From: Priestia megaterium NBRC 15308 = ATCC 14581
Lineage (GTDB): Bacteria; Bacillota; Bacilli; Bacillales; Bacillaceae_H
Direction of reading: 5' to 3'
Assembly (NCBI RefSeq): GCF_000832985.1
Contig: NZ_CP009920.1
Location: 2,438,001 to 2,502,000, forward strand
Length of the DNA stretch: 64,000 nucleotides
A program made the translations under genes and the position numbers. Below the pieces are notes generated by a model. It was not told the DNA's origin and did not search any database. It saw nothing but the letters and a program-made list of their open reading frames with translations. Shown in pieces: positions 1 through 64,000 of this stretch; the stretch's first letter is position 1, and the number at the start of each line of letters is the position of its first letter.

Positions 1-945
1 AAAAGGCATTTCTTTCGCCGTTTTCTTCTGCTTCTAGGGTTTGGCTTACTGCATGGAGTGTTTTTATGGGAAGGAGATATTCTTACGTTTTACGGAATGA
101 TGGGAGTATTTTTACTACTTTTCTTTTTAAAGCGTAAAGCCAAAACACTTTTGGTGTGGGTATCGATTTTGCTGGTCCTTACAGGAGCAGCCGGATACGG
201 TTCATTAAACGATAATATGTATCTTCTTAGCGATAAACAAACGCTTACGACATATGTAAAAGATACGATTCATGTGTATGGAAGTGGAACTTATGAACAG
301 ATTAAAGACCACCGCAACAATGTTGATCCGATGAATATAACAGGATATAAATTTGCTTTTGCCTTCTTGTTTACGCCATTTATAATGGGCGCTTTGTTTT
401 TATTTGGTATGTATGCAGGAAAGAAAAAGTGGTTTTACGATGTTTCAGCTAATCAAAAACAGTATGGCCGTTGGGCAGCCGCGCTGATTCCGCTTGGCTT
501 GCTGTTAAAAGGGACTATGTACGTATGGCCAGATGCTAATTGGGCTGGTTCTACACATATGTTAGGTGGAAGTCTTCTATCTCTTGGTTATATTGCAGGC
601 TTTGCTTGGTTATATGCAAAATACGAGAAGTCATTTTTGATAAAGGCTTTTGAAAGTGTAGGCAGGATATCGCTTAGTAATTATTTAATGCAAACGGTCA
701 TATGCACGACGATTTTTTACGGTTATGGATTAGGTTATTTCGGAAAGCTCGGCATGATTGCAGGGATTTTTGTCTGTATAGGTATTTACGGAATTCAGCT
801 TATCGGCAGCTATATGTACGTACAAAAATTTCAAACTGGACCGGTGGAGAAGCTACTGCGTATATGGACAAATTTTTCTTGGAGTGGAAAGCCCAAAGAA
901 AAAAAAGCTTTACCGGCGGAAGTAAATCATCCTTTTGTTGGATGA
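1..945 (+). CDS. DUF418 family membrane protein, 5' truncated by window edge
   Basis: The reading frame is open from base 1, so the true start lies upstream; 314 residues are visible. Several hydrophobic segments separated by short loops, and the motif LLHGVFLWEGDIL near the visible start, resemble DUF418/YeiB-type polytopic proteins of unknown transport-like function in the cytoplasmic membrane. The GTG at 58 is internal to this homology and is probably not the start. The C-terminus is basic and cytoplasmic-looking. It is followed after 35 bases by an ABC exporter pair, possibly in the same transcript. The family is fairly clear; the substrate is unknown. Confidence 0.75.
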   Translation, partial: KRHFFRRFLLLLGFGLLHGVFLWEGDILTFYGMMGVFLLLFFLKRKAKTLLVWVSILLVLTGAAGYGSLNDNMYLLSDKQTLTTYVKDTIHVYGSGTYEQIKDHRNNVDPMNITGYKFAFAFLFTPFIMGALFLFGMYAGKKKWFYDVSANQKQYGRWAAALIPLGLLLKGTMYVWPDANWAGSTHMLGGSLLSLGYIAGFAWLYAKYEKSFLIKAFESVGRISLSNYLMQTVICTTIFYGYGLGYFGKLGMIAGIFVCIGIYGIQLIGSYMYVQKFQTGPVEKLLRIWTNFSWSGKPKEKKALPAEVNHPFVG

Positions 946-980
946 TAGCAGTCAAACTTATTTAAAAGGAGATTTTGGAA

Positions 981-1664
981 ATGTGGGCTATTAGTTTAAA
1001 AGAGTTTCAAAGCTTATTTAAAAGTATTAAATCAATTATCGTTATCTTAATCGTATGCGGTGCTTCCTATGGAATAGCCCATATAGTTAGTCAACTTGGA
1101 GGTCAACTGACGAGTGCACAGATTCAAGATGGAGCCAACGGGGGAATTTTGGTGATGCTTCTCGGGTTCGGACCTTTATTTATTTCAAGTCTTTCTCATA
1201 ATGTTATTAATCAAGAAATTAAGACAAGAACAGCAAGGTTTTTAGTTACCAAAACATCAAGAGAGCGTATTGTACTAGGGAAATTCTTAGGTATTTGCTG
1301 TTTCTGGCTTGTTTGTATCTCTATTTCATTTCTACTGATTGCGTTTATTTCGCATCATTTTTCTTTTTATATATTTTTAGAGTGCCTGCTATTCACCGTT
1401 TGTATCATTTCATTTGTTTTAATGCTTTCAGCTTTAATGCCAAGCCCAACTCATACTATGTTTTTATCAATTATTTTATCGTTTGTTCTACCGGTACTGA
1501 GCGTGTGGAGCATATTTTCATCAAAAGCGTACATTGCATGGTTTAAGTATGTGACACCCTACTACTATTTAAAGCTGGAGAAAGGGTATCTAACAGTTCT
1601 TCTTATTTTTGCAGCACTTTGTTTATGTACGGCACTTTGGAGTTTTAAAAGGAGAGAAGTATAA
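981..1664 (+). CDS. ABC-2 type transporter permease
   Basis: A 227-residue protein with about six hydrophobic segments and no ATPase motifs, typical of the ABC-2 permease family (about 230-260 residues). I chose ATG 981 because AAAGGAG at 965-971 gives a 9-base spacing; the TTG at 975 is too close. The stop is one base before the start of the ATPase gene, so the two are an operon and should form an exporter. The residues ending near LVTKTSRERIVLGKFLG match the cytoplasmic coupling region of this family. The substrate cannot be told from the sequence. Confidence 0.8.
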   Translation: MWAISLKEFQSLFKSIKSIIVILIVCGASYGIAHIVSQLGGQLTSAQIQDGANGGILVMLLGFGPLFISSLSHNVINQEIKTRTARFLVTKTSRERIVLGKFLGICCFWLVCISISFLLIAFISHHFSFYIFLECLLFTVCIISFVLMLSALMPSPTHTMFLSIILSFVLPVLSVWSIFSSKAYIAWFKYVTPYYYLKLEKGYLTVLLIFAALCLCTALWSFKRREV

Positions 1665-1665
1665 T

Positions 1666-2598
1666 ATGTATGCTATTGAAACAAGTAAGTTAACTAAAAA
1701 ATATGGATCTAAAACAGTTGTTAACGGTATTAATTTACAGGTATCACAAGGGGAAATTTACGGATTTTTAGGAAGAAACGGAGCAGGAAAGTCTACATTT
1801 ATTAATATGCTTACCGGCGTTTCATTTCCTTCAGCAGGAGAATTTACGCTGCTGGGACAGAGTGATATTGATTTAGAGCTTCAGAAGAAAATAGGTGTGC
1901 TTCCTGACTATGCTAACTTTTATGATGAGATGACAGCGCTCAATCATTTGCGCTATTTTTTAAAGGTAAACGGCCATCGTTTTTCGAAAGAATACTGTAG
2001 TAATGTACTGAAGAAAGTAGGACTAGAAGGACATGAGCATCAGAAAGTTGGAAAGTTTTCATTTGGAATGAAAAAGAAGTTAGGAATTGCTCAAGCAATT
2101 GTAGCAGACCCAGATCTTATCTTTTTAGATGAACCAACTTCTGGAGTAGATGTTGAATCTGCTCTCCACATTCATGAACTAATAAGAGAACTCCAAAATC
2201 AAGGCAAGACAATTTTTATGACGTCTCATAATTTAAATGAAGTTGAGAAGATTTGTACACGTGTAGCGATTATGAAAAATGGGGTCATTTTAATAGAAGG
2301 TACAATGGAAGAGCTGCGCTTTCAATATCAAGCGAAAAAAACGGTGATGATCAAACATGATCCTTATCCAAACAGTCACAAAGAATACATTCAACAGTTT
2401 TTCCGCACGTTGAGTCCCGAAGTTGAATACCATCACATGTACACAAAAGTGATGCTTCAAAAAGAAAGAAATATTCCTCTTATTATTCGCGAATTGATTC
2501 AATGCGGCATCGACATTTATCAAGTTCACGTCGAAGAACCTTCTTTAGAAGAGATCTTTTTGCAAAAAAATATTGTGGATCACTCACAGGTGAGTTAA
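1666..2598 (+). CDS. ABC transporter ATP-binding protein
   Basis: A 310-residue ATPase partner of the preceding permease. Walker A GRNGAGKST is at residues 36-44, a variant signature SFGMKKK replaces LSGGQ, Walker B LIFLDEPTSGVD follows, and the H-loop is in MTSHNLNEVEK. The C-terminal 80 residues are the usual extension of drug or peptide exporters of the CcmA/YtrB type. The start is ATG 1666, preceded by AAAAGGAG overlapping the end of the permease gene; an upstream in-frame start would lie inside that gene. The degenerate signature motif is common in this subfamily. The exported substrate is unknown. Confidence 0.88.
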   Translation: MYAIETSKLTKKYGSKTVVNGINLQVSQGEIYGFLGRNGAGKSTFINMLTGVSFPSAGEFTLLGQSDIDLELQKKIGVLPDYANFYDEMTALNHLRYFLKVNGHRFSKEYCSNVLKKVGLEGHEHQKVGKFSFGMKKKLGIAQAIVADPDLIFLDEPTSGVDVESALHIHELIRELQNQGKTIFMTSHNLNEVEKICTRVAIMKNGVILIEGTMEELRFQYQAKKTVMIKHDPYPNSHKEYIQQFFRTLSPEVEYHHMYTKVMLQKERNIPLIIRELIQCGIDIYQVHVEEPSLEEIFLQKNIVDHSQVS

Positions 2599-2743
2599 TA
2601 GGCGAAAGGCGTTGATTTACTACTGAGCTTGAGTACATTATTTATAAATACCAGTTAGGAAGCTTCTGACAAAAACATGTTCATTTTCTCAAGAAACTGA
2701 TAAGATAGCTAATGACATTTAAAAATAAGAAAGGATTTCGATT

Positions 2744-3337
2744 ATGTTATCAGCTATTAATTCAGTAGATTATACCATCTTCCACGCGGTGAATCAGTAT
2801 GCCTCACACGTAAAGCCTCTAGATTCGCTGATGGTATTCTTTGCAGATTATGCCCAGTATGTACTTATCGTTTTACTCGGCTTGTTTTTACTTATTAATA
2901 AAAACGGCAGCCGTGTTGTAGCATTTCAAGCTTTGTGTGCTTGTGCAACAGGAGTCATTATCAATAAAGTGATTAGTTTATTTGCTTATCGAGATCGTCC
3001 GTTTATCTCTCACCACGTGAATCAGCTTATTGATCACGCCGCAAATTCTTCATTTCCAAGCGATCATGCTACATCTGCATTAGTTATCACTTTTACCATT
3101 TGGCTGCATTTCAAACGTTCAGGGCGCATGTGGGTTGTCATGGGTGCACTCATTGCATTTTCACGCGTATGGGTTGGCGTTCACTATCCATTCGATGTGT
3201 TAACAGGAGCCGTTTTAGGCTGCGTGCTGGCGCTGTTTATTCATTATGTTATTTTTAATACGAAAATCATGAGAGCTATTACCAATCTGTCTATTTTTCG
3301 AAAATCAGCTTATGACAGGCAGTCTCAATATTATTAA
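2744..3337 (+). CDS. bcrC: Undecaprenyl-diphosphatase, PAP2 family (BcrC type)
   Basis: A 197-residue PAP2 phosphatase with five or six membrane segments. The three catalytic blocks are visible: KVISLFAYRDRP, SFPSDHA and SRVWVGVHYPFD. The order and spacing match BcrC, which dephosphorylates undecaprenyl pyrophosphate at the outer face of the membrane to recycle the cell-wall lipid carrier and gives bacitracin tolerance in B. subtilis. ATG 2744 is preceded by AGAAAGGA. The gene stands alone and ends in a terminator. I did not find a convincing ECF sigma promoter upstream, although B. subtilis bcrC is under such control. Confidence 0.85.
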   Translation: MLSAINSVDYTIFHAVNQYASHVKPLDSLMVFFADYAQYVLIVLLGLFLLINKNGSRVVAFQALCACATGVIINKVISLFAYRDRPFISHHVNQLIDHAANSSFPSDHATSALVITFTIWLHFKRSGRMWVVMGALIAFSRVWVGVHYPFDVLTGAVLGCVLALFIHYVIFNTKIMRAITNLSIFRKSAYDRQSQYY

Positions 3338-3340
3338 GAA

Positions 3341-3367
3341 AAAGTCGCACATATGCGGCTTTTTTTA
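3341..3367 (+). terminator. Rho-independent terminator of the bcrC-like gene
   Basis: AAGTCGC and GCGGCTT pair across a six-base loop (one G-U) and are followed by seven T, directly after the stop codon. Confidence 0.75.
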
Positions 3368-3404
3368 TTGGGAAATTTTTAATGTATTTAATACTTGTTT
3401 TTTA

Positions 3405-3432
3405 AAATTAAATTGTGTACAATTAAATTACA
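3405..3432 (+). promoter_or_regulatory. OhrR-type operator upstream of ohr
   Basis: The core AATTGTGTACAATT at 3411-3424 sits inside AT-rich repeats (TTAAATT and AATTAAATTACA). This closely resembles the B. subtilis OhrR operator built from TACAATT/AATTGTA half-sites. It lies about 60 bases before the Ohr start. No ohrR gene is next to it. Confidence 0.7.
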
Positions 3433-3489
3433 GAAACGATAAATGAAAAACTTTTAATACAATTACTAAAAAAGAGGAGAGATTTATAC

Positions 3490-3909
3490 ATGAAAGCTTT
3501 ATATGAAACAACAGTTGTTAACACAGGTGGAAGAACAGGAGAAGTTCACTCTTTAGATAACATCTTTAACTTAGACGTGGCAACACCGCCAGCGCTTGGT
3601 GGAGAAGCAACAACAGCAACAAACCCAGAGCAGCTATTTGCAGCTGGATACAGTGCTTGTTTCAACAGCGCGTTAGAATTTATGTTGAAAAAACATAACG
3701 TAGAAATCAAAAGCAGTGAAGTGAAAGCTACTGTTCAGCTGCTTCCTGATAAAGCTGATCAAGGAGTAAAAATTGGAGTAGCGCTTGAAGCTCATATCGA
3801 AGGCTTAGATTTAGAAACAGCTAAAAAATATGTAGACCTAGCCCATTCATACTGCCCGTATTCAAAAGCAATCAGCGGCAACGTAGACGTAACGGTAGAA
3901 GTAGTTTAA
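3490..3909 (+). CDS. ohr: Organic hydroperoxide resistance protein (Ohr/OsmC family)
   Basis: A 139-residue protein, the usual Ohr length. The two redox cysteines are present: Cys57 in YSACF and Cys122 in HSYCPYSKA, with Arg15 near the N-terminus completing the peroxidase site. Ohr reduces organic and fatty-acid hydroperoxides in the cytosol using lipoylated partners. AAAGAGGAGAG precedes ATG 3490. The upstream dyad suggests derepression by organic peroxides through OhrR. In B. subtilis the regulator gene lies between two ohr genes; here the ohr gene is alone, so OhrR would act in trans. Confidence 0.93.
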   Translation: MKALYETTVVNTGGRTGEVHSLDNIFNLDVATPPALGGEATTATNPEQLFAAGYSACFNSALEFMLKKHNVEIKSSEVKATVQLLPDKADQGVKIGVALEAHIEGLDLETAKKYVDLAHSYCPYSKAISGNVDVTVEVV

Positions 3910-3916
3910 TTGCTTT

Positions 3917-3957
3917 AAAAAGCCCTGCTAAGCATGTAAAGTTTAGCAGGGCTTTTC
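3917..3957 (+). terminator. Terminator of ohr
   Basis: AAAAGCCCTGCTAA pairs with TTAGCAGGGCTTTT; the right arm ends in a T-run. Confidence 0.85.
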
Positions 3958-3995
3958 TATTTGAATTTTCTCTATTCATTTGTAAGCGGTACTAG

Positions 3996-4185
3996 TATAA
4001 TGAAGAAGAAAATGAATTATTCGCACAGTTTAGGTGCTCTTACATAGCGTAAGAGGTAACAGGGAATCGAGTGCAAATCTCGAGCGGTCCAGCCACTGTA
4101 AGCAGGGAGTTTTCTATCTTATCGTCACTCAAAACGGGGAAGGCGGTAGAAAATGATGATCTCAAGCCAGGAGACCTACCTATTC
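3996..4185 (+). ncRNA. Cobalamin riboswitch with upstream promoter
   Basis: From about 4028 to 4185 the sequence has the conserved cobalamin aptamer blocks in order: AGGTGCTC, AACAGGGAATC, GTGCAAATC, CCAGCCACTGTAAGC and GCCAGGAGACCTACC (the B12 box). A TATAAT -10 hexamer at 3996-4001 suggests the transcription start just upstream; its -35 is weak. A terminator hairpin follows at 4270. The regulated gene is a cobalt/nickel transporter, so adenosylcobalamin should switch off cobalt uptake. Confidence 0.93.
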
Positions 4186-4269
4186 TGTACACTTGACTCT
4201 TCTAGGAAAGAGGCGGTGTATCAAGGTACGCAGTGAGCAATTGCTGTTTATTTTCATATGCCGACACAT

Positions 4270-4298
4270 CCTCAATTTCTATAGAATTGAGGCTTTTT
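4270..4298 (+). terminator. Expression-platform terminator of the cobalamin riboswitch
   Basis: CCTCAATT and AATTGAGG form an eight-base-pair stem with a seven-base loop, followed by CTTTTTT. It lies between the aptamer and the ribosome binding site of the transporter gene. Confidence 0.85.
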
Positions 4299-4330
4299 TA
4301 CGTTTTATTTTAAAAAAAGGAGTGTAGGAA

Positions 4331-5128
4331 ATGGAAGGTTTATCAGTTTTTTTACTTGTCTTTTTATTAGGAATCAGGCACGGATTGGATGCAGATCACT
4401 TAGCTTTTATTGATGGCCAGACTCGATATAATTGGCGAATGGGCAGCCGTTTTGCCCCGTGGGTCGGAATGCTGTTTTCACTAGGTCACGGAGGAATGGT
4501 GGCCGTCACGGCCGGGGTGCTGGGCGTGGTGATGAAGAATTTTACGTTTCCATCGTATTTCGATCATTTTGCATCTTGGGTATCCATTATCTCTCTCTTT
4601 CTAATCGGGACATTAAACACATATCATTTGCTTCGAACCAAAAATAAAGAGGAAGAGTTTCAGCTGAGCGGGTTAAAAGGGAAGTTTATTCCGAAAATCG
4701 CAAAAGGAACAACGAATCCTTTTTTAATTATTCTTGTAGGAGCATTGTTCGCTTTAGCAGCCGAAACGGTCAGTCAAACGGCCGTGTGGTCTCTAGCTGT
4801 AGGGAACGCAGGCAAGTATACGCCGCTTTTGTTGGGACTAGTATTTATGTTTGGTATGATGCTAACAGATACAATCGATTCATTGATTGTACATAAAATG
4901 GTGAATGAATCGAGTAAATTTGGACAATCTGCTTCTCGCTTGATGGGCTGGGTTATTGTTGTCCTCGCGTATGGTGTGTCGTTCTATTTAGCATTCACTT
5001 TCTTTAACCCATGGGCCGAAGTAAACTTTGAAATGGTTGGCATTATTCTGTTTGTTTTTTTAGTGTCTATGTTTGTTTTTGTGAGTGTGAAGTCAAAAGG
5101 GAAAAATATTAAAATAAATGTCAATTAG
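4331..5128 (+). CDS. NiCoT-family cobalt/nickel transporter
   Basis: A 265-residue membrane protein with about seven or eight hydrophobic segments. The NiCoT signature RHGLDADHLAFIDGQTR lies in the second segment, containing the HX4DH metal-binding motif. Such secondary permeases import Ni or Co at the cytoplasmic membrane. Control by a cobalamin riboswitch argues for cobalt supply to B12 synthesis. AAAAGGAG lies about 10 bases before ATG 4331. It is monocistronic, bounded by terminators. It is not an energy-coupling (CbiM) type importer and has no partner genes here. Confidence 0.9.
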   Translation: MEGLSVFLLVFLLGIRHGLDADHLAFIDGQTRYNWRMGSRFAPWVGMLFSLGHGGMVAVTAGVLGVVMKNFTFPSYFDHFASWVSIISLFLIGTLNTYHLLRTKNKEEEFQLSGLKGKFIPKIAKGTTNPFLIILVGALFALAAETVSQTAVWSLAVGNAGKYTPLLLGLVFMFGMMLTDTIDSLIVHKMVNESSKFGQSASRLMGWVIVVLAYGVSFYLAFTFFNPWAEVNFEMVGIILFVFLVSMFVFVSVKSKGKNIKINVN

Positions 5129-5135
5129 TCAAACG

Positions 5136-5169
5136 AAAGCTTTAATCTGTTGAAGATTGAAGCTTTTTT
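5136..5169 (+). terminator. Terminator of the cobalt transporter gene
   Basis: AAGCTTTAATCT pairs with AAGATTGAAGCTT across GTTG, with one G-T, followed by a T-run. Confidence 0.75.
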
Positions 5170-5378
5170 GTATGAATTTGTTGAAGTTTATGGCTATTTT
5201 CGGTCGGTTATGAATAAGTTAAAGTATTATCTGTATTTAAAGGATGGAAAATTGTCTGAAAACCATTATAATTAAGGATAATTTAAGATCGTTATGTGAA
5301 ACGTAGAACATAGTTATACGTACGATAAATAAAAGCATTTAATGCAAGCAGCAGGGGTTGTTTGGAGGAGGAATTGAT

Positions 5379-6521
5379 TTGAGTCAGGTAATGGTAGAAC
5401 AAAGTGTATTTAGTTATTTAAAAGAACACGAACAAGAGATGCTTGAAGATTTAGTCGGATTTGTGAAAAAAGAATCACCGTCCTACAGCAAAGAGTTAGT
5501 AGATCAGTGTGGAATGTATTTAACGCAGCTATTTCAAAAGCGTTTAGGGGTAGGGTACGAAATCATAGAAGAAAAAGAAGTAGGAAACCATTTGAAATTT
5601 ACGATTGGAGAAGGAGAAAAGCAGCTTTTAATTATCGGTCACTTTGACACGGTATGGGAAAAGGGAAGGCTGAGTCTAAGAACAGAGGGAAACAAGCTGT
5701 ACGGTCCGGGAATTTTAGACATGAAAGGCGGCATTGTCCAATCTATATGGGCGATTAAAGCGATTCAAGAGCTTGGCTTATCGCTCGATAAAAAAATTGT
5801 GTTTTTCTGCAATTCGGATGAAGAGATTGGGTCAATTTCTTCTAAAAAATACATTGAAGAAGAAGCACAAAGAAGTGAAGCAGTGCTAGTAGCGGAACCG
5901 GCGGTGGCGGGTTCAGGTGCGTTAAAAACGTCGCGCAAAGGAGCGGGGATTTTCACCGTAAAAGTATGGGGACGAGCAGCACACGCGGGTAATCACCACA
6001 AAGAAGGAATCAATGCGATTGAAGAGCTGGCGCGCCAAGTGATTTTTCTGCAGAGCTTAACTGATTATGAAAAAGGTACAACGGTAAACGTTGGGACGTT
6101 TACCGGCGGCAGCGGTACAAATGTAGTGCCGGAATATGCAGAAGCGCACGTGGATTTACGTGTTTCTACAGAAGAAGAAGCAAAACGCATGACGGATATT
6201 ATTTTGAATTTAACACCCATTTTAAAAGGGATTAAGCTCGAAGTAACGGGAGGTATGAATCGTCCTCCGATGGTCAAGTCTAAACAAACGGAAGAGCTAT
6301 TTGAATGCGCTCAGTCAATCGCGGCGAAACTGGGTATGAAATTGGAAGAAGCAGCTGTGGGCGGGGGAAGTGATGGCAATTTTACAGCGGCCATTGGCGT
6401 TCCCACGTTGGATGGATTAGGAGCATGCGGAAAAGGAATACATGCGGAATATGAACATATTCAAATTGATACGTTGTCCGAGCGTTCTTCTTTATTTGCG
6501 AATTTGCTGCTGCAAATATAA
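5379..6521 (+). CDS. M20 family metallopeptidase (carboxypeptidase G2-like)
   Basis: A 380-residue zinc peptidase. Metal ligands appear in GHFDTVW, the bridging Asp in GPGILDMKGG, the catalytic Glu pair in NSDEEIGS, and further ligands in LVAEPA and GIHAEYEHI. This is the order of the M20A carboxypeptidase G2/ArgE group, which cuts C-terminal amino acids or acyl groups from small substrates. The start is TTG 5379, about 8 bases after GGAGGAGG at 5363-5370; an upstream in-frame TTG at 5358 precedes that site and is unlikely. No signal peptide is seen, so it is cytosolic. The substrate is unknown. Confidence 0.85.
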   Translation: MSQVMVEQSVFSYLKEHEQEMLEDLVGFVKKESPSYSKELVDQCGMYLTQLFQKRLGVGYEIIEEKEVGNHLKFTIGEGEKQLLIIGHFDTVWEKGRLSLRTEGNKLYGPGILDMKGGIVQSIWAIKAIQELGLSLDKKIVFFCNSDEEIGSISSKKYIEEEAQRSEAVLVAEPAVAGSGALKTSRKGAGIFTVKVWGRAAHAGNHHKEGINAIEELARQVIFLQSLTDYEKGTTVNVGTFTGGSGTNVVPEYAEAHVDLRVSTEEEAKRMTDIILNLTPILKGIKLEVTGGMNRPPMVKSKQTEELFECAQSIAAKLGMKLEEAAVGGGSDGNFTAAIGVPTLDGLGACGKGIHAEYEHIQIDTLSERSSLFANLLLQI

Positions 6522-6546
6522 AAAAAGCCCGCCTCAAACGGCGGGG
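6520..6546 (-). terminator. Terminator for the doxX-like gene (minus strand)
   Basis: On the minus strand CCCCGCC and GGCGGGC form a stem over a six-base loop followed by a run of T. It overlaps the end of the converging peptidase gene. Confidence 0.7.
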
Positions 6547-6558
6547 ACTAATCTCAAA

Positions 6559-6592
6559 GCTTATATTGGGAGAGTATAAGCGTTCTTTTTTT
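6559..6592 (+). terminator. Terminator of the M20 peptidase gene
   Basis: GCTTATA and TATAAGC pair, followed by GTTC and seven T on the plus strand. It reaches the stop codon of the converging doxX-like gene. Confidence 0.75.
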
Positions 6593-7013
6593 ATTTACTG
6601 CTTTCTTCTTGAAGAGAAAAGGCAGTTTCTTTCTTTTTGAATACCACTGCATCAAGAGCAAGGAACTGGCTTCCTGCAAGAAATAAGTGAGCAGACATGG
6701 CAATTAAGGCAATATCAAACTCAAACCCGCCAACAAATCCGCTTTTAAGCTTGGCTGTAAAAATGGCGCCAAGCATAACTGCCACAAATAAAGCAGATAC
6801 GACTCTTGTTGCTAGGCCAAGAATAATAAGAATCCCACCTACGAGTTCAATGGTTGCAACAATATATGCCATGAAACCAGGGATTCCTAAGCTATCGAAG
6901 AACCCTACTGTATTTTCAATCCCGCCTTGCCATTTTTGAAAGCCGTGTACTAAAAATGTAAAACCTAATACTAAACGAATAATAAGTGAACCAATTTCGA
7001 CGTTTTTATTCAA
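6591..7013 (-). CDS. DoxX family membrane protein
   Basis: A 140-residue protein with four hydrophobic segments. The start resembles DoxX proteins (RLVLGFTFLVHGFQKW), as do the segment IELVGGILIILGLATR and the acidic loop before the last helix. DoxX proteins are small membrane components linked to thiol/oxidative stress or aromatic compound metabolism; B. subtilis CatD (YfiD) is of this type, but no dioxygenase partner gene is beside it here. The start is a TTG preceded by AAAGGAGG. A perfect palindrome lies about 30 bases upstream and probably controls it. Confidence 0.8.
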   Translation of the reverse strand: MNKNVEIGSLIIRLVLGFTFLVHGFQKWQGGIENTVGFFDSLGIPGFMAYIVATIELVGGILIILGLATRVVSALFVAVMLGAIFTAKLKSGFVGGFEFDIALIAMSAHLFLAGSQFLALDAVVFKKKETAFSLQEESSK

Positions 7014-7043
7014 TTTACTTCCTCCTTTAAGTGTATTTGAAAA

Positions 7044-7062
7044 ACACTACATTATGTAGTGT
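7044..7062 (-). promoter_or_regulatory. Palindromic operator O1 (ACACTACAT-T-ATGTAGTGT)
   Basis: A perfect 9+1+9 dyad between the doxX-like start and its likely promoter. The core is shared with a second, longer palindrome at 7137-7165. A regulator binding site is likely; the regulator is unknown. Confidence 0.6.
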
Positions 7063-7136
7063 AAAAGCCCGAAAAAAGAAATGTAGCAATTAAATCAGAA
7101 AGTCTTTCTTATTTGGATAATTTTACAACATTATGA

Positions 7137-7165
7137 ACATCACACTACAAATTGTAGTGTGATGT
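7137..7165. promoter_or_regulatory. Palindromic operator O2, 14+1+14 perfect dyad
   Basis: The arms are ACATCACACTACAA and TTGTAGTGTGATGT around a single A. It lies between the divergent doxX-like and DJ-1/PfpI-like genes, 98 bases centre to centre from O1, and shares ACACTACA/TGTAGTGT with it. The arrangement suggests one dimeric repressor acting at two sites. Confidence 0.6.
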
Positions 7166-7318
7166 TTGTCCTCAGTCAAGTGAAAATATAAAATTAGACC
7201 ATTTGGCATACGAAAATTTTCTGAAGAGTACTTGAAAAATCCTTTAATTATGTACAATTTAGTCCCTTATTTTCAATCTTATTCTCTAACATGCTATACT
7301 GATGGCGGAGGTGTGACG

Positions 7319-7843
7319 ATGCGTTTAGAAAATAAAAGAGTTATTGCGCTTGTTAGTGCAGACTTTGAAGATCTAGAACTATGGTATCCAGTGATGCGTC
7401 TTCGAGAAGAAGGAGCAGAAGTACATTTAGTTGGAGAAAAAGCAAACGAAACGTACATGGGGAAATACGGTGTTCCAGCCGTATCGGACTACGCGTTTAA
7501 AGATGTTGATCCAGCTGAATATGACGCTATTTTAGTACCTGGGGGCTGGGCGCCGGATAAACTGCGCCGCTATCCTGAAGTAATTGAAATGGTTCGTCAT
7601 ATGGATGAACAGCAAAAGCCAATCGGCCAAATCTGCCATGCAGGATGGGTATTAATTTCTGCAAAAATCTTAGATGGCCGAAACGTAACAAGTACGCCAG
7701 GAATCAAAGATGATATGGAAAATGCGGGAGCTATTTGGCATGATGAAGCAGTCGTAATCGACGGCCACATTATTTCAAGCCGCCGTCCGCCAGACCTTCC
7801 TCCTTATGCAAAAGCATTTGCTGATGTACTAGCAGAGCAATAA
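7319..7843 (+). CDS. DJ-1/PfpI family protein (YfkM-like)
   Basis: A 174-residue single-domain protein. The nucleophile elbow QICHAGWVL carries the conserved Cys, and PGGWAPD and TSTPGIKDD match the PfpI/YfkM branch, whose members act as chaperone, deglycase-like or protease-like stress proteins in the cytosol. The start is ATG 7319, after GGAGGTG at 7306-7312; an upstream in-frame extension of 29 residues has no ribosome site. It is divergent from the doxX-like gene with two shared palindromes between them, so both may answer to the same, possibly electrophile or thiol, stress. The exact activity is not known. Confidence 0.85.
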   Translation: MRLENKRVIALVSADFEDLELWYPVMRLREEGAEVHLVGEKANETYMGKYGVPAVSDYAFKDVDPAEYDAILVPGGWAPDKLRRYPEVIEMVRHMDEQQKPIGQICHAGWVLISAKILDGRNVTSTPGIKDDMENAGAIWHDEAVVIDGHIISSRRPPDLPPYAKAFADVLAEQ

Positions 7844-7850
7844 GAAAAAA

Positions 7851-7879
7851 GCCGAAACCACATTGGTTTTGGCTTTTTT
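7851..7879 (+). terminator. Terminator of the PfpI-like gene
   Basis: GCCGAAACCA and GGTTTTGGC form a stem with two-sided A and T runs, so it can work in both directions. Confidence 0.8.
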
Positions 7880-7930
7880 ATAAGATCCGCTAAAAAAAGA
7901 AATGATAAAGTAAATAAAAAAGTATCATTA

Positions 7931-7960
7931 AAAAAGCGAGCAGATGCATCTGCTCGCTTT
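7931..7960. terminator. Bidirectional perfect-palindrome hairpin
   Basis: GCGAGCAGATG and CATCTGCTCGC form an uninterrupted 22-base palindrome flanked by AAAAA on the left and TTTT on the right. It looks like a terminator, but the nearest plus-strand gene already has one 60 bases upstream, so it may serve a minus-strand transcript from the region to its right. Confidence 0.55.
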
Positions 7961-8476
7961 TGTTCGTGTTTCTTATCAGTAACTTGCTTTTGCAAGTGTA
8001 AAAACAAAATGATTACTTTCTTTATAAAATCCATGATTACGGTTTTTGTATGTTTCGTTGTTGTTAGGGCACAATTAGCATTGATTGTGCTTGCATGGAT
8101 TTCATCCATTGCCGCGGTTTGTTTTTCCACATGATCGATTAACCTAAACGACGCAAGCCCTACCTCTCTTGCATCCTTACGGCTCCGAAGCCGATCCAGT
8201 GTGAATAAGTTTTGTTCAAAGACATGTGTCGAATGCCAGTATTTTTACCTTGCATTGTACGATACATCCTTTCAAGTTACTTTCACTATGTCCAGCTCTT
8301 AAAGAAAAGCCAGAAATCTAAATATAACACCTCAGTTGATCTATGTCAAATAGAAAATGTGATTTTTTCACGTGAAACAATTGCAGCTAAAACATGGTTA
8401 AATAAAGGGATATCTTTTTTATATGGAAGAGTTTTTTGATACGATAAGTTAGAGGAATCCTAGAGGAGGATGAAAA
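7961..8476. other. Gene-free region rich in short hairpins
   Basis: No convincing gene is present. Short perfect stems include ACTTGC-TTTT-GCAAGT (7982-7997), GCACAAT/ATTGTGC (8069-8090), ATGGAT-TTC-ATCCAT (8095-8109), GCAAG/CTTGC (about 8151-8171) and CGGCT-CCGA-AGCCG (8180-8193). With the palindrome at 7935-7956 this could be a structured RNA read from the minus strand, or remnants of a mobile element. The final 90 bases, up to AGAGGAGGA before 8477, act as leader for the DinB gene. Confidence 0.35.
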
Positions 8477-8965
8477 ATGAATAAAAATGAACAGTTTCGA
8501 AATGATGTATTGAGAAGTGTAGAATCATTAACATATGAACAATTAAATCAACAGCCAACATCTAATACATGGAGCGTTATGCAAGTATTAGAACATTTAT
8601 ATTTGATGGAGCGCATGATTGTTTCACGTGTAAAGGATCAGTTAGAAAACGGTGTGGATCAGCCGACTGAAGATAAGCCGTTTCATTTAGCGGTAGACCG
8701 TTCGCGAAAAGTAGATGCACCGGCTCAAGTTACGCCTTCTAATGAAAAGCAGACATTAGAAGAAATGAAGAGTAAGCTGGCAGAATCAAGAGCAGCTTTA
8801 ATAGAGCTAGAAGAAACAGCAAGTGAAGACAAGCTAAAGCAAAAATCATTTCCACACCCTGTGTTTGGGTTAATGGATTTAAAGCAGTGGATTGATTTTA
8901 TTGGCTATCATGAAAAGCGTCATCAAGAACAAATAGAAGAAATCAAAACAGCAATTGGTGCATAA
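8477..8965 (+). CDS. DinB family protein (putative metal-dependent enzyme)
   Basis: A 162-residue protein with four predicted helices. The His triad of the DinB/YfiT superfamily is visible: His in VLEHLYLMERM and the C-terminal YHEKRHQEQI pair. Some members are thiol transferases, for example bacillithiol-dependent, while many are uncharacterised. The segment NQQPTSNTWSVMQVLEHL is characteristic. AGAGGAGGA precedes ATG 8477. It is monocistronic with its own terminator. The function cannot be narrowed further. Confidence 0.82.
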   Translation: MNKNEQFRNDVLRSVESLTYEQLNQQPTSNTWSVMQVLEHLYLMERMIVSRVKDQLENGVDQPTEDKPFHLAVDRSRKVDAPAQVTPSNEKQTLEEMKSKLAESRAALIELEETASEDKLKQKSFPHPVFGLMDLKQWIDFIGYHEKRHQEQIEEIKTAIGA

Positions 8966-8998
8966 AAAAACAGGCAGTCCGCCTGTTTTTTTATTTTT
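8966..8998 (+). terminator. Terminator between dinB-like and lipase genes
   Basis: AAACAGGC and GCCTGTTT pair across AGTCC with a long T-run on the plus strand and an A-run upstream, so it can serve both convergent genes. Confidence 0.8.
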
Positions 8999-9743
8999 GG
9001 ACCAAAATAGGATAGTCCGACATCATCCAAATACCAACACTATATGTTTGGGGATTATGATTCCCTACGGTAGAGCCTGTTTGAATCGTAAACGAGAGTT
9101 GCAGAGGATCTTGATCGTAATAAATAGTTTGCTTGGTGGAAGGGGAATAAAGGCGCTTCGGAGGGATTTTAGGAACCGTATCCGTCGTGTTAACAAAACA
9201 GCGGCTATTTGAAACAAGATTTGTGTATGTTTGAACGAATTGAGGATCACCTACTCGAGGAGCTCCGTAGTTGTACATTGTAACTTCCGGAAAAGATGCG
9301 TTTGTGGCGACATCTAAGGCATGAAGAGCAGCGAGTGCACCACCTAGGCTATGCCCTGTTATATAAAGTGGCTTGGGGGTAAGGGACTGATATGTTTCAA
9401 AAATTTCATCACGGCATGATTCGTAAACGGCTAAAAAACCTTCGTGGACGAGACCGGCTTGTTGATTGTATGGATAAGGGCGCTGCCGAATGCGAGCATC
9501 AGCAATCCAGTCTGCCTCAGATTGAGTTCCTCGAAATGCAATTACGATAGAGTCATCAGATTCTAAAATAAAACCAAACCATTCTTGCACCCCTACGGCA
9601 GAAGCTTTAAACGATTTAATAAGCCGGTAGCCTTCAGGTACATCAAATGTGCCTCCCTGTGCGTATTGCTTATAAGCTAAGACGCACGCATAAAGAAGGT
9701 CTAGAGCTAAAGGACGATAAAATAAAGGCTCTATTCTCATCAT
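8991..9743 (-). CDS. Class 3 lipase family protein
   Basis: A 250-residue alpha/beta hydrolase. The catalytic Ser is in TGHSLGGALAAL, the Asp in VNTTDTVPKIPP, and the His in VGNHNPQTYSVGIW; the oxyanion region IAFRGT matches lipase class 3. No signal peptide or membrane segment is visible, so it may be intracellular or released by another route; most members of this group hydrolyse acyl glycerols or esters. The start (ATG 9743 or the adjacent in-frame ATG at 9740) follows AGAAGGTGTG. It is transcribed towards the dinB-like gene. Confidence 0.83.
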   Translation of the reverse strand: MMRIEPLFYRPLALDLLYACVLAYKQYAQGGTFDVPEGYRLIKSFKASAVGVQEWFGFILESDDSIVIAFRGTQSEADWIADARIRQRPYPYNQQAGLVHEGFLAVYESCRDEIFETYQSLTPKPLYITGHSLGGALAALHALDVATNASFPEVTMYNYGAPRVGDPQFVQTYTNLVSNSRCFVNTTDTVPKIPPKRLYSPSTKQTIYYDQDPLQLSFTIQTGSTVGNHNPQTYSVGIWMMSDYPILVQK

Positions 9744-9997
9744 TGTTTTTCACACCTTCTAATAGAAAATAACTCCTATAGCCTATGTGTTCCTGAGAAG
9801 AAAGGTGCAGATACCTCTCTTTTGAAAGCGATAATTACGGAATGTAAACGGTTTATCGTTGGATGTTTTTGAGGATTTTACAAGTTTTTTTGTATATTTT
9901 AACTAAAAATTAGTTTTAATTTAGAGTTTTATTGTTAAAATTTATAATTTAACTTATAATTTAAAATAGTCTGAATGTAAAATAAGGGGGTTATCGT

Positions 9998-11452
9998 TTG
10001 GAGCAATTTGTAACGAGTTTGAATAATGTGCTATGGAGCACGCCTGTTATTTATGGGTGTCTTGCGATTGGCCTGTTTTTCTCAATTTTAACGAGGTTTT
10101 TGCAGGTGAGACACTTAAAAGACATGATTATGCTGATGTTTCAAGGTAAAAGTTCAGAAGCAGGAGTTTCTTCCTTCCAAGCCCTGTCTCTAGCGCTGTC
10201 GGGACGAGTCGGAACAGGAAACATTGCTGGAGTTGCGACAGCTATCGCGTTTGGAGGTCCAGGGGCTGTATTTTGGATGTGGGCTGTTGCTTTTATTGGT
10301 GCTTCTAGTGCATTCATCGAATCAACACTTGCTCAAATTTATAAAGTTAAACAAGATGGCCAATATCGAGGTGGTCCAGCGTACTACATTGAAAAAGGAA
10401 CAGGTATGAAATGGTATGGCATTTTATTTGCTATTGCAGCACTTGTTGCGATGAGTATCTTAATGCCGGGTGTTCAGTCTAACTCCATCGCGCTTGGAAT
10501 CGACAACGCATTTGGCGTTAGTCCAACGATTACAGCAGTAGGATTAGTTATTATTCTTGCTTTTATTATCTTTGGAGGCGTTAAGCGTATTGCAGGAGTG
10601 GCCCAATTCGTTGTACCTTTTATGGCACTTGGGTATATTATTTTAGCTCTTATTATTATTGCCATGAACATTTCCGAGTTGCCGGGAGTTATCGCTCTTA
10701 TTTTTAAAAGTGCTTTTGCATTAGATTCTGCTTTTGGAGGAATTGTTGGTTTAGCTGTTTCTTGGGGAGTTAAGCGAGGCATCTATTCAAACGAAGCAGG
10801 ACAAGGTACAGGACCTCACGCAGCAGCTGCAGCAGAAGTTTCACATCCGGCGAAACAAGGTCTCGTACAAGCTTTTTCGGTTTATATTGATACACTGTTC
10901 GTTTGTTCAGCAACAGCGTTTATGATTTTATTCACAGGCATGTACAACACGGAAGGACCAGGCGGTTCATTTATTATTTCAAATTTACCGGGTGTAGAAG
11001 CAGGACCTGGATTTACACAAGCTGCTATTGAAACAGTGTTGCCGGGGTTCGGAGCTGGGTTCGTGGCAGTGGCTCTATTTTTCTTCGCGTTTACAACGAT
11101 TATGGCTTATTATTACATTGCTGAAACAAATATTGCTTATCTAACTCGCGGAAAGAACGGAAAGTGGGCTATGTTTGCATTAAAGCTTGTCCTGCTGGGA
11201 GCTACGTTCTACGGGTCAGTTAAACAAGCATCACTAGCTTGGGCGTTAGGTGATGCGGGACTTGGTATCATGGTATGGCTAAATTTAATTGCTATCTTAA
11301 TTTTAGCTAAGCCTGCGTTAGTTGCATTAAAAGACTATGAAGCTCAGAAAAAACAAGGGGTAGACCCTGTGTTTGATCCCGTTAAACTAGGAATTAAAAA
11401 TGCAGACTACTGGGAGAAAGAATATAAGAAAGATGAGTCACAAGTTTCGTAA
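9998..11452 (+). CDS. alsT: Sodium:alanine/glycine symporter (AGCS family)
   Basis: A 484-residue polytopic carrier with about eleven membrane segments. The family blocks LALSGRVGTGNIAGVA, GGPAYYIEKGTG and SNEAGQGTGPHAAAAAE are all present, typical of AlsT/AgcS Na+ or H+ coupled uptake of alanine, glycine or, in some bacilli, glutamine. The start is TTG 9998, with AAGGGGG seven bases upstream. The preceding 130 bases are extremely AT-rich with repeated ATAATTTA tracts, probably the promoter region. A strong terminator follows. Confidence 0.9.
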   Translation: MEQFVTSLNNVLWSTPVIYGCLAIGLFFSILTRFLQVRHLKDMIMLMFQGKSSEAGVSSFQALSLALSGRVGTGNIAGVATAIAFGGPGAVFWMWAVAFIGASSAFIESTLAQIYKVKQDGQYRGGPAYYIEKGTGMKWYGILFAIAALVAMSILMPGVQSNSIALGIDNAFGVSPTITAVGLVIILAFIIFGGVKRIAGVAQFVVPFMALGYIILALIIIAMNISELPGVIALIFKSAFALDSAFGGIVGLAVSWGVKRGIYSNEAGQGTGPHAAAAAEVSHPAKQGLVQAFSVYIDTLFVCSATAFMILFTGMYNTEGPGGSFIISNLPGVEAGPGFTQAAIETVLPGFGAGFVAVALFFFAFTTIMAYYYIAETNIAYLTRGKNGKWAMFALKLVLLGATFYGSVKQASLAWALGDAGLGIMVWLNLIAILILAKPALVALKDYEAQKKQGVDPVFDPVKLGIKNADYWEKEYKKDESQVS

Positions 11453-11460
11453 ACAAGAAA

Positions 11461-11487
11461 ATCCTCACATATGTGAGGATTTTTTTA
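11461..11487 (+). terminator. Terminator of alsT
   Basis: ATCCTCACAT and ATGTGAGGAT form a perfect 20-base palindrome followed by seven T. Confidence 0.88.
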
Positions 11488-12540
11488 TGAAGAAAGCGAG
11501 ACAGATGAGTTATTTAAGTTATATCGATCCTTCAAACAATGAATACGGTGTAGTTCTTCAAGCAGATGGTGAATTGCAAGCAGTTCGTAAAGCATTGTTG
11601 TTTCTGTTGAAAAAGGGTGATCCCCTCTGTTTTCTTCCTGCTTATGTGCCCAAAACCTTTGTTTTAAAGTCAAAACAAGCGTTTGATGATGCAAAGAGCT
11701 TTTATATTGTTCATTTTGTAAGACGTTATGAAAGGAAATGAATGTATCCCATATTACTTGATGTCTTGCACTTTGCAGCTGATGAGCAGGCAAGTAAATT
11801 AAATTACCAATATGGTAGACAAGCTGCCTCATAAGAGAAAGTTTCTTATATTCATAGTGGAATTTTCTCATAGCTGTACGAGTGAAATGATGAAACTTCC
11901 ATTCTTTCTGCTGATACTCACAAAGAGTCTCAATTTTTTCAATTTCAGCGGAAAGCTGCTGAAATTGAAGCTTTGTTTGTTTATGACAAGCATGTACTTG
12001 GGAAAGTTCGCTTCCTCTTTGCTGTAGAACGCTGCTCATTTGTTTTGAGAGATTTTGAATTTTCCTCGTAATAATCGGTGTATAATTAGGAGGAAGAACG
12101 ATGATATTCACAAGTGAAGAAGTAAGCAGCCCAATACTGGTGGTCGCTAAGCGAATTAAAAACGAGATAAAATAATGGTCGTGCACAATCGTCAGCATAG
12201 CCACTCCTGTTAGCGTAGCAACGAGTGTTCCTGCATGCAAACGCAATTTAGAACAGGATATAATAGTAGAAACAGCAACAAGCATATAGGTAAGCGGCGT
12301 CACTCCTAATAGAAATGTGTAAAGCATGGCAAAAGCAGCTCCGATTGCTGAAGCAGGAAAGCGGATGAACGCTTTTTTAATAGAATCGGCAGCTGTTGGT
12401 TCAATCGTAACAATAGCTGTAATAACAGCGAGCATATATGGCCAGCCGATAGACTGGCAAATGAGTGCAGTCAAAAAAACGGCAATGCCTGTTTTAATAA
12501 TACGACCGCCTAAAAAATTGAATTTTTTTATGTAAATCAT
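11485..12540 (-). CDS. FUSC/aromatic acid exporter-like membrane protein (DUF939 type)
   Basis: A 351-residue protein. The first 155 residues contain about four to five hydrophobic segments with GRIIKTGIAVFLTALICQ and TVIPATVTIEP-like blocks (here AIVTIEPTAADSIKKA), typical of the FUSC_1/ArAE family including B. subtilis YqjA. The rest is a long, His/Gln-rich helical cytoplasmic domain. Members are proposed exporters of aromatic or cationic compounds. GAAGGT lies upstream of ATG 12540. Its stop lies in the T-run of the alsT terminator, so the two genes converge tightly. Confidence 0.78.
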   Translation of the reverse strand: MIYIKKFNFLGGRIIKTGIAVFLTALICQSIGWPYMLAVITAIVTIEPTAADSIKKAFIRFPASAIGAAFAMLYTFLLGVTPLTYMLVAVSTIISCSKLRLHAGTLVATLTGVAMLTIVHDHYFISFLIRLATTSIGLLTSSLVNIIVLPPNYTPIITRKIQNLSKQMSSVLQQRGSELSQVHACHKQTKLQFQQLSAEIEKIETLCEYQQKEWKFHHFTRTAMRKFHYEYKKLSLMRQLVYHIGNLIYLPAHQLQSARHQVIWDTFISFHNVLQNEQYKSSLHHQTLVLTLKQRFWAHKQEENRGDHPFSTETTMLYELLAIHHLLEELHRIHCLKDRYNLNNSSVSLSS

Positions 12541-12683
12541 TATACATACCTTCTTTAAAACAGTTAGTAGTTTAATTATAAGGCATATTAAGGTGATAGG
12601 AAAACACGTCTTAAAAACTAGCTTTTAAAAAACGAATAAATATACTATAATTTGTTTAAATATTTAAAAGGGGAGTACGACTA

Positions 12684-13856
12684 ATGAAACAATTAATAAA
12701 TGAAGCAATTAATAAATTACAGGATACATTTTATGATGTAAGCAAATATATTGGACACAACCCTGAGCTTGGTCACGAAGAATTCAAAGCGTGCAAAGCA
12801 TTAACGGATGTTTTAAAAGAACAAGGGTTCACAGTTGAAATTGGTACATGTGACTTGCCAACGGCTTTTACTGCTGTTTATGACAGTCAAAAGCCAGGTC
12901 CGTCGATTGGGTTTATGGCTGAGTACGATGCTTTGCCGGATCTCGGACATGCATGCGGACATAACTTAATTGGAACCATGTCGATTGCAGCTGGTATTGG
13001 TCTTAGTAAAGCAGTTGCAGAAACAGGCGGTAAAGTATACGTATATGGAACGCCTGCAGAGGAAACACGAGGCGGCAAGGTAACGATGGCTGAACAAGGC
13101 ATTTTTAATCATTTAGACGTAGCTATGATGGTACATCCTTATTACTGTCACCAAAAAAGCGGACGTTCTCTTGCGATGGATGCCATTCAGTTTGAGTTCT
13201 TCGGAAAATCCGCGCACGCAGCTGCTGCTCCTCATGAAGGAATCAACGCGTTAGACGGCGTATTACAAACGTTCAACAGCATTAATGCGCTTCGTCAGCA
13301 TGTGAAGCCGGATGTACGTATTCACGGAGTGATTACAGAGGGAGGCAAGGCGGCCAACGTTGTACCGGATTATGCAGTAGCACAATTTTATGTCCGCGCT
13401 TCAACTCGTGCATATGTAGATGAAGTGACAGAGAAGGTGAAGGCATGTGCAAACGGCGCTGCTCTAGCCACGGGAACAAAATTAAAAATCTCAAACTATG
13501 AGTTTTCGTATGATGATATGCAAACGAATCAAACATTATCCGATGTCTATACAAATAATCTCATCTCATTAGGCGTGAGCGAACAAAGCATTACAGAAGA
13601 CCAAGGCGATCATGGATCTTTAGATATGGGAAATGTAAGTCAGGTTGTTCCAGCTATTCATCCGTATATTCAAATTTGTGATGATTATTTTGTTTGTCAT
13701 ACGCACGAATTTAGAGAAGCAGCTTTAAGTGAGCAAGGAAGAGAAGCAATGATACTCGGGGCACAAACAATGGCATTAACAGGGTATGACGTATTAACAA
13801 ATCAAACGCTGCTCCAAAAAATCAAAGAAGAATTTAATGCTACAAAGTCAAAGTAA
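12684..13856 (+). CDS. M20 family amidohydrolase/dipeptidase
   Basis: A 390-residue enzyme. Metal-binding and catalytic blocks are GFMAEYDALPDLGHACGHN, TPAEETRGGK, MMVHPYY and the dimerisation-domain motif SAHAAAAPHEGINALD. This fits the M20 Xaa-Arg dipeptidase/AbgB-like group rather than the ArgE type found at 5379. Such enzymes hydrolyse amide bonds of N-acyl amino acids or dipeptides in the cytosol. AAAAGGGGA precedes ATG 12684, and ACTATAATTTG upstream may hold a -10 element. The substrate is unknown. Confidence 0.85.
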   Translation: MKQLINEAINKLQDTFYDVSKYIGHNPELGHEEFKACKALTDVLKEQGFTVEIGTCDLPTAFTAVYDSQKPGPSIGFMAEYDALPDLGHACGHNLIGTMSIAAGIGLSKAVAETGGKVYVYGTPAEETRGGKVTMAEQGIFNHLDVAMMVHPYYCHQKSGRSLAMDAIQFEFFGKSAHAAAAPHEGINALDGVLQTFNSINALRQHVKPDVRIHGVITEGGKAANVVPDYAVAQFYVRASTRAYVDEVTEKVKACANGAALATGTKLKISNYEFSYDDMQTNQTLSDVYTNNLISLGVSEQSITEDQGDHGSLDMGNVSQVVPAIHPYIQICDDYFVCHTHEFREAALSEQGREAMILGAQTMALTGYDVLTNQTLLQKIKEEFNATKSK

Positions 13857-13879
13857 GAGGTAATGATAAAACCATACCA

Positions 13880-13912
13880 AATAATACGCTTGCGACTGCA
13901 AGCGTATTATTT
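13880..13912. terminator. Bidirectional terminator hairpin
   Basis: AATAATACGCTTGC and GCAAGCGTATTATT pair across GACT. It lies between two convergent genes; on the minus strand the sequence GGTTTT follows a few bases after the stem. Confidence 0.65.
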
Positions 13913-14366
13913 AGTATGAGAAGTGGGACTGAATGGTTCGGAAAATTTGACCGTGGCGCTGTTCATCGCTCGCGGCTCGAACAATGCGGCTTTGAATTCG
14001 AGCATTTGTGATTTTTCTAGCGATTGATTGATAAAATGGAACGGTTTCTACTTCATCTTTAATGGATTCAGACACCCCTTCTTGAAAAGTATTTGGCAGT
14101 TTTATGTTTAATGAAATTTGTGGGTAGCTGCCTGATAAATCATAATAGGCCTTAGAAAACCAGTCAAAGTGTTTAATTTCATCCTGCCGAATACCTAATA
14201 TAGCTTGTTGAACCTGATTATTAGGAGCCAGTTCTGCTAAGCGTGTATAGTAGTGAATAGCGGAAAACTCATCGTTTACAGCTTTGTTTATATCTCTTAG
14301 AAGCTGTTCGTCTAGCCTTGTATCATCTTCCCAATATTCTTCATGCCGGGAGTAAAATTCATACAT
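13911..14366 (-). CDS. Ferritin-like domain protein
   Basis: A 151-residue all-helical protein. It shows the ferritin-like diiron pattern: Glu in VNDEFSAIHYYTRLAE, ExxH in RQDEIKHFDWF, Glu in KDEVETVPFYQSIA and a second ExxH in SDEQRHGQIF. It resembles the short rubrerythrin-like proteins of Bacillus (such as YhjR) but has no rubredoxin domain. A role in iron or peroxide handling, or in spores, is possible but not shown. I chose ATG 14366 because GGAGGT sits eight bases upstream; the longer start six codons earlier would overlap that site. Confidence 0.75.
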   Translation of the reverse strand: MYEFYSRHEEYWEDDTRLDEQLLRDINKAVNDEFSAIHYYTRLAELAPNNQVQQAILGIRQDEIKHFDWFSKAYYDLSGSYPQISLNIKLPNTFQEGVSESIKDEVETVPFYQSIARKITNARIQSRIVRAASDEQRHGQIFRTIQSHFSY

Positions 14367-14517
14367 ATGGATATACCTCCTCACCGTTTTGTTCTCTTGT
14401 CGTCACCATCATCGTATGTATAGACGAGAAAAGACGTACATTAAAAGAAAAAAGTTTAACAAAATGGTAAAAAGGGTATGTGCAGAGAATAGTATCAAAA
14501 AAGACAGAGGTTATCTT

Positions 14518-15483
14518 ATGATTAAAATTGTAGCTAAAACCAAAGAAGGAGCTATTAAAGAAATAGAAATGAATGAGATTCGTTCAAGCCATGACTTTCA
14601 ATGGTATTGGGTTGATTTTTACAATCCCACCGAGGAAGAAAAAAAGCAGCTTGAACAATTTAATTTTCATCCTTTAGCAGTTGAGGACTGTTTAAATCAA
14701 GGTCAGCGCGCTAAATTTGAGTTGTATGATGAGCATTATTTTTTAGTCTATTATGCCCTTCATAAAGAAGAGCTTGAGCACTTAGAAGTATCTGCGTTTG
14801 TAGGGGATAACTTTTTAGTCACTTACCATATGGATAAGCTAACGAGCGTGGCTAGGGTATGGGAGCTTATCAAAAAAGACCCTGAGGCTACCGAAGATGG
14901 AACATGGGATATCATGTATGAACTCTTAGATCATACCGTTGACGAATACTTCCCCGTGCTTTATAAATTTGAAGATCACATAGACGACATTGAAGACAAT
15001 GCAAAAGACGAACCTATGGATGAATTAATGAGGCAGCTTTATGACATCCGAAGTGATTTGTCACGAATGCGCCGCATTTTAAACCCCATGAGAGATTTAA
15101 TGTATCGTATTATGTCAACTAATGCGTTAAAAGCAAAAGAGCAGGTTCGCTATTTTAATGACATTTATGACCACTTATTAAATATGATTGAAATTATGCA
15201 AGCAAGCAGGGATTTGTCAAATGACATTCGAGAAAGCTTTATGTCCATTAACTCGGATCGTATGAATTCAATCATGTTTACGCTAACGCTTATGTCAGCT
15301 ATTTTCTTACCGTTGACGTTTATTGCTGGCCTCTATGGCATGAACTTTTCATATATGCCGGAACTGACGGGGAAATATAATTATTTTATTGTACTTGGCA
15401 TTATGATTGGGCTTGTAGGCCTAATGGTCTTTGCCTTTTATAAAATGGGATGGTTTAAATATCGAAAAGGACCGAAACTATAA
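14518..15483 (+). CDS. corA: CorA family magnesium/cobalt transporter
   Basis: A 321-residue channel. An N-terminal cytoplasmic alpha/beta domain is followed by a long acidic helical stalk with repeated Asp/Glu and two C-terminal membrane helices; the selectivity motif is in AGLYGMNFSYMPEL. The protein forms pentamers importing Mg2+ and sometimes Co2+ or Ni2+. ATG 14518 is preceded by AGAGG; a longer open frame upstream has no ribosome site and is not conserved in character. It ends with a basic tail. A terminator follows at 15549. Confidence 0.92.
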   Translation: MIKIVAKTKEGAIKEIEMNEIRSSHDFQWYWVDFYNPTEEEKKQLEQFNFHPLAVEDCLNQGQRAKFELYDEHYFLVYYALHKEELEHLEVSAFVGDNFLVTYHMDKLTSVARVWELIKKDPEATEDGTWDIMYELLDHTVDEYFPVLYKFEDHIDDIEDNAKDEPMDELMRQLYDIRSDLSRMRRILNPMRDLMYRIMSTNALKAKEQVRYFNDIYDHLLNMIEIMQASRDLSNDIRESFMSINSDRMNSIMFTLTLMSAIFLPLTFIAGLYGMNFSYMPELTGKYNYFIVLGIMIGLVGLMVFAFYKMGWFKYRKGPKL

Positions 15484-15548
15484 AGTAGATTGTTAACCTT
15501 CCTGTATAAATGTTAATCAACTCAGTAAAAATGAAATTAAATAAGCGA

Positions 15549-15580
15549 AGATCTTATCTGACTCTAGATAAGATCTTTTT
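15549..15580 (+). terminator. Terminator of corA
   Basis: AGATCTTATCT and AGATAAGATCT pair perfectly across GACTCT, then TTTT. Confidence 0.85.
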
Positions 15581-15622
15581 CTTGTGCTATAAACAAGAAA
15601 AGCAGGGAAGCGAGGGAAGAAT

Positions 15623-17224
15623 GTGAAACACGGAAGAATGGGTCTGCGAAGCATCACGGTGCTGCTTGTATGCATGGTGGTGATTCTATCGCTATTGTTA
15701 ACGGATTTATTAGTTAGCAGTTCAATTGGAAAAAATATTCGGGATCAACAGGCTGAAAAAGCTCGGACTATTGCTGCGATTATTTCAGAATCCACGAACG
15801 TGAAAGAAGGACTAGAGACAAAAACACCTCAGTCAATTCAAGAATTCACTAAACGAATTCGTAAAAAATCAAGCGTCTTGTTTATCGTTGTTATGGATAT
15901 GAATGGAATTCGGCAATCTCACCCAGATCCTAAAAAGATAGGAAAGAGGTTTGCCGGAGGCGATGAGCAAAAATCATTGCACGGGAAATCTTATGTATCT
16001 GTATCAAAAGGAACGCTCGATAAATCTCTGCGCGCTTTTGCACCTATTTATAATGAAAAAAATCAACAAATTGGCGCAGTAGCTGTGGGGATTTCTTTGA
16101 ATAATGTAAATGAAGCAATTAGAGATGGGCATCGTCGAATTGTTTTAGGTTCATTAATTGGTTTACTTGTAGGCATTCTTGGTGCTATTTTATTAGCGAA
16201 TTACATAAAGAAAATTTTATTTGGCTTGGAACCCTCTGAAATTGCTAAAATTCTAGAAGAGAGAAGTACCATGCTGCAGTCGGTTCGTGAAGGAGTGATA
16301 GCTGTTGATAAAGAAGGTAATATTACACTTGCTAATCGTTCTGCACGCCGCTTATTTGTTAAAGCAGGGTTAGCACCAGAGCCAATCGGTTTGTCTATTC
16401 AAGAATATATGCCCACCTCCAGGCTGGACGACGTTTTGTCTACGGGGGAATCTCATTACGATGAAGAGCAATTCATAAATGGAGTAGCCATTGTGGTTAA
16501 CAGGGTTCCGCTAGTAGTAAACGAAGAGATTGTAGGGGCACTCTCTACGTTTCGGGATAAAACAGAAGTTAACATCTTAGCAGAACAGCTAACAGGTGTT
16601 AAAATGTATGTGGAAGCGCTTCGAGCACAATCGCATGAATTTATGAATAAACTTCATGTGATTTTAGGAATGGTACAGATGAATTATTATGATGAGCTAA
16701 AAACGTATATTCATCAGCTTGTTAATCATCGTGTCGATGAATCTAGTTCAGTGACTAAATCTATTAAAGATCATGCGTTGGCAGGGTTCCTCATGGGCAA
16801 AATGAGTTATGCTAGAGAGGAAAGCGTAGAACTGACGTTTTCCGCTGATGAAGTTATTCCAGAACCTTCAGATCCACACGTTACTCATCATCTCATTACC
16901 ATTATTGGAAATTTAATTGATAATGCAATTGATTCAGTTCGTCATCAAGCCTCTAAAAAAGTGTCCGTTATGCTTGTGTATAAAAACAATAAACTTACAA
17001 TTCAAGTCACGGATACAGGCTGCGGCATTCCTTCCGATACAATGAATCAGATTTTCAAGAAAGGCTTTTCTACAAAAGGCACGAGCAGAGGGTTTGGGCT
17101 GCATTTAGTGAAGCAAACGATTGATGAACTAGGTGGCCAAATCGTCATTGACTCATTTATAAATAGCGGTACCACATTCTATATTGATATTCCGTACGAA
17201 ACAAGGAGAGATCAAGTTGATTAA
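15623..17224 (+). CDS. CitS/DctS-type sensor histidine kinase
   Basis: A 533-residue membrane kinase. A hydrophobic segment at about residues 10-32, an extracytoplasmic sensor to about 172, a second membrane segment at about 174-195, and then a PAS domain are followed by the SPOB-type phosphoacceptor His in AQSHEFMNKLHVILGM and ATPase blocks NLIDNAIDSV, DTGCGIP and GFSTKGTSRGFGLHLVK. This is the family that senses C4- or C6-carboxylates (DctS, CitS, MalK). GTG 15623 has GAGGGA upstream. Its response regulator overlaps by 8 bases. No carboxylate transporter is adjacent, so the target is elsewhere. Confidence 0.88.
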   Translation: MKHGRMGLRSITVLLVCMVVILSLLLTDLLVSSSIGKNIRDQQAEKARTIAAIISESTNVKEGLETKTPQSIQEFTKRIRKKSSVLFIVVMDMNGIRQSHPDPKKIGKRFAGGDEQKSLHGKSYVSVSKGTLDKSLRAFAPIYNEKNQQIGAVAVGISLNNVNEAIRDGHRRIVLGSLIGLLVGILGAILLANYIKKILFGLEPSEIAKILEERSTMLQSVREGVIAVDKEGNITLANRSARRLFVKAGLAPEPIGLSIQEYMPTSRLDDVLSTGESHYDEEQFINGVAIVVNRVPLVVNEEIVGALSTFRDKTEVNILAEQLTGVKMYVEALRAQSHEFMNKLHVILGMVQMNYYDELKTYIHQLVNHRVDESSSVTKSIKDHALAGFLMGKMSYAREESVELTFSADEVIPEPSDPHVTHHLITIIGNLIDNAIDSVRHQASKKVSVMLVYKNNKLTIQVTDTGCGIPSDTMNQIFKKGFSTKGTSRGFGLHLVKQTIDELGGQIVIDSFINSGTTFYIDIPYETRRDQVD

Positions 17225-17942
17225 AGTATTAATTGTTGAAGATGACCCAATGGTTGCTCAGTTTAATCAAAAGTACATTGAAGAGATAGAGGGGTTTACA
17301 GTGGTCGCTGTTGCTCATTCGGGTCATGAAGCCTTGGTGAAGGTAAATGAATATCAAGTTGATTTAGTGCTGCTTGATGTCTTTATGCCTGGACAAAATG
17401 GTTTGAAAGTTTTAGAAGAGATTCGAACAAAACAAGAGGAAATAGATGTCATTTTTATCACCGCTGCTTCGGATGCCCAAACGATTCAGCAAGCTCTACG
17501 CTACGGAGCGATTGATTATTTGATTAAGCCTTTTACATTTGAACGCTTTTATCAAGCACTTTCGGCTTACAAACAAACATTTCGTACGTTAAAACAGCAA
17601 CCTCAGCTTAACCAACAGGAATTAGACGGGCTGCTGTCTAATAAAAAAATAAAAGAAGCTCGGGTAGAGCCGTTGCCTAAGGGTTTAACGACAGGAACAT
17701 TAGAAGTTATCGTAGAAGCCATTGAGCATCTTAAAGATCATCCTTTTTCGACTGATGATGTAGCTGAAAAAACGGGAATTTCAAGAGTGTCTATTCGGAA
17801 ATATTTAAAATTTCTAACAGATATAGGTCTTCTTGGAGAAAGAATGACTTACGGCACAATAGGACGACCTGTGTATGCGTACTTATACAATGAACAAAAC
17901 CGTCACTTGCTGCATCACTACCTCGTTGACTTTGAAAAATAA
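17217..17942 (+). CDS. CitT/DctR-type response regulator
   Basis: A 241-residue regulator. A receiver domain is at about residues 1-120 (acidic pocket IVEDDP, phosphoacceptor Asp in LVLLDVFMPG, Lys in YLIKPFTFERF); a helix-turn-helix domain near 165-225 contains TDDVAEKTGISRVSIRKYLKFL. This architecture pairs with CitS/DctS-type kinases. The start is TTG 17217, six bases after AAGGAGAG and inside the end of the kinase gene, showing translational coupling. The pair probably controls a transport gene located outside the window. Confidence 0.9.
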   Translation: MIKVLIVEDDPMVAQFNQKYIEEIEGFTVVAVAHSGHEALVKVNEYQVDLVLLDVFMPGQNGLKVLEEIRTKQEEIDVIFITAASDAQTIQQALRYGAIDYLIKPFTFERFYQALSAYKQTFRTLKQQPQLNQQELDGLLSNKKIKEARVEPLPKGLTTGTLEVIVEAIEHLKDHPFSTDDVAEKTGISRVSIRKYLKFLTDIGLLGERMTYGTIGRPVYAYLYNEQNRHLLHHYLVDFEK

Positions 17943-18082
17943 AGAGATTGACCTGTCAGAGACGTCCGGTGCTATCTTGTCAGTGTGAGAATATTTTACT
18001 GTAGAGTGCGGGTGAGTTAAGTGGTATGGTTGATAATAACAAAGGAAAAAACAAGTCGTTTGACTGAAAAAGAGGTGGTTTC

Positions 18083-18742
18083 TTGATTGAAAGCATAGAA
18101 CGCTTGACTGAATTACTGTTATCAGGGAATCAAGATGAAGCTTGGAATATTGTGTGGAAAAAAAGACAGCAGGGTTTCGATACATTTTATATTTTTCAGC
18201 AATTCATTTCAGTGTCAATGGCTCAAATCGGTATGATGTGGGAAGAAGATGAAATTTCAGTGGCTGATGAACATTTAGCTACTACTACCTGTGACTATGT
18301 TTTGTCACGCTATCAATTGTGTATAAGACAAGAAGTTATTAAAAATGAAAAAAAAGGTCTGTTTTTGTGTATAGAAAATGAACAGCATTTTTTAGGTTTA
18401 AAAATGATTTCCATTCTCTTTGAAGAGCACGGATGGCAGACGAAACTTTTAGGGGCAGATTCTCCGCTTTTACATGCAACACACGCTGTTGAACAGTGGA
18501 AACCTGATTTAGTAGGAATCTCGTTCAGTTTAACTCATCATATAGAAAAAGCAAGCGAATATATAGAAGGATTACAAAAGACAAAACATCAGCCGCTTAT
18601 TTTAGTTGGAGGCCGAGTAGTTTCAAACTATAAGTTTCCTCTTGTTCAAACAAATCAAGTTCGATTTATTGCACAGTTAGAGGAGTTGAAAGAGTTTTTT
18701 CATTATCAATCAATTAGGGGGATTAAGGTTGTCGACTATTAA
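18083..18742 (+). CDS. Stand-alone B12-binding photoreceptor-like protein
   Basis: A 219-residue protein without a DNA-binding domain. Residues 1-85 are a helical cap containing W53, E63 and H64 in the spacing W-x9-EH, the signature known from CarH/LitR adenosylcobalamin photoreceptors. Residues 90-205 are a Rossmann-like B12 domain with E100-x-H102-x2-G105 (lower axial ligand His102), SFSL and LVGGR blocks. A cytosolic sensor of light or of cobalamin is expected. TTG 18083 follows GAGGTGG. Its last 14 bases overlap the STAS gene, so they are coupled. It could alternatively be a corrinoid methyltransferase subunit, but Wx9EH and the lack of a methyltransferase partner speak against that. Confidence 0.8.
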   Translation: MIESIERLTELLLSGNQDEAWNIVWKKRQQGFDTFYIFQQFISVSMAQIGMMWEEDEISVADEHLATTTCDYVLSRYQLCIRQEVIKNEKKGLFLCIENEQHFLGLKMISILFEEHGWQTKLLGADSPLLHATHAVEQWKPDLVGISFSLTHHIEKASEYIEGLQKTKHQPLILVGGRVVSNYKFPLVQTNQVRFIAQLEELKEFFHYQSIRGIKVVDY

Positions 18743-19481
18743 ATATTCTCCGCTTCCTGTTTTTATTATGGATGAGGAAATGAATATTCTAGCGCAATCT
18801 GATGAAGCAGCCGCTTTATTCGGAGAGGTTCAACATTTTTTAGAAATTGTTGACGAAGATAGTCAGATCAAAGCTAGAAAACGATTAGGGCAGAAGAAAA
18901 AAATAAAAACAGAATTAGTCATGCATTCGCGCAAAGCTAAAATGTCTCTTTATACGGTGAATTGCAAATGGGAGCAAGGTAAGGCGCATGTAATATGTGT
19001 AGAGGAAGATTCTCAAATTAGAATTCTTTCAGAAAAAATCCAACAACATACAGCGCGTTTATCTGAAACAGACTTAGAACTGCTGCTGCAAAAAGAACGA
19101 TTAGAAAAAGCAATGAACCGAGTTATAGAACTGTCGGGACCGTTTATTCATTTATCGAACAACATGGTGCTTATACCTCTGTTTGGTGATTTATTTGAGG
19201 AAGTCATCATGAAAAATGAACATCGGCTGCTCAGACAAATAGATGAAGAAACGGTTGATCGAGTTATCATTGACTTTAATGGAATAGGTCAAATTGATGA
19301 ACGAGGTGTTGCAGCCCTAGAACATTTAATATGGGAATTTCAGCTAATGGGTGTACAGATTTATTTAACAGGTGTGACACCCGATCATAGTCAATGGCTT
19401 CACCAGTATCATTTTCAAGCAAATGTAAAATCTATTAGTAACTTAGGTCAGGCCATTCATCAATTTTTTACAACGGCATGA
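18729..19481 (+). CDS. PAS-like/STAS domain protein (RsbR/YtvA-like)
   Basis: A 250-residue cytosolic protein. The N-terminal 85 residues look PAS-like (PLPVFIMDEEMNILAQSDEA) but lack the GRNCRFLQ flavin motif of LOV domains. A helical linker at about 100-135 leads to a C-terminal STAS domain that begins RVIELSGPFIHLSNN, as in RsbR paralogues and YtvA. At the first phosphothreonine region of RsbR this protein has I-D-E191-R-G, while Thr214 in YLTGV is kept. The start is TTG 18729 after AGGGGG; it overlaps the B12 gene. A stressosome component taking input from the B12 protein is my inference. Confidence 0.78.
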   Translation: MSTIKYSPLPVFIMDEEMNILAQSDEAAALFGEVQHFLEIVDEDSQIKARKRLGQKKKIKTELVMHSRKAKMSLYTVNCKWEQGKAHVICVEEDSQIRILSEKIQQHTARLSETDLELLLQKERLEKAMNRVIELSGPFIHLSNNMVLIPLFGDLFEEVIMKNEHRLLRQIDEETVDRVIIDFNGIGQIDERGVAALEHLIWEFQLMGVQIYLTGVTPDHSQWLHQYHFQANVKSISNLGQAIHQFFTTA

Positions 19482-19558
19482 AATGGCTACAAAAAGTGAA
19501 CACTTCATATAAAGACAATAAGACAGGGGATCAATATTGATAAACAGGTGATTAAAAT

Positions 19559-20869
19559 TTGGTGAAACACGCGCGTAAAGTAGCTTTAAGAATTTCAATT
19601 ATATATATCATTATTGGCGCTGTATGGATCTTGATATCTGATAATATATCTAGAACATTAGCGCAAGGTCGTTTTGAAGTATATATTTTTTTTCAACAAT
19701 ACAAAGGTTGGCTTTTTATTTTAGCTACGGGGATTATTTTGTATGGGTTGGTATATAGGAGAGCTTATAAACTAGTGGAGTCCCAGCAAGAGCTCGTAGT
19801 AAAAGAACACGAACTTCAAACGAGCAATCAGCACTATCAATCTTTGTTTAAACATAATCCCGATGGCGTTTTTGAAATCAGTAAAACGGGTGAAGTTCTT
19901 CTTGCTAATCCAGAAGGTGAAGCAATCGTTGGATACTCCAGTGAAGAATTGCAAAAGATGAAACCTTCAGCTCTTATCGCAGCTGAAGAGTTTGATATGT
20001 GTAAAGAGTATTTTAAAGAAGTGCTGAATGGAAAAGGTGCTAAGTTCGAAATGAATGTGATCAATAGAAAGCGAGAAAGACGGTTGCTTAGGTGTTCTTT
20101 GCTTCCCATCATCGTTCATAAGCAGGTAGTAGGTGTATTTATGATTGCACGCGATATTACTACATACCGTCAAGATGAAGAGCTTATGATAACCTCGGAA
20201 AAAATGTCCGTTATTGGACAAATGGCAGGTGCCGTCGCACATGAAATTAGAAACCCGCTTACTTCTTTAAAAGGCTTTGTACAGGTTATGCAAGCCTCTA
20301 AGGAAACAAATGACACATATTTAGATATTATGATGTCTGAAATCGACCGCATCAACTTAATCTCGAGTGAAATGCTCATTCTTGGAAAAAAGCAGCATGT
20401 ATCTTTTGAAAAGACCAATTTATGCGAAATTTTAAAACAAGTTGTTACGCTAATGGAAGCGCAGGCAAATTTAAATAATGTTTCTATTTTATTGAAAGAA
20501 ACAGCCAAAAGGCCTATTTATGTTTCTGCTGATTCAAATCAGTTGAAACAAGTTTTCATCAATGTGATTAAAAACGGTGTAGAAGCTATTATGGAGAAAG
20601 GTCATATTACAATAACAGTTGAAGAAAAAGATACACGAGCATTGATTCACTTTGAAGACAATGGAATCGGAATGAGTCAAGAGAGGATTGAACAAGTAGG
20701 AACGCCGTTTTATTCTACAAAAGAAGCTGGCACTGGCTTAGGGCTGGCCGTGTGTTACAAAATCATGGAGCGTCATCAAGGTACCATGCATTTTAAAAGC
20801 GGTAAAGGAAAAGGGACAACGGTTATTATTGATATGCCAATTATAGAACGAAACAGCCGCCTCTCGTAG
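19559..20869 (+). CDS. PAS-containing membrane sensor histidine kinase (sporulation-kinase-like)
   Basis: A 436-residue kinase. Two N-terminal hydrophobic segments (about residues 10-28 and 50-67) flank a very short loop, then a PAS domain at about 90-205 (NPDGVFEISKTGEVLLANPEG), the HisKA box AGAVAHEIRNPLTSLKGFVQ, and ATPase motifs NVIKNGVEAI, FEDNGIGM, GTGLGLAV and GKGKGTT. The HisKA sequence is of the KinA-KinE class that feeds phosphate to Spo0F-like regulators; no response regulator follows. It starts 77 bases after the STAS gene on the same strand (TTG 19559 or GTG 19562). Its 3' end is embedded in a terminator stem. Confidence 0.85.
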   Translation: MVKHARKVALRISIIYIIIGAVWILISDNISRTLAQGRFEVYIFFQQYKGWLFILATGIILYGLVYRRAYKLVESQQELVVKEHELQTSNQHYQSLFKHNPDGVFEISKTGEVLLANPEGEAIVGYSSEELQKMKPSALIAAEEFDMCKEYFKEVLNGKGAKFEMNVINRKRERRLLRCSLLPIIVHKQVVGVFMIARDITTYRQDEELMITSEKMSVIGQMAGAVAHEIRNPLTSLKGFVQVMQASKETNDTYLDIMMSEIDRINLISSEMLILGKKQHVSFEKTNLCEILKQVVTLMEAQANLNNVSILLKETAKRPIYVSADSNQLKQVFINVIKNGVEAIMEKGHITITVEEKDTRALIHFEDNGIGMSQERIEQVGTPFYSTKEAGTGLGLAVCYKIMERHQGTMHFKSGKGKGTTVIIDMPIIERNSRLS

Positions 20870-20891
20870 CTCAGAGAGGCGGCTGTTTTCT
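20852..20891 (+). terminator. Terminator overlapping the kinase stop codon
   Basis: AACAGCCGCCTCTC and GAGAGGCGGCTGTT form a perfect 14-base-pair stem followed by TTTC; the stop codon lies in the loop region. Confidence 0.85.
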
Positions 20892-21234
20892 TGAAAAAGA
20901 GGAAGTAAGCAGCTGAACCCTTTGCGTCTAGATCCATATAGGACATAAAACCTCCTTCTTATACAAGTTTTCGTCCATAATAAAGAGGATCATATTGTTT
21001 TCTATAGAAGCAATAGTGTATCATAGTTGAAGCTATGTTTATTGATGTAGAAAAGTTAAGGTAACAACCGATTTTTCTACTGACGCATTGACAGGGTCCC
21101 TTGGGATAAGAAAGGTTTATTTATAAATAGAAATTAAGGTCAGTATTAACGCACATGGCCACTGATACATTTGTTTAATTGAAATGAAAAAAATCGTTTA
21201 TAATATCGAGAAAAGCATGGAAAAGGAGATAGAT
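20892..21234 (+). other. Intergenic leader before the DEAD-box gene
   Basis: About 340 bases with no gene. A TTGACA hexamer is at 21088-21093, but no good -10 lies at the right distance. AT-rich sequence at 21118-21140 and a ribosome site AAAAGGAG at 21221-21228 are the only other signals. A long untranslated leader, as is common for cold-inducible helicase genes, is possible but not demonstrated. Confidence 0.3.
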
Positions 21235-22440
21235 ATGAGTCAGTTTATAGAGACTTTACAGCCTTTTTTACAAGAGGCGTGGAAAAAAGCAGGGTTCAAT
21301 GAGCCTACTGTTATTCAAACGAAAGCTATTTCAGAGATTTTAGCTAATAAAGATGTAATAGGAGAATCCCCAACGGGAACAGGAAAGACGCTGGCATATT
21401 TGTTGCCTGTCTTACATCGCATTCAGCCGGGACCATCTCATATTCAAGCTGTTATTTTAGCATCTTCCCATGAATTGGTTATGCAAATTCACGGTGAAAT
21501 TCAAACTTGGTCGCAGGGAAGCGGTATTTCAAGCGCTGCGTTTATTGGCGGAGCAAATATGAAACGGCAATTAGAAAAACTCAAAAAACGTCCCAATATC
21601 ATTGTTGGTACCCCAGGACGTTTGAACGAGCTAATTAAAATGAAGAAATTAAAAATGCACGAAGTCAAAACAATTGTGATTGATGAAGCGGATCAATTGT
21701 TTGTACCTGAGCATGTTCAAACGGTTCAACAGATTGTAAAAATGGCGTTAAGTGATCGTCAAATCCTAGTCTTCTCAGCTACTGTATCAGAACGTACCAA
21801 ATCGCTAGCGAAAGATATGATGAACCACCCTCTTGAAATAGAGGTAGGAAGAGATGAACTTCCGGCTTCAAAGGTAGAGCATGTATACATCAAAAGTGAA
21901 GCTAGAGATAAAGTGGACGTGCTTAGAAAACTAGTTCGTCAAGAACAAATGAAAGCTTTAGCCTTTTTTAAAGGAATTGATACTCTAATCGAGTTTGAAG
22001 AAAAATTAACATTTAAGCGTGTAGAAGCAGGGTCTTTACACAGTGAAACGAAAAAAGAAGATCGTGCTACGACGATTAAAGGGTTTCGAAAAGGAGATTT
22101 CCCTGTCCTATTAGCAACGGATGTCGCAGCTAGAGGATTAGACATTAAGGGGTTGACGCATGTAATTCACATCGATGTTCCTCAAGATGCAGATCAATAC
22201 GTCCATCGCTCAGGTAGAACAGGCAGATCGGGAGCAGAAGGTACAGTCATTTCTCTTGTGACTGAACGTGAAGAGCGAAATTTAAAACAAATCGCACGTG
22301 AACTTCAACTTTCATTAGTGAAAAAAGAGCTTTATATGGGTGAAATCGTGGATGAAGGAACAAAAGAGCAGTCCCGTACAGCTAAAAAACCTTCAAAAAA
22401 GCCATTTAACAAGAAAAAGAAACAAAAAGGTCGAATGTAA
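21235..22440 (+). CDS. DEAD-box RNA helicase (YfmL-like)
   Basis: A 401-residue helicase with all core motifs: Q-motif region FNEPTVIQTKAI, motif I SPTGTGKT, Ia/Ib, motif II VIDEAD, motif III FSATV, and in the second RecA lobe RGLDIKG and HRSGRTGRSG. The short length and KDVIGESPTGTGKTLAYLLP resemble B. subtilis YfmL, implicated in ribosome assembly, rather than the longer CshA. The tail is Lys-rich for RNA binding. ATG 21235 has AAAAGGAG upstream; a 17-residue upstream extension is unlikely. Confidence 0.87.
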   Translation: MSQFIETLQPFLQEAWKKAGFNEPTVIQTKAISEILANKDVIGESPTGTGKTLAYLLPVLHRIQPGPSHIQAVILASSHELVMQIHGEIQTWSQGSGISSAAFIGGANMKRQLEKLKKRPNIIVGTPGRLNELIKMKKLKMHEVKTIVIDEADQLFVPEHVQTVQQIVKMALSDRQILVFSATVSERTKSLAKDMMNHPLEIEVGRDELPASKVEHVYIKSEARDKVDVLRKLVRQEQMKALAFFKGIDTLIEFEEKLTFKRVEAGSLHSETKKEDRATTIKGFRKGDFPVLLATDVAARGLDIKGLTHVIHIDVPQDADQYVHRSGRTGRSGAEGTVISLVTEREERNLKQIARELQLSLVKKELYMGEIVDEGTKEQSRTAKKPSKKPFNKKKKQKGRM

Positions 22441-22485
22441 ACTAGGTATTCTTCCTTTTATAACAGCAGTGTCACAACCTAAAAA

Positions 22486-22535
22486 GCAACGTCTACTGCT
22501 TTATTACAGCAGCCTGGCGTTGTTTATTTTCTCTA
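22486..22535 (+). terminator. Possible weak terminator of the DEAD-box gene
   Basis: CAACG...CTGCT pairs with AGCAG...CGTTG with an internal loop, followed by TTTATTTTC. Weak because the stem is interrupted. Confidence 0.4.
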
Positions 22536-22691
22536 TTTTACCTGTATAAATAAGTAAAAAAAGAGAAATGTAGATATTTTTTCCTAGGTATGAAAATAGT
22601 TTGAATGATGGATTTTGTTTTTTGTAACCTTATTTTAACATTACTTTAAGAGACTTCTAATAAAAGAGGAAGAAGGACGTGGGGACATTTT

Positions 22692-23009
22692 ATGGATGCA
22701 ATTGATGATCTCTTTGACGACATAGAGCGAAGAAGAAAAAGTAAAGAATATAGTCGAGATGCAGATCAATTAGAATCATATTTACATGAAGTTCAACGTA
22801 TCATGGAATTTCTTGAAGAGGGTATCTATCTGTTTCAAAATTCGCACCAACAATATGCGTCAGATTGGTCAGGGCGTTCTAAGAGCTCATATGAGGATAT
22901 TTATAATGATATTACGCAATCTACTTTTCATCTGTACGACGTAAGGGATGAATTGTTTCAAACTTTACGCTTAGAAATTTCACGATTAAGAGAGTTAGCA
23001 TCGGCGTAA
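22692..23009 (+). CDS. WXG100-like type VII secretion accessory protein
   Basis: A 105-residue, strongly helical acidic protein. Two helices are joined by W59-S-G61, the WXG turn, and Y81-x3-D85 near the C-terminus matches the YxxxD/E secretion signal of ESX substrates. It is not the canonical EsxA, which is encoded downstream at 24545. GGGGAC lies upstream of ATG 22692, a modest ribosome site. As the first gene of the locus, it is likely a secreted partner or chaperone of the next protein. The family is not recognised more closely. Confidence 0.7.
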   Translation: MDAIDDLFDDIERRRKSKEYSRDADQLESYLHEVQRIMEFLEEGIYLFQNSHQQYASDWSGRSKSSYEDIYNDITQSTFHLYDVRDELFQTLRLEISRLRELASA

Positions 23010-23118
23010 TAAATAACATTATCGACTCACTCCTTTAGAAAGTGAGTCTTTCCGTATAGGCTTAAAAAATGTTTGGATGATGACTGAAGGCTTACAAGAG
23101 ATAGGGGGACGGACATAC

Positions 23119-23718
23119 ATGGAGATAAAAGTAAATCCAGAGGTGCTGCGGACATTTGCAGAGCGAATTCAGCACTCTCATTCACAGACGGCTGATGCAC
23201 TTCAAAAACTAAGCTGGGAAGCTACAAATCTACATTTCTTGTCTGTTGCAGATATTGATAAAGTGCTGGACTTGCAGGAAGAGTTACAGCATATGATTCG
23301 CAAACTTGATTCGCTAACGGAAAACGCACATTTATTAGTAAAAGACACTGCAGAACAAATGAGAAAAGCAGATGGAGAGCTAGAAGGCTCTTCAGGCTGG
23401 ACGGAGTTTTGGTCGAGCGTGTGGAGCAATGGGGGCACACATTCACAAGATACGTGGAATGACATAAAGAACTTAAAAGAATGGAATACGTATGACAATA
23501 TGCATAGAACGATTGAAAAACCTTTAGGTACTCTTAATGTTATGTGGAATTCGCTTTCTATGTCTTGGGAAGAAAAAGTAGTGAATGGTTCTACATGCAG
23601 TCGAACCGAATTTTTTACTTATGGCGTTATTCAAATGGGGTTGGGCATTTTAAGTCAGGAAATGAATCCTTCAAACATTATGTTTAGTGACAGCACAGAG
23701 GAAGTGAAGAGAGAATGA
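23119..23718 (+). CDS. Putative type VII secretion substrate with WXG-like N-terminal domain
   Basis: A 199-residue protein. The first about 100 residues are helical and begin MEIKVNPEVLRTFAERI, the style of WXG100 and related T7SS targets; a Trp/Ser-rich segment follows (SSGWTEFWSSVWSNG), then a unique C-terminal 85 residues with no recognised domain. ATG 23119 has AGGGGGAC upstream. Its stop overlaps the start of a 22-codon frame (ATGA). It may be a small effector or a substrate partner of the preceding gene. No signal peptide is seen. No nuclease or toxin motif is evident. Confidence 0.6.
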   Translation: MEIKVNPEVLRTFAERIQHSHSQTADALQKLSWEATNLHFLSVADIDKVLDLQEELQHMIRKLDSLTENAHLLVKDTAEQMRKADGELEGSSGWTEFWSSVWSNGGTHSQDTWNDIKNLKEWNTYDNMHRTIEKPLGTLNVMWNSLSMSWEEKVVNGSTCSRTEFFTYGVIQMGLGILSQEMNPSNIMFSDSTEEVKRE

Positions 23719-23783
23719 ATGAAGTATATGATGGCGCTGGAAGTGAAATGGTACAGTTCCTTACAGGGTTGTCTCGGCAATGA
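23715..23783 (+). CDS. 22-residue open frame linked by ATGA overlaps on both sides
   Basis: ATG 23715 overlaps the stop of the preceding gene as ATGA, and its own TGA at 23781-23783 overlaps ATG 23780 of the SseB-like gene in the same way. The peptide begins MNEVYDGAGSEM. It has no independent ribosome site and the next gene also lacks one, so the frame may serve to carry ribosomes from one gene to the next, or be the remnant of a larger gene. Confidence 0.4.
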   Translation: MNEVYDGAGSEMVQFLTGLSRQ

Positions 23784-24172
23784 AATATACATTTAACTTA
23801 TTAGAAAAATCATTAATTGAAGCAATGAAAGATAATAAGAAGATTGCTCAATTTTATAAGACTTTAATGAATAGCAATTTATGGCTAGTTGTTAGTTCAG
23901 AGCATGGAGCATCAGATATATTAATTGCAGAGCACTACGTTCAGACGATGAAAAGCGCAGCGTACCGATATTTACCTGTTTTTTCGTCAAAATATCCGAT
24001 TGAACAGATGCTGAAAGATGAAAAGACCGTATGCGTATCATTTAAGGATATGCTGCCTGTATTAAATGAAGAAATAGCGATATTACTTAACCCTGACACG
24101 CCTCTCTCAAAATTATTCATCCCCGAAGAAATAAGGATGTTAAAAGAAGATCAAAATTATTTTAAGCAGTAG
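23780..24172 (+). CDS. SseB-like domain protein in the type VII secretion locus
   Basis: A 130-residue protein. The pattern is that of the SseB N-terminal domain: helical start FNLLEKSLIEAM, then strand NSNLWLVVSS, then YLPVFSSKYPIEQML and VSFKDMLPVL, ending with IAILLNPDTPLSKLFIP. Such domains occur beside secretion loci and in possible immunity or chaperone roles; its function here is unknown. ATG 23780 has no Shine-Dalgarno sequence and overlaps the stop of a 22-codon frame, suggesting translational re-initiation. A hairpin with a T-run follows. Confidence 0.65.
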   Translation: MKYTFNLLEKSLIEAMKDNKKIAQFYKTLMNSNLWLVVSSEHGASDILIAEHYVQTMKSAAYRYLPVFSSKYPIEQMLKDEKTVCVSFKDMLPVLNEEIAILLNPDTPLSKLFIPEEIRMLKEDQNYFKQ

Positions 24173-24242
24173 CCAAAAAATAAAAAGCGCATGTGCTTTT
24201 CCCAAGCATGTCTGAATCTTAAATAAATAGAAGATATATAAA

Positions 24243-24278
24243 GGGGCAGGGCCTTAAATAGGCTGCTGCTTTTTTATT
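24243..24278 (+). terminator. Terminator separating accessory genes from the esx operon
   Basis: GCAG(G)GCC and GGC(TG)CTGC pair around TTAAATA, followed by TTTTTT. Confidence 0.65.
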
Positions 24279-24481
24279 ACTAGTAAATAGTTCTATAGAT
24301 AATGAACAAAAATGTAATTTAATAGACTTATAGTTTTTATTTTCCTTTAAATAGGTACCTATAGATCATATGGAAAAGATTTAAATGAGAATAAAATCTT
24401 GGTTGTTTAGGTTTTATTTGCATTTTTTAGGGGTATTTGTAGATACATATTCTCATTTTTGGAGGCTTTTGCAAGTAACCT

Positions 24482-24510
24482 TTGACCTTATCATTAGAGT
24501 TTCTTACAAT
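24482..24510 (+). promoter_or_regulatory. Sigma-A promoter of the esxA operon
   Basis: TTGACC (24482-24487) and TACAAT (24505-24510) are separated by exactly 17 bases, 35 bases before ATG 24545. This is the strongest promoter match in the secretion locus. Confidence 0.75.
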
Positions 24511-24544
24511 AATAGTAAATATATAAACCGAAGGAGAGATATGT

Positions 24545-24838
24545 ATGTCAGGAATTATTCGCGTAACACCAGCAGAGCTTCGCGACATGGCAGGTCGTTA
24601 TACTAACGAAAGCGGTCAAGTTCAAGAATTAGTAAGTCGTCTTGATACAATGAAAAATCAACTTCAAGACATGTGGGAAGGTGCTTCAAGCGAAGCGTTT
24701 GCTGCTCAATACGAAGAATTAAAGCCTTCTTTCGTTGAAATGTCTAACCTACTTACAAAGATTGCTAAGCAATTAGATGACTCTGCAAACGTTCTTGAAG
24801 ATACAGATAACCAAATCGCTAGCCAAATCCGCGGTTAA
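24545..24838 (+). CDS. esxA: ESX substrate EsxA/YukE (WXG100)
   Basis: A 97-residue WXG100 protein: two helices joined by W-E-G in LQDMWEGASSEAF, with the typical start IIRVTPAELRDMAGRY and a C-terminal LEDTDNQIASQIRG. It is exported as a homodimer by the type VII machine encoded downstream. AAGGAGAG precedes ATG 24545. A terminator-like hairpin directly after the gene should make esxA more abundant than the machine genes, as usual for the secreted substrate. Confidence 0.95.
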   Translation: MSGIIRVTPAELRDMAGRYTNESGQVQELVSRLDTMKNQLQDMWEGASSEAFAAQYEELKPSFVEMSNLLTKIAKQLDDSANVLEDTDNQIASQIRG

Positions 24839-24871
24839 CTTCATCTAATAATCTAAGTGAAGTAATAAAAG

Positions 24872-24906
24872 GAGCGCCCTATTCTCAAAAGATGAAGGCG
24901 CTTTTT
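24872..24906 (+). terminator. Partial terminator/attenuator after esxA
   Basis: AGCGCC and GGCGCT pair over an 18-base loop and are followed by TTTTTC, 26 bases before esaB. No new promoter is visible after it, so read-through probably supplies the downstream genes. Confidence 0.65.
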
Positions 24907-24931
24907 CTATGTTTTGAGGTGATGAAACCCT

Positions 24932-25171
24932 ATGTATATAGAAGTAACAGTAGACTTAAAGCACTATACAGGTGATCGGTTCGATTTGCGACTATCAAAC
25001 TATCATTCACTCAAAAAAGTAGTCGAGATCGTTTGGCAAGCTAAAAAGATTACTCAATCACCAAAGGACGGTGCGTGGATACGTGTTTCAAATAAAAATC
25101 TTATTTTCTCGGGAAATGAGACGATGATTAACTGCGGAATTACCACAGGTGATTGTATCGAAATTCTCTAA
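24932..25171 (+). CDS. yukD: Ubiquitin-like type VII secretion protein EsaB/YukD
   Basis: A 79-residue protein with the beta-grasp pattern of YukD: it starts IEVTVDLKHYTGDRFDLRL and ends ITTGDCIEIL. It is a cytosolic regulator or accessory factor of ESX secretion. Its position between esxA and essB is conserved with B. subtilis yukE-yukD-yukC. ATG 24932 follows GAGGTGATG. It ends 14 bases before essB. Confidence 0.92.
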   Translation: MYIEVTVDLKHYTGDRFDLRLSNYHSLKKVVEIVWQAKKITQSPKDGAWIRVSNKNLIFSGNETMINCGITTGDCIEIL

Positions 25172-25185
25172 AGGAGTCTATTAGA

Positions 25186-26490
25186 ATGTCAGAGAAGAAA
25201 CCGACTTACTTAGAAGAACAGCTCGAAGCTGTAATGACACGTCATAATAATGAATATACATTTGTTTTTCAAAAAGAAAAAATTCGACTTAATCGTTCTG
25301 TTGAAATTGAAATGTTAAAGGATGTAAACACGGCTTTTCAAAAAGAAATCATGATGAGCGATAATGAACTTAAAATAACAATTAAGCCTACCTCTGAATT
25401 TCAACCTTTTACAGCATTAAGAGGAAAAGAAGAACAGCAAAAGTGGCTGTTTGCAGATCAGCTTATCAAACAGGTAAAGCAGCATTCTTTTTCAAGGCTG
25501 CATTTGTTGATTTGTCCAGAAAATATCATTTTTGATAAAAGTTTAAGTCCGGCTTTTTTACATTATGGAGTCAAAGAAAGTTTACCTCCTTATGAGTCTA
25601 ACGGGGAACAAAGTTTTCAAGAGTTAAAGGCTACGATAGCAGCGGCCGTTGACTCATCGCATACATTTGAACAGTATTTTAAGTTATATGAGACCTTGCA
25701 ATTAAAAGAAGACGCTAAAAAAATAATGCATATCAGCAATGAGGAAGAGTTGAGTCAATTTGTTCAGCATAAGCTAACTCAAATTGAAAAGCATCAAAAG
25801 ACACTGGTTCAACTTCCTCAAAAACGCTGGACCATTTTTAAGTTTTCATCTGTAGGTATACTTGTCTTATTAATTCCAGCTCTTATTTATACTTTTTACT
25901 CTTACTTTTTTGCTCAGCCGAAACAAGAAGCATTTGTAGAAAGCAACGAATACTTTCTTGAAAAAAACTACAGCAAAGTAGTCGACACACTTGAAGATTA
26001 CGACATTGAAAGCATGCCTAAAATTGTGCAATACGAAATAGCAACTTCCTATCTTGTTAATGAAAAGTTAGGGGAGGAGCAAAAAGCAAATGCTTTAAAG
26101 ACTATTACGCTTCAGTCAGATCCTCAGTATTTTGCCTATTGGTTTTACATTGGCCGAGGAGACAACAAAAAAGCGCTAGAAGTCAGCAGGTTGTTAGAAG
26201 AACGTTCGTTAATTATCTATGCACTAATGAAATACGAAGGTCAGCTAAAGACAGACAACGATTTAGCGGCTGATAAAAAGCAAGAGGAGCTTGATAAAGT
26301 AGCGAACGAACTTGAAGAATTTAAGAAAGAAAATGATCAGCAAGAAGCTGAAGCAGCCAAGCAGCAAGAAGAGAAACAAGCTGAGGAGGCACAGGCGGCC
26401 AAACAGCAGGAAGAAGAACAGAAAGCTGCAGAAGCCGAGAAAAAGAAACAAGAAGAGCAGAAAAAACAGCAGGAAGATCAATCGAAGTAG
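25186..26490 (+). CDS. essB: Type VII secretion membrane protein EssB/YukC
   Basis: A 434-residue protein. The N-terminal about 215 residues form the cytosolic pseudokinase-like domain, a single membrane segment near 226-246 (SVGILVLLIPALIYTFY) follows, then an extracytoplasmic helical domain. The last about 50 residues are a Lys/Glu/Gln/Ala-rich tail of repeated KQQEE units with no fixed fold expected. EssB bridges EssC and the cell-surface side of the pore. ATG 25186 is preceded by AAAGGAG; the longer frame upstream overlaps yukD and is rejected. Confidence 0.93.
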   Translation: MSEKKPTYLEEQLEAVMTRHNNEYTFVFQKEKIRLNRSVEIEMLKDVNTAFQKEIMMSDNELKITIKPTSEFQPFTALRGKEEQQKWLFADQLIKQVKQHSFSRLHLLICPENIIFDKSLSPAFLHYGVKESLPPYESNGEQSFQELKATIAAAVDSSHTFEQYFKLYETLQLKEDAKKIMHISNEEELSQFVQHKLTQIEKHQKTLVQLPQKRWTIFKFSSVGILVLLIPALIYTFYSYFFAQPKQEAFVESNEYFLEKNYSKVVDTLEDYDIESMPKIVQYEIATSYLVNEKLGEEQKANALKTITLQSDPQYFAYWFYIGRGDNKKALEVSRLLEERSLIIYALMKYEGQLKTDNDLAADKKQEELDKVANELEEFKKENDQQEAEAAKQQEEKQAEEAQAAKQQEEEQKAAEAEKKKQEEQKKQQEDQSK

Positions 26491-26502
26491 GGAGGTAGTT
26501 GT

Positions 26503-29500
26503 ATGAATATGCTTTGGGTAGTTAGTGGGCAAACGTATCAGCAGCTGCCTGTAGATTTTAAAACCTTTCGCCAAGCAACGGTAGGAAACACTCAGCATCA
26601 AACTTTTACGTTTTCCTATCCGTTTGAGAAAGGACAAATGACTCTGTCATCTGAAAAGAACGGCCGGCTCTTGATTTCCTACGGAGAAAAAAGGATAGCA
26701 GAGCTATCTGTTTCTGAGTCGTTTGTATGGCGAGAACAAGGACATGCTTTAACCTTTGTCCTTACAGACACGGCTGTTAAAGAAGCTGTCTATTATATTG
26801 ATTACGGATCAGAAGTCTCGTTTTCCACAAGTGATGAAACAGCTGATGTGTATCAGCAGAAAGAAAAGTGTGTAGTAGAGCCAAAAGAAGGATTTTACCT
26901 ATCAAAGATAAACGGGAAGTGGAAGGTCTTTTATAACCAAGAACCGCTTTATCTTAACGGACACCGACTAGAAGAGAATACGAACCTTCAGCCCGGAGAT
27001 CTTATTTTATGGTCTTCTATGACGATTCAATTGATCGAAAAAGATTTGCTGAAGATTCAAAGCTGCTATGATTATGCATCTAAGCTTCCAACTACGGCAC
27101 AGCCTATTTCTGAAATGAAAAAGAAGTACCCCGTTTATAGACGGACACCGCGCATGATATATGATTTGCCTAATGATAAGGTGAGCTTGTCCTTTCCGTC
27201 TCAAGACAATGATGAAAATAACCGAAGCTTGTGGCTTACCATTTTACCGCCATTAGTCATGCTTTTAGTCATGGGTACGGTCTCGATTATTCAGCCTAGG
27301 GGAATTTTTATTATTATATCTGTCATGATGTTTACGACCACGCTGATTGTATCTACCGTTCAATACTTCAAAGATAAAAAACAGCGCAAGAAGCGGCAGG
27401 AGCGTCGTCGTCGAATTTATACCAAGTATTTAGAGAATAAGCGCGAGGAATTACAAGAACTAGTATCAGTTCAACGAGATGTATTATCTTATCATTTTCC
27501 GACGTTTGAACGAATGAAATATTTAACAGAACAGATTTCTGATCGAATTTGGGAACGAACTGTAGAAAGCAGTGATTTTTTACAGGTGCGCCTTGGAACA
27601 GGAACAGTTCCGGGAAGCTACCAAATTTCTTTGAATAGCGGAGATATGGCTAATCGAGAAATTGATGATTTGCTTGAGCAGTCTCAGCACATGGAAAAGG
27701 TCTATCGAGAAGTGAAAAATGCCCCTGTTACCGCTCATTTAGGTTTAGGCTCTATCGGTCTGGTAGGAAAGATGAAAACGGTGAAGAATGAACTGCATCA
27801 GCTTGTAGGACAGCTGGCATTTTCCCACAGTTATCATGACGTAAGATTCGTATTCATTTTTGATGAAGAAGAATATAAAGAGTGGGAATGGATGAAATGG
27901 CTTCCTCATTTTCAGCTTCCGCATTCTTTTGCGAAAGGTTTCATCTATAATGAACAAACGAGAGATCAGCTTTTATCTTCTATTTATGAAATGCTGAGAG
28001 AACGCGATTTAGATGAAGCAAAAGGAGAAGGGGTTTTCTTGCCTCACTTTGTTTTTATTATTACGAATCAGCAGTTAATTGCAGATCACGTTATCTTAGA
28101 GTATTTAGAAGGATATCACCCTCACCTTGGGTTTTCTGCGATATTTGCGGCAGAGACAAAGGAAAGCTTAACGGAGCATGTTCATACACTCGTCCGTTAT
28201 ATTAACGAATCCGAGGGGGATATATTAATTCAAAAGCAAAAAGCTGTGAATATTCCATTTCAGCTTGATAAACACACGCTTGATTATAATGAAAGATTTG
28301 CAAGGATGCTGCGGACATTGGATCACCAAGTTGGTATGACCAACTCAATTCCAAATAGCGTTTCATTCTTAGAATTATTTAAAGCAAGAGAAATTGGTGA
28401 GTTGGATATCGTGCAAAGGTGGCAAAGCAATGAATCAGCTAAGTCGCTAGCAGTTCCCATTGGTTTAAAAGGAAAAGAAGATATTGTTGAACTAAATCTT
28501 CATGAAAAAGCTCACGGCCCTCATGGATTACTTGCAGGTACGACGGGGTCAGGGAAAAGTGAATTCTTACAAACGTACATTCTTTCTCTAGCGGTGAATT
28601 TCCACCCCCATGAAGTCGCGTTTTTATTGATTGACTATAAGGGCGGAGGAATGGCTCAGCCGTTTAAAAATATGCCTCATCTGCTTGGAACTATTACAAA
28701 CATTGAAGGAAGTAAGAATTTTAGTACAAGAGCCCTAGCTTCTATTAAAAGTGAATTAAAGCGACGCCAGCGCTTGTTTGATAGATATGAAGTCAATCAC
28801 ATTAATGATTATACAGATTTATATAAGCAAGGTATGGCAGAAGAACCTCTGCCTCATTTATTCTTAATCTCGGATGAATTTGCCGAGTTAAAAAGTGAAG
28901 AACCAGAGTTCATTCGGGAATTAGTCAGCGCGGCGCGCATTGGACGTAGTCTGGGCGTTCATTTAATTTTAGCGACGCAAAAGCCAGGCGGTGTTATTGA
29001 CGATCAAATTTGGAGTAATGCGCGCTTTAAAGTAGCTTTAAAAGTCCAAGATGCCGCTGACAGTAAAGAAATCTTAAAAAATGCGGACGCTGCTTCTATT
29101 ACGGTGACGGGTCGAGGCTATCTGCAGGTTGGAAATAATGAAGTGTATGAACTGTTTCAGTCAGCTTGGAGCGGCGCGCCGTACATGGAAGATACGTATG
29201 GGGCGGAAGATGAAGTCGCCATTGTCACAGATCTCGGGTTGATTCCTTTATCTGATGTATCTACTCAGCAGACTTCATCTAAACAAGCGGAAGCAGAAAT
29301 TGATGTTGTGGTGCAAAAAATTGAAAAAACGCAGCAGGAACTAGCTATCAAAAAATTAAATAGTCCATGGCTGCCGCCTCTTAAAGAGAGATTGCTTCGC
29401 AGTGAGTACACAGAGAAGCGAGACGGCGTATTCCCAATTGGCTTGATTGATGAACCGGAAAAGCAAAGTCAAACGGTATACAACTATCAGCTGATGGACG

Positions 29501-30981
29501 ATGGAAACATTGGTATATTTGGTTCGTCAGGATACGGTAAATCGTTTACAGTCATGATGTTGCTTCTTAATCTAGCTGAAAGAAAGAGCCCGGAGCAGCT
29601 TCATTATTACATTTTTGACTTTGGAAACGGCACGCTGCTGCCGCTTCGTCAGCTGCCTCATACGGCGGATTATTTCTTAATGGATCAAATGCGTAAAATT
29701 GAAAAATTCATGACGATTATCAAACAAGAAATCGCAAGGCGAAAGCAGTTATTTCAACAGCGGGAAGTTAGCAATATCAAAATGTATAATGCTCTAAGTT
29801 CAGAAGAGCTTCCTCTAATTTTTATCACGATTGATAATTTTGATCTTGTCAAAGAAGAAATGCAAGATCTAGAAATGCAGTTCACACAGCTCGTGCGTGA
29901 CGGTCAGTCTTTAGGAATTTATATGATCTTTACCGCGACGCGCGTGAATTCTATTCGTCAGTCGCTTATGAATAACTTGAAAACGAAAGTTGTTCATTAT
30001 TTAATGGATCATTCAGAAGCGTATTCTATTTTAGGACGTACGCCGTATGCGCTAGAGTCTATTCCAGGCCGGGCTATTATTAAAACGGATCAACCTTATT
30101 TTGCGCAGCTGTTTTTACCTGCGGAAGGAAAAGATGATTTTGAAATCTTTGATGCAGTTAAGCTGCATATTCAACGATTAAAGAATCAATATGCTGATGC
30201 TATTGTTCCGGAGCCTGTACCAATGCTGTCATCGAAACTTGTACTTGTCGAGTTTATGACGGACAGAAGGGTTATTAGGGAAAAAGGAGTCATTCCTCTT
30301 GGATTAGATGAAGAGTTTGTTCGACCGGTGCATATGAACTTTACGAAAAATAAGCATTGCATCGTCATGGGGCAGACGCAAAAAGGAAAGACAAATGTAG
30401 TGAAGGTCATACTGCAAACAGCGCTTGAACAAGGCGTGAAGCAAATCGGACTATTTGATTCGGTTGACCGCGGTTTATCAAGCTATGCAGCTGAAGAGCA
30501 AGTTGTGTACATGGAAACAAAAGAACAGATTATCGACTGGCTTGATTTAACTGAAGAACGATTGCAGCGACGTGAAATTAAGTATTTGGAAGCAGTGCAG
30601 GAAGGAACGGTACACAGTCTTTCATTTGCCCCGATCATGCTTGTAGTAGACGGATTTGTACGATTCCAGCAAAACTTAGATAGCGTCCTGCAGGATCGTA
30701 TTACAAAATTGATGAAAAATTATAGTCACCTGGGCTTTAACTTGATTGTTGCAGGGAACAACAATGAGTTTTCAAAAGGATTTGACGCGTTAACAACAGA
30801 AGTGAAGCAAATTAGCCAAGCTGTGTTGCTGATGAAGAAAACAGAGCAAAGCTTATTTACACTTCCTTATGACCGAAAAGAAGCCGACATTAACCCTGGC
30901 TTCGGTTATTATATTAAAAGTGGAAAAGAAACAAGAATTCAAATCCCGCTATGTGTAAGTGAAAGGAAGATCTTAACATGA
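26503..30981 (+). CDS. essC: Type VII secretion ATPase EssC/YukBA
   Basis: A 1492-residue motor of the FtsK/SpoIIIE class. Two N-terminal FHA-like domains span about residues 1-190, two membrane segments lie near 239-285 (LPPLVMLLVMGTVSIIQ and GIFIIISVMMFTTTLIV), and three ATPase domains follow. Walker A motifs are GTTGSGKS 679-686, GSSGYGKS 1007-1014 and the weaker GQTQKGKT 1290-1297. The single uninterrupted gene corresponds to yukB and yukA of B. subtilis read as one. ATG 26503 follows GGGAGGT. Its stop overlaps esaA (ATGA). It drives export of WXG100 substrates. Confidence 0.96.
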   Translation: MNMLWVVSGQTYQQLPVDFKTFRQATVGNTQHQTFTFSYPFEKGQMTLSSEKNGRLLISYGEKRIAELSVSESFVWREQGHALTFVLTDTAVKEAVYYIDYGSEVSFSTSDETADVYQQKEKCVVEPKEGFYLSKINGKWKVFYNQEPLYLNGHRLEENTNLQPGDLILWSSMTIQLIEKDLLKIQSCYDYASKLPTTAQPISEMKKKYPVYRRTPRMIYDLPNDKVSLSFPSQDNDENNRSLWLTILPPLVMLLVMGTVSIIQPRGIFIIISVMMFTTTLIVSTVQYFKDKKQRKKRQERRRRIYTKYLENKREELQELVSVQRDVLSYHFPTFERMKYLTEQISDRIWERTVESSDFLQVRLGTGTVPGSYQISLNSGDMANREIDDLLEQSQHMEKVYREVKNAPVTAHLGLGSIGLVGKMKTVKNELHQLVGQLAFSHSYHDVRFVFIFDEEEYKEWEWMKWLPHFQLPHSFAKGFIYNEQTRDQLLSSIYEMLRERDLDEAKGEGVFLPHFVFIITNQQLIADHVILEYLEGYHPHLGFSAIFAAETKESLTEHVHTLVRYINESEGDILIQKQKAVNIPFQLDKHTLDYNERFARMLRTLDHQVGMTNSIPNSVSFLELFKAREIGELDIVQRWQSNESAKSLAVPIGLKGKEDIVELNLHEKAHGPHGLLAGTTGSGKSEFLQTYILSLAVNFHPHEVAFLLIDYKGGGMAQPFKNMPHLLGTITNIEGSKNFSTRALASIKSELKRRQRLFDRYEVNHINDYTDLYKQGMAEEPLPHLFLISDEFAELKSEEPEFIRELVSAARIGRSLGVHLILATQKPGGVIDDQIWSNARFKVALKVQDAADSKEILKNADAASITVTGRGYLQVGNNEVYELFQSAWSGAPYMEDTYGAEDEVAIVTDLGLIPLSDVSTQQTSSKQAEAEIDVVVQKIEKTQQELAIKKLNSPWLPPLKERLLRSEYTEKRDGVFPIGLIDEPEKQSQTVYNYQLMDDGNIGIFGSSGYGKSFTVMMLLLNLAERKSPEQLHYYIFDFGNGTLLPLRQLPHTADYFLMDQMRKIEKFMTIIKQEIARRKQLFQQREVSNIKMYNALSSEELPLIFITIDNFDLVKEEMQDLEMQFTQLVRDGQSLGIYMIFTATRVNSIRQSLMNNLKTKVVHYLMDHSEAYSILGRTPYALESIPGRAIIKTDQPYFAQLFLPAEGKDDFEIFDAVKLHIQRLKNQYADAIVPEPVPMLSSKLVLVEFMTDRRVIREKGVIPLGLDEEFVRPVHMNFTKNKHCIVMGQTQKGKTNVVKVILQTALEQGVKQIGLFDSVDRGLSSYAAEEQVVYMETKEQIIDWLDLTEERLQRREIKYLEAVQEGTVHSLSFAPIMLVVDGFVRFQQNLDSVLQDRITKLMKNYSHLGFNLIVAGNNNEFSKGFDALTTEVKQISQAVLLMKKTEQSLFTLPYDRKEADINPGFGYYIKSGKETRIQIPLCVSERKILT

Positions 30982-33900
30982 CCGAACAGCGTAAGTATAC
31001 ACTTAAAGTCATATTAGCTGTTGTTTTAATTTTGGCTCTTCCTTCTTTCTTTTTCCAGTATATTGGAGACAACCCGCTGCAAGTCACAGAAAACTCAACA
31101 AGAACGATTGCGGTGGTTAACGAAGATAATGGAGTAAAAGAAAATAGTGAAAAAGCGATAGAGTTTGGAGAAAAAGTGACTCCTCTTTTACAGGAGGGGT
31201 CGGATTATCAATGGACCGTGCTTGGACGAAGCGCAGCTACAAGCGGTTTACAGAATGGAAAATATGATGCGGTTATCTATATTCCCTCGACCTTCTCACA
31301 AAATATTTTATCGTATCAGGAAAAAAAGCCAGAAAAAGCTACTTTGGAATACAAAGTTCAAAGTCAGCTTAACGCAGTTAATAAGGAAAAAGTAGTAGGG
31401 GAATTAGAAGATGCTACTACAAAGGTTAATAATGAAATGTCCTCTTTGTACTGGAGTTATGTATCACAGGAAGTGGATAAGGTACGCGGACAGTTCGATA
31501 AAATTCTAAATAAAGAAATAGCCTTTCAAAAAACAATGGTCGCTTTTTATAAACCGAATTCAAAAGATTTAGCAGGTGAATTAAATGATCAAAAGAAAAT
31601 TCTTCAGCAAATCCAAGATAATGTAAATAAAGCGGAAAAAGGTTCGAGTGACAGACAAGGCGACGTAGAACAGGTTGAAAAGAATTTAAACAGCTTTATT
31701 GAATATGTAAATCAATATCAAACATATCAAGAAACACAGAAACAAATGCTTGAAAAAACGCAGGCTCAAAGCGTCACTGCGATTCAAGAAGGGCTGTCTT
31801 CCCTTGAATCTAATCAGCCAAGCTCTAAGCAAAGTTTTAATGAGCAGGCCAATCAAGTGTTTAGTGGCTTATCTTCCATTCAACAGCAGTTGGATCAAAA
31901 TCAAAAAGCCGTCGGAGAACTTGGAGACCAACAAGCGGATAACGTCAGTGAACAAGAAAAAGCTCTGCAAGATTTGAACGGCCAAATAGTCAGTTCATAT
32001 AAACAGCAGTCTGAGCAAACAACCCTAAATCAAATTGAAAGTAAGCTAAAGCCGCTTCGTGCGCAGCTAGAGGCAGCTTCATCAAATGAGGGTGGCGGAG
32101 GCTCAACGGATCCAGGAGAAGACGGCGAAGCTCAGCCAGATCCGAATCAAGGTGGAGAGACGCCAACGGACCCTGGGGAAGGTGACGGAACTCAGCCAGA
32201 TCCGAATCAAGGTGGAGAGACGCCAACGGATCCTGGAGAAGATGATGGAACTCAGCCAGATTCCGGTCAAGGTGAAGGAACGTCGGAACCAATTAAAGTG
32301 GATTTATCTCAGCAAACAGCAAAGCTTGATGATATATCAAAAGGGCTTGAAGACTTAGAACAGCAGCTCCAAGGAATGGTGAACGAAACACCTGAAGCGC
32401 CTGAAGTACCTGAGACATCTGAGGGAACGGAAACGCCTGAAACGCCTGAAACACCGGACACATCCGATGCATCAGGTACATCCAATGCTGTGAAAAGTGC
32501 GCTTGAAAAAGTGGCTAATCTGAAAACACAGGTACAAGCAGTCAAAGATGAACTGCAAAATGTAACAGTTCAGCCGGAAGCTTCAGGAGAAAATACGGAT
32601 GAGCTGAAGCAGAAAATTGCCAGTTTGGAAGCAGACGTTAAGTCTTTGACAGCACAGAAAAACAAAGCAGAGAAAGACTTAGAAGAAGCGACCAAGTCGT
32701 CGAGCAGTCAAATTGCTAAGCTTCAAGAAGAAAATGAACGATTAAAAAAAGAGAATGAAAAGTTGAAAGAAGACGGCAAAAAGCCTTCTAAAGGTAGTGT
32801 GAATGTAGACAATCTCATTACGATGATTACAAACAAAGAAGATAAAATTTTATCTTCTCCAAACCTTTCAGCTTCTCGCAAGGAAAAGTTGAGCAATACA
32901 TTCTCAGGTAAGATTCAAAGCAGCAGTGCAGAAGATCTGCTAAAGTACTACGGTGATTTATCGCAGTATGATTTGACTTTAGCTCAGGTAGGAAATACAG
33001 ACATACAGAACAGCGTCCTTAACAATGACTCTATTAAAGGAAGTTTGCAGCAGGCGTTAGCTGGCACCGTCTCTTCTCAAGATGCACGTAAGCAAATCCA
33101 ACAAAACCTGTCTCTAACAAAAGAAGAGTTAGCACAGTTCCAAAGTTCAGTGCAAGATTTTGCTGATCAATATGGACAAACAGTTGATGCTGAACAAGCA
33201 TCTATTATGGAAGAGCTATCAGCTATTCAAGAAAAAGCAAATGCAATGAATCAAGAGCTTCAATCTAGCGCAGGTGAAGATCAAGCATTAGAAAAGAAAG
33301 AAGCTCCGGACGTAACGGGCTTAATGACGTTGCAGCAAAGTATGGGTCAAGAGTTGAAGGGAATGAACGAACTCATTTCATCTTTAGGTGAAAGACAAGC
33401 AAATGTTGTCACATACACAGATGAATTGCAGAAGCGTGTAAATGAAGTCCAGGATAAAGCTGACACGCTTAACAGCAAGTGGGCCCAAAACGTGGATTCA
33501 ACGAAGTTGGTTCGCGGCCAGGTATACCGTTTGTTAAATAATACATTAATAGATGGACAGAATAATGATTACGTTTATCATTATTTAGCTAATCCTCTTC
33601 AAGTAAGCGGTGAAGTGCCGGCTGAAAAAGTAAAAGAGGTTCCACCAGTTGTCATTTTGGTTATTATCTTAATCAGCAGCTTACTAATTGGCTATTTCAG
33701 TCAATACTACCGACATGCACCTATGCTTGTGAAAGGTACGCTGTTTGGGTTATTGAATTTGATTGTAGGGTTAATGGTAAGTATCTTTAGCCTTAATATT
33801 TATTCGTTATCGGGAGACCGGGCAATGGAATGGTCAATCTTTACGATCGTCTTATTGCTTGCTACATCTACACTCGTACGTATTGCTTTCTTATTAGGAA

Positions 33901-34160
33901 GCTTCGCTGGATGGGTGACGACAGTAGGGTTGATTTTATTTTATATTACCCCGCTTCTTAACTTATCTATGCCAAACTTTAATTACGAAGATCCAGTATC
34001 TAAAGTATATATGTCAATTCAATATGATACGCAGTCTCTGTTTGGACAGGCGCTTATTGTATTACTGGGAATGACTGCCGTTTTAAGTGTTCTGCCATCT
34101 ATTATTCGTGCTTTAAAGACGACTAAAGAGGTTGAAAATGATGAAACCTATAGTGCTTAA
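30978..34160 (+). CDS. esaA: Type VII secretion surface protein EsaA/YueB
   Basis: A 1060-residue membrane protein. It has one N-terminal membrane segment at about residues 9-28, a very long extracytoplasmic coiled-coil region, and about six C-terminal membrane segments from about 890. The central part holds three 20-residue Pro/Asp/Gly-rich repeats (about 375-435) and a second Pro/Glu/Thr-rich tract. In B. subtilis the orthologue YueB is the SPP1 phage receptor, with the long rod reaching through the wall. The start overlaps the essC stop as ATGA. The insertion of acidic repeats may alter surface exposure. Confidence 0.92.
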   Translation: MTEQRKYTLKVILAVVLILALPSFFFQYIGDNPLQVTENSTRTIAVVNEDNGVKENSEKAIEFGEKVTPLLQEGSDYQWTVLGRSAATSGLQNGKYDAVIYIPSTFSQNILSYQEKKPEKATLEYKVQSQLNAVNKEKVVGELEDATTKVNNEMSSLYWSYVSQEVDKVRGQFDKILNKEIAFQKTMVAFYKPNSKDLAGELNDQKKILQQIQDNVNKAEKGSSDRQGDVEQVEKNLNSFIEYVNQYQTYQETQKQMLEKTQAQSVTAIQEGLSSLESNQPSSKQSFNEQANQVFSGLSSIQQQLDQNQKAVGELGDQQADNVSEQEKALQDLNGQIVSSYKQQSEQTTLNQIESKLKPLRAQLEAASSNEGGGGSTDPGEDGEAQPDPNQGGETPTDPGEGDGTQPDPNQGGETPTDPGEDDGTQPDSGQGEGTSEPIKVDLSQQTAKLDDISKGLEDLEQQLQGMVNETPEAPEVPETSEGTETPETPETPDTSDASGTSNAVKSALEKVANLKTQVQAVKDELQNVTVQPEASGENTDELKQKIASLEADVKSLTAQKNKAEKDLEEATKSSSSQIAKLQEENERLKKENEKLKEDGKKPSKGSVNVDNLITMITNKEDKILSSPNLSASRKEKLSNTFSGKIQSSSAEDLLKYYGDLSQYDLTLAQVGNTDIQNSVLNNDSIKGSLQQALAGTVSSQDARKQIQQNLSLTKEELAQFQSSVQDFADQYGQTVDAEQASIMEELSAIQEKANAMNQELQSSAGEDQALEKKEAPDVTGLMTLQQSMGQELKGMNELISSLGERQANVVTYTDELQKRVNEVQDKADTLNSKWAQNVDSTKLVRGQVYRLLNNTLIDGQNNDYVYHYLANPLQVSGEVPAEKVKEVPPVVILVIILISSLLIGYFSQYYRHAPMLVKGTLFGLLNLIVGLMVSIFSLNIYSLSGDRAMEWSIFTIVLLLATSTLVRIAFLLGSFAGWVTTVGLILFYITPLLNLSMPNFNYEDPVSKVYMSIQYDTQSLFGQALIVLLGMTAVLSVLPSIIRALKTTKEVENDETYSA
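32101..32280 (+). repeat. Three tandem 60-bp repeats in esaA
   Basis: Units begin at 32101, 32161 and 32221 with an exact 60-base period; the first two are nearly identical over GACGCCAACGGA and CTCAGCCAGATCCGAATCAA, and the third diverges at its end. They encode 20-residue units of the type TDPGEGDGTQPDPNQGGETP. Confidence 0.9.
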
Positions 34161-34635
34161 TAAGAAGATTGGAAGTATTGTTCTTATTTTTTCACTTCTT
34201 TATTTCCCTATAGCAGCAGCGGCTGAAGCTGATGACGGAAACGTTGAAGAGATTAAACCAAATGTATATAAGGATGATCCGATTAACTTGGACCCCGAAT
34301 CTTTGCTAGAAAATAAAAAAGAAGTAGGAAATATTCCGGAGGAAATAAAGGATCTTACATTTGAAAAAGAGGAAGATGTAGAGAAAGAGAGCTTAAAAGA
34401 AAGTCTTTTTGCGAACGCATCAGCTGAAGATAATACGATTTCTGCGAAAGCAAAAGAATATAACTTGTTTTCTTCTAAAAACACTTCCTACAAGAAAGAT
34501 CGAACAGAACAAACTGCTTCTGAAAAGTCATCAGACCTACAATGGTTTTATTTATTATTGATTGGTGTGGGGGTTGTTGTATTATTTGCGGTTTTAATAC
34601 CGCGCATTAGCCCTCAGCCTTCTGTGAAAAAATGA
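34138..34635 (+). CDS. essA: Type VII secretion protein EssA/YueC
   Basis: A 165-residue protein. A cleavable-looking N-terminal hydrophobic segment (IGSIVLIFSLLYFPIAAAAEA) is followed by an acidic extracytoplasmic region and one C-terminal membrane segment (WFYLLLIGVGVVVLFAVLI). This is the layout of EssA, a membrane part of the ESX machine. The start (ATG 34138 or the next codon but one) lies inside the end of esaA, and AGAGG is just upstream. It is the last gene of the operon before a strong terminator. Confidence 0.85.
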   Translation: MMKPIVLNKKIGSIVLIFSLLYFPIAAAAEADDGNVEEIKPNVYKDDPINLDPESLLENKKEVGNIPEEIKDLTFEKEEDVEKESLKESLFANASAEDNTISAKAKEYNLFSSKNTSYKKDRTEQTASEKSSDLQWFYLLLIGVGVVVLFAVLIPRISPQPSVKK

Positions 34636-34636
34636 A

Positions 34637-34670
34637 AAAACCTCGCTGTTAATCAACAGCGAGGTTTTTG
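34637..34670. terminator. Terminator ending the type VII secretion operon
   Basis: CCTCGCTGTT and AACAGCGAGG pair across AATC, with A-run before and TTTTT after; it can also serve the converging gene at 34686. Confidence 0.85.
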
Positions 34671-34685
34671 CGTATAGACGCAAGC

Positions 34686-35162
34686 TTATAGGCGGCGGAA
34701 GCCTTCTTCAAACAAATAATCTTCTGCTTCTTCGTAAGATAGAAATGCTGCCTCTAAATTCAAGCCAGAATAAACATTCCACAGATCATCTTCATGAACA
34801 AGTAAAAGCGTTGCATTGTCTGGGCCGTTCCAGCGCTGTTCATTTCCATTCCCTACAATAGCTTCTTCTCTAGCTGTATCAGGAAGGGTTGACAAAGATT
34901 CAATAGAAGCTTCAATAATTGAGCGAAGCTCTTCTTCTGTATAATCACGGATATTTACAAGACCTTTGTCATTTGTTTCATATCCTTTTAAAAACCCTCC
35001 ATATACAAATCCATTTCCGTTAGGATGCAGATGATGCACAACAACCGTTTTATCGTACACGCTTTCTTCATAATGAAAATTCACGCGTCCTAAAGATACA
35101 TCTTTTCGATGCAGCTCTGGAAACGATGAAATAATAGCTAATTTTTCGTCAAAACTAAGCAT
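34686..35162 (-). CDS. Conserved hypothetical protein, 158 residues
   Basis: A cytosolic-looking alpha/beta protein with no membrane segment and no motif I recognise. It contains KTVVVHHLHPNGNGFVYGGFLKGYE and a C-terminal acidic region NLEAAFLSYEEAEDYLFEEGF. I chose ATG 35162 because GAGG lies seven bases upstream; a TTG two codons earlier is possible. It converges with the secretion operon but shares no transcript with it. A TATAAT-like -10 on the minus strand is near 35233-35238. Confidence 0.7.
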   Translation of the reverse strand: MLSFDEKLAIISSFPELHRKDVSLGRVNFHYEESVYDKTVVVHHLHPNGNGFVYGGFLKGYETNDKGLVNIRDYTEEELRSIIEASIESLSTLPDTAREEAIVGNGNEQRWNGPDNATLLLVHEDDLWNVYSGLNLEAAFLSYEEAEDYLFEEGFRRL

Positions 35163-35450
35163 ACACAATCCTCATTTCTATTTAAATCATTTCATTTTCT
35201 GAAATGGTATAAGCTCTTTTACGATTCGGTTGATTATACCATATATAAAGAAAGACACATAATGCTTTTTCCAATGTGGACTTTTAAAAATATAACCCTT
35301 CGCATAAAGTGGCCGTCACTGTAAAGAAGAATACATCTTTTTCACTATAAAACTTAACAAAAAAGAGGCAGGGAATTCACAGTGAAAAAATAATATAAAG
35401 AGGTAGAAGAAAACTAGTTTTCAAACCTATCATATAGGAGGAATAAAAAA

Positions 35451-36605
35451 GTGAAATTATACGCTCTGTGTAAAAAAACATGGGCAATATCCCTGCTTGT
35501 TTTTGTTCTTTTAGTGAGCTTAACTCCTGTTAGTCAAGCAGCCGCATTTTTATCTGTTGCACAAGCTCTTGAGAATCAAAACAATAGTGTACAAACGGTC
35601 AAAGGATATGTAGTAGGTCAACCTACAGGCACATCTACAGTTATTACGAACAATTACCCAAACGATTATGCACTTGCTCTTGCTGACAGCTCAAATGAAA
35701 CCAATACAGACAAGATGGTGTACGTTCAAATTCCTTCAAATTTGCGAAGTACATTTGGACTTCAAAGTCACTCGGAGTTAAGAGGGAAAAGTCTTACTGT
35801 TACGGGCACACTCACTCCTTATTTTTCACACCCAGGAATAAAATCAGTTACTTCTATCAGTACAGAAACAGGAGGAACTGATCCGGCTCCAGATCCCACA
35901 GAGCCAACCGTTCCAGTAGAAGACTACTATCGTACTGCAGCTGAAAAAACAGGAAACAGCTTAAAGACAGAGCTTCATAACATTATTGATCATCACACAG
36001 AACTGTCGTATTCAGCCGTATGGGAAGCTTTAAAGAAAACGGATGAAGATCCAGCTAACGCAAATAACGTTATTTTGCTCTACACAGGGCGTTCACAGGC
36101 TAAGAGTACAAATGGAGGCGGAGTGGACGATTGGAACCGTGAGCACGTCTGGGCAAAGTCTCACGGGGATTTTGGAACAGCTATGGGACCTGGAACAGAT
36201 CTTCATCACTTACGTCCAACCGATGTATCTGTAAACAGTACGAGAGGAAACTTAGATTTTGATAACGGAGGGACGGAACATAGCGAAGCACTCGGAAATT
36301 ATTTTGACAGTGATTCATGGGAACCTCGAGATGAAGTAAAAGGCGACGTGGCTCGTATGTTGTTTTATATGGCCGTGCGCTATGAAGGCGATGTAAGTGA
36401 TGAGCCTGACTTAGAACTTAACAACACAGTGAATAATGGCACTGCTCCTTATCACGGGAAATTATCTGTGCTTCTTCAATGGAATGCCCAAGACCCAGTA
36501 GATGATCGAGAACGACGTAGAAATGACATTATTTATTCAGACTATCAGCATAACCGCAATCCTTTTATTGACCATCCTGAATGGGTGAATGAGATTTGGA
36601 ACTAA
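35451..36605 (+). CDS. Secreted endonuclease I family nuclease
   Basis: A 384-residue exported enzyme. The signal peptide occupies about residues 1-31 (cleavage near SQAAA). Residues 32-140 form an OB-fold-like domain of the kind found on Bacillus extracellular nucleases (DUF6359), then a Pro/Asp linker (DPAPDPTEPT), then the endonuclease I/NucM domain with NREHVWAKSHGDFG and DLHHLRPTDVSVNSTRGNLDF holding the catalytic His and metal ligands. It degrades DNA or RNA outside the cell. GTG 35451 follows AGGAGG. It resembles B. subtilis YurI/Bsn. Confidence 0.88.
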   Translation: MKLYALCKKTWAISLLVFVLLVSLTPVSQAAAFLSVAQALENQNNSVQTVKGYVVGQPTGTSTVITNNYPNDYALALADSSNETNTDKMVYVQIPSNLRSTFGLQSHSELRGKSLTVTGTLTPYFSHPGIKSVTSISTETGGTDPAPDPTEPTVPVEDYYRTAAEKTGNSLKTELHNIIDHHTELSYSAVWEALKKTDEDPANANNVILLYTGRSQAKSTNGGGVDDWNREHVWAKSHGDFGTAMGPGTDLHHLRPTDVSVNSTRGNLDFDNGGTEHSEALGNYFDSDSWEPRDEVKGDVARMLFYMAVRYEGDVSDEPDLELNNTVNNGTAPYHGKLSVLLQWNAQDPVDDRERRRNDIIYSDYQHNRNPFIDHPEWVNEIWN

Positions 36606-36611
36606 TGAAGA

Positions 36612-36640
36612 AGGCGTCCTGGCGGGGCGTCTTTTTTTAT
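36612..36640 (+). terminator. Terminator of the nuclease gene
   Basis: GGCGTCC pairs with GGGCGTC (two G-U pairs) and is followed by seven T. Confidence 0.65.
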
Positions 36641-36709
36641 AAAAGAAAAAGGAAAAAACTAAAATCCGCCGAATACCTATAGGTGATTTTGAAAAAATGG
36701 AGGGAAGAT

Positions 36710-38347
36710 ATGAAACAGCTATGTAAAAAAGGGTTGGCTTTCGTTTTGATGTTTATTTTTGTTAACGCTTTCATTTTGAGTCCAATTAACGGAGCGGCTG
36801 CCGTAGATGGAAAATCAATGAATCCAGGTTACAAAACCTATTTAATGGCGCCTTTAAAAAAGGTAACAGACTATACAACATGGGAAGCGTTTGAGAACGA
36901 TTTACGCAAAGCGAAACAAAATGGATTTTATGCAGTGACAGTAGACTTCTGGTGGGGAGATATGGAGAAAAACGGCGATCAGCAGTTCGATTTTTCCTAT
37001 GCGCAGCGCTTTGCTCAAGCAGCTCGTAATGCAGGTATAAAGATCGTTCCTATTATTTCTACTCATCAGTGTGGAGGCAATGTAGGAGATGATTGTAACG
37101 TTCCGCTTCCATCTTGGGTATGGAACTTAAAAAGTGATGACAGCCTTTACTTTGAATCTGAAACAGGTACGACAAATAAAGAAACGCTAAGCCCGCTTGC
37201 AACGGACGTTATTTCTAAGCAATACGGAGAGCTCTACACTGCATTTGCGCAAGCGTTAGCACCTTATAAAGACGTGATTGCTAAAATCTATTTATCAGGA
37301 GGCCCTGCAGGTGAAATTCGTTATCCGTCTTATACAGCAGCAGACGGAACCGGCTATCCGTCTAGAGGGAAATTTCAAGTGTATACGAACTTCGCCAAAA
37401 GCAAGTTTCAATCATATGCTTTGACTAAATACGGTTCACTCGCCGGCATTAATCAAGCATGGGGAACCAATTTAACGTCTGCATCGCAAATTTTACCACC
37501 ATCAGATGGCTATCAGTTCTTAAAAGATGGTTATTCAACAGCTTATGGAAAAGATTTCTTAGCATGGTATCAAGGAGCTTTGGAAGATCATACAAAACGT
37601 ATTGGACAGTTAGCTCATCAGGCTTTTGATTCCACCTTTAACGTACCAATCGGTGCAAAAGTGGCAGGAATTCATTGGCAGTATAACAATCCCACGATTC
37701 CTCATGCTGCAGAAAAACCTGCTGGATATAATGATTACAACGCGCTTTTAGATGCGTTTAAAATAGCTAAATTAGATATAACGTTTACGTGCTTAGAAAT
37801 GACGGACAGCGGAAATTATCCGGAATATTCTATGCCAAAGACGCTTGTACGCCAGGTAGCAGGTATTGCGAATGCAAAAGGAGTTGTTTTAAACGGGGAA
37901 AATGCTTTAACTATAGGCAGTGAAGATCAATATAAAAAAGCAGCTGAAATGGCCTTTAACTATAATTTTGCAGGATTTACTTTGCTTCGTTTCTACGATG
38001 TTATTAACAATGATACGCTGATGGGGCAATTTAAAAATACGTTGGGCGTTACACCACTTGCGCAAACGGTTGTAGTAAAAAATGCGCCAACTGCATTAGG
38101 AGAAACGGTTTATATTGTTGGAGACAGAGCTGAGCTAGGTCAGTGGGATACGTCCATTTATCCAATTAAATTAACATATAATTCATCTACAGCTGATTGG
38201 AGAGGCACCGTCCATTTTCCTGCGAGTCAAAATGTTCAATTTAAAGCAATTGTGAAGAGAGCTGATGGATCGTTAAAAGCATGGCAGCCTTCGCAGCAAT
38301 ATTGGAGCGTGCCGTCAACAACAACGACTTATACAGATAATTGGTAA
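36710..38347 (+). CDS. Secreted beta-amylase (GH14 with CBM20)
   Basis: A 545-residue exported enzyme. The signal peptide covers about residues 1-31. The GH14 barrel shows DFWWGDMEKNGDQQFDFSYAQ, STHQCGGNVGDDCNVPLPSW, the catalytic acid Glu in GGPAGEIRYPSY and the second Glu in VVLNGENAL. The C-terminal about 100 residues are a CBM20 starch-binding domain (VYIVGDRAELGQWD). It releases maltose from starch outside the cell. The length equals that known for P. megaterium beta-amylase. ATG 36710 has GGAGGGAAG upstream; an extension of nine residues is unlikely. Confidence 0.95.
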   Translation: MKQLCKKGLAFVLMFIFVNAFILSPINGAAAVDGKSMNPGYKTYLMAPLKKVTDYTTWEAFENDLRKAKQNGFYAVTVDFWWGDMEKNGDQQFDFSYAQRFAQAARNAGIKIVPIISTHQCGGNVGDDCNVPLPSWVWNLKSDDSLYFESETGTTNKETLSPLATDVISKQYGELYTAFAQALAPYKDVIAKIYLSGGPAGEIRYPSYTAADGTGYPSRGKFQVYTNFAKSKFQSYALTKYGSLAGINQAWGTNLTSASQILPPSDGYQFLKDGYSTAYGKDFLAWYQGALEDHTKRIGQLAHQAFDSTFNVPIGAKVAGIHWQYNNPTIPHAAEKPAGYNDYNALLDAFKIAKLDITFTCLEMTDSGNYPEYSMPKTLVRQVAGIANAKGVVLNGENALTIGSEDQYKKAAEMAFNYNFAGFTLLRFYDVINNDTLMGQFKNTLGVTPLAQTVVVKNAPTALGETVYIVGDRAELGQWDTSIYPIKLTYNSSTADWRGTVHFPASQNVQFKAIVKRADGSLKAWQPSQQYWSVPSTTTTYTDNW

Positions 38348-38350
38348 AAC

Positions 38351-38384
38351 AAAGCCGCATAGCAAACGCTATGCGGCTTTGTTT
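38351..38384. terminator. Terminator between beta-amylase and msrA genes
   Basis: AAAGCCGCATAGC and GCTATGCGGCTTT pair over AAAC, with TTTT following; symmetrical enough to serve both convergent genes. Confidence 0.85.
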
Positions 38385-38396
38385 TGAACACAAGAA

Positions 38397-38912
38397 TTAT
38401 TTCCAGTTCGTTTCAATAAATTCATCTCGACCAGACTTAGCGCGGTCTTCTTTATAATGCTTTGGATTTTTCTTGTGAAAATCTTGGTGATACTCTTCGG
38501 CTTCATAAAACGTAGAGGCAGGAAGAATGCTTGTTACGATTGGTTTTTTAAAACGTCCGCTTTCTGCGACCTCTAGCTTCGTCTCTTCAGCTGCTTGTTT
38601 TTGGCTGTCGTTATGGTAAAAAATTGCTGTTCGATATTGCGAGCCGCGATCTTGAAATTGACCTCCGTTATCTGTTGGATCAATTTGCGGCCAATAAAGA
38701 TCTAATAAACGTTTATACGGAAACACTTCGGGGTCAAATGTGATTTGAACCACTTCGTAGTAACCGCTTGTTCCAGATTTTACTTGCTCATAAGTAGGGT
38801 TATCCACAGTTCCCCCCATATATCCTGATACAATGCCGTGAATACCTTCTAGCTCTTCAAAAGGTGTAACCATACACCAGAAACATCCACCTGCAAATGT
38901 AGCTTTTTCCAT
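38397..38912 (-). CDS. msrA: Peptide methionine (S)-S-oxide reductase MsrA
   Basis: A 171-residue repair enzyme with the catalytic GGCFWC motif (Cys10 nucleophile) and downstream GYMGG, YHNDSQ and EEYHQDFHKKNP blocks. It reduces the S epimer of methionine sulfoxide in proteins and free amino acid, using thioredoxin. It lacks a fused MsrB domain and no msrB gene is adjacent, unlike many bacilli. ATG 38912 follows GAGGGA. The upstream intergenic region holds a long perfect inverted repeat. Confidence 0.95.
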   Translation of the reverse strand: MEKATFAGGCFWCMVTPFEELEGIHGIVSGYMGGTVDNPTYEQVKSGTSGYYEVVQITFDPEVFPYKRLLDLYWPQIDPTDNGGQFQDRGSQYRTAIFYHNDSQKQAAEETKLEVAESGRFKKPIVTSILPASTFYEAEEYHQDFHKKNPKHYKEDRAKSGRDEFIETNWK

Positions 38913-38994
38913 ACGTAATCCCTCACTTAATCCGTTGTTATGAAGGGTATTATAACAAATTTATATTAAAACAGCTAGAAAAGGGTTTGTAGTC

Positions 38995-39040
38995 TGTGTA
39001 AAAGCTGTGGATAAAGGTGAATATCCACAGCTTTTACACA
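38995..39040. repeat. Perfect 19-bp inverted repeat with a DnaA-box-like arm
   Basis: Left arm 38995-39013 (TGTGTAAAAGCTGTGGATA) and right arm 39022-39040 are exact reverse complements with an eight-base loop. 39006-39014 reads TGTGGATAA, the complement of the DnaA box TTATCCACA; the other arm carries a one-mismatch box. No T-run follows, so it is not a usual terminator. It lies between the divergent msrA and ATP-binding genes. The rest of 38913-39280 shows no gene. Confidence 0.7.
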
Positions 39041-39280
39041 ATAAACTCGACTGTTTTGAAGATTGAAAAATGAAGGAGAGAATAAAGAAAAAATGATAGA
39101 ATAGATAAGATGTATATATCGTTTTAGAAGAAATTGCATAACAGAAGTACAATCTACGGACTGGACTTTGGGGTGCTGATGGCATCTAGATAAATAAAGT
39201 TAGTACGTTAGTAACAAGAGGTAAGAAACAGCATATTCGCGCTGTTAAATAAATATACAAAGATAATAGGAGAGTTGAAT

Positions 39281-40618
39281 ATGTTACAAGATAATCTCAT
39301 CCTAGAGCACTATGGATTAAACGAATTAAATTTTGATACGATCAAAAGCTATCGGGATCGGTTTGCTGAAGTAAAACCAGCTCATCCTTGGAATGCGCTT
39401 GAAACAAAGGAGTTTTTATACAAGGTAGGAGCTTGGGGAAAGGTTAGAGATACCCATAAAGAAGGAGTCACACTCGCAGGCCTGCTTTTATTCAGTGAAG
39501 AACGGATTATCACAGAAGTTTTACCACAATACTTTTTAGAATACCGGGAAAGTAAAGGGAACGAAGAATGGACAGAGCGCTTTACCTCTCAAGACGGGAC
39601 GTGGTCAGGAAATATTTTTGATTTTTATTTTCATATTCATGAAATTGTTCGTAATAGCGAACCTCAGCCGTCAATCGCTTCCTCTTTAACAGAAGTTTTG
39701 ATTAATATGCTTATTCATGCAGATTATAATGGCGAGGGCGGCGTTATTTTAGAAAAGCAACCTTCTCATTACGTTTTTTCTAATCCAGGTCTTTTGTTAG
39801 TACCTACAGATTCAGTTTTTAGCAATACCGTTAGTCAGCTTCGAAATCCAAATATCGTTAAGCTATTCAGTTTACTAGGACTATGTGAACGTTCGGGCTC
39901 TGGTTTGAAAAAAGTAAAGCAAAATTGGAGCCTGCATCATTATAAAACGCCAGCTATTGATCAAGATGTTTCTATGCATCGTACAGTGGTCACGTTATCT
40001 TTGTCCACTCAAGAAAGACAGGTAAGTTCTTCTGAAAAAGACACTTATCATACGTCTGCAACTGATTCGGGAAATAATTTTAAAGATGTCGAAAAATATC
40101 AAAATACACCTGAAAACAATGTCGAAATTGACTCCTATAATAAAAATAATTACTCCTATAATAAAGGATTAATAGAGGAGTTTAAGTCATATAATAACGA
40201 TGTTAACTCCTTTAATAAGGAAGATAACTGCTATAATAATGAGAGTAACTTATATAATAACGATGTTAACTCCTATATTAATAACCACAACTCCTATAAT
40301 AATGAGCAAGAAGAGGATTCTTCTAATTTGGTAAATGTAGAGAATATTGATACGAAGCTATGGGATATTGCAGCGCTGGCTCGTGAAAAAAAACGGCTTT
40401 CGCCGAATCAGATGGAACATATTATTCTTGAGTTATGTAAAGAAAAACCGCTCATGCTTAAAGAGTTTGCTTATTTACTAGAAAGAACGCCGGATGGAGT
40501 ACGTAATAATTATTTAACAAAGCTATTACGAAAAGGACAATTACAGTTGAAATATCCAAATCAGCCAAACCATCCAAAACAGGCATATTTATTTAATAAG
40601 AAAGATATAGAGAAATAA
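39281..40618 (+). CDS. ATP-binding regulator (HATPase_c_4 type) with heptapeptide repeat
   Basis: A 445-residue protein. Residues 1-90 match the part of AlbA_2/COG2865 regulators that follows their AlbA domain (FDTIKSYRDRFAEVKPAHPW, GVTLAGLLLFSEE), residues 125-235 an HATPase_c_4 domain (LTEVLINMLIHADYNGEGG, YVFSNPGLLL, SGSGLKKV). Residues 303-344 are six Asn/Tyr-rich heptapeptides, and the C-terminal about 80 residues look like a winged helix. The usual N-terminal AlbA domain is absent. ATG 39281 has AGGAGAG six bases upstream, so this short start seems genuine. The role is unknown; it is probably a DNA-binding regulator. Confidence 0.7.
   Translation: MLQDNLILEHYGLNELNFDTIKSYRDRFAEVKPAHPWNALETKEFLYKVGAWGKVRDTHKEGVTLAGLLLFSEERIITEVLPQYFLEYRESKGNEEWTERFTSQDGTWSGNIFDFYFHIHEIVRNSEPQPSIASSLTEVLINMLIHADYNGEGGVILEKQPSHYVFSNPGLLLVPTDSVFSNTVSQLRNPNIVKLFSLLGLCERSGSGLKKVKQNWSLHHYKTPAIDQDVSMHRTVVTLSLSTQERQVSSSEKDTYHTSATDSGNNFKDVEKYQNTPENNVEIDSYNKNNYSYNKGLIEEFKSYNNDVNSFNKEDNCYNNESNLYNNDVNSYINNHNSYNNEQEEDSSNLVNVENIDTKLWDIAALAREKKRLSPNQMEHIILELCKEKPLMLKEFAYLLERTPDGVRNNYLTKLLRKGQLQLKYPNQPNHPKQAYLFNKKDIEK
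40187..40312 (+). repeat. Six tandem 21-bp units encoding Asn/Tyr heptads
   Basis: Six in-frame units with consensus [SCL]-[YF]-N-N-[DE]-x-N, DNA core AACTCCTATAATAA. Two looser units lie just upstream (about 40127-40165). Each unit contains TATAAT or a near match. Confidence 0.85.
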
Positions 40619-40781
40619 ATCAAGCAACCGATAGAACATATAGAGATTAAGCTGCAAAAAATTGATAAGGAGGAGTTTGCTAAAAGCTACAGATTTAAGG
40701 GGGAAATTCAGCATAAAGTTGTGCCAAGCTGTCAGACTCTCTTTATATGAGTTCTGGCTCGTATAAAGGAGGAAAAAGAGT

Positions 40782-41678
40782 GTGAAAAGCAAGTGCGTTC
40801 TTATTTTTCTGGTGGTTATATGGCTGTTTAATATGGGGAAAGGAATAGGATGTGGATCAAAGGTGAATGCAGAGATAAATATACCGCTGTCGACGTGGGT
40901 GTGGGATACAAAGAAATGGATGCTGAACCAAGAAGCTATCCTCGAAAAGCTTCAAGAAAAAAAGGTGACAAACGTTTATTTACAAATTGATACTCATCTT
41001 TCACCTTCCGTATATCGGCATTTTATCCAACAAGCACAAGCCCAGGGCATAAGTGTTTACGCACTTGACGGCGCTCCTTATTGGATAGGGCCTTCTGGTA
41101 TAGAAGAGCAGGAAGCATTTTTTAATTGGATAACAGCTTACCAAGCACAAGCAGACGAGCCACAGCAATTTTTAGGGGTTCATTTGGATGTAGAGCCTTA
41201 TTTGTATAAAAGTTGGGAAAATAATCGAGCGAAAAGTATTCTGCAGTATCAATATGTTATTTCTCAAGCCGCTGTACAGTCTCATGAGTTACACTTGCCG
41301 CTTGCTGTAGATATACCGTTTTGGTTTGACGAAGTTCCATTCAAAAATAGCAACGGTTCCGGTTTGCTGGGGCGGTGGATTATTCAGTACGCTGATGAAG
41401 TCACAATTATGGCGTACCGAAACCACGCAGATAAAGAAAACGGTATTGCTGAAATAACAGAAAATGAACGCAAGTGGGGACGTGTACTATCTACTCCGAT
41501 TGAAATAGGGGTGGAAACGATGGCTTCAGATGAAGGAGAATACATTTCTTTTTCTGCTAAAGGAGAAGAAAAGATGATGCAAGAGCTGGATATGTTGCTT
41601 ACGGAGTGTCAAGCTGAAAATCCTCCAAGCAGTATAGCTGTTCATCATTTTGATAGCTGGCTACAGATGAAGCCATGA
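40782..41678 (+). CDS. Exported TIM-barrel-like protein of unknown specificity
   Basis: A 298-residue protein with an N-terminal signal (VLIFLVVIWLFNMGKGIG) followed by GCGS, which is not a convincing lipobox. The mature part reads like a glycosidase barrel: PLSTWVWDTKKW, VYLQIDTHLS, ISVYALDGAPYWIG, VHLDVEPY with a candidate acid pair, LPLAVDIPFWFDE, EVTIMAYRNHA and IGVETM. I cannot assign a glycoside hydrolase family; GH18-like or an amidase-like fold are options. GTG 40782 follows AAGGAGG. It is preceded by 160 bases without features and ends in a terminator. Confidence 0.65.
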   Translation: MKSKCVLIFLVVIWLFNMGKGIGCGSKVNAEINIPLSTWVWDTKKWMLNQEAILEKLQEKKVTNVYLQIDTHLSPSVYRHFIQQAQAQGISVYALDGAPYWIGPSGIEEQEAFFNWITAYQAQADEPQQFLGVHLDVEPYLYKSWENNRAKSILQYQYVISQAAVQSHELHLPLAVDIPFWFDEVPFKNSNGSGLLGRWIIQYADEVTIMAYRNHADKENGIAEITENERKWGRVLSTPIEIGVETMASDEGEYISFSAKGEEKMMQELDMLLTECQAENPPSSIAVHHFDSWLQMKP

Positions 41679-41688
41679 CAACGAAAAG

Positions 41689-41717
41689 ACCGCTGCATCG
41701 CTGCAGCGGCCTTTTTG
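41689..41717 (+). terminator. Terminator of the TIM-barrel protein gene
   Basis: CCGCTGCA and TGCAGCGG pair across TCGC, followed by CCTTTTT. Confidence 0.85.
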
Positions 41718-41872
41718 GGTTTAGGGAGTATAGATACAATATAGCCATTTTCTTAAAGGACTATACATAAAAAAAGTAACCATTTAAAAAATGGCTACTC
41801 ACACAAAGGGGGGGAACTTAATCTTATCATTCCCACTTTTTCTAAAAGATATGCCTCTTTTAACCCGTTTTT

Positions 41873-43429
41873 TTAAAATAATTTAGTCGTCCAAGATTCG
41901 CAGTTCCACACGTCTGTGACAACATCTTGATAAAATTCAGGTTCGTGGCAAATAATTAAGATACTTCCTTTGTATTCTTTTAAAGCTCGTTTTAATTCAT
42001 CTTTCGCATCTACATCTAAGTGGTTTGTAGGCTCATCCAGTACAAGAATGTTGGTTTCATTGTTAATTAGCTTACATAGACGAACTTTTGCTTTTTCTCC
42101 ACCGCTTAGAACTTCTACTTTACTTTCAATATGTTTTGTTGTTAAGCCGCATTTAGCTAAAGCTGCGCGAATCTCGTATTGGGTAAAGTGAGAAAACTCA
42201 TTCCATACTTCTTCAATACACGTATTGTAATTAGCGGTTTTGATTTCTTGTTCAAAATAGCCAATATGCTGGTAATCTCCTTTTTCTACAGAGCCTGAAA
42301 TCGGTTTGATTTCTCCTAAAATACTTTTTAAAAGAGTTGTTTTCCCGATTCCATTTGCTCCTACAAGGGCAATCTTTTGACCTCGCTCCATTTTTAAATT
42401 CAGTGGCTTAGAAAGCGGCTCTTCGTATCCAATGACTAAATCAGATGTTTCAAAAATTAATTTGCTTGAAGTACGAGCACCCTTAAAGTTAAACTCTGGT
42501 TTTGGACGCTCCTGAGCTAGTTCAATTACTTCCATTTTATCGAGCTTTTTTTGACGGGACATGGCCATATTTCGTGTCGACACACGGGCTTTGTTTCTCG
42601 CTACGAAATCTTTTAAATCTGCCATTTCTTGCTGTTGTTTTTTATACGCTGCTTCAAGCTGCTGTTTTTTCATCTCATATACTTTCATAAAATCGTCGTA
42701 GTCTCCTACATAGCGATTTAACTCTTGGTTTTCCATATGATAAATTAAATTGATCACGCTATTTAAAAATGGAAGATCGTGAGAAATTAAAATAAAGGCA
42801 TTTTCATATTCTTGCAAGTAGCGTCGCAGCCACTCAATATGCTGTTCATCCAAGTAGTTTGTAGGCTCATCAAGTAAAAGAATTTCTGGTTTTTCAAGCA
42901 GCAGTTTGGCTAATAATACTTTCGTACGCTGTCCGCCGCTTAAATCCTGTACATCGCGATCTAAGCCGATATCTTCTAATCCTAATCCGCGTGCAATTTC
43001 TTCGACTTTCGCATCGATAACATAAAAGTCATTGTTTGTTAAGAGGTCTTGAAGCGTACCGACTTCTTCTAATAGTTTTTCGAGTTCTTCTGGTGATACC
43101 TCCGCCATTTTCTCGTAGAGGCCATTCATTTGAGCTTCTAAATCAAATAAGTATTGAAAAGCACTTTTTAGTACATCACGAATAGAAAGGCCGCGCTCTA
43201 ATGCTGTGTGCTGATCTAAATAGCCAACGCGCACTTTTTTAGACCATTCTACTTTTCCAGCATCCGGTTCTAGCTTGCCTGTAATGATGTTCATAAATGT
43301 TGATTTACCTTCGCCGTTTGCTCCAATTAAGCCGACGTGTTCACCTTTTAACAATCGAAATGATACATCGTTAAAAATCGCACGGTCACCAAAACCATGG
43401 CTTAGATTTTTTACGTTTAATACACTCAT
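41873..43429 (-). CDS. yfmM: ABC-F family ATPase (YfmM-like)
   Basis: A 518-residue protein with two ABC domains joined by a charged helical linker and no membrane segment. Walker A motifs are GANGEGKST and GANGIGKTT; signatures DLSGGQRTK and VLSGGEKAK; Walker B LLLDEPTNYLD and LVLDEPTNHLD. ABC-F proteins act on ribosomes as translation factors or antibiotic protection proteins. Length and N-terminal sequence fit B. subtilis YfmM, whose substrate antibiotic or role is not established here. ATG 43429 is preceded on the minus strand by AAAAGGTG. The 260 bases upstream show no clear leader peptide or attenuator. Confidence 0.88.
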   Translation of the reverse strand: MSVLNVKNLSHGFGDRAIFNDVSFRLLKGEHVGLIGANGEGKSTFMNIITGKLEPDAGKVEWSKKVRVGYLDQHTALERGLSIRDVLKSAFQYLFDLEAQMNGLYEKMAEVSPEELEKLLEEVGTLQDLLTNNDFYVIDAKVEEIARGLGLEDIGLDRDVQDLSGGQRTKVLLAKLLLEKPEILLLDEPTNYLDEQHIEWLRRYLQEYENAFILISHDLPFLNSVINLIYHMENQELNRYVGDYDDFMKVYEMKKQQLEAAYKKQQQEMADLKDFVARNKARVSTRNMAMSRQKKLDKMEVIELAQERPKPEFNFKGARTSSKLIFETSDLVIGYEEPLSKPLNLKMERGQKIALVGANGIGKTTLLKSILGEIKPISGSVEKGDYQHIGYFEQEIKTANYNTCIEEVWNEFSHFTQYEIRAALAKCGLTTKHIESKVEVLSGGEKAKVRLCKLINNETNILVLDEPTNHLDVDAKDELKRALKEYKGSILIICHEPEFYQDVVTDVWNCESWTTKLF

Positions 43430-43690
43430 GCTGACACACCTTTTCTTTTAAAATATCTATCGTACGTTTCGTTATAAACAAATTGATTCATAACGATTAT
43501 AGCGAACTTATATACATAAATCCATATGAGTTTTCCAGCCTTGAAAGTCATATAAAATTCACTCGCGTCTTCCTTTCACTTCATTCATACTATATATATC
43601 AATGTAGAAAATCCTTCATGACGAAGGGACGGTTATATCGAATCATTCAAATAAAGTATATAAAAGAATAAAAAGGCAGGGGGAAAAGAA

Positions 43691-44623
43691 ATGAACATTC
43701 ATACGATACTAGTGGCAGGAAGAATGCATAAAGAGCTGGAGGAGATAATCAAACAAAAGCAGCTGCCTCAGACGTTTCGATTTATGGAAGAGCAAGACGT
43801 GACAATTGAAGATTTAAACTGGGCTGACGCGCTTTTATCCTTCGGTCCAACGAATTGCTTTGAAGACCATAGCTTTAAATGGATTCATTCTCTCGGCGCA
43901 GGAGTCGATCGGTTCTTAGAAAGCGGTAATTGGAAAAAGAGTGTGATGTTAACACGTACGGTTTGTTCATTCGGTCAGCGAATCAGTGAATATTGTCTTA
44001 GCTATATGCTAGCTGAACTTCAGCACCACGCACAGTTTCAGCATCAGCAAAAACAAAAGCAGTGGAAAGTGATAGAGCCTAAGCAGCTTTCTACTCAAAC
44101 GGTCATAATTTACGGAACAGGTGAAATCGGCGGGCGTCTTGCAGCCGTTTTAAAATCTTTTGGTGTACGAGTAATGGGTGTATCTAAAAGTGGAAATGAA
44201 AAGCCGTCATTTGATCAAGTGGTCTCGATTTCGAAGGAAAAAGAATTGCTAAAAGAAGCCGATTGGATTATTAGTACAATGCCGCTAACACATGAAACAA
44301 AAAGCTACTTTGATCCAAAATGGATGAATGTAGTTGAAAGTGCATACTTTATAAATGTTGGACGAGGAGCAACTGTAGATGAAAATGCGTTAGTAGAGGC
44401 TATTGAGCAAAAACGTATTCGAAAAGCATACATAGACGTGTTTGAGCATGAGCCGTTAACGAAAGAATCGTCTTGGTGGGATCATTCAAACATCATCATA
44501 ACACCTCATATTTCAGCGGTGACTACGCCTGAAGAAGCCGTCAGGTGCTTTGTTGAAACGCTGCAAAAAGTTGAGCAAGGCGGATTGCCTTCTAACTTGG
44601 TTAATATTGAAAGAGGCTATTAA
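43691..44623 (+). CDS. D-isomer 2-hydroxyacid dehydrogenase family protein
   Basis: A 310-residue NAD(P)-dependent oxidoreductase. The Rossmann motif is IYGTGEIGGRLA; the catalytic residues appear as Arg in FINVGRGATVDENALVEA, Glu in YIDVFEHEPL and His in IITPHISAVT. The group includes D-lactate, glyoxylate and hydroxypyruvate reductases; substrate cannot be told. It is cytosolic. AGGGGG lies upstream of ATG 43691. About 100 bases separate it from nos, on the same strand, with no obvious terminator between. Confidence 0.87.
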   Translation: MNIHTILVAGRMHKELEEIIKQKQLPQTFRFMEEQDVTIEDLNWADALLSFGPTNCFEDHSFKWIHSLGAGVDRFLESGNWKKSVMLTRTVCSFGQRISEYCLSYMLAELQHHAQFQHQQKQKQWKVIEPKQLSTQTVIIYGTGEIGGRLAAVLKSFGVRVMGVSKSGNEKPSFDQVVSISKEKELLKEADWIISTMPLTHETKSYFDPKWMNVVESAYFINVGRGATVDENALVEAIEQKRIRKAYIDVFEHEPLTKESSWWDHSNIIITPHISAVTTPEEAVRCFVETLQKVEQGGLPSNLVNIERGY

Positions 44624-44722
44624 AGCATTATGATGCGCGTTTCCGCTATGAGAATGGTATACTGAAACTTGCTTTTCTTGAACGAAAAGAATGAAATCTG
44701 TTCTTCTAGGGGGGAACAAACG

Positions 44723-45808
44723 TTGAAGCAAGAAGAATTATTTGAACAAGCACGTGTATTTATAGAGACGTGTTACGCTGAACTTGAAAAAAGCGAAGCG
44801 GATAAAAACAAGCGGTTAAAAGAAATCCATCAGCAAATTATGTCACTCGGACATTATGATCATACATTTGAAGAGTTAGAGCACGGAGCTCGTATGGCTT
44901 GGAGAAACAGCAATAAATGTATCGGCCGACTATTTTGGCACTCGCTCAATGTATTTGATAAGCGAGATGCGAACACAGTTGAAGAGATAAGAGACGCCCT
45001 GTTTCACCATATTGAATATGCAACAAATGACGGGAAAATCCGGCCTACTATTACGGTGTTTAAACCGAAAATGAAAGCAAAAGAGCCGGTTAGAATATGG
45101 AATCATCAGCTAATCCGCTATGCGGGGTATGAGACTGAAGACGGTACGATAGGAGATCCTGATTCTGTTGCGTTCACGGAGGTTTGCCGAAATTTGGGGT
45201 GGGAAGGTGAGAAAACTCACTTCGATGTTCTTCCTCTAGTCCTGCAAGTGAACGAAGGGTCGCCTCGATGTTTTGATATTCCAAAACATTTAGTGAAAGA
45301 AGTAGCTATTACGCATCCAGAACTTCCTGAATTTGAAGACTTACAGTTAAAATGGTACGCTGTCCCGATGATTTCAGATATGAAGCTAGAAATTGGAGGG
45401 ATTGATTACGTCGCAGCACCGTTTAATGGATGGTACATGGGGACTGAGATTGGGGCGCGAAATTTAGCGGATACGTATCGTTATAACCAACTTCCCAAAA
45501 TAGCTTCTATGATGGAATTGAACATGGATTACAACGCGACGCTTTGGAAGGACAAAGCTCTTGTTGAATTAAACGTTGCAGTGCTTTCTTCTTTTAAACG
45601 AGAAGGCGTTAGCATTGTAGACCATCACACCGCTGCTCAGCAATTTCACTTGTTTGAAGAAAGAGAGCAAAAAAATGGCCGCGAAGTGACTGGGAACTGG
45701 ACGTGGTTGATTCCGCCGGTTTCGCCAGCTACCATGCATATTTTTCATAAGCCTTATAAAAATAAAGTATTATCACCAAATTATTTTTATCAAGACGCTG
45801 CTTATTAA
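44723..45808 (+). CDS. nos: Nitric oxide synthase oxygenase
   Basis: A 361-residue bacterial NOS, heme-thiolate enzyme without a reductase domain. The heme ligand is Cys66 in [13 protein letters not shown]; substrate and pterin site blocks [18 protein letters not shown] and [20 protein letters not shown] are intact. It oxidises arginine to citrulline and NO, protecting against oxidative and antibiotic stress in bacilli. The start is TTG 44723, seven bases after AGGGGGGAA; earlier in-frame starts precede that site. Genes for NO sensing and removal (nsrR, hmp) lie within 2 kb. Confidence 0.95.
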
Positions 45809-45819
45809 ATGAACAAAAA

Positions 45820-45847
45820 AGAGAGTACGCATTTGTACTCTCTTATT
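45820..45847. terminator. Terminator between nos and the DUF2639 gene
   Basis: AAGAGAGTAC and GTACTCTCTT pair over GCATT(T) with A- and T-runs on either side. Confidence 0.75.
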
Positions 45848-45856
45848 ACACGTTAA

Positions 45857-45988
45857 TTAATTTTTGTGTGTATCAAGCAAGTTAGCAAGTACATAGGTTT
45901 TGTACTTTTCTACTTTGCGGCCTTCGTGGTTGCGAACTCCTCGTTTCTTAAGTTCCTCAACATACCAACCTTTGCTTCCTACGTGCAT
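45857..45988 (-). CDS. DUF2639 small protein (YflJ-like), 43 residues
   Basis: The minus strand encodes a 43-residue protein starting MHVGSKGWYVEELKKRG with a central HEGRKVEKYKTYV, the signature of the DUF2639 family (B. subtilis YflJ, also near nos). AAAGGGTG lies seven bases before the ATG at 45988. It is basic, soluble and of unknown function. Its position beside nos is conserved with B. subtilis. Confidence 0.8.
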   Translation of the reverse strand: MHVGSKGWYVEELKKRGVRNHEGRKVEKYKTYVLANLLDTHKN

Positions 45989-46160
45989 ACTCAAACACCC
46001 TTTCGTCATTTTTTAGGATGAACAGAATGAGGTTCATTGTCTGCTCGAATGGAGACATCTTGTCTTTCCAATACGTGCCTCATTGTAACATCTTTTATTT
46101 TATGATGAAAGGGAAAAAGGTTAAAAAAACGAGAATGATTTCAAGTGAATTTTAGTTTAC

Positions 46161-46610
46161 TCATTCCTCGTTTTTTTGAGATAGAAGGAGGAGGTTTAAA
46201 TCATCTTTATTTTGAATTAGATCTTCTAGCGTATATTGATCTAACACCTTAATGAAGGCTTGCATGGCTTCATGTAAAACATTTTTTAACTTACAGACGG
46301 GGCTAATAATGCAGAAGTTTCCTTCACGGTCAAAACATTCAACGATATGAAAATCTTCTTCTGTTTGACGTACCACTTTTCCAATATTAATGTCTTTTGG
46401 AAGCTGAGCTAAACGAATACCGCCGTTTCGTCCTCGGATCGTTTCAATTAAGCCAAGTTTTCCAAGCTCGTGAATGATTTTCATAAGATGGTTTTTTGAA
46501 ATATTATACGCTTCAGCAATTTCTTTTATATTGCTTAGTTTATTATTATCGCGAACGCCTAAATATAATAAAACTCGCAGTGAGTAATCTGTATATTGTG
46601 TGAGCCTCAT
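46161..46610 (-). CDS. nsrR: NO-sensing Rrf2 repressor NsrR
   Basis: A 149-residue Rrf2 winged-helix regulator. The iron-sulfur ligands Cys92, Cys100 and Cys106 (ECF...FCIISPVC) and Asp8 are at the positions known for NsrR; the recognition helix region is NISKNHLMKIIHELGKLGL. NO destroys the cluster and relieves repression. It is transcribed away from hmp, and two NsrR-like dyads lie in front of hmp. Confidence 0.93.
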   Translation of the reverse strand: MRLTQYTDYSLRVLLYLGVRDNNKLSNIKEIAEAYNISKNHLMKIIHELGKLGLIETIRGRNGGIRLAQLPKDINIGKVVRQTEEDFHIVECFDREGNFCIISPVCKLKNVLHEAMQAFIKVLDQYTLEDLIQNKDDLNLLLLSQKNEE

Positions 46611-46726
46611 CTTTTTACCTCTTCTCTTATCAGCAGCTGATATATCTATAATAGCATGTCTATATCTAAGAAATACAGAAAGAATGCTCTCATTTTTGAC
46701 AGGGTGAATTTGTGAACATTTCTTTA

Positions 46727-46749
46727 AATATGTATATAAAATATATCTT
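46727..46749 (+). promoter_or_regulatory. NsrR-type site 1 upstream of hmp
   Basis: AATATGTAT-N5-ATATATCTT, one mismatch from a perfect dyad, 100 bases before the hmp start. Same half-sites as site 2. Confidence 0.55.
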
Positions 46750-46773
46750 TTTAAGTAGGGTATGAGTATTATA

Positions 46774-46796
46774 AAGATGTATTAAAAATATATCTT
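46774..46796 (+). promoter_or_regulatory. NsrR-type operator site 2 upstream of hmp
   Basis: AAGATGTAT-N5-ATATATCTT matches the B. subtilis NsrR consensus half-sites (AAGATGTATTT/ AATACATCTT type), 30 bases before the hmp start. Binding here would block transcription until NO appears. Confidence 0.8.
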
Positions 46797-46826
46797 TTAA
46801 AAATGAATCTTTCGGAGGCGAAAGTT

Positions 46827-48008
46827 ATGAAACAAACAACTATTTCTATTGTAAAAAGTACAGTTCCTGTTTTAGAACAGCATGGTCAAGCAATTACAAC
46901 TCGTTTTTATGAGATGCTTTTTGAACAGTATCCTTCTTTAAAAAATGTATTCAACCAAACAAATCAAAAAACAGGCCGTCAGCAAATGGCGTTAGCTAAT
47001 ACAGTTTATGCCGCTGCGCAGTACATCGATCGGCTTGAAACGCTGCTTCCAGTTGTAAAGCAAATCGCTCATAAACACCGCAGTATTGGCGTAAAAGCAG
47101 AGCACTATCCAATTGTCGGAGAGTTCTTATTAAAAGCAATTAAAGATGTTTTAAAAGAAGCTGCGACCGATGAGATTATGGAAGCTTGGAAAGAAGCATA
47201 CGGTGCCATTGCGGACGTGTTCATAAGTGTGGAGCAAGAATTATATGAAGAAGCCGAAGAAAAAGGATGGAAAGATTATAAAAAACTAATGGTTCATAAA
47301 AAAGTAATAGAAGCAGAAGACGTGTACTCGTTTTATTTAGTATCACCTGATCAAAAAGCGCTGCCTGCTTTTCTGCCAGGTCAGTATGTCAGTGTACGAA
47401 TTCCTGGTCAAGAGTATTTATCCATTCGTCAGTACAGCTTATCTGGCTATCCAAACCAACCATACTATAAAATTACGGTGAAAAAAGAAAAGCAAATGGA
47501 AGACGGGGTCGTGTCAACTTATTTACATGACCAATTGAAAGAAGGAGACTTGCTTGAAGTCAGCGTTCCAGCAGGAGATTTTGTCTTAAAAGAAAATAGT
47601 AAATCAGTATTTATCAGCGGAGGTGTAGGAATTACTCCAATGATGTCAATGCTTCATCAAGCACTGGAAAACAATCAAGAAGTAACATTTATTCACAGTG
47701 CTAAAAATGAGCAGTTTCATGCAATGAAACAAGAGCTTCAATTGTTGTCAGAGACATATAAGTTTGAACAACACGTTTTTTATAGTCAAGCGCAAACAGA
47801 CCAGCATGATGAACATATAACGTATGGTCGCTTAACTAAAAAAGAGCTAGCTAAATATGCCGGCGATAAACATGCATATTATTATGTTTGTGGATCTTCT
47901 TCATTTACGCAAATGGTGTTAGAAGGCCTAGCTGAAATGGGTATTTCCCAAGAAAATATCATGTATGAATCGTTTGGCCCGAAAATGAGTATGACTCCTT
48001 CCGCATAA
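46827..48008 (+). CDS. hmp: Flavohemoglobin (nitric oxide dioxygenase)
   Basis: A 393-residue protein: globin domain 1-140 with proximal His in KQIAHKHRSIGVKAEHY, FAD-binding domain (RQYSLSGYP) and NAD domain (FISGGVGITPMMSML, YYVCGSSSFTQMV). It oxidises NO to nitrate with O2 and NAD(P)H. ATG 46827 follows GGAGGCG; an upstream ATG at 46803 lies before this site and is rejected. NsrR-type operators lie directly upstream, and nos is 1 kb away. Confidence 0.95.
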   Translation: MKQTTISIVKSTVPVLEQHGQAITTRFYEMLFEQYPSLKNVFNQTNQKTGRQQMALANTVYAAAQYIDRLETLLPVVKQIAHKHRSIGVKAEHYPIVGEFLLKAIKDVLKEAATDEIMEAWKEAYGAIADVFISVEQELYEEAEEKGWKDYKKLMVHKKVIEAEDVYSFYLVSPDQKALPAFLPGQYVSVRIPGQEYLSIRQYSLSGYPNQPYYKITVKKEKQMEDGVVSTYLHDQLKEGDLLEVSVPAGDFVLKENSKSVFISGGVGITPMMSMLHQALENNQEVTFIHSAKNEQFHAMKQELQLLSETYKFEQHVFYSQAQTDQHDEHITYGRLTKKELAKYAGDKHAYYYVCGSSSFTQMVLEGLAEMGISQENIMYESFGPKMSMTPSA

Positions 48009-48030
48009 ATGTATGGAAAAAGGGTAAAAA

Positions 48031-48062
48031 GCTAACAGTAGACAATACTGTTAGCTTTTTTT
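48031..48062 (+). terminator. Terminator of hmp
   Basis: GCTAACAGTA and TACTGTTAGC pair across GACAA, followed by seven T. Confidence 0.87.
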
Positions 48063-48080
48063 ATGAAAGGGAGTTTAAAG

Positions 48081-49370
48081 ATGACAAATAAGCAGTATGA
48101 CATGGTGGGAATAGGAATAGGACCTTTTAATTTAGGCTTAGCGGCCCTTGCTGAGCCTATTGATGAAATTGATGCCGTCTTCTTTGATAAAGAAGAGAAA
48201 TTCGAATGGCATCCGGGCATGTTAATTGACGGCACGGACTTGCAGATTCCGTTTCTAGCAGACTTAGTTACATTTGCGGATCCAACAAGCCCCTATTCTT
48301 TTCTAAATTATATTCATAAGCAAAAACGCTTGTATCCGTTCTTTTTCTTTAATCGTTTTGATATTCCGCGTCAAGAATACAACGAATACGCAAAATGGGT
48401 AGCAGAGCAGCTATCTTCCTGCCACTTTTCTTCAAAAGTTGTGGACGTGATACCGAAAAATGAAGAAGAGTATTATGAAGTAAAGGTAGAAACACCTGAG
48501 GGAATTCAAACGGTAAATGCTAAACACGTTGTAATGGGAACAGGAAGCATTCCACTTGTACCTCCGGCTTTTGAAGAAAAGCTTAATGAGCATATTTTAC
48601 ACAGCAGCGGCTATTTACATAAAAAAGAAGAGATTCAAAAAGGAAAGCATGTAACGATCGTTGGTTCAGGGCAAAGTGCTGCAGAGATTTTTCTTGATTT
48701 ACTAGAAGAACAGACTGAACATCATTACCACCTTACATGGTTTACAAGATCTTCTAATTTTTTTCAGCTTGATCAATCCAAGCTTGCTCAAGAGTTATTT
48801 TCGCCAGACTATGTAGATTACTTTCATTCGCTGCCTTTTGAGGAACGTACAAGCACGGTAGAAGATTTAAATCCTTTACGTCATGGAATTGAATCTTCTA
48901 CCTTAACGAAAATCTATGATTTACTTTATCATCGTTCACTTAAAGGAAAAGTACCCGTTACGATTCAAGCTTCGACTGAAGTAAGTGATATTCATAAAAA
49001 AGGGAATGGATATGAGCTGGAGTGCAAACAATTAAAGGCTGAACGCTCTTTTCAATACGAAGCGGATCGTTTGATATTGTCCACGGGCTATAAGCCAAAA
49101 ATTTCGCCGTTCATCGAACGAATAAAAGATGATATCGAATGGGAAGATGACAAGCGTTTTAAAGTCACAAAAGATTACCGGCTTGTCTTTAAACAACCTC
49201 GTAACCACCACTTTTTTACGTTAACCAATATTGAACATTCACATGGATCTGGTGCAACAAATCTTGGTTTATCCGTTCAGCGCAATCAGCGTATTCTGAA
49301 CGTGATTGCAGGGAGAGACGTGTACCCAGTTCCAGAAGAGACGACGTTCCAGACATTTAATTTGTTTTGA
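48081..49370 (+). CDS. Lysine/ornithine/diamine N-monooxygenase (IucD/RhbE type)
   Basis: A 429-residue flavoenzyme. The FAD motif is GIGIGPFNLGLAALAE, the NADPH motif VTIVGSGQSAAEIFLD, and the C-terminal LSTGYKP and SGATNLGLSVQRNQRIL blocks are typical of siderophore N-hydroxylases. It hydroxylates the terminal amine of lysine, ornithine or diaminopropane for hydroxamate siderophores; P. megaterium is known to make schizokinen. ATG 48081 is preceded by AAGGGAG. No NIS synthetase or transport gene is adjacent and no convincing Fur box is visible, so it stands alone between two unrelated transcripts. Confidence 0.85.
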   Translation: MTNKQYDMVGIGIGPFNLGLAALAEPIDEIDAVFFDKEEKFEWHPGMLIDGTDLQIPFLADLVTFADPTSPYSFLNYIHKQKRLYPFFFFNRFDIPRQEYNEYAKWVAEQLSSCHFSSKVVDVIPKNEEEYYEVKVETPEGIQTVNAKHVVMGTGSIPLVPPAFEEKLNEHILHSSGYLHKKEEIQKGKHVTIVGSGQSAAEIFLDLLEEQTEHHYHLTWFTRSSNFFQLDQSKLAQELFSPDYVDYFHSLPFEERTSTVEDLNPLRHGIESSTLTKIYDLLYHRSLKGKVPVTIQASTEVSDIHKKGNGYELECKQLKAERSFQYEADRLILSTGYKPKISPFIERIKDDIEWEDDKRFKVTKDYRLVFKQPRNHHFFTLTNIEHSHGSGATNLGLSVQRNQRILNVIAGRDVYPVPEETTFQTFNLF

Positions 49371-49440
49371 ATTTCTTCTTTATAAAAATCTTCAATGTGG
49401 TTTTTGATTATTGTAGAAAAGTTTTTTACCCATAAACTAT

Positions 49441-49465
49441 GTTTAAAAGAATAGTGTACGGGTAT
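49441..49465 (+). promoter_or_regulatory. Sigma-B promoter of the DJ-1/PfpI gene
   Basis: GTTTAA (49441-49446), 13-base spacer, GGGTAT (49460-49465): an exact match to the B. subtilis sigma-B consensus, 49 bases before ATG 49514. Confidence 0.85.
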
Positions 49466-49513
49466 TTTATTTATAGAACATTAGTACACAAATCAATTAA
49501 GGAGTTGCTTAGA

Positions 49514-50026
49514 ATGAGTAAGAAGATTGCAGTATTAGTAACAGATTTATTTGAAGATGTGGAATATACAGATCCAGCCAAAGCCTTTGAAGAAGAAGGC
49601 CATACGCTAACAAAAATCGATGTTAAAACAGGTGAAGTAACAGGTAAACAAGGCGAAACAACATTAACAATTGATAAAGCAATTGCGGATGTAAAACCAG
49701 AAGATTTTGACGCATTGTTTTTACCGGGAGGTTTCTCACCAGATATCTTACGTGCGGACGATCAAGTCGTAGCTTTCACAAAATCATTTATGGATGAAGG
49801 CAAACCGGTTATGGCTATCTGTCACGGACCACAGCTGCTAATTAATGCTGAAACGTTAAAAGGACGTGACGTAACTGGTTTCAAATCAATTGCTATTGAT
49901 TTGAAAAATGCAGGTGCAAACTTCCATGATAAAGAAGTGGTGGTATGCGGTAATCAACTAGTTACAAGCCGTACACCAGACGATATGGAAGCATTCGTAC
50001 GTGAATCAGTAAATGTCTTAAAATAA
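49514..50026 (+). CDS. DJ-1/PfpI family general stress protein (YraA-like)
   Basis: A 170-residue cytosolic protein. The nucleophile elbow is MAICHGPQLLI, with Glu in DLFEDVEYTDP and the loop LPGGFSPDILRADD, a canonical PfpI/YraA layout; members act on damaged thiols or glycated proteins. ATG 49514 follows AAGGAG. A consensus sigma-B promoter lies upstream, so it should belong to the general stress regulon. It is a distant paralogue of the 7319 protein. Confidence 0.9.
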   Translation: MSKKIAVLVTDLFEDVEYTDPAKAFEEEGHTLTKIDVKTGEVTGKQGETTLTIDKAIADVKPEDFDALFLPGGFSPDILRADDQVVAFTKSFMDEGKPVMAICHGPQLLINAETLKGRDVTGFKSIAIDLKNAGANFHDKEVVVCGNQLVTSRTPDDMEAFVRESVNVLK

Positions 50027-50056
50027 GTAAATAATATTAGTAAAACTTTCTGTAAA

Positions 50057-50099
50057 AGGCGATAACAGGGTGGTTTACCACTCTGCTGTCGCCTTTTTT
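50057..50099 (+). terminator. Terminator of the DJ-1 gene
   Basis: A long interrupted stem starting AGGCGA and closing TCGCCT, with GTGG/CCAC inside, followed by six T. Confidence 0.75.
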
Positions 50100-50385
50100 G
50101 TATGTAACGATTTTGACGAGGAATTTACAGTTATATTACTGCATTGGATGAAACGGTTTCTAAAAGGATATGAAAACCTTTTACTATCAATAGATAGAAG
50201 CCACGTAACACAATCGAAATATTTTTTACATAAATGAAAGTATAATTTTGGTAGCTTAAAAGACGTTGCGAGTTTCATAGTTTTCATGCAACAATGAGGG
50301 TGCATCACGAGATTGGCTTGCTACAAGCTTAGATGCGTTGCGGTTTTACAAAAAAACTTTATTATCACATAGGAGGATTTCAAAC
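50100..50385 (+). other. Leader region of the CAP-domain gene
   Basis: No gene. TATAAT at 50241-50246 is a possible -10 without a good -35. AGACGTTGCG and a later GCGTTGCGG could take part in leader structure, but no known riboswitch pattern is recognisable. AGGAGGA precedes ATG 50386. Confidence 0.3.
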
Positions 50386-51132
50386 ATGAAGAAAAGGTTT
50401 CGTATTGCCACTGTCGCAGGTGCCGTATCATTAGGATTACTAACAGCAGGACAAGCAAATGCAGCAGCTCCTGATTGCAACACTCCAAAACAAATCACTA
50501 TTAAAGATGCTCAAGCAGCACAAAATATAAATGTAGATGAGCTATTAAAGAAATTTAACGCTCAAGGACAATCTGCTCAAGCAGCAGCTCCACAACAAGA
50601 AACACAAGCACCAGAGCAAGCTGAAGCAGCTCCACAGGAACAAGCACAAGCACCAGAGAAAAGTGAAGAAGCAAAAGCTCCAGAGCAAACACAGCAAAAC
50701 ACAAAAGCTCAACAATCAGAAAATACTGATAAAGCAGAACAAACAAAAGATGCTAGTCAATTCGAACAAAAGGTCGTAGATTTAGTGAACCAAGAGCGTG
50801 AAAAACAAGGTTTAAAACCTCTAACACTTAACAAAAAACTAAGTGACGTTGCACGCACTAAATCAAAAGATATGATGGACAAAGGGTACTTTGACCACAA
50901 TTCACCAACATATGGTTCACCATTTGATATGATGAAACAATTCGGCATTGAATATACAACTGCAGGTGAAAACATTGCAAAAGGTCAGCAATCTCCTGAA
51001 GATGTAATGAATGCTTGGATGAATAGTGACGGTCACCGCAAAAACATTCTAAACCCTGATTTCACTGAAATTGGTGTTGGATACGTAAAAGGTGATACTA
51101 CGTACTGGACTCAACAATTTATCGGTAAGTAA
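50386..51132 (+). CDS. Secreted CAP/SCP domain protein (YkwD-like)
   Basis: A 248-residue exported protein. The signal peptide spans about residues 1-26 (RIATVAGAVSLGLLTAGQANA). Residues 55-125 are a low-complexity Gln/Ala/Glu/Pro linker, and the last about 125 residues are the CAP domain with VNQEREKQGLKPLTLN, YFDHNSP, AGENIAKGQ and WMNSDGHRKNILNPDFTEIGVGY. CAP proteins of bacilli are found in spores and culture fluid; the biochemical role is unclear. ATG 50386 follows TAGGAGG. Confidence 0.9.
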   Translation: MKKRFRIATVAGAVSLGLLTAGQANAAAPDCNTPKQITIKDAQAAQNINVDELLKKFNAQGQSAQAAAPQQETQAPEQAEAAPQEQAQAPEKSEEAKAPEQTQQNTKAQQSENTDKAEQTKDASQFEQKVVDLVNQEREKQGLKPLTLNKKLSDVARTKSKDMMDKGYFDHNSPTYGSPFDMMKQFGIEYTTAGENIAKGQQSPEDVMNAWMNSDGHRKNILNPDFTEIGVGYVKGDTTYWTQQFIGK

Positions 51133-51140
51133 TACAAAAA

Positions 51141-51166
51141 GAGCAGGATATACCTGCTCTTTTTTG
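51141..51166 (+). terminator. Terminator of the CAP-domain gene
   Basis: GAGCAGG and CCTGCTC pair over ATATA, with six T following. Confidence 0.85.
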
Positions 51167-51167
51167 C

Positions 51168-51192
51168 GTTTTTAGCTGTCCAATTTGGGTAT
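51168..51192 (+). promoter_or_regulatory. Sigma-B-like promoter before the 38-residue gene
   Basis: GTTTTT (51168-51173), 13-base spacer, GGGTAT (51187-51192). It fits the relaxed consensus GTTTWW-N13-GGGTAT and lies 34 bases before the TTG start. Confidence 0.6.
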
Positions 51193-51226
51193 AGTAAAGT
51201 AAGAACACGTAAAGGAGTGCCTTAAA

Positions 51227-51343
51227 TTGGGACGTATATTAAAAAAAATTCTAGTCGCTGTTTTTCCTATCCTTTTAAAAGAAGGATATCGTCATTATAA
51301 AAATCGTAAAACTCGAACTGCGCCGTCTAAAGGATATAAATAA
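51227..51343 (+). CDS. Small basic protein, 38 residues
   Basis: A TTG start nine bases after AAAGGAG opens a frame of 38 residues beginning GRILKKILVAVFPILLKEG and ending in a Lys/Arg-rich tail. One short hydrophobic amphipathic stretch and net positive charge suggest a membrane-associated peptide. A sigma-B-like promoter and a dedicated terminator on either side support a real gene. No family is recognised. Confidence 0.6.
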   Translation: MGRILKKILVAVFPILLKEGYRHYKNRKTRTAPSKGYK

Positions 51344-51346
51344 AAA

Positions 51347-51370
51347 GGACTCGAAAGAGTCCTTTTTATT
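51347..51370. terminator. Bidirectional terminator between the 38-residue gene and adenine deaminase
   Basis: AAAAAGGACTC and GAGTCCTTTTT pair across GAAA. Confidence 0.85.
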
Positions 51371-53107
51371 TTATGCTTGAACGGTGATATGCTTAAATTC
51401 TTTTACGTTAAATAATCCTTTGTCGGTTAATTTTAGACATGGGATAACAGGCAAGCTTAAGAAAGATAATGTCAGCAGCGGGTTGAATTTCTGTGAAATA
51501 TCAAGCTCATGAAGAGCCCCGTGAAGCTGCTTAAGTAAGCTGTTTACTTCATTGTAAGGGTGAGGTGACATTAATCCTCCAATGGAAAGAGGGAGGGAGC
51601 CAATCACTTCATTGCCTTTTACAATAACAATACCTCCGCCAATTTCTTCAATTGCCGCAATTGCTTTTGCTAAATCTTCATCATTTGTTCCTACGGCTAC
51701 GATATTATGTGAATCATGAGCAATCGTGGTAGCAATCGCTCCGTCTTTTAACTGAAAACCTTTTACAATCCCAAGACCAATATTCCCTGTTAGATGATGA
51801 CGCTCAACAACAGCCATTTTCAGCTGATCGTTTTCTACAGAAGACTGAAATTCGTTTTGCTTCACTTGAACTTCTTCTACAATATGATTTGTAATCAGGC
51901 TGTTTGGATTAATTTCAATAATATTAGCGTGATTGTGCTGAAGTGGTATCGTAAGGTTTTTAATGGAAAAATTTTTGAGATGAACAGAATTCATTAGTTC
52001 TGTTGGAAGATCAATTTGTTCTTCTTGAACAGAAAGCATCTCTCCATTTTCAGCAATAAGCTCTCCGTTTTGATAGACATGTGCTGCAGATATATCGGTT
52101 AAGTCGTCTAATAGAATAAAATCCGCTTTGTAACCAGGAGCAACCGCACCTCTATCTTTTAACCCGTAGCATTCAGCGGCATTTAACGAAGCCATTTGAA
52201 TCGCAATTAACGGATCCAGCCCGAGTTCAATAGCAAAACGAACATTGTAATCAATAGAACCTTCCGTTAATAAATCATCTAGGTGTTTGTCATCGGTACA
52301 GAATAAAAATCTGCGCGCGTTGCGTTCATTTACAGCAGGTAATAGTTGTTTCAAATCTTTAGCGACAGAACCTTGGCGGATCAGAACATACATCCCGCGC
52401 TGAATACGCTCAATTGCTTCTTCTGCTGTTACGCATTCATGATCTGTTGAAATGTCAGCGGTACGATAAATATTAACGCCCGTAGCATCTAGCCCCGAGC
52501 CGTGCCCATCAATTACGCCGTTTACATCGTTAGCTGCTTGTAATTTATCGAGCATATCGTCATCGCCATCTCGCACAGCAGGGAAATCCATCACTTCTGC
52601 TAATCCAAGCACGCGAGGGTGAGAGAAAAATGGCGCTAAGTCAGTTGCTTTTAAGACGGCTCCAGAGCTTTCAAAAGGAGTTGCTGGCACGCTTGAAGGT
52701 AAGTTCACAAATACGTCTAAAGGAATGGAATCCGAGTTTTGAAGCATAAACTCAATGCCAGATTTCCCTGACACATTCGCAATTTCATGAGGGTCCGTTA
52801 CGACAGTTGTCACGCCTCTAGGTACAAGAAGTTTTGAGAACTCTTTAGGTGTAACCATTGATGATTCAATGTGAACGTGTCCATCAATGAATGTAGGAGA
52901 AATGTATTTTCCTTTTGCATCCACGACGTTATTCCCATCGTATTGACCTATTCCAACAATCACTCCATCAGCAATCGCAATATCGGCTTCAATGATGGAA
53001 AGCGTAAAGACATCGATAATTTTCCCGTTTTTCACTACAAGATCTGCAGGTATTTTTTTATTGGCAACAGCAAGCTGTTTTTTTAAGGTTGTTTTTGTAT
53101 TTGACAT
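51371..53107 (-). CDS. adeC: Adenine deaminase
   Basis: A 578-residue amidohydrolase of the AdeC type. Metal-binding blocks are FIDGHVHIESSM, VTTVVTDPHEIANVSG and DGHGSGLD; the C-terminal domain has TIAHDSHNIVAVGTND. It converts adenine to hypoxanthine and ammonia in purine salvage. The start is ATG 53107, seven bases after GAGGAGT on the minus strand; upstream extension is rejected. A purine riboswitch lies about 100 bases upstream on the same strand. Confidence 0.95.
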   Translation of the reverse strand: MSNTKTTLKKQLAVANKKIPADLVVKNGKIIDVFTLSIIEADIAIADGVIVGIGQYDGNNVVDAKGKYISPTFIDGHVHIESSMVTPKEFSKLLVPRGVTTVVTDPHEIANVSGKSGIEFMLQNSDSIPLDVFVNLPSSVPATPFESSGAVLKATDLAPFFSHPRVLGLAEVMDFPAVRDGDDDMLDKLQAANDVNGVIDGHGSGLDATGVNIYRTADISTDHECVTAEEAIERIQRGMYVLIRQGSVAKDLKQLLPAVNERNARRFLFCTDDKHLDDLLTEGSIDYNVRFAIELGLDPLIAIQMASLNAAECYGLKDRGAVAPGYKADFILLDDLTDISAAHVYQNGELIAENGEMLSVQEEQIDLPTELMNSVHLKNFSIKNLTIPLQHNHANIIEINPNSLITNHIVEEVQVKQNEFQSSVENDQLKMAVVERHHLTGNIGLGIVKGFQLKDGAIATTIAHDSHNIVAVGTNDEDLAKAIAAIEEIGGGIVIVKGNEVIGSLPLSIGGLMSPHPYNEVNSLLKQLHGALHELDISQKFNPLLTLSFLSLPVIPCLKLTDKGLFNVKEFKHITVQA

Positions 53108-53203
53108 GAATGTGACTCCTCTCATTGTATAACTGAATAACAATGAAGGACTATGTAAGGGAGAACATAAAGAAGAATAAAAATGCAGTATGAATGATGT
53201 TCA

Positions 53204-53276
53204 ACCCTCGTAGTCCAACTATTTACGGTAGTTCGGTAGAAACTCTTGGACCCTATTTCCAAGACTATACGAGCTT
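53204..53276 (-). ncRNA. Purine riboswitch, guanine/hypoxanthine type
   Basis: Read on the minus strand the element has P1 arms CTCGTA/ TACGAG, the conserved J1/2 TATAGTC, the L2 region GGTCCAAG, then GTTTCTACC, CCGTAAATA and GGACTACGAG. The base equivalent to position 74 is C (GACTACG), which in characterised aptamers specifies guanine or hypoxanthine rather than adenine. The 3' P1 strand GGACTA can pair with TAGTCC near 53140, a possible expression platform. It precedes adeC. Confidence 0.9.
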
Positions 53277-53474
53277 TAGGTATTTCGGTACATTCTATAG
53301 ACAAATAATAAAAACGTCAATTCCTAATAAAAAAGAAAGATTTTTGGGAATATTTCATCTATGTGTATGTAAACGATTTAACTCTTATTTGCTCGCTAAA
53401 AGGCGCAGCATTCATGTATAGAAAAAAATGTAGAAAAAACCGTCAATGGCTATTAGTCATTGACGGAGTTGTCA

Positions 53475-53711
53475 TTAAGCTTGTTTACGCAGTGTACCTA
53501 ATTCTTCCGCGATCGCTTGCATTTCACTTGGGCTAAAAGAATCTTTTCTCATTACCATATCGTATAAGTACTTTAAGTCTTCATACATTTCTTCGTCAAA
53601 AGCTTCAGCTTTAATTGCTCCGATATTTAGCATGCGCAGTTTTTCACTAATGCTATCGACCATATGTTTAATATTCTCTGGAGATTTTACTGATAAATCC
53701 ACTTTGTTCAT
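53475..53711 (-). CDS. yfkK: DUF1128/UPF0435 protein (YfkK-like)
   Basis: A 78-residue helical cytosolic protein with the DUF1128 pattern: [42 protein letters not shown] and a terminal LGTLRKQA. Function unknown. Its divergent position next to the low-molecular-weight phosphatase gene is the same as yfkK-yfkJ in B. subtilis. Confidence 0.87.
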
Positions 53712-53878
53712 CCTTCCAGTTGCGTTTTTTTTATTGTAACATGTTTTTATCGTGTGAACACTTTTATGTCAGGTTCTTATCCACAGAAGAGTGAAAACGA
53801 TATAAATAAAAGAAAACTATTTTTTAGTTTAAAAATGATTGTATATAATGTTTGTAATAAGGGAAAGGAGTCGAGACT

Positions 53879-54352
53879 ATGATTAACGTATTATTCGTTT
53901 GTTTGGGAAATATTTGTCGTTCACCCATGGCAGAAGCGGTCTTTAAAGATATGGTGAAGAAAAAAGGGCTAGAAGGACAAATTCACGTAGATTCTGCAGG
54001 CACAGGAGGCTGGCACAAAGGCAATCCTCCTCATGAAGGAACGCAATCTATTTTAACGAAAAACAACATTGATTTTAAAGGGCAAACAGCAAGACAAGTG
54101 ATTCAAGAGGATGTAGCTAAATTCCATTATATTATTGGAATGGATGTCGAAAATGTAGGAAACCTGAGAAGGATGGCTGGACATACTAAAACAGGTTATA
54201 TTGCAAGGCTTTTGGATTTTGTGCCCGATTTACATATTGAAGATGTGCCTGATCCTTATTTCACGGGAAATTTTGACGAAGTATATGACTTAGTTCAAGA
54301 AGGATGCAAGGCTCTTTTAGACGAAATTATAGAGAAGCATTTTTCGGAATAA
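53879..54352 (+). CDS. yfkJ: Low-molecular-weight protein tyrosine phosphatase (YfkJ)
   Basis: A 157-residue phosphatase. The P-loop CLGNICRSP provides catalytic Cys8 and Arg14, and the general acid Asp is in VPDPYFTGNFDEVY. It dephosphorylates phosphotyrosine proteins; YfkJ of B. subtilis contributes to ethanol-stress resistance. AAAGGAG precedes ATG 53879. It heads a likely three-gene operon with the next two genes. A TATAAT is at 53844-53849; I do not see a sigma-B promoter. Confidence 0.93.
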   Translation: MINVLFVCLGNICRSPMAEAVFKDMVKKKGLEGQIHVDSAGTGGWHKGNPPHEGTQSILTKNNIDFKGQTARQVIQEDVAKFHYIIGMDVENVGNLRRMAGHTKTGYIARLLDFVPDLHIEDVPDPYFTGNFDEVYDLVQEGCKALLDEIIEKHFSE

Positions 54353-54391
54353 GCGATACTTGAAAAATAAAAAACGGAGGAGAAACGACAA

Positions 54392-54730
54392 ATGGGTAAA
54401 CGAAATAAGCTAGTAGAAGGTATTGTCATTGGAGCAATTATAGGAGGAGCTGTTTCTTTATTTGATAAAGAAACAAGAAACTCCGTCATTCAAGGAAGTA
54501 AAAAACTGAAAGACAAAACAACAACTCTTATTCAGCACCCTGAACTTGTAACGGATACTGTCAAAGAGAAATATGAAACCATCCGTACGACCATCGAGCA
54601 AGTTTCTGAAGATGTATCATTTGTAGCAGGAAAAGTAGAAAAGTTAAAAGAAACAACACCTCAGGTGATGGAAATTGTAAACGATACAAAAGAAGCATTT
54701 GTGGAGAAGTATGGTGATGAACAAAAATAA
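54392..54730 (+). CDS. yfkI: YtxH-like small stress-associated protein (YfkI-like)
   Basis: A 112-residue protein with an N-terminal glycine-rich hydrophobic segment (VEGIVIGAIIGGAVSLF) then a charged helical remainder. The pattern is that of YtxH-domain general stress proteins. GGAGG lies before ATG 54392. It sits between yfkJ and yfkH homologues, as in B. subtilis. No enzymatic function is expected. Confidence 0.72.
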   Translation: MGKRNKLVEGIVIGAIIGGAVSLFDKETRNSVIQGSKKLKDKTTTLIQHPELVTDTVKEKYETIRTTIEQVSEDVSFVAGKVEKLKETTPQVMEIVNDTKEAFVEKYGDEQK

Positions 54731-54744
54731 ATAAGGAGGCACAT

Positions 54745-55584
54745 ATGGCTGGAATGTACATAAATAACATCGTAAGGTTTGGCAAAGAACTGATGGGCCG
54801 CATTCATCGAGATGAGCTGCCCAGTTTATCAGCTGAATTGGCTTATTATCTGCTGCTCTCGCTATTTCCTTTTTTAATTTTCTTAATTACGCTGATTGGA
54901 TTTTTGCCATTAGAATCAACAGACCTGCTTGACCTGGTCGAAAATGTAGCGCCACAGCAAACGCTGCACATGATTGAAAGCAACGTTTCCCATATCATTG
55001 GTTCTCATAATGAAAAGCTATTATCCTTTGGTATCATTGCCACGATGTGGTCTGCTTCAAATGGAATTAATGCGATCGTAAGAGCATTTAACCGAGCATA
55101 TCACGTACAAGAAAATCGGCCTTTTTTAGTGGCGAGAGGTATGGCAGTTCTCCTTACTTTTGCGATGATATTTGTTATTATTGTAGCGCTTTTACTTCCT
55201 GTTTTCGGTCATATGATAGGCCTTTATTTATCGTCTACGTTTGGGTTTTCAGAAACTTTTCTCGCTTTATGGTCTGCTTCCCGCTGGATTATCAGCGGCC
55301 TCATTTTATTTACTGTTTTTACGGGGTTATATTACTTTGCTCCTAATAAAAAACTGCTGATTCGAAATGTTGTAAAAGGAGCGGCTTTTGCTACGATCGG
55401 ATGGACAGTGGTATCGATGCTGTTTGCATATTACGTAAATCATTTCAATAACTATACAGCTACATATGGAAGCTTGGGCGGAATTATTATCCTGCTTATT
55501 TGGCTGTACCTATCGGGGATGATTATCGTTATTGGAGGAGAAATTAACGCTATTTTCTACGACCGTCGAGTCAAATCTTCATAG
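54745..55584 (+). CDS. yfkH: YihY/BrkB family inner membrane protein (YfkH)
   Basis: A 279-residue polytopic protein with about six membrane helices. Characteristic blocks are LSAELAYYLLLSLFPFLIFL, ATMWSASNGINAIVRAFNRAY and YGSLGGIIILLIWLYLSGMIIVIGGEINA. The family was once called RNase BN but is a membrane protein of unknown function. AGGAGG precedes ATG 54745. It ends the yfkJ-I-H group. Confidence 0.9.
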   Translation: MAGMYINNIVRFGKELMGRIHRDELPSLSAELAYYLLLSLFPFLIFLITLIGFLPLESTDLLDLVENVAPQQTLHMIESNVSHIIGSHNEKLLSFGIIATMWSASNGINAIVRAFNRAYHVQENRPFLVARGMAVLLTFAMIFVIIVALLLPVFGHMIGLYLSSTFGFSETFLALWSASRWIISGLILFTVFTGLYYFAPNKKLLIRNVVKGAAFATIGWTVVSMLFAYYVNHFNNYTATYGSLGGIIILLIWLYLSGMIIVIGGEINAIFYDRRVKSS

Positions 55585-55653
55585 TCATAAATTGGGATGA
55601 AATCATTCGCAAGATATGAGCATACTAACAAAGTGAAAGGGAGGTTTTACATC

Positions 55654-55761
55654 ATGACAAAGCATACAAAAAAAGACGGAAGCAATACAAAGCAAAATAA
55701 AAAGAGCCAGCCAAAGCATAAAACAAGCAACAGCCAAAATGGACAAAACGGTTACCATTAA
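55654..55761 (+). CDS. Small hydrophilic protein, 35 residues
   Basis: An ATG start after AAAGGGAGG opens a 35-codon frame beginning MTKHTKKDGSNTKQNKK; it is rich in Lys, Asn, Gln and Ser and contains no hydrophobic stretch. The composition recalls minor small acid-soluble spore proteins, but no family match is certain. A terminator follows directly. Confidence 0.6.
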   Translation: MTKHTKKDGSNTKQNKKSQPKHKTSNSQNGQNGYH

Positions 55762-55779
55762 GGCATTGATTTCCATAAT

Positions 55780-55812
55780 AAAAAGCCTAACAAATACGTT
55801 AGGCTTTTTTGC
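55780..55812. terminator. Terminator between the 35-residue gene and the P-type ATPase gene
   Basis: AGCCTAAC and GTTAGGCT pair over AAATAC with A- and T-runs; usable by both convergent genes. Confidence 0.85.
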
Positions 55813-55813
55813 G

Positions 55814-57733
55814 TTAAGATTTTAGCAAGCGAAGGCCGTTTAAGATAACTAAAATGGTGCTTCCTTCGTGACCTATAACACCAAATGGCATATCAAGCAC
55901 TTGGAAAAAATTCGAACAAATTAATAAAAAGATGACGGCAATAGAAAAAATAACGTTTTGTTTCACAATTGAGTTCATTCGTCTGGAAAGAGCTACTGCA
56001 TCCGAAATTTTTGATAGATCATTTTTCATTAAAACGATATCGGCTGTTTCAAGTGCCACATCCGTTCCTTCTCCCATGGCTACTCCAACGTTAGCAGTAG
56101 CAAGAGCAGGGGCATCGTTAATGCCATCTCCCACCATTGAAACGGTAGGGAATTTTTCTTTTAACGCTTTAATTTTATCTACTTTCGCTTCAGGCAAACA
56201 TTCTGCAATGTATTCATCGACTGCACACTCTTTTGAAATAGCTTCGGCTGTTTTTTCGCTGTCTCCTGTAATCATGACGGTATGAATGCCCTGCTCTTTA
56301 AGAGATTTAACAGCGTCTACAGCTTCTGTTCGTACAACGTCTTTTAGCGCAAGCAATCCCACAATACCATGCTGGTCTTTTGCGTACACAATCGTTTTTC
56401 CTTCACTGGCAAGCGTAGATGAAATCCCATTTTCAAATTCAGCTGCATCTTCTTTACCTACAAAATCTGCTTTTCCTATTTTCCACGTATCTCCTTGAAG
56501 AGACCCAATGACACCGTATCCGGGAACGTCTTCAAGCGAATCTGGCTGAACAAGCGTCAATTCCTGCTTATTTTTCACAAAGTCAACAATAGATTGAGCA
56601 AGCGGATGATTGGACTGACGTTCAATTGATGCGATTTTAACAAGAAATTCCTGTTCGTTTATATCAGAACGGACAATGACATTTGTTACTTCTGGCTTTC
56701 CTTTTGTTAACGTTCCTGTTTTATCAAAAGCAATTGCGCTTAAATGGCTTAACCTTTCCAAATGCACGCCGCCTTTGAACAAAATTCCTTTTTTTGCTCC
56801 GTTTGAAATAGCAGATAGCGAAGCAGGGGTGATAGATGCAACCAGAGCGCAAGGAGACGCTACAACTAAGAGAATCATTGCACGGTAAAATGTCTCGGTC
56901 CAGCTCCATCCAAGCACATAGTGTGGGAGAAATAGCATAACTGCCACAACCGATAGAACAATTTTTACGTATGTGCCTTCAAATCGTTCAATAAACAATT
57001 GAGAAGGCGACTTTTCACTTTGAGCCGTTTGAACAAGTTGAATGATCTTTTGAAACAGCGTCTCAGCACTTGGCTTTGTCATTTTAATGGTAATGGCGCC
57101 TTTCACATTCACCGTGCCCGCGAATACTTCATCATCGAGCTGTTTTAATACAGGAACAGATTCCCCTGTAATAGCAGCCTGATCAATCGTCGTTTGACCT
57201 GAGACAACAATACCATCGGATGGCACTCGTTCACCCGGCTTAACTAACAGCAAGTCACCGATTTGTAAATCCGAAATGGATACAATTTCTTCTTGATCTC
57301 CAATCAGACGCATTGCTTCTTGCGGCTGTAAATTCATCAAGGCGCTAATTTCTCGGTTGCTTTTATTCATGGTGTACGTTTCTAATGCACCGCTTAATGC
57401 AAAAATGAAAATAAGCATAGCACCTTCTGTCCAGTAGCCAATTACAGCCGCTCCAATGGCTGCAATAATCATTAACATTTCGACATTCAATTCTTTATTT
57501 TCAATCGTTTCTTCAATGCCTTCTTTTGCTTTAGCAAATCCGCCTATCACGTAAGCTAATACAAAGAGCGTAATAGATACAACAGTATCCTGCTGTTTTG
57601 ACAGCAGCCAGCCGGCTAAAATCAGCACTCCGCTCAACAGTGCAGCAATGAGTTCACCATGTGTTTTTAATACGTTGACAGCAGAAGATGTTTGAGGCGT
57701 TTGTTCTTGTTTTTTAGGTAACGCATTTTCCAT
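55814..57733 (-). CDS. zosA: Zinc-type P1B ATPase (ZosA/CadA-like)
   Basis: A 639-residue metal pump. It lacks an N-terminal HMA domain and starts directly with membrane helices. The metal-site helix has SPCALVASIT, phosphorylation site DKTGTLTKG, HP locus ERQSNHPLAQ, hinge VGDGINDAPALATA and C-terminal GHEGSTILVILNGLRLL. Length and lack of HMA fit B. subtilis ZosA (YkvW). ATG 57733 follows AAGGAGG on the minus strand. A hairpin with a T-run lies in its leader. Zn2+ is the likely substrate; Cd2+ or Co2+ are alternatives. The czrA-czcD genes are next door. Confidence 0.87.
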   Translation of the reverse strand: MENALPKKQEQTPQTSSAVNVLKTHGELIAALLSGVLILAGWLLSKQQDTVVSITLFVLAYVIGGFAKAKEGIEETIENKELNVEMLMIIAAIGAAVIGYWTEGAMLIFIFALSGALETYTMNKSNREISALMNLQPQEAMRLIGDQEEIVSISDLQIGDLLLVKPGERVPSDGIVVSGQTTIDQAAITGESVPVLKQLDDEVFAGTVNVKGAITIKMTKPSAETLFQKIIQLVQTAQSEKSPSQLFIERFEGTYVKIVLSVVAVMLFLPHYVLGWSWTETFYRAMILLVVASPCALVASITPASLSAISNGAKKGILFKGGVHLERLSHLSAIAFDKTGTLTKGKPEVTNVIVRSDINEQEFLVKIASIERQSNHPLAQSIVDFVKNKQELTLVQPDSLEDVPGYGVIGSLQGDTWKIGKADFVGKEDAAEFENGISSTLASEGKTIVYAKDQHGIVGLLALKDVVRTEAVDAVKSLKEQGIHTVMITGDSEKTAEAISKECAVDEYIAECLPEAKVDKIKALKEKFPTVSMVGDGINDAPALATANVGVAMGEGTDVALETADIVLMKNDLSKISDAVALSRRMNSIVKQNVIFSIAVIFLLICSNFFQVLDMPFGVIGHEGSTILVILNGLRLLKS

Positions 57734-57785
57734 ACAAATCCTCCTTGAACGATAATTGAGAAGAATAATCACAATCATTACCCCT

Positions 57786-57822
57786 AAAAAAACACGAAAG
57801 CTGCCATCTCAGCGATAGCAGC
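57786..57822 (-). terminator. Leader hairpin with T-run upstream of zosA
   Basis: On the minus strand GCTGC...ATC and GAT...GCAGC pair, then TTTCGTG and seven T follow, between a likely promoter (TATACT near 57868) and the zosA start. It could be an attenuator, or simply a terminator for upstream transcription. Confidence 0.45.
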
Positions 57823-57906
57823 ACATTTTTTCAGTTCTTCTCTTTTAAATTGGGATATTTAGTATAGTATAGCACGGAACAAGCAAGGAGGTAACGACTA
57901 ACGCCT

Positions 57907-57947
57907 AAAAAATAAAAACAGAATGCAGCTGGACGTCTGCATTCTGT
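57907..57947 (-). terminator. Terminator of the 49-residue gene
   Basis: CAGAATGCAG and CTGCATTCTG pair across eight bases; on the minus strand TTTTTATTTTTT follows. Confidence 0.8.
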
Positions 57948-57957
57948 AAAAAACGTA

Positions 57958-58107
57958 CTACATATCTAAATGTTCTTCATAATATTTATAAGCGGAAGTG
58001 TAAATGTGCTCGATATCGGCATCCGTCATGTACATTAAGGTTTCACGGTCAATCCCCTTCATTGTTTCAATAAATGTAATCATGTTTTTGCGTTCTTGTC
58101 TGCTCAT
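57958..58107 (-). CDS. BH0509-type small protein, 49 residues
   Basis: The minus strand encodes 49 residues beginning MSRQERKNMITFIETMKG and continuing with MTDADIEHIYTSAYKYYEE. This is the style of the BH0509 family of short Bacillus proteins; the assignment is from memory. GGAGAGGAG precedes ATG 58107 and its own terminator follows. Function unknown. Confidence 0.65.
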   Translation of the reverse strand: MSRQERKNMITFIETMKGIDRETLMYMTDADIEHIYTSAYKYYEEHLDM

Positions 58108-58233
58108 TTATTATTCTCCTCTCCATCTGTTTTAATACAGTTTATTATATTTAATTGTATTATATAACAGAAAAAGTATTTTGTGTGGATTTTTTTTAAA
58201 AATAGGCAAAAAAATTTAGAAAGACGTAAATAA

Positions 58234-58288
58234 TTGACTATATAGAAAAAGGTGTTTTATAATTTGTATATGAACATATGCTCATATA
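58234..58288 (+). promoter_or_regulatory. Promoter and CzrA-type operator of czrA-czcD
   Basis: TTGACT (58234-58239) and TATAAT (58258-58263) are 18 bases apart. Just downstream, TATATGA (58267) and TCATATA (to 58288) form a dyad around ACATATGC, over the expected transcription start, where an ArsR/SmtB repressor would block initiation. Confidence 0.78.
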
Positions 58289-58315
58289 CTTGCATATAAT
58301 GAACGGAGAGATGGT

Positions 58316-58633
58316 ATGAAAAAAGATGAACATTCGTTTTTATCGCCTCAAACAGTAGAAGAAGCGTCAAGAATACTAAAAGCTATTTCAGATCCTACGA
58401 GAATGAAAATTCTTTATTTGCTATTTCAAGAAGAGTGTTCAGTCGGTCATATGGTTGAAGTGCTTGGTGTTTCACAATCAGCTATTTCACATCAGTTAAC
58501 TCACTTGCGTCATTTACGTTTAGTAAAATATCGCCGTGAAGGCAATACGTATTTCTATACGTACGATGATGAACACGTGGTTGGAATACTGCATCAAGTA
58601 ATTCAGCACGTAGAATGCGCACATAATGAATAA
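58316..58633 (+). CDS. czrA: ArsR/SmtB-family zinc-cobalt repressor CzrA
   Basis: A 105-residue winged-helix repressor. The recognition helix is VSQSAISHQLTHLR and the alpha-5 metal site is present as D-x-H in YDDEHVVG with later His residues in LHQVIQHVECAH. This fits CzrA, which releases DNA on Zn2+ or Co2+ binding. GGAGAG precedes ATG 58316. It is followed after 15 bases by czcD, its expected target, in one operon that it probably autoregulates. Confidence 0.9.
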   Translation: MKKDEHSFLSPQTVEEASRILKAISDPTRMKILYLLFQEECSVGHMVEVLGVSQSAISHQLTHLRHLRLVKYRREGNTYFYTYDDEHVVGILHQVIQHVECAHNE

Positions 58634-58648
58634 AAGGAGGGGCTTTGC

Positions 58649-59572
58649 ATGAGTCATGATCATCACCACCATCATGGTCACCATCACCATTTTGATACAC
58701 AGCGTGAAGGCAACAAAAAAGGTCTGTTAATTGCACTCATTATCACCGCGGGTATTATGGTTCTTGAGTTTGTTGGAGGGCTTTTTACAAATAGTTTAGC
58801 GTTATTATCCGATAGCGGACACATGCTTTCTGATACAAGCTCACTTGCTCTTAGCCTTGTAGCGATATGGTTTGCTAACCGAGCTGCATCGGCTAAAAAA
58901 ACGTACGGTTACTATCGTTTTGAAATATTAGCGGCTCTTTTTAACGGAGTGGCACTGTTTGTAATAGCAGGATTTATCATCTATGAAGCCTATCAGCGCG
59001 TATTAGAGCCGCAGTCTGTAGCAAGCGGCAGCATGATGCTGATTGCTACTGTTGGTTTACTCGCTAATTTAATCAGCGCATGGTCACTTATGAGACAAGG
59101 CGATGTAAAAGGAAATGTAAATTTACGCAGCGCTTACTTACACGTATTGGGAGATGCTTTAGGATCTATTGGAGCTATTGTAGCAGGACTTCTTATGATG
59201 ATGTTTGGATGGTATATTGCTGATCCTATTATTTCTGTAGTTGTGTCTGTATTAATTTTAAAAAGCGCTTGGGGCGTGCTTGCTCATAGCGTTCATATTT
59301 TGATGGAAGGCTCTCCTGAAGGGGTAGATCACAGTGAAATAAAAAACCTTCTTAAAAACATTGAAGGAGTCAAAGATGTGCATGATTTACACATTTGGAC
59401 GATTACTTCAGGACTGGACTCATTGAGCTGTCATATGCGCGTAGAAGATGAAAAAGATTGTCAGCAAATTTTGCAAAAAGCCATCGATTTAGTACATGAT
59501 CACTGCGGCATTAATCATACCACGATACAAATTGAAAAATCAGCTCTTCAGCATCGAACGCTAAAAGTTTAA
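58649..59572 (+). CDS. czcD: Cation diffusion facilitator zinc/cobalt exporter CzcD
   Basis: A 307-residue CDF transporter. A His-rich N-terminus (HDHHHHHGHHHH) precedes six membrane helices; metal site A residues are in LSDSGHMLSDTSSL and HVLGDALGSIG, and a cytosolic C-terminal domain carries DVHDLHIWTI. It exports Zn2+, Co2+ and similar ions in exchange for protons or K+. AAAAGGAGGGG lies before ATG 58649. It is co-transcribed with czrA. Confidence 0.93.
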   Translation: MSHDHHHHHGHHHHFDTQREGNKKGLLIALIITAGIMVLEFVGGLFTNSLALLSDSGHMLSDTSSLALSLVAIWFANRAASAKKTYGYYRFEILAALFNGVALFVIAGFIIYEAYQRVLEPQSVASGSMMLIATVGLLANLISAWSLMRQGDVKGNVNLRSAYLHVLGDALGSIGAIVAGLLMMMFGWYIADPIISVVVSVLILKSAWGVLAHSVHILMEGSPEGVDHSEIKNLLKNIEGVKDVHDLHIWTITSGLDSLSCHMRVEDEKDCQQILQKAIDLVHDHCGINHTTIQIEKSALQHRTLKV

Positions 59573-59574
59573 AG

Positions 59575-59610
59575 AACGAGCGAGAACCTATAGGTTCTCG
59601 CTCGTTTTTT
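59575..59610. terminator. Shared terminator of czcD and the MFS gene
   Basis: AACGAGCGAGAACC and GGTTCTCGCTCGTT form a 14-bp stem with a TATA loop and six T; the MFS stop codon lies in the loop. Confidence 0.88.
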
Positions 59611-60781
59611 GTTGCAGAGGCACCTTTTGTCCGAATACAAAAAGAATAATAAAAATAAAGCCAAACATCCCGCTAATAATATTAAAAAAGCTGATATGGT
59701 GAAAGAACTGAATAAAAGTACCGCCTATGTAAGGGCCGGCAAGGCTTCCGATACTAAAAGCAATGCCGCATAGTAAATTACCTGTAGGCAGTAGACGAGC
59801 AGGAATCAAATCCGTCATATAGCTGATTCCTAAACTAAACGTCGAGCCTACAACCATGCCAGCTATAAATAAACAAGCTACTAATGGAATAGCGGTCTCT
59901 TCCAAGAGGCTTGCTGTAAAAAACGTAACGGCTCCAATGGATAAAATCCATCCTAATACTAATTTCCGTCCAAATTTATCGCTCAGTATTCCGAGAGGAA
60001 GCTGAAATACAATAGCTCCAACTGCAAAGGAAGTCAGCAGCAGTGAAATAAACTCTACTTGCAAACCAATTCGTAAGCCATATACAGGAAAGCTTCCGTT
60101 CAGTGATGATTCTAAAAATCCATATCCAAAAGGAGGCAAAAAAGCAATCCAAGCATACTTAGCCGCCTTAGAAAATCGCTTAGCCGTTTCTTTTAATGAA
60201 TTAACCTCCACTTCCTGTAGGGGGAATTCATTTTTTATCAAAAATAAAAACACCCATGTTATGAGGCAAAGAGCTGAAGAAATCATAAAAGGAAGCGCTT
60301 GATTAATTTCAATTAACGGCGTCATTAAAGGGCCAACAGCAAAACCAATACCGAAAAAAAGCCCGTACAATGAAATGTTTCGACCTCGTTTATCAGCAGG
60401 TGAAGACGATGTAATCCACGTTTGAGTACCAAAGTGCAGCGCGTGATCTCCTATTCCAATAAATAAACGGAGCACAAACCAAAAAACAACAGATTTCCAG
60501 AGGGGAAACAAAGCTAAAGATACAATAACTAAAAGTCCCCCTGCTGCGATAATTGGTTTATATCCGTATCTGCGAAGCGGCCCTTCCATGAAAGGAGAAA
60601 TAAATAAAATACCTAGATACAATCCAGTTGCGTTTAATCCGTTTATAGTAGAAGAAAGACCATCTTTCTCAAAAATAATAGCAATTAAAGGAAGCAGCAT
60701 ACCTTGGCTGAATCCAGAAATGGCGACAAGGCTAACTAAAATCCAGAAACGTTGTTTATGAGTAGCACTCATAGCATTCAA
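59588..60781 (-). CDS. MFS transporter (YfkF-like)
   Basis: A 397-residue carrier with twelve predicted membrane helices. MFS features include RLFIGIGDHALHFGTQTW in helix 4 and GILSDKFGRKLVLG between helices 8 and 9. It probably exports a drug or metabolite; B. subtilis YfkF has the same neighbourhood. Start may be ATG 60781 or the ATG at 60772, which is better spaced from AGAGG. The substrate is unknown. Confidence 0.82.
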   Translation of the reverse strand: MNAMSATHKQRFWILVSLVAISGFSQGMLLPLIAIIFEKDGLSSTINGLNATGLYLGILFISPFMEGPLRRYGYKPIIAAGGLLVIVSLALFPLWKSVVFWFVLRLFIGIGDHALHFGTQTWITSSSPADKRGRNISLYGLFFGIGFAVGPLMTPLIEINQALPFMISSALCLITWVFLFLIKNEFPLQEVEVNSLKETAKRFSKAAKYAWIAFLPPFGYGFLESSLNGSFPVYGLRIGLQVEFISLLLTSFAVGAIVFQLPLGILSDKFGRKLVLGWILSIGAVTFFTASLLEETAIPLVACLFIAGMVVGSTFSLGISYMTDLIPARLLPTGNLLCGIAFSIGSLAGPYIGGTFIQFFHHISFFNIISGMFGFIFIILFVFGQKVPLQQKTSENL

Positions 60782-60873
60782 CCTCTTTTTATCTATATTT
60801 TGTCAATCCAACTGTTTAATCGTACAAGGAAAACGCTTTATTGACAAGGATGTAGACGTGCTGTGCTGTTAAT

Positions 60874-60927
60874 TTGACATCTTTTTATAAGGAAAGTAGA
60901 ATAAAACATGTAAATAGTTACATGTTT
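60874..60927 (+). promoter_or_regulatory. padC promoter with PadR operator
   Basis: TTGACA (60874-60879) and TAGAAT (60897-60902) are 17 bases apart. The dyad AAACATGTAA/TTACATGTTT at 60904-60927 contains ATGT-N8-ACAT, the PadR recognition pattern, and covers the expected start point. Phenolic acids would lift PadR repression. The padR gene is not in the window. Confidence 0.82.
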
Positions 60928-60944
60928 TAATTTACAAGTGAAAG

Positions 60945-61127
60945 GTGATCGCTAGAATACAAACAGTGCTTAGGAAAATAGCGACATTCACAATCAATGT
61001 CGGTACAACAAGTGTCATTAGTCATACAGGAAGTGCAAAATATAAACGCTTACACAACTGCGTTTTTCTAGGCATTGCTGTGAGACACTTAGATCGCGTT
61101 GTGTCAGACATATACGAAGTGTTATAA
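60945..61127 (+). CDS. Possible 60-residue leader protein in the padC transcript
   Basis: A GTG-initiated frame of 60 residues begins 18 bases after the PadR operator and ends 20 bases before padC. The predicted protein is basic with a mixed sequence ([19 protein letters not shown]) and no known domain. There is only a weak ribosome site. B. subtilis padC is also preceded by small open frames in its operon, as far as I recall. It may be real or merely leader RNA. Confidence 0.4.
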
Positions 61128-61147
61128 ATCAAAGGAGCGATATAAAA

Positions 61148-61636
61148 ATGAAAAAATTTATTGGGAATCATATGATTTACACATACGAAAACGGATGGGA
61201 ATATGAAATTTATATCAAAAACGAAAATACAATCGATTACCGTATTCATAGCGGAATGGTGGCAGGACGATGGGTTCGCGACCAGAAAGTAGATATTGTG
61301 AAATTAACGGAAGGTGTATATAAAGTATCGTGGACTGAACCGACTGGAACAGATGTATCTTTGAACTTTATGCCTGATGAAAAACGGATGCACGGCATTA
61401 TCTTCTTCCCAAAATGGGTACATGAACATCCTGAAATTACCGTGTGCTATCAAAATGACCATCTTGATTTAATGCATGAATCCCGTGAAAAATACGAAAC
61501 ATATCCTAAATACGTTGTACCCGAATTTGCTGACATTACATTTATCAAAAATGTCGGAGCGAACAATGAGAAAGTTATCGCTCAAGCGCCTTATGAAGGA
61601 ATGACAAATGATATTCGCGCCGGAAAATTAATTTAA
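61148..61636 (+). CDS. padC: Phenolic acid decarboxylase
   Basis: A 162-residue enzyme of the PAD family: [48 protein letters not shown] and [18 protein letters not shown] hold the Tyr and Glu residues of the active site. It decarboxylates ferulic, p-coumaric and caffeic acids to vinyl phenols, detoxifying plant phenolics. AAAGGAG precedes ATG 61148. A PadR-type operator sits at the upstream promoter. Confidence 0.96.
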
Positions 61637-61653
61637 CACAGAGTCATAAAAAA

Positions 61654-61747
61654 GATTGAGACAAAAGTATTATAGCTGAAGGAAGATCCGAACGATGAAT
61701 CGAGATTCTTGATGGAGAATCAAATTCGTTCGGATCTTTTTATGGTG
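61654..61747 (+). repeat. Extragenic repeat, copy 1 (terminator-like)
   Basis: GATTGAGACAAAAGTATTATAGCTGAAGG-type sequence followed by a GATCCGAACGA/TCGTTCGGATC stem and TTTTT. It matches copy 2 at 62207 closely, but has an extra inner hairpin of about 20 bases (GATTCT...AGAATC). It also acts as the padC terminator. Confidence 0.8.
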
Positions 61748-61825
61748 ACGGTGTAACAAGTATCCGTATTGAGAGTAGTTGGTTATATAAAAAGCGGTTT
61801 ATAATGAAGTAAAGGAGTGAAGGAA

Positions 61826-62209
61826 ATGGAATTTAACATGAAAAAAGAGGCGGGATTTACAACAAATCTTCCTTATGGAGAGCTACATATCGCCGGAGAT
61901 GAAGAGTATGGCTTTCGTCCGTATCAGCTAATGGTATCGTCCATTGCTGTTTGCAGCGGAGGCGTGTTAAGAAAGATTCTAGAGAAAAAAAGAATTGCTT
62001 TTTCTGATTTACGCATCCAAGCTGGTGTGACGCGGAATGATGAAAAAGCGGGGCGAATCGAAAAAATTCATTTGCACTATATCATTACAGGAGAAGAGCT
62101 TCCATTAGACAAAATTGAAAAATCAATTGAGCTAGCACGAAAAAATTGTTCGATGCTACAGTCGGTTATTGACAGTATTGAAGTGACAGATACCTTCGAA
62201 ATTAAATGA
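61826..62209 (+). CDS. OsmC-like family protein
   Basis: A 127-residue protein with the OsmC fold pattern. Two cysteines are placed as in peroxidase-type members: VCSGGVLRKIL and ARKNCSMLQSVID. The region GFRPYQLMVSSIAVC replaces the usual NPE/GG block. It may reduce hydroperoxides or act in sulfur metabolism. ATG 61826 lies nine bases after AAAGGAG (61811-61817). Its TGA stop coincides with the left end of a repeat element. Confidence 0.78.
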   Translation: MEFNMKKEAGFTTNLPYGELHIAGDEEYGFRPYQLMVSSIAVCSGGVLRKILEKKRIAFSDLRIQAGVTRNDEKAGRIEKIHLHYIITGEELPLDKIEKSIELARKNCSMLQSVIDSIEVTDTFEIK

Positions 62210-62357
62210 GGTTGGGACAAAAGTATTTTAGCTGAAGAAGATCCGAACGATGAATCAAACTCGTTCGGATTTTTTATGGTGTTATTACAAGCGGTGCAGC
62301 GCTTTGCACCCATTTGTTCGTCTTTAGATGAATGGACTTAGCTACGCCTCAATCTCA
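62207..62357. repeat. Extragenic repeat, copy 2, with terminal inverted ends
   Basis: The left end is TGAGGTTGGGAC, and the right end read on the minus strand is TGAGATTGAGGC (9 of 12 matching, differences all purine transitions). Inside are a GATCCGAACGA/TCGTTCGGATT stem with T-run shared with copy 1 and a GGTGCA/TGCACC hairpin. The TGA of each end is the stop codon of the gene converging on it. Confidence 0.65.
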
Positions 62358-62770
62358 TATTTCCTTCGGTTTGCTGCCGGCTTTATCAAAATAGCGCATG
62401 CGTTCAGGAGTCAGCTGAAGAAGCAAATAATTTGGGTCATCTGGACTTTTAATCCACTCTTTTAACTTTTTATTCCAAAATTTCTTTTTTAACTCTTCGT
62501 TTGTTTCTACATTTACTTTGGCTTCTACCTCTACATACGGATCACTCCAACCTTGCCCATCATAGCCTAACAAAATATGAACATAAGGGTTTTTTTCTAG
62601 TTCTTCGACTTTATGGGTATCTTTATTGGTGGCGGTGTAGAGCACAAGATCTTCATGAAAAACATCATAAAGCGTGAATAAGGATTTCCATCTTGAATTG
62701 TAGCTAATGTTCCAATTGTATAGTCATCCAGTACGGATAAAATTTGATTTTTCACATCATTATTGCTCAT
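62355..62770 (-). pseudogene. General stress protein 26-like (PNPOx-like) gene with a frameshift
   Basis: From ATG 62770 the minus strand encodes MSNNDVKNQILSVLDDYTI and continues to NPYSRFMMFF, then shifts frame at the run of five T (plus-strand A 62658-62662). The second frame carries on HEDLVLYTATNKDTHKVEEL to KPKEI at 62355. One additional T would restore a protein of about 139 residues of the pyridoxamine-5'-phosphate-oxidase-like family, close to B. subtilis YdaG. AAGGAG precedes the start. It may be a true pseudogene, a sequencing error in a homopolymer, or a recoded gene. Confidence 0.8.
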
Positions 62771-62970
62771 TTTTTCACTCCTTATTATATCTTTTCACCC
62801 TTGGTAGTTTGGCTGATTTTTAACTATCTTAAACAAAAATCAATTAAGGGTTTATCATTTATAAAAATAGGTTAAAAATACTAACATTGACGGTGAGTCT
62901 ATACAAATTCCATTAATTTGATATGATTGATTTTGTTGTCAAAAAATGAATAAGGTGGGTGTACATATCG

Positions 62971-64000
62971 ATGATCAATCGGATTTTTCTTATAGCGGTT
63001 ATTCTTGGGGTGCCGCTATCTGTTATTGGGCACATGATGCACTGGTCAGATGTTCTTATGTTTATTATTTACTGTTTAACAATCATTGCCCTCGCAGCTT
63101 TTATGGGGAGAGCAACAGAGAGCTTAGCTGTTGTAGCTGGTCCTCGAATAGGCGGTCTATTAAACGCTACGTTTGGTAACGCTGTAGAATTAATTATTTC
63201 TATTTTTGCTCTAAAAGAAGGCCTTACAGCGGTGGTGCTTGCATCGTTAACGGGTTCTGTATTAGGAAATCTTCTTCTTGTAGGCGGTCTTTCATTCTTC
63301 ATTGGAGGATTAAAATTTAAGCGTCAAGAATTTAATGTCTATGATGCAAGACATAATTCTGGATTATTGATCTTTGCCGTTATCGTTGCGTTTGTTATTC
63401 CTGAAGTGTTTGCTAGCGAAATGGACGAAGCGAAGACCATGTCCCTGAGTGTCGGAATCTCCATTATTCTCATCATCTTGTACTTAGCGGCGTTATTTTT
63501 TAAGCTGGTAACGCACCGAGGGGTGTATCAGCATAAAAGTGAAGAAGTGGAAGAACATGAGGAGCCAGAATGGTCAATGTGGAAAGCGATTACTGTTCTC
63601 TTTTTGTCTACGTTAGCTGTAGCTTACGTATCCGAAAGCTTGGTTAGTACAATCGAAATTGTATCGGAAAGTTTTGGGTGGAGTGAGCTGTTCATCGGGG
63701 TCATCATCGTAGCGATTGTTGGAAACGCAGCAGAACACGCTTCGGCTATTATTATGGCCGTTAAAAACCGCATGGGTGTAGCGGTTGAAATTGCTGTGGG
63801 ATCCACTTTACAAGTAGCGATGTTTGTAGCACCAATATTAGTGTTAGTTTCGCTGATGTTCGAAAACCAAATGTCTCTTGTCTTTACTTGGCCTGAGTTG
63901 ATTGCGATGGTAACGGCCGTATTTTTAACTATTGCTATTTCTAATGACGGAGATACAAACTGGTTCGAAGGTGCAACTCTTTTAGGTGCTTATATTATTA
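62971..64000 (+). CDS. chaA: CAX-type calcium/proton antiporter (ChaA/YfkE-like), 3' truncated by window edge
   Basis: The frame is open from ATG 62971 to the end of the window (343 codons), so the end lies outside. Polytopic with about nine visible membrane helices; the two CAX repeats are seen as LLNATFGNAVELIISIFALK and VGNAAEHASAIIMAVK, whose Asn/Glu residues bind cation. An acidic loop (SEEVEEHEEPEW) separates the halves. It exports Ca2+ in exchange for H+. The start has AAGGTGGG about 12 bases upstream, somewhat far; a GTG at 62959 is an alternative. Synteny with yfkF-yfkE supports it. Confidence 0.9.
   Translation, partial: MINRIFLIAVILGVPLSVIGHMMHWSDVLMFIIYCLTIIALAAFMGRATESLAVVAGPRIGGLLNATFGNAVELIISIFALKEGLTAVVLASLTGSVLGNLLLVGGLSFFIGGLKFKRQEFNVYDARHNSGLLIFAVIVAFVIPEVFASEMDEAKTMSLSVGISIILIILYLAALFFKLVTHRGVYQHKSEEVEEHEEPEWSMWKAITVLFLSTLAVAYVSESLVSTIEIVSESFGWSELFIGVIIVAIVGNAAEHASAIIMAVKNRMGVAVEIAVGSTLQVAMFVAPILVLVSLMFENQMSLVFTWPELIAMVTAVFLTIAISNDGDTNWFEGATLLGAYII

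Follow-up and report, generated by a model that had tools for sequence, protein, structure and literature searches.

A conserved pair of B12-binding and PAS-like proteins suggests an unrecognised route from light to the general stress response in Bacillales

The overlapping genes of a B12-binding protein and a PAS-STAS protein in the window (the whole analysed stretch of 64,000 nucleotides from Priestia megaterium NBRC 15308) represent a conserved pair that suggests an unrecognised route from light to the general stress response. On balance, we consider it likely that the pair is a split photocobilin that feeds the sigma-B stressosome, its two genes encoding the sensing and the output half of a light sensor with two chromophores. 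This reading builds on gene content, the constancy of the pairing, conserved residues and predicted folds, on the co-occurrence with RsbT and with photoglobin, and on nearness to sigB in two families; from these, we infer the cofactors, the light response, the PAS docking, the assembly into the stressosome and the sign of the response. The relevant features are as follows.

18083..18742, + strand: stand-alone B12-binding protein, 219 aa, with photoreceptor-type motifs (ORF, Pfam, PDB search, family alignment)
18239..18274, + strand: W53-x9-E63-H64, the upper-face AdoCbl signature of CarH and photocobilins (sequence, family alignment)
18380..18397, + strand: E100-x-H102-x2-G105, the lower axial His motif (sequence, family alignment)
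18729..19481, + strand: protein of 250 aa with PAS, 41-residue helix and STAS, RsbR/YtvA-type architecture (Pfam, AlphaFold2, PDB sequence and fold search)
19559..20869, + strand: PAS histidine kinase, 436 aa (Pfam PAS, HisKA and HATPase)

The geometry given in the preliminary description is confirmed: the three ORFs, each of which starts with TTG, lie on the same strand, with an overlap of 14 bases between the B12 and STAS genes and a gap of 77 bases before the kinase.

The B12-binding protein

As originally described, the 219-aa protein combines both motifs with the absence of a DNA-binding domain: its only Pfam domains are PF02607 and PF02310, and the Pfam scan detects no MerR-type domain. 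An alignment of 37 family sequences shows no variation at W53, E63, H64, E100, H102 and G105. Among the Bacillales relatives (56 proteins, the broken L087 left out), GxxW and Wx9EH are present in 56/56 and ExHxxG in 56/56. E63 and H64 were not part of the patterns used to find these loci, and all 23 of the 56 loci that lack the W-containing search pattern still have Wx9EH. G124 and P128 are also invariant (n=37), with the stricter LGxxxP pattern fitting 30/56 relatives. The published signature of the AdoCbl light-sensing B12 domain, as given in PMC11796333, includes GxxH and GxxxP; at the position of the GxxH glycine, the window protein has N, and G is found in 29/56 relatives and absent in 27/56.

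With regard to corrinoid methyltransferases, which the preliminary description had set against its photoreceptor assignment, NCBIfam ranks MtgC (43.6 bits) above CarH (33.9 bits), both far below cut-off (370 bits for MtgC); among the corrinoid methyltransferase subunit models, none scores above cut-off, MtgC being the best. In the PDB sequence search, the photocobilin SasPcob (5e-13) and 8jbs (1e-10) come first, followed by 4jgi (1e-5) and 1y80 (5e-5); the W and EH residues are shared with SasPcob and missing from 4jgi and 1y80. By sequence, corrinoid methyltransferase-type proteins are more distant from the window protein than the AdoCbl photoreceptors (photocobilins) are. That it is a corrinoid methyl carrier, with the STAS gene merely an unrelated neighbour, would agree with the top NCBIfam score but is very improbable, given how far this score falls below the cut-off, the photoreceptor residues, a scan of six neighbouring proteins that shows no methyltransferase, and the consistent pairing with a PAS partner detailed below.

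The photoreceptor residues are common to CarH/LitR and the module protein, which differs from them in having no DNA-binding domain. In a tree with CarH and MetH, 12 module members form a separate clade (99/100 support); the outgroup branches are very long, and the tree does not place the sister group. The window genome also encodes a MerR-type CarH-like protein (L007). No fused B12-STAS protein is found among the frames listed in the family search. The photocobilin layout, with B12 domain and bilin globin on one chain, is likewise absent: none of the rows listed there exceeds 292 aa, and the globin is encoded by a separate gene.

The PAS-STAS partner

Pfam identifies STAS (PF01740) in the partner and detects no PAS domain. 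The AlphaFold2 model (mean pLDDT 82, pTM 0.47) comprises a PAS-topology domain (residues 11-92), a helix (95-135) and STAS (146-249). YtvA is the best PDB match in both sequence and fold; the fold search places it on top (E 2e-12), with RsbS second and SpoIIAA and a Listeria stressosome chain next. The preliminary assignment of an RsbR/YtvA-like build thus stands, with STAS from Pfam and PAS from the model. The mutual arrangement of PAS and STAS is not confidently predicted because the TM score against YtvA across the whole chain is 0.39 and the pTM is 0.47. The YtvA model of NCBIfam scores the partner at 57 bits against a cut-off of 250.

An N-terminal PAS-class sensor, a long helix and a C-terminal STAS domain are common to the partner and the LOV-STAS blue-light stressosome proteins YtvA/RsbL. 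Whereas YtvA carries a flavin LOV domain, the partner sequence lacks the LOV flavin motif (NCRFLQ-type), and the photoreceptor would be the separate B12 protein. At the positions that match the RsbT-target threonines T171 and T205 of RsbR, the window partner has D and E. At the T205 site, T is present in 3/38 partners and S in 3/38, so that the RsbT-target threonines are mostly replaced; the YtvA of the window genome likewise has no T at this site.

Conservation and genomic context of the pair

The overlapping pair recurs in other Bacillales. A PAS-like partner domain is encoded directly downstream of the B12 gene in 57/57 loci, one of them a decayed remnant, in a count that includes several strains of one species and was redone with profiles, one of which already contained 35 of the 57 partner domains; the longest frames of the two genes overlap in most loci. 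Across 299 Bacillales genomes, the B12 family is present in 136, the PAS-like domain in 136 and both in 131, without correction for relatedness. The STAS domain described at the outset is carried by 40/57 partners; the other 17 lack STAS, and two of these are full kinases. At 8/9 loci with a STAS-less partner of 206-213 aa, a convergent histidine kinase is encoded nearby. With STAS missing from 17 of the 57 partners and two of these being kinases, B12 protein and PAS together seem to form an input module of general use.

The window genome contains two more such pairs, one without STAS and the other (pair 2) adjacent to, and divergent from, the gene of the LOV-STAS protein YtvA. A seemingly similar case of YtvA by a cassette (L042) was rejected, the match falling on the terminal PAS stretch of a transporter; the candidates for plasmid copies, two matches from Azospirillum at 27-29%, were also discarded.

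The preliminary description had included the kinase at 19559 in the module. This protein has AtoS/KinD-like scores, all under the curated cut-offs, and among the 40 STAS-type loci (flanks of up to 4 kb), a same-strand kinase follows the pair only in the window and in L036, both from Priestia. Given that only these two loci show such an order, the kinase does not count among the conserved parts of the module and is probably a bystander. The upstream genes encode a DcuS/MalK-type two-component system with no tie to B12 and were dismissed as a clue. The window contains 3 matches to the consensus sigma-B promoter pattern versus 2.5 expected, none of them near the pair; 11 sigma-70-like sites versus 12.2 in shuffles; and 3 terminator-like sites versus 1.4. 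No terminator-like site lies between the pair genes or before the kinase.

Photoglobin and heme monooxygenase

In 23/57 loci, the pair is preceded by two genes of a kind that the preliminary description had missed, one for an IsdG/HmuQ-like heme monooxygenase and one for a five-helix globin. The monooxygenase (Pfam ABM) is HmuQ/IsdG-like, albeit under the NCBIfam cut-offs; it matches heme-degrading monooxygenases in the PDB (best 7e-9), and its W65 and H75 are invariant (n=23). The globin model (AlphaFold2, pLDDT 97) yields no Foldseek match that reaches E 0.001; each of the 50 matches listed, with E from 0.004 to 0.036, is a phycobiliprotein or smURFP, and photocobilin structures are not among them. 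As modelled, the globin resembles bilin-binding phycobiliproteins. Photoglobin is encoded in 124/299 genomes: 117 have it together with the B12 family, 7 have the globin only, 19 have the B12 family only and 156 have neither, in counts that again include related genomes. Thus, a bilin-type globin is detected in 117/136 B12 genomes, including that of the window, and gives no match in 19/136. The window genome carries a heme-monooxygenase and photoglobin operon, at C6:16766-17427, that is unlinked to all three pairs. These genes may complete the sensor.

The presence of a heme monooxygenase in the cassette, together with the absence of the signature glycine in 27/56 relatives, could also indicate that the same module and output sense cobalamin supply, heme breakdown, oxygen or redox rather than light. 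We regard this as unlikely: the upper-face W and EH are as in photocobilins and not as in 4jgi and 1y80, and are invariant in 37 sequences; the globin found in the same genomes belongs to the phycobiliprotein/photoglobin type; and one pair adjoins a LOV-STAS YtvA.

According to PMC10979010, the photocobilins SasPcob and AbDPcob share with the Bacillales module a bilin-type globin and a B12 domain that has the W-EH and E/DxH motifs, but carry both on one chain, whereas the module has separate genes, the monooxygenase and a PAS-STAS partner. The same text contains a 2024 proposal, drawn from interaction networks, that Saccharothrix photocobilins may touch STAS, SpoIIE and PP2C proteins. In view of this proposal, the wiring of light to stress is less unforeseen than it had seemed. 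Photoglobins and BBAG-2 clusters, as PMC10151467 describes them, combine phycobiliprotein-related globins with B12-binding proteins, the heme oxygenase being encoded nearby or elsewhere in the genome; unlike the Bacillales module, the clusters described go with pre-PcyA bilin reductases or with Myxococcales globins, and the words STAS, Bacill and Firmicutes are absent from that text. No paper listed in the literature search, judged by titles, abstract openings or excerpts, links a B12-binding protein with a STAS protein in Bacillus; part of the module may already be in print in the 2022 photoglobin paper (Schneider 2022).

Link to the sigma-B stressosome

The stressosome link of the preliminary description gains genomic context. 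The window genome encodes rsbRST-sigB, so that rsbS and rsbT are present. With partner type judged by frame length, a strong RsbT match is found in 95/96 genomes with STAS-type partner frames versus 101/163 B12-negative genomes; the remaining STAS-type genome (G224) has a weaker RsbT match and an RsbS at a contig edge. Among the eight genomes with kinase-type frames only, two of which (G061 and G132) have no B12 match, five are without strong RsbT, and four of those five belong to one family. In 20/117 scorable loci, rsbT lies 7-9 kb downstream of the pair, with the gene run from pair to rsbT seen in L140, L141, L142 and L146. Only two families (f21 and f46) show this nearness to sigB, which may reflect one event.

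The STAS-less partners, the two full kinases among them, the convergent histidine kinases and the loss of most RsbT-target threonines would also fit a light sensor with a different output, i.e., STAS alone, another partner switch, or histidine kinases of the sporulation-phosphorelay type. We hold this to be improbable in view of the RsbT distribution, which is nearly complete in STAS-type genomes in contrast to the kinase-type-only ones, the placement of the pair upstream of rsbRST-sigB, and the closest fold, YtvA, an established stressosome part in B. subtilis according to PMC3019169.

Proposed mechanism and implications

For the split photocobilin with stressosome output, the following scheme can be proposed. 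By analogy with CarH and photocobilins, the B12 protein would hold adenosylcobalamin; light would break the Co-C bond and change the dimer state of the protein. The separately encoded photoglobin, beside its dedicated IsdG/HmuQ-type heme monooxygenase, would supply a bilin that widens the response into the red, a role that falls to the fused globin domain in photocobilins. In the overlapping partner, the PAS domain would be the docking site of the B12 protein, and the long helix would carry the signal to STAS; the latter, sitting among RsbR paralogues in the stressosome, would bias the release of RsbT and, through it, act on RsbU, RsbV and sigma-B. Elsewhere, the B12 and PAS input of other copies might drive a kinase or an unassigned helical tail. 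The broader proposition, that Bacillales have a split cobalamin and bilin green/red receptor with its own bilin-making enzyme, PAS-docked to stressosome STAS or histidine-kinase outputs, is in our judgement evenly balanced.

In B. subtilis and Listeria, sigma-B is activated by red light through a receptor that, according to PMC3019169, was not unambiguously identified as of 2011. If the proposed scheme is correct, the cassette would give the stressosome of many other Bacillales (136/299 sampled genomes have the B12 gene) a defined input for green/red light, place a cobalamin/bilin light input beside the flavin one, and show how a separate photoreceptor can signal to a stressosome by way of a docking domain. 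For optogenetics in harmless spore-formers, it would also provide a modular switch based on B12 and bilin.

Genes and domains

An open reading frame (ORF) analysis of the window (C6:2438001-2502000), which comes from a 5.75 Mb genome, locates the genes for the B12 protein, the STAS protein and the kinase where the preliminary description had placed them. Pfam identifies PF02607 (helical half) and PF02310 (Rossmann half) of the B12-binding module in the first ORF, a C-terminal STAS domain in the second, and a PAS histidine kinase in the third. The genome encodes three pairs of a B12 protein and a partner, the window pair included.

Features in the window genome (C6, its contig; L numbers, stretches examined)
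Window 18083-18742, + strand: B12 protein, 219 aa
Window 18729-19481, + strand: PAS-STAS partner, 250 aa
Window 19559-20869, + strand: PAS histidine kinase
C6:5338617-5341892 (L029:6193-9222): pair 2, STAS type, 221 + 274 aa, overlap 14
Near C6:4480600 (L030:4622-9434): third pair, 212-aa B12 protein and 206-aa partner without STAS
C6:16766-17427 (L152:1136-1803): overlapping monooxygenase and globin genes, unlinked operon

Upstream of the window pair (15623-17942) are genes for a DcuS/MalK-type sensor and a DcuR-type regulator; by eye, small proteins encoded at 22692-24838 resemble WXG100/ESX-type secretion cargo.

The B12 protein

The window B12 protein is 98% identical to its counterpart from P. 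aryabhattai, the closest named locus, which points to Priestia (megaterium group) as the probable source. The NCBIfam scores for MtgC (43.6 bits) and CarH (33.9 bits) are both sub-threshold. A PDB sequence search retrieves the photocobilin SasPcob as the top match (5e-13) and 8jbs as the next (1e-10), followed by 4jgi (1e-5), 1y80 (5e-5) and AerR (0.001). In these alignments, the W and EH of the Wx9EH motif are common to the window protein and SasPcob, and 4jgi and 1y80 have other residues at these positions. Alignment of 37 relatives reveals 14 invariant columns, including G50, W53, E63, H64, E100, H102, G105, G124 and P128. PMC11796333 gives GxxW, EH, GxxH and GxxxP as the signature of light-responsive domains; the GxxH glycine position is N in the window protein and G in 29 of 56 relatives. 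In the phylogenetic tree, the 12 module members given form a single clade (99/100) with an uncertain sister group.

Conservation of the pair

A scan of named genomes yielded 74 loci, 54 of them assigned to Bacillales (L036-L088 and L107; L054, a Bacillota MAG, is unplaced, and several are strains of one species), which together with the three copies of the window genome form a set of 57. Directly 3' of the B12 gene, the same PAS-like partner domain is encoded in 57/57 loci, with one partner decayed to a remnant (L058) and one B12 gene broken (L087). STAS is present in 40 of the 57 partners, and the longest frames of the two genes overlap in 38 of these 40 pairs. The 17 STAS-less partners comprise nine frames of 206-243 aa, five of about 180 aa, one remnant and two full kinases, both from one species, in which the H-box H is replaced by D; this H is kept in the kinase-type partners of L145, L149 and L150. 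A survey of 299 Bacillales genomes finds the B12 family in 136 (E <= 1e-30), representing 47 of 117 genera, and the PAS-like domain (E <= 1e-4) also in 136; the two occur together in 131. Priestia relatives also encode stand-alone PAS-like domains of the partner family (L147:2671-3102 and L148:3207-3644; 143-145 aa) that have no output domain and, in the stretches read, no adjoining B12 gene.

Pair 2 lies about 770 bp from a divergent gene for the LOV-STAS protein YtvA with the NCRFLQ motif, so that a blue-light input and a putative B12 light input adjoin. The third pair is convergent with the gene for a 1186-aa histidine kinase with CheB and CheR parts recognizable by eye, and a convergent kinase is found at 8 of 9 loci with similar STAS-less partners. 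The tail of the 206-aa partner appears HisKA-like by eye; Pfam detects no HisKA in this protein.

Outside Bacillales, the B12 gene is followed in L089, L090, L095 and L101 by a gene for a helical-looking protein of 151-239 aa; Pfam detects nothing in those of L090 and L095, and the globin profile hits those of L095 and L101. In L092, L094, L099, L102 and L105 (Lokiarchaeota, Spirochaetaceae, Ignavibacteria, Solidesulfovibrio and Bacteroidetes records), a B12 protein, globin-fused in L092, L099 and L105, is followed, by eye, by a histidine kinase.

The PAS-STAS partner

An AlphaFold2 model of the window partner, built from a 38-sequence alignment (mean pLDDT 82, pTM 0.47), has a domain of PAS topology, followed by a 41-residue helix and STAS. 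In a Foldseek search of the PDB, full-length YtvA ranks first (E 2e-12, TM 0.39), above B. subtilis RsbS, SpoIIAA and, at rank 5, a Listeria stressosome chain; YtvA is also the top PDB match by sequence (4e-8), and the NCBIfam score for the YtvA family is 57 bits, sub-threshold. The window partner carries D and E where RsbR has its phospho-threonines T171 and T205. Of 38 partners, 27 have D at the T171 site, 5 T, 5 E and 1 N; at the T205 site, 14 have E, 5 A, 5 D, 3 each T, S and P, and 5 other residues; the YtvA of the window genome likewise lacks T at the T205 site.

Heme monooxygenase and photoglobin genes

Two small genes lie 5' of the B12 gene in 23 of the 57 loci; two further loci have the first alone, and two the second alone, 3' of a kinase-type partner. 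Pfam assigns the first protein (~101 aa) to the antibiotic-monooxygenase fold (ABM); its closest resemblance is to HmuQ/IsdG heme oxygenases, with scores below the NCBIfam cut-offs. W65 and H75 are invariant in the 23, and the position that we take to be the catalytic Asn of IsdG varies. The second (~115-125 aa) falls in no Pfam family in the two members scanned, and a PDB search with its profile ranks the SasPcob globin domain (0.0067) and phycocyanin (0.014) highest. The KCxED of this protein aligns with the Cys-x-x-Asp chromophore motif of phycocyanin, with C replaced by T or A in part of the alignment. The globin model (pLDDT 97) has phycobiliproteins and biliverdin-binding smURFP as its best 50 Foldseek matches (E 0.004 to 0.036), none as strong as E 0.001 and with no photocobilins among these 50. 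Four non-Bacillales loci (L092, L093, L099 and L105) encode globin domain and B12 protein as a single fusion, the organization of the photocobilin/photoglobin type.

Of the 299 genomes, 124 have a globin match (E <= 1e-8): 117 have both globin and B12, 19 B12 alone, 7 globin alone and 156 neither. Among the matches listed, the globin lies within 3 kb of the B12 gene at 71 of 150 B12 loci; therefore, in many genomes the co-occurrence is unlinked. The unlinked operon of the window genome is about 19 kb from pair 2, provided that the contig is circular, and in three relatives (G007, G009 and G015) the globin-to-pair spacing is 19-22 kb. Monooxygenase and globin stay adjacent in the four unlinked cases read (L152-L155); alongside the diverged globins of L156, L157, L158, L160 and L162 there is no monooxygenase match. 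Photoglobin-like genes occur in genomes without a B12-family match (L156, L157, L158 and L160), and at L165:1013-3393 (G181) the genes are arranged differently, with a weak PAS-like protein first, then B12, monooxygenase and globin.

Link to sigma-B

The window genome encodes rsbR-S-T-U-V-W-sigB-rsbX, named by resemblance and order, and has 25 STAS matches. Among 117 B12 loci in genomes with an RsbT coordinate among the matches listed (50 share a contig), 20, from only two families, precede rsbT by 7.1-9.2 kb and share its strand. Four such stretches read monooxygenase, globin, B12, PAS-STAS, one opposite-strand small gene, then acpS to alr, ndoA and rsbR through sigB (acpS is not resolved in L146, and rsbS and rsbT are masked in L140). 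In flanks of up to 4 kb, acpS is next in 9 of the 57 loci. In raw counts that ignore kinship, strong RsbT (E < 1e-40) occurs in 129 of 136 genomes with the B12 family, compared with 101 of 163 without it. In the same raw counts, STAS-type frames are present in 96 genomes, 95 of which have strong RsbT; in the remaining one, RsbT matches less strongly and RsbS lies where a contig ends. With kinship likewise ignored, strong RsbT is missing from 5 of the 8 genomes whose frames are exclusively kinase-type; one family accounts for four of these 5, and 2 of the 8 have no B12 match.

Functional reading

A 2022 paper reportedly described the gene neighbourhoods of photoglobins. Prior art also includes the LOV-STAS protein YtvA. 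PMC10979010 describes photocobilins as AdoCbl and biliverdin sensors and suggests, from networks, STAS/SpoIIE/PP2C contacts for those of Saccharothrix; PMC10151467 ties B12 and globin gene clusters to bilin making. A literature search that covered few subscription articles found no paper joining B12-binding proteins with STAS in Bacillus. The simplest reading is that the module is a split photocobilin acting on the stressosome, the functional steps past gene content being ones that we infer: the PAS docking domain of the partner would pass the signal of the B12 protein to the stressosome.
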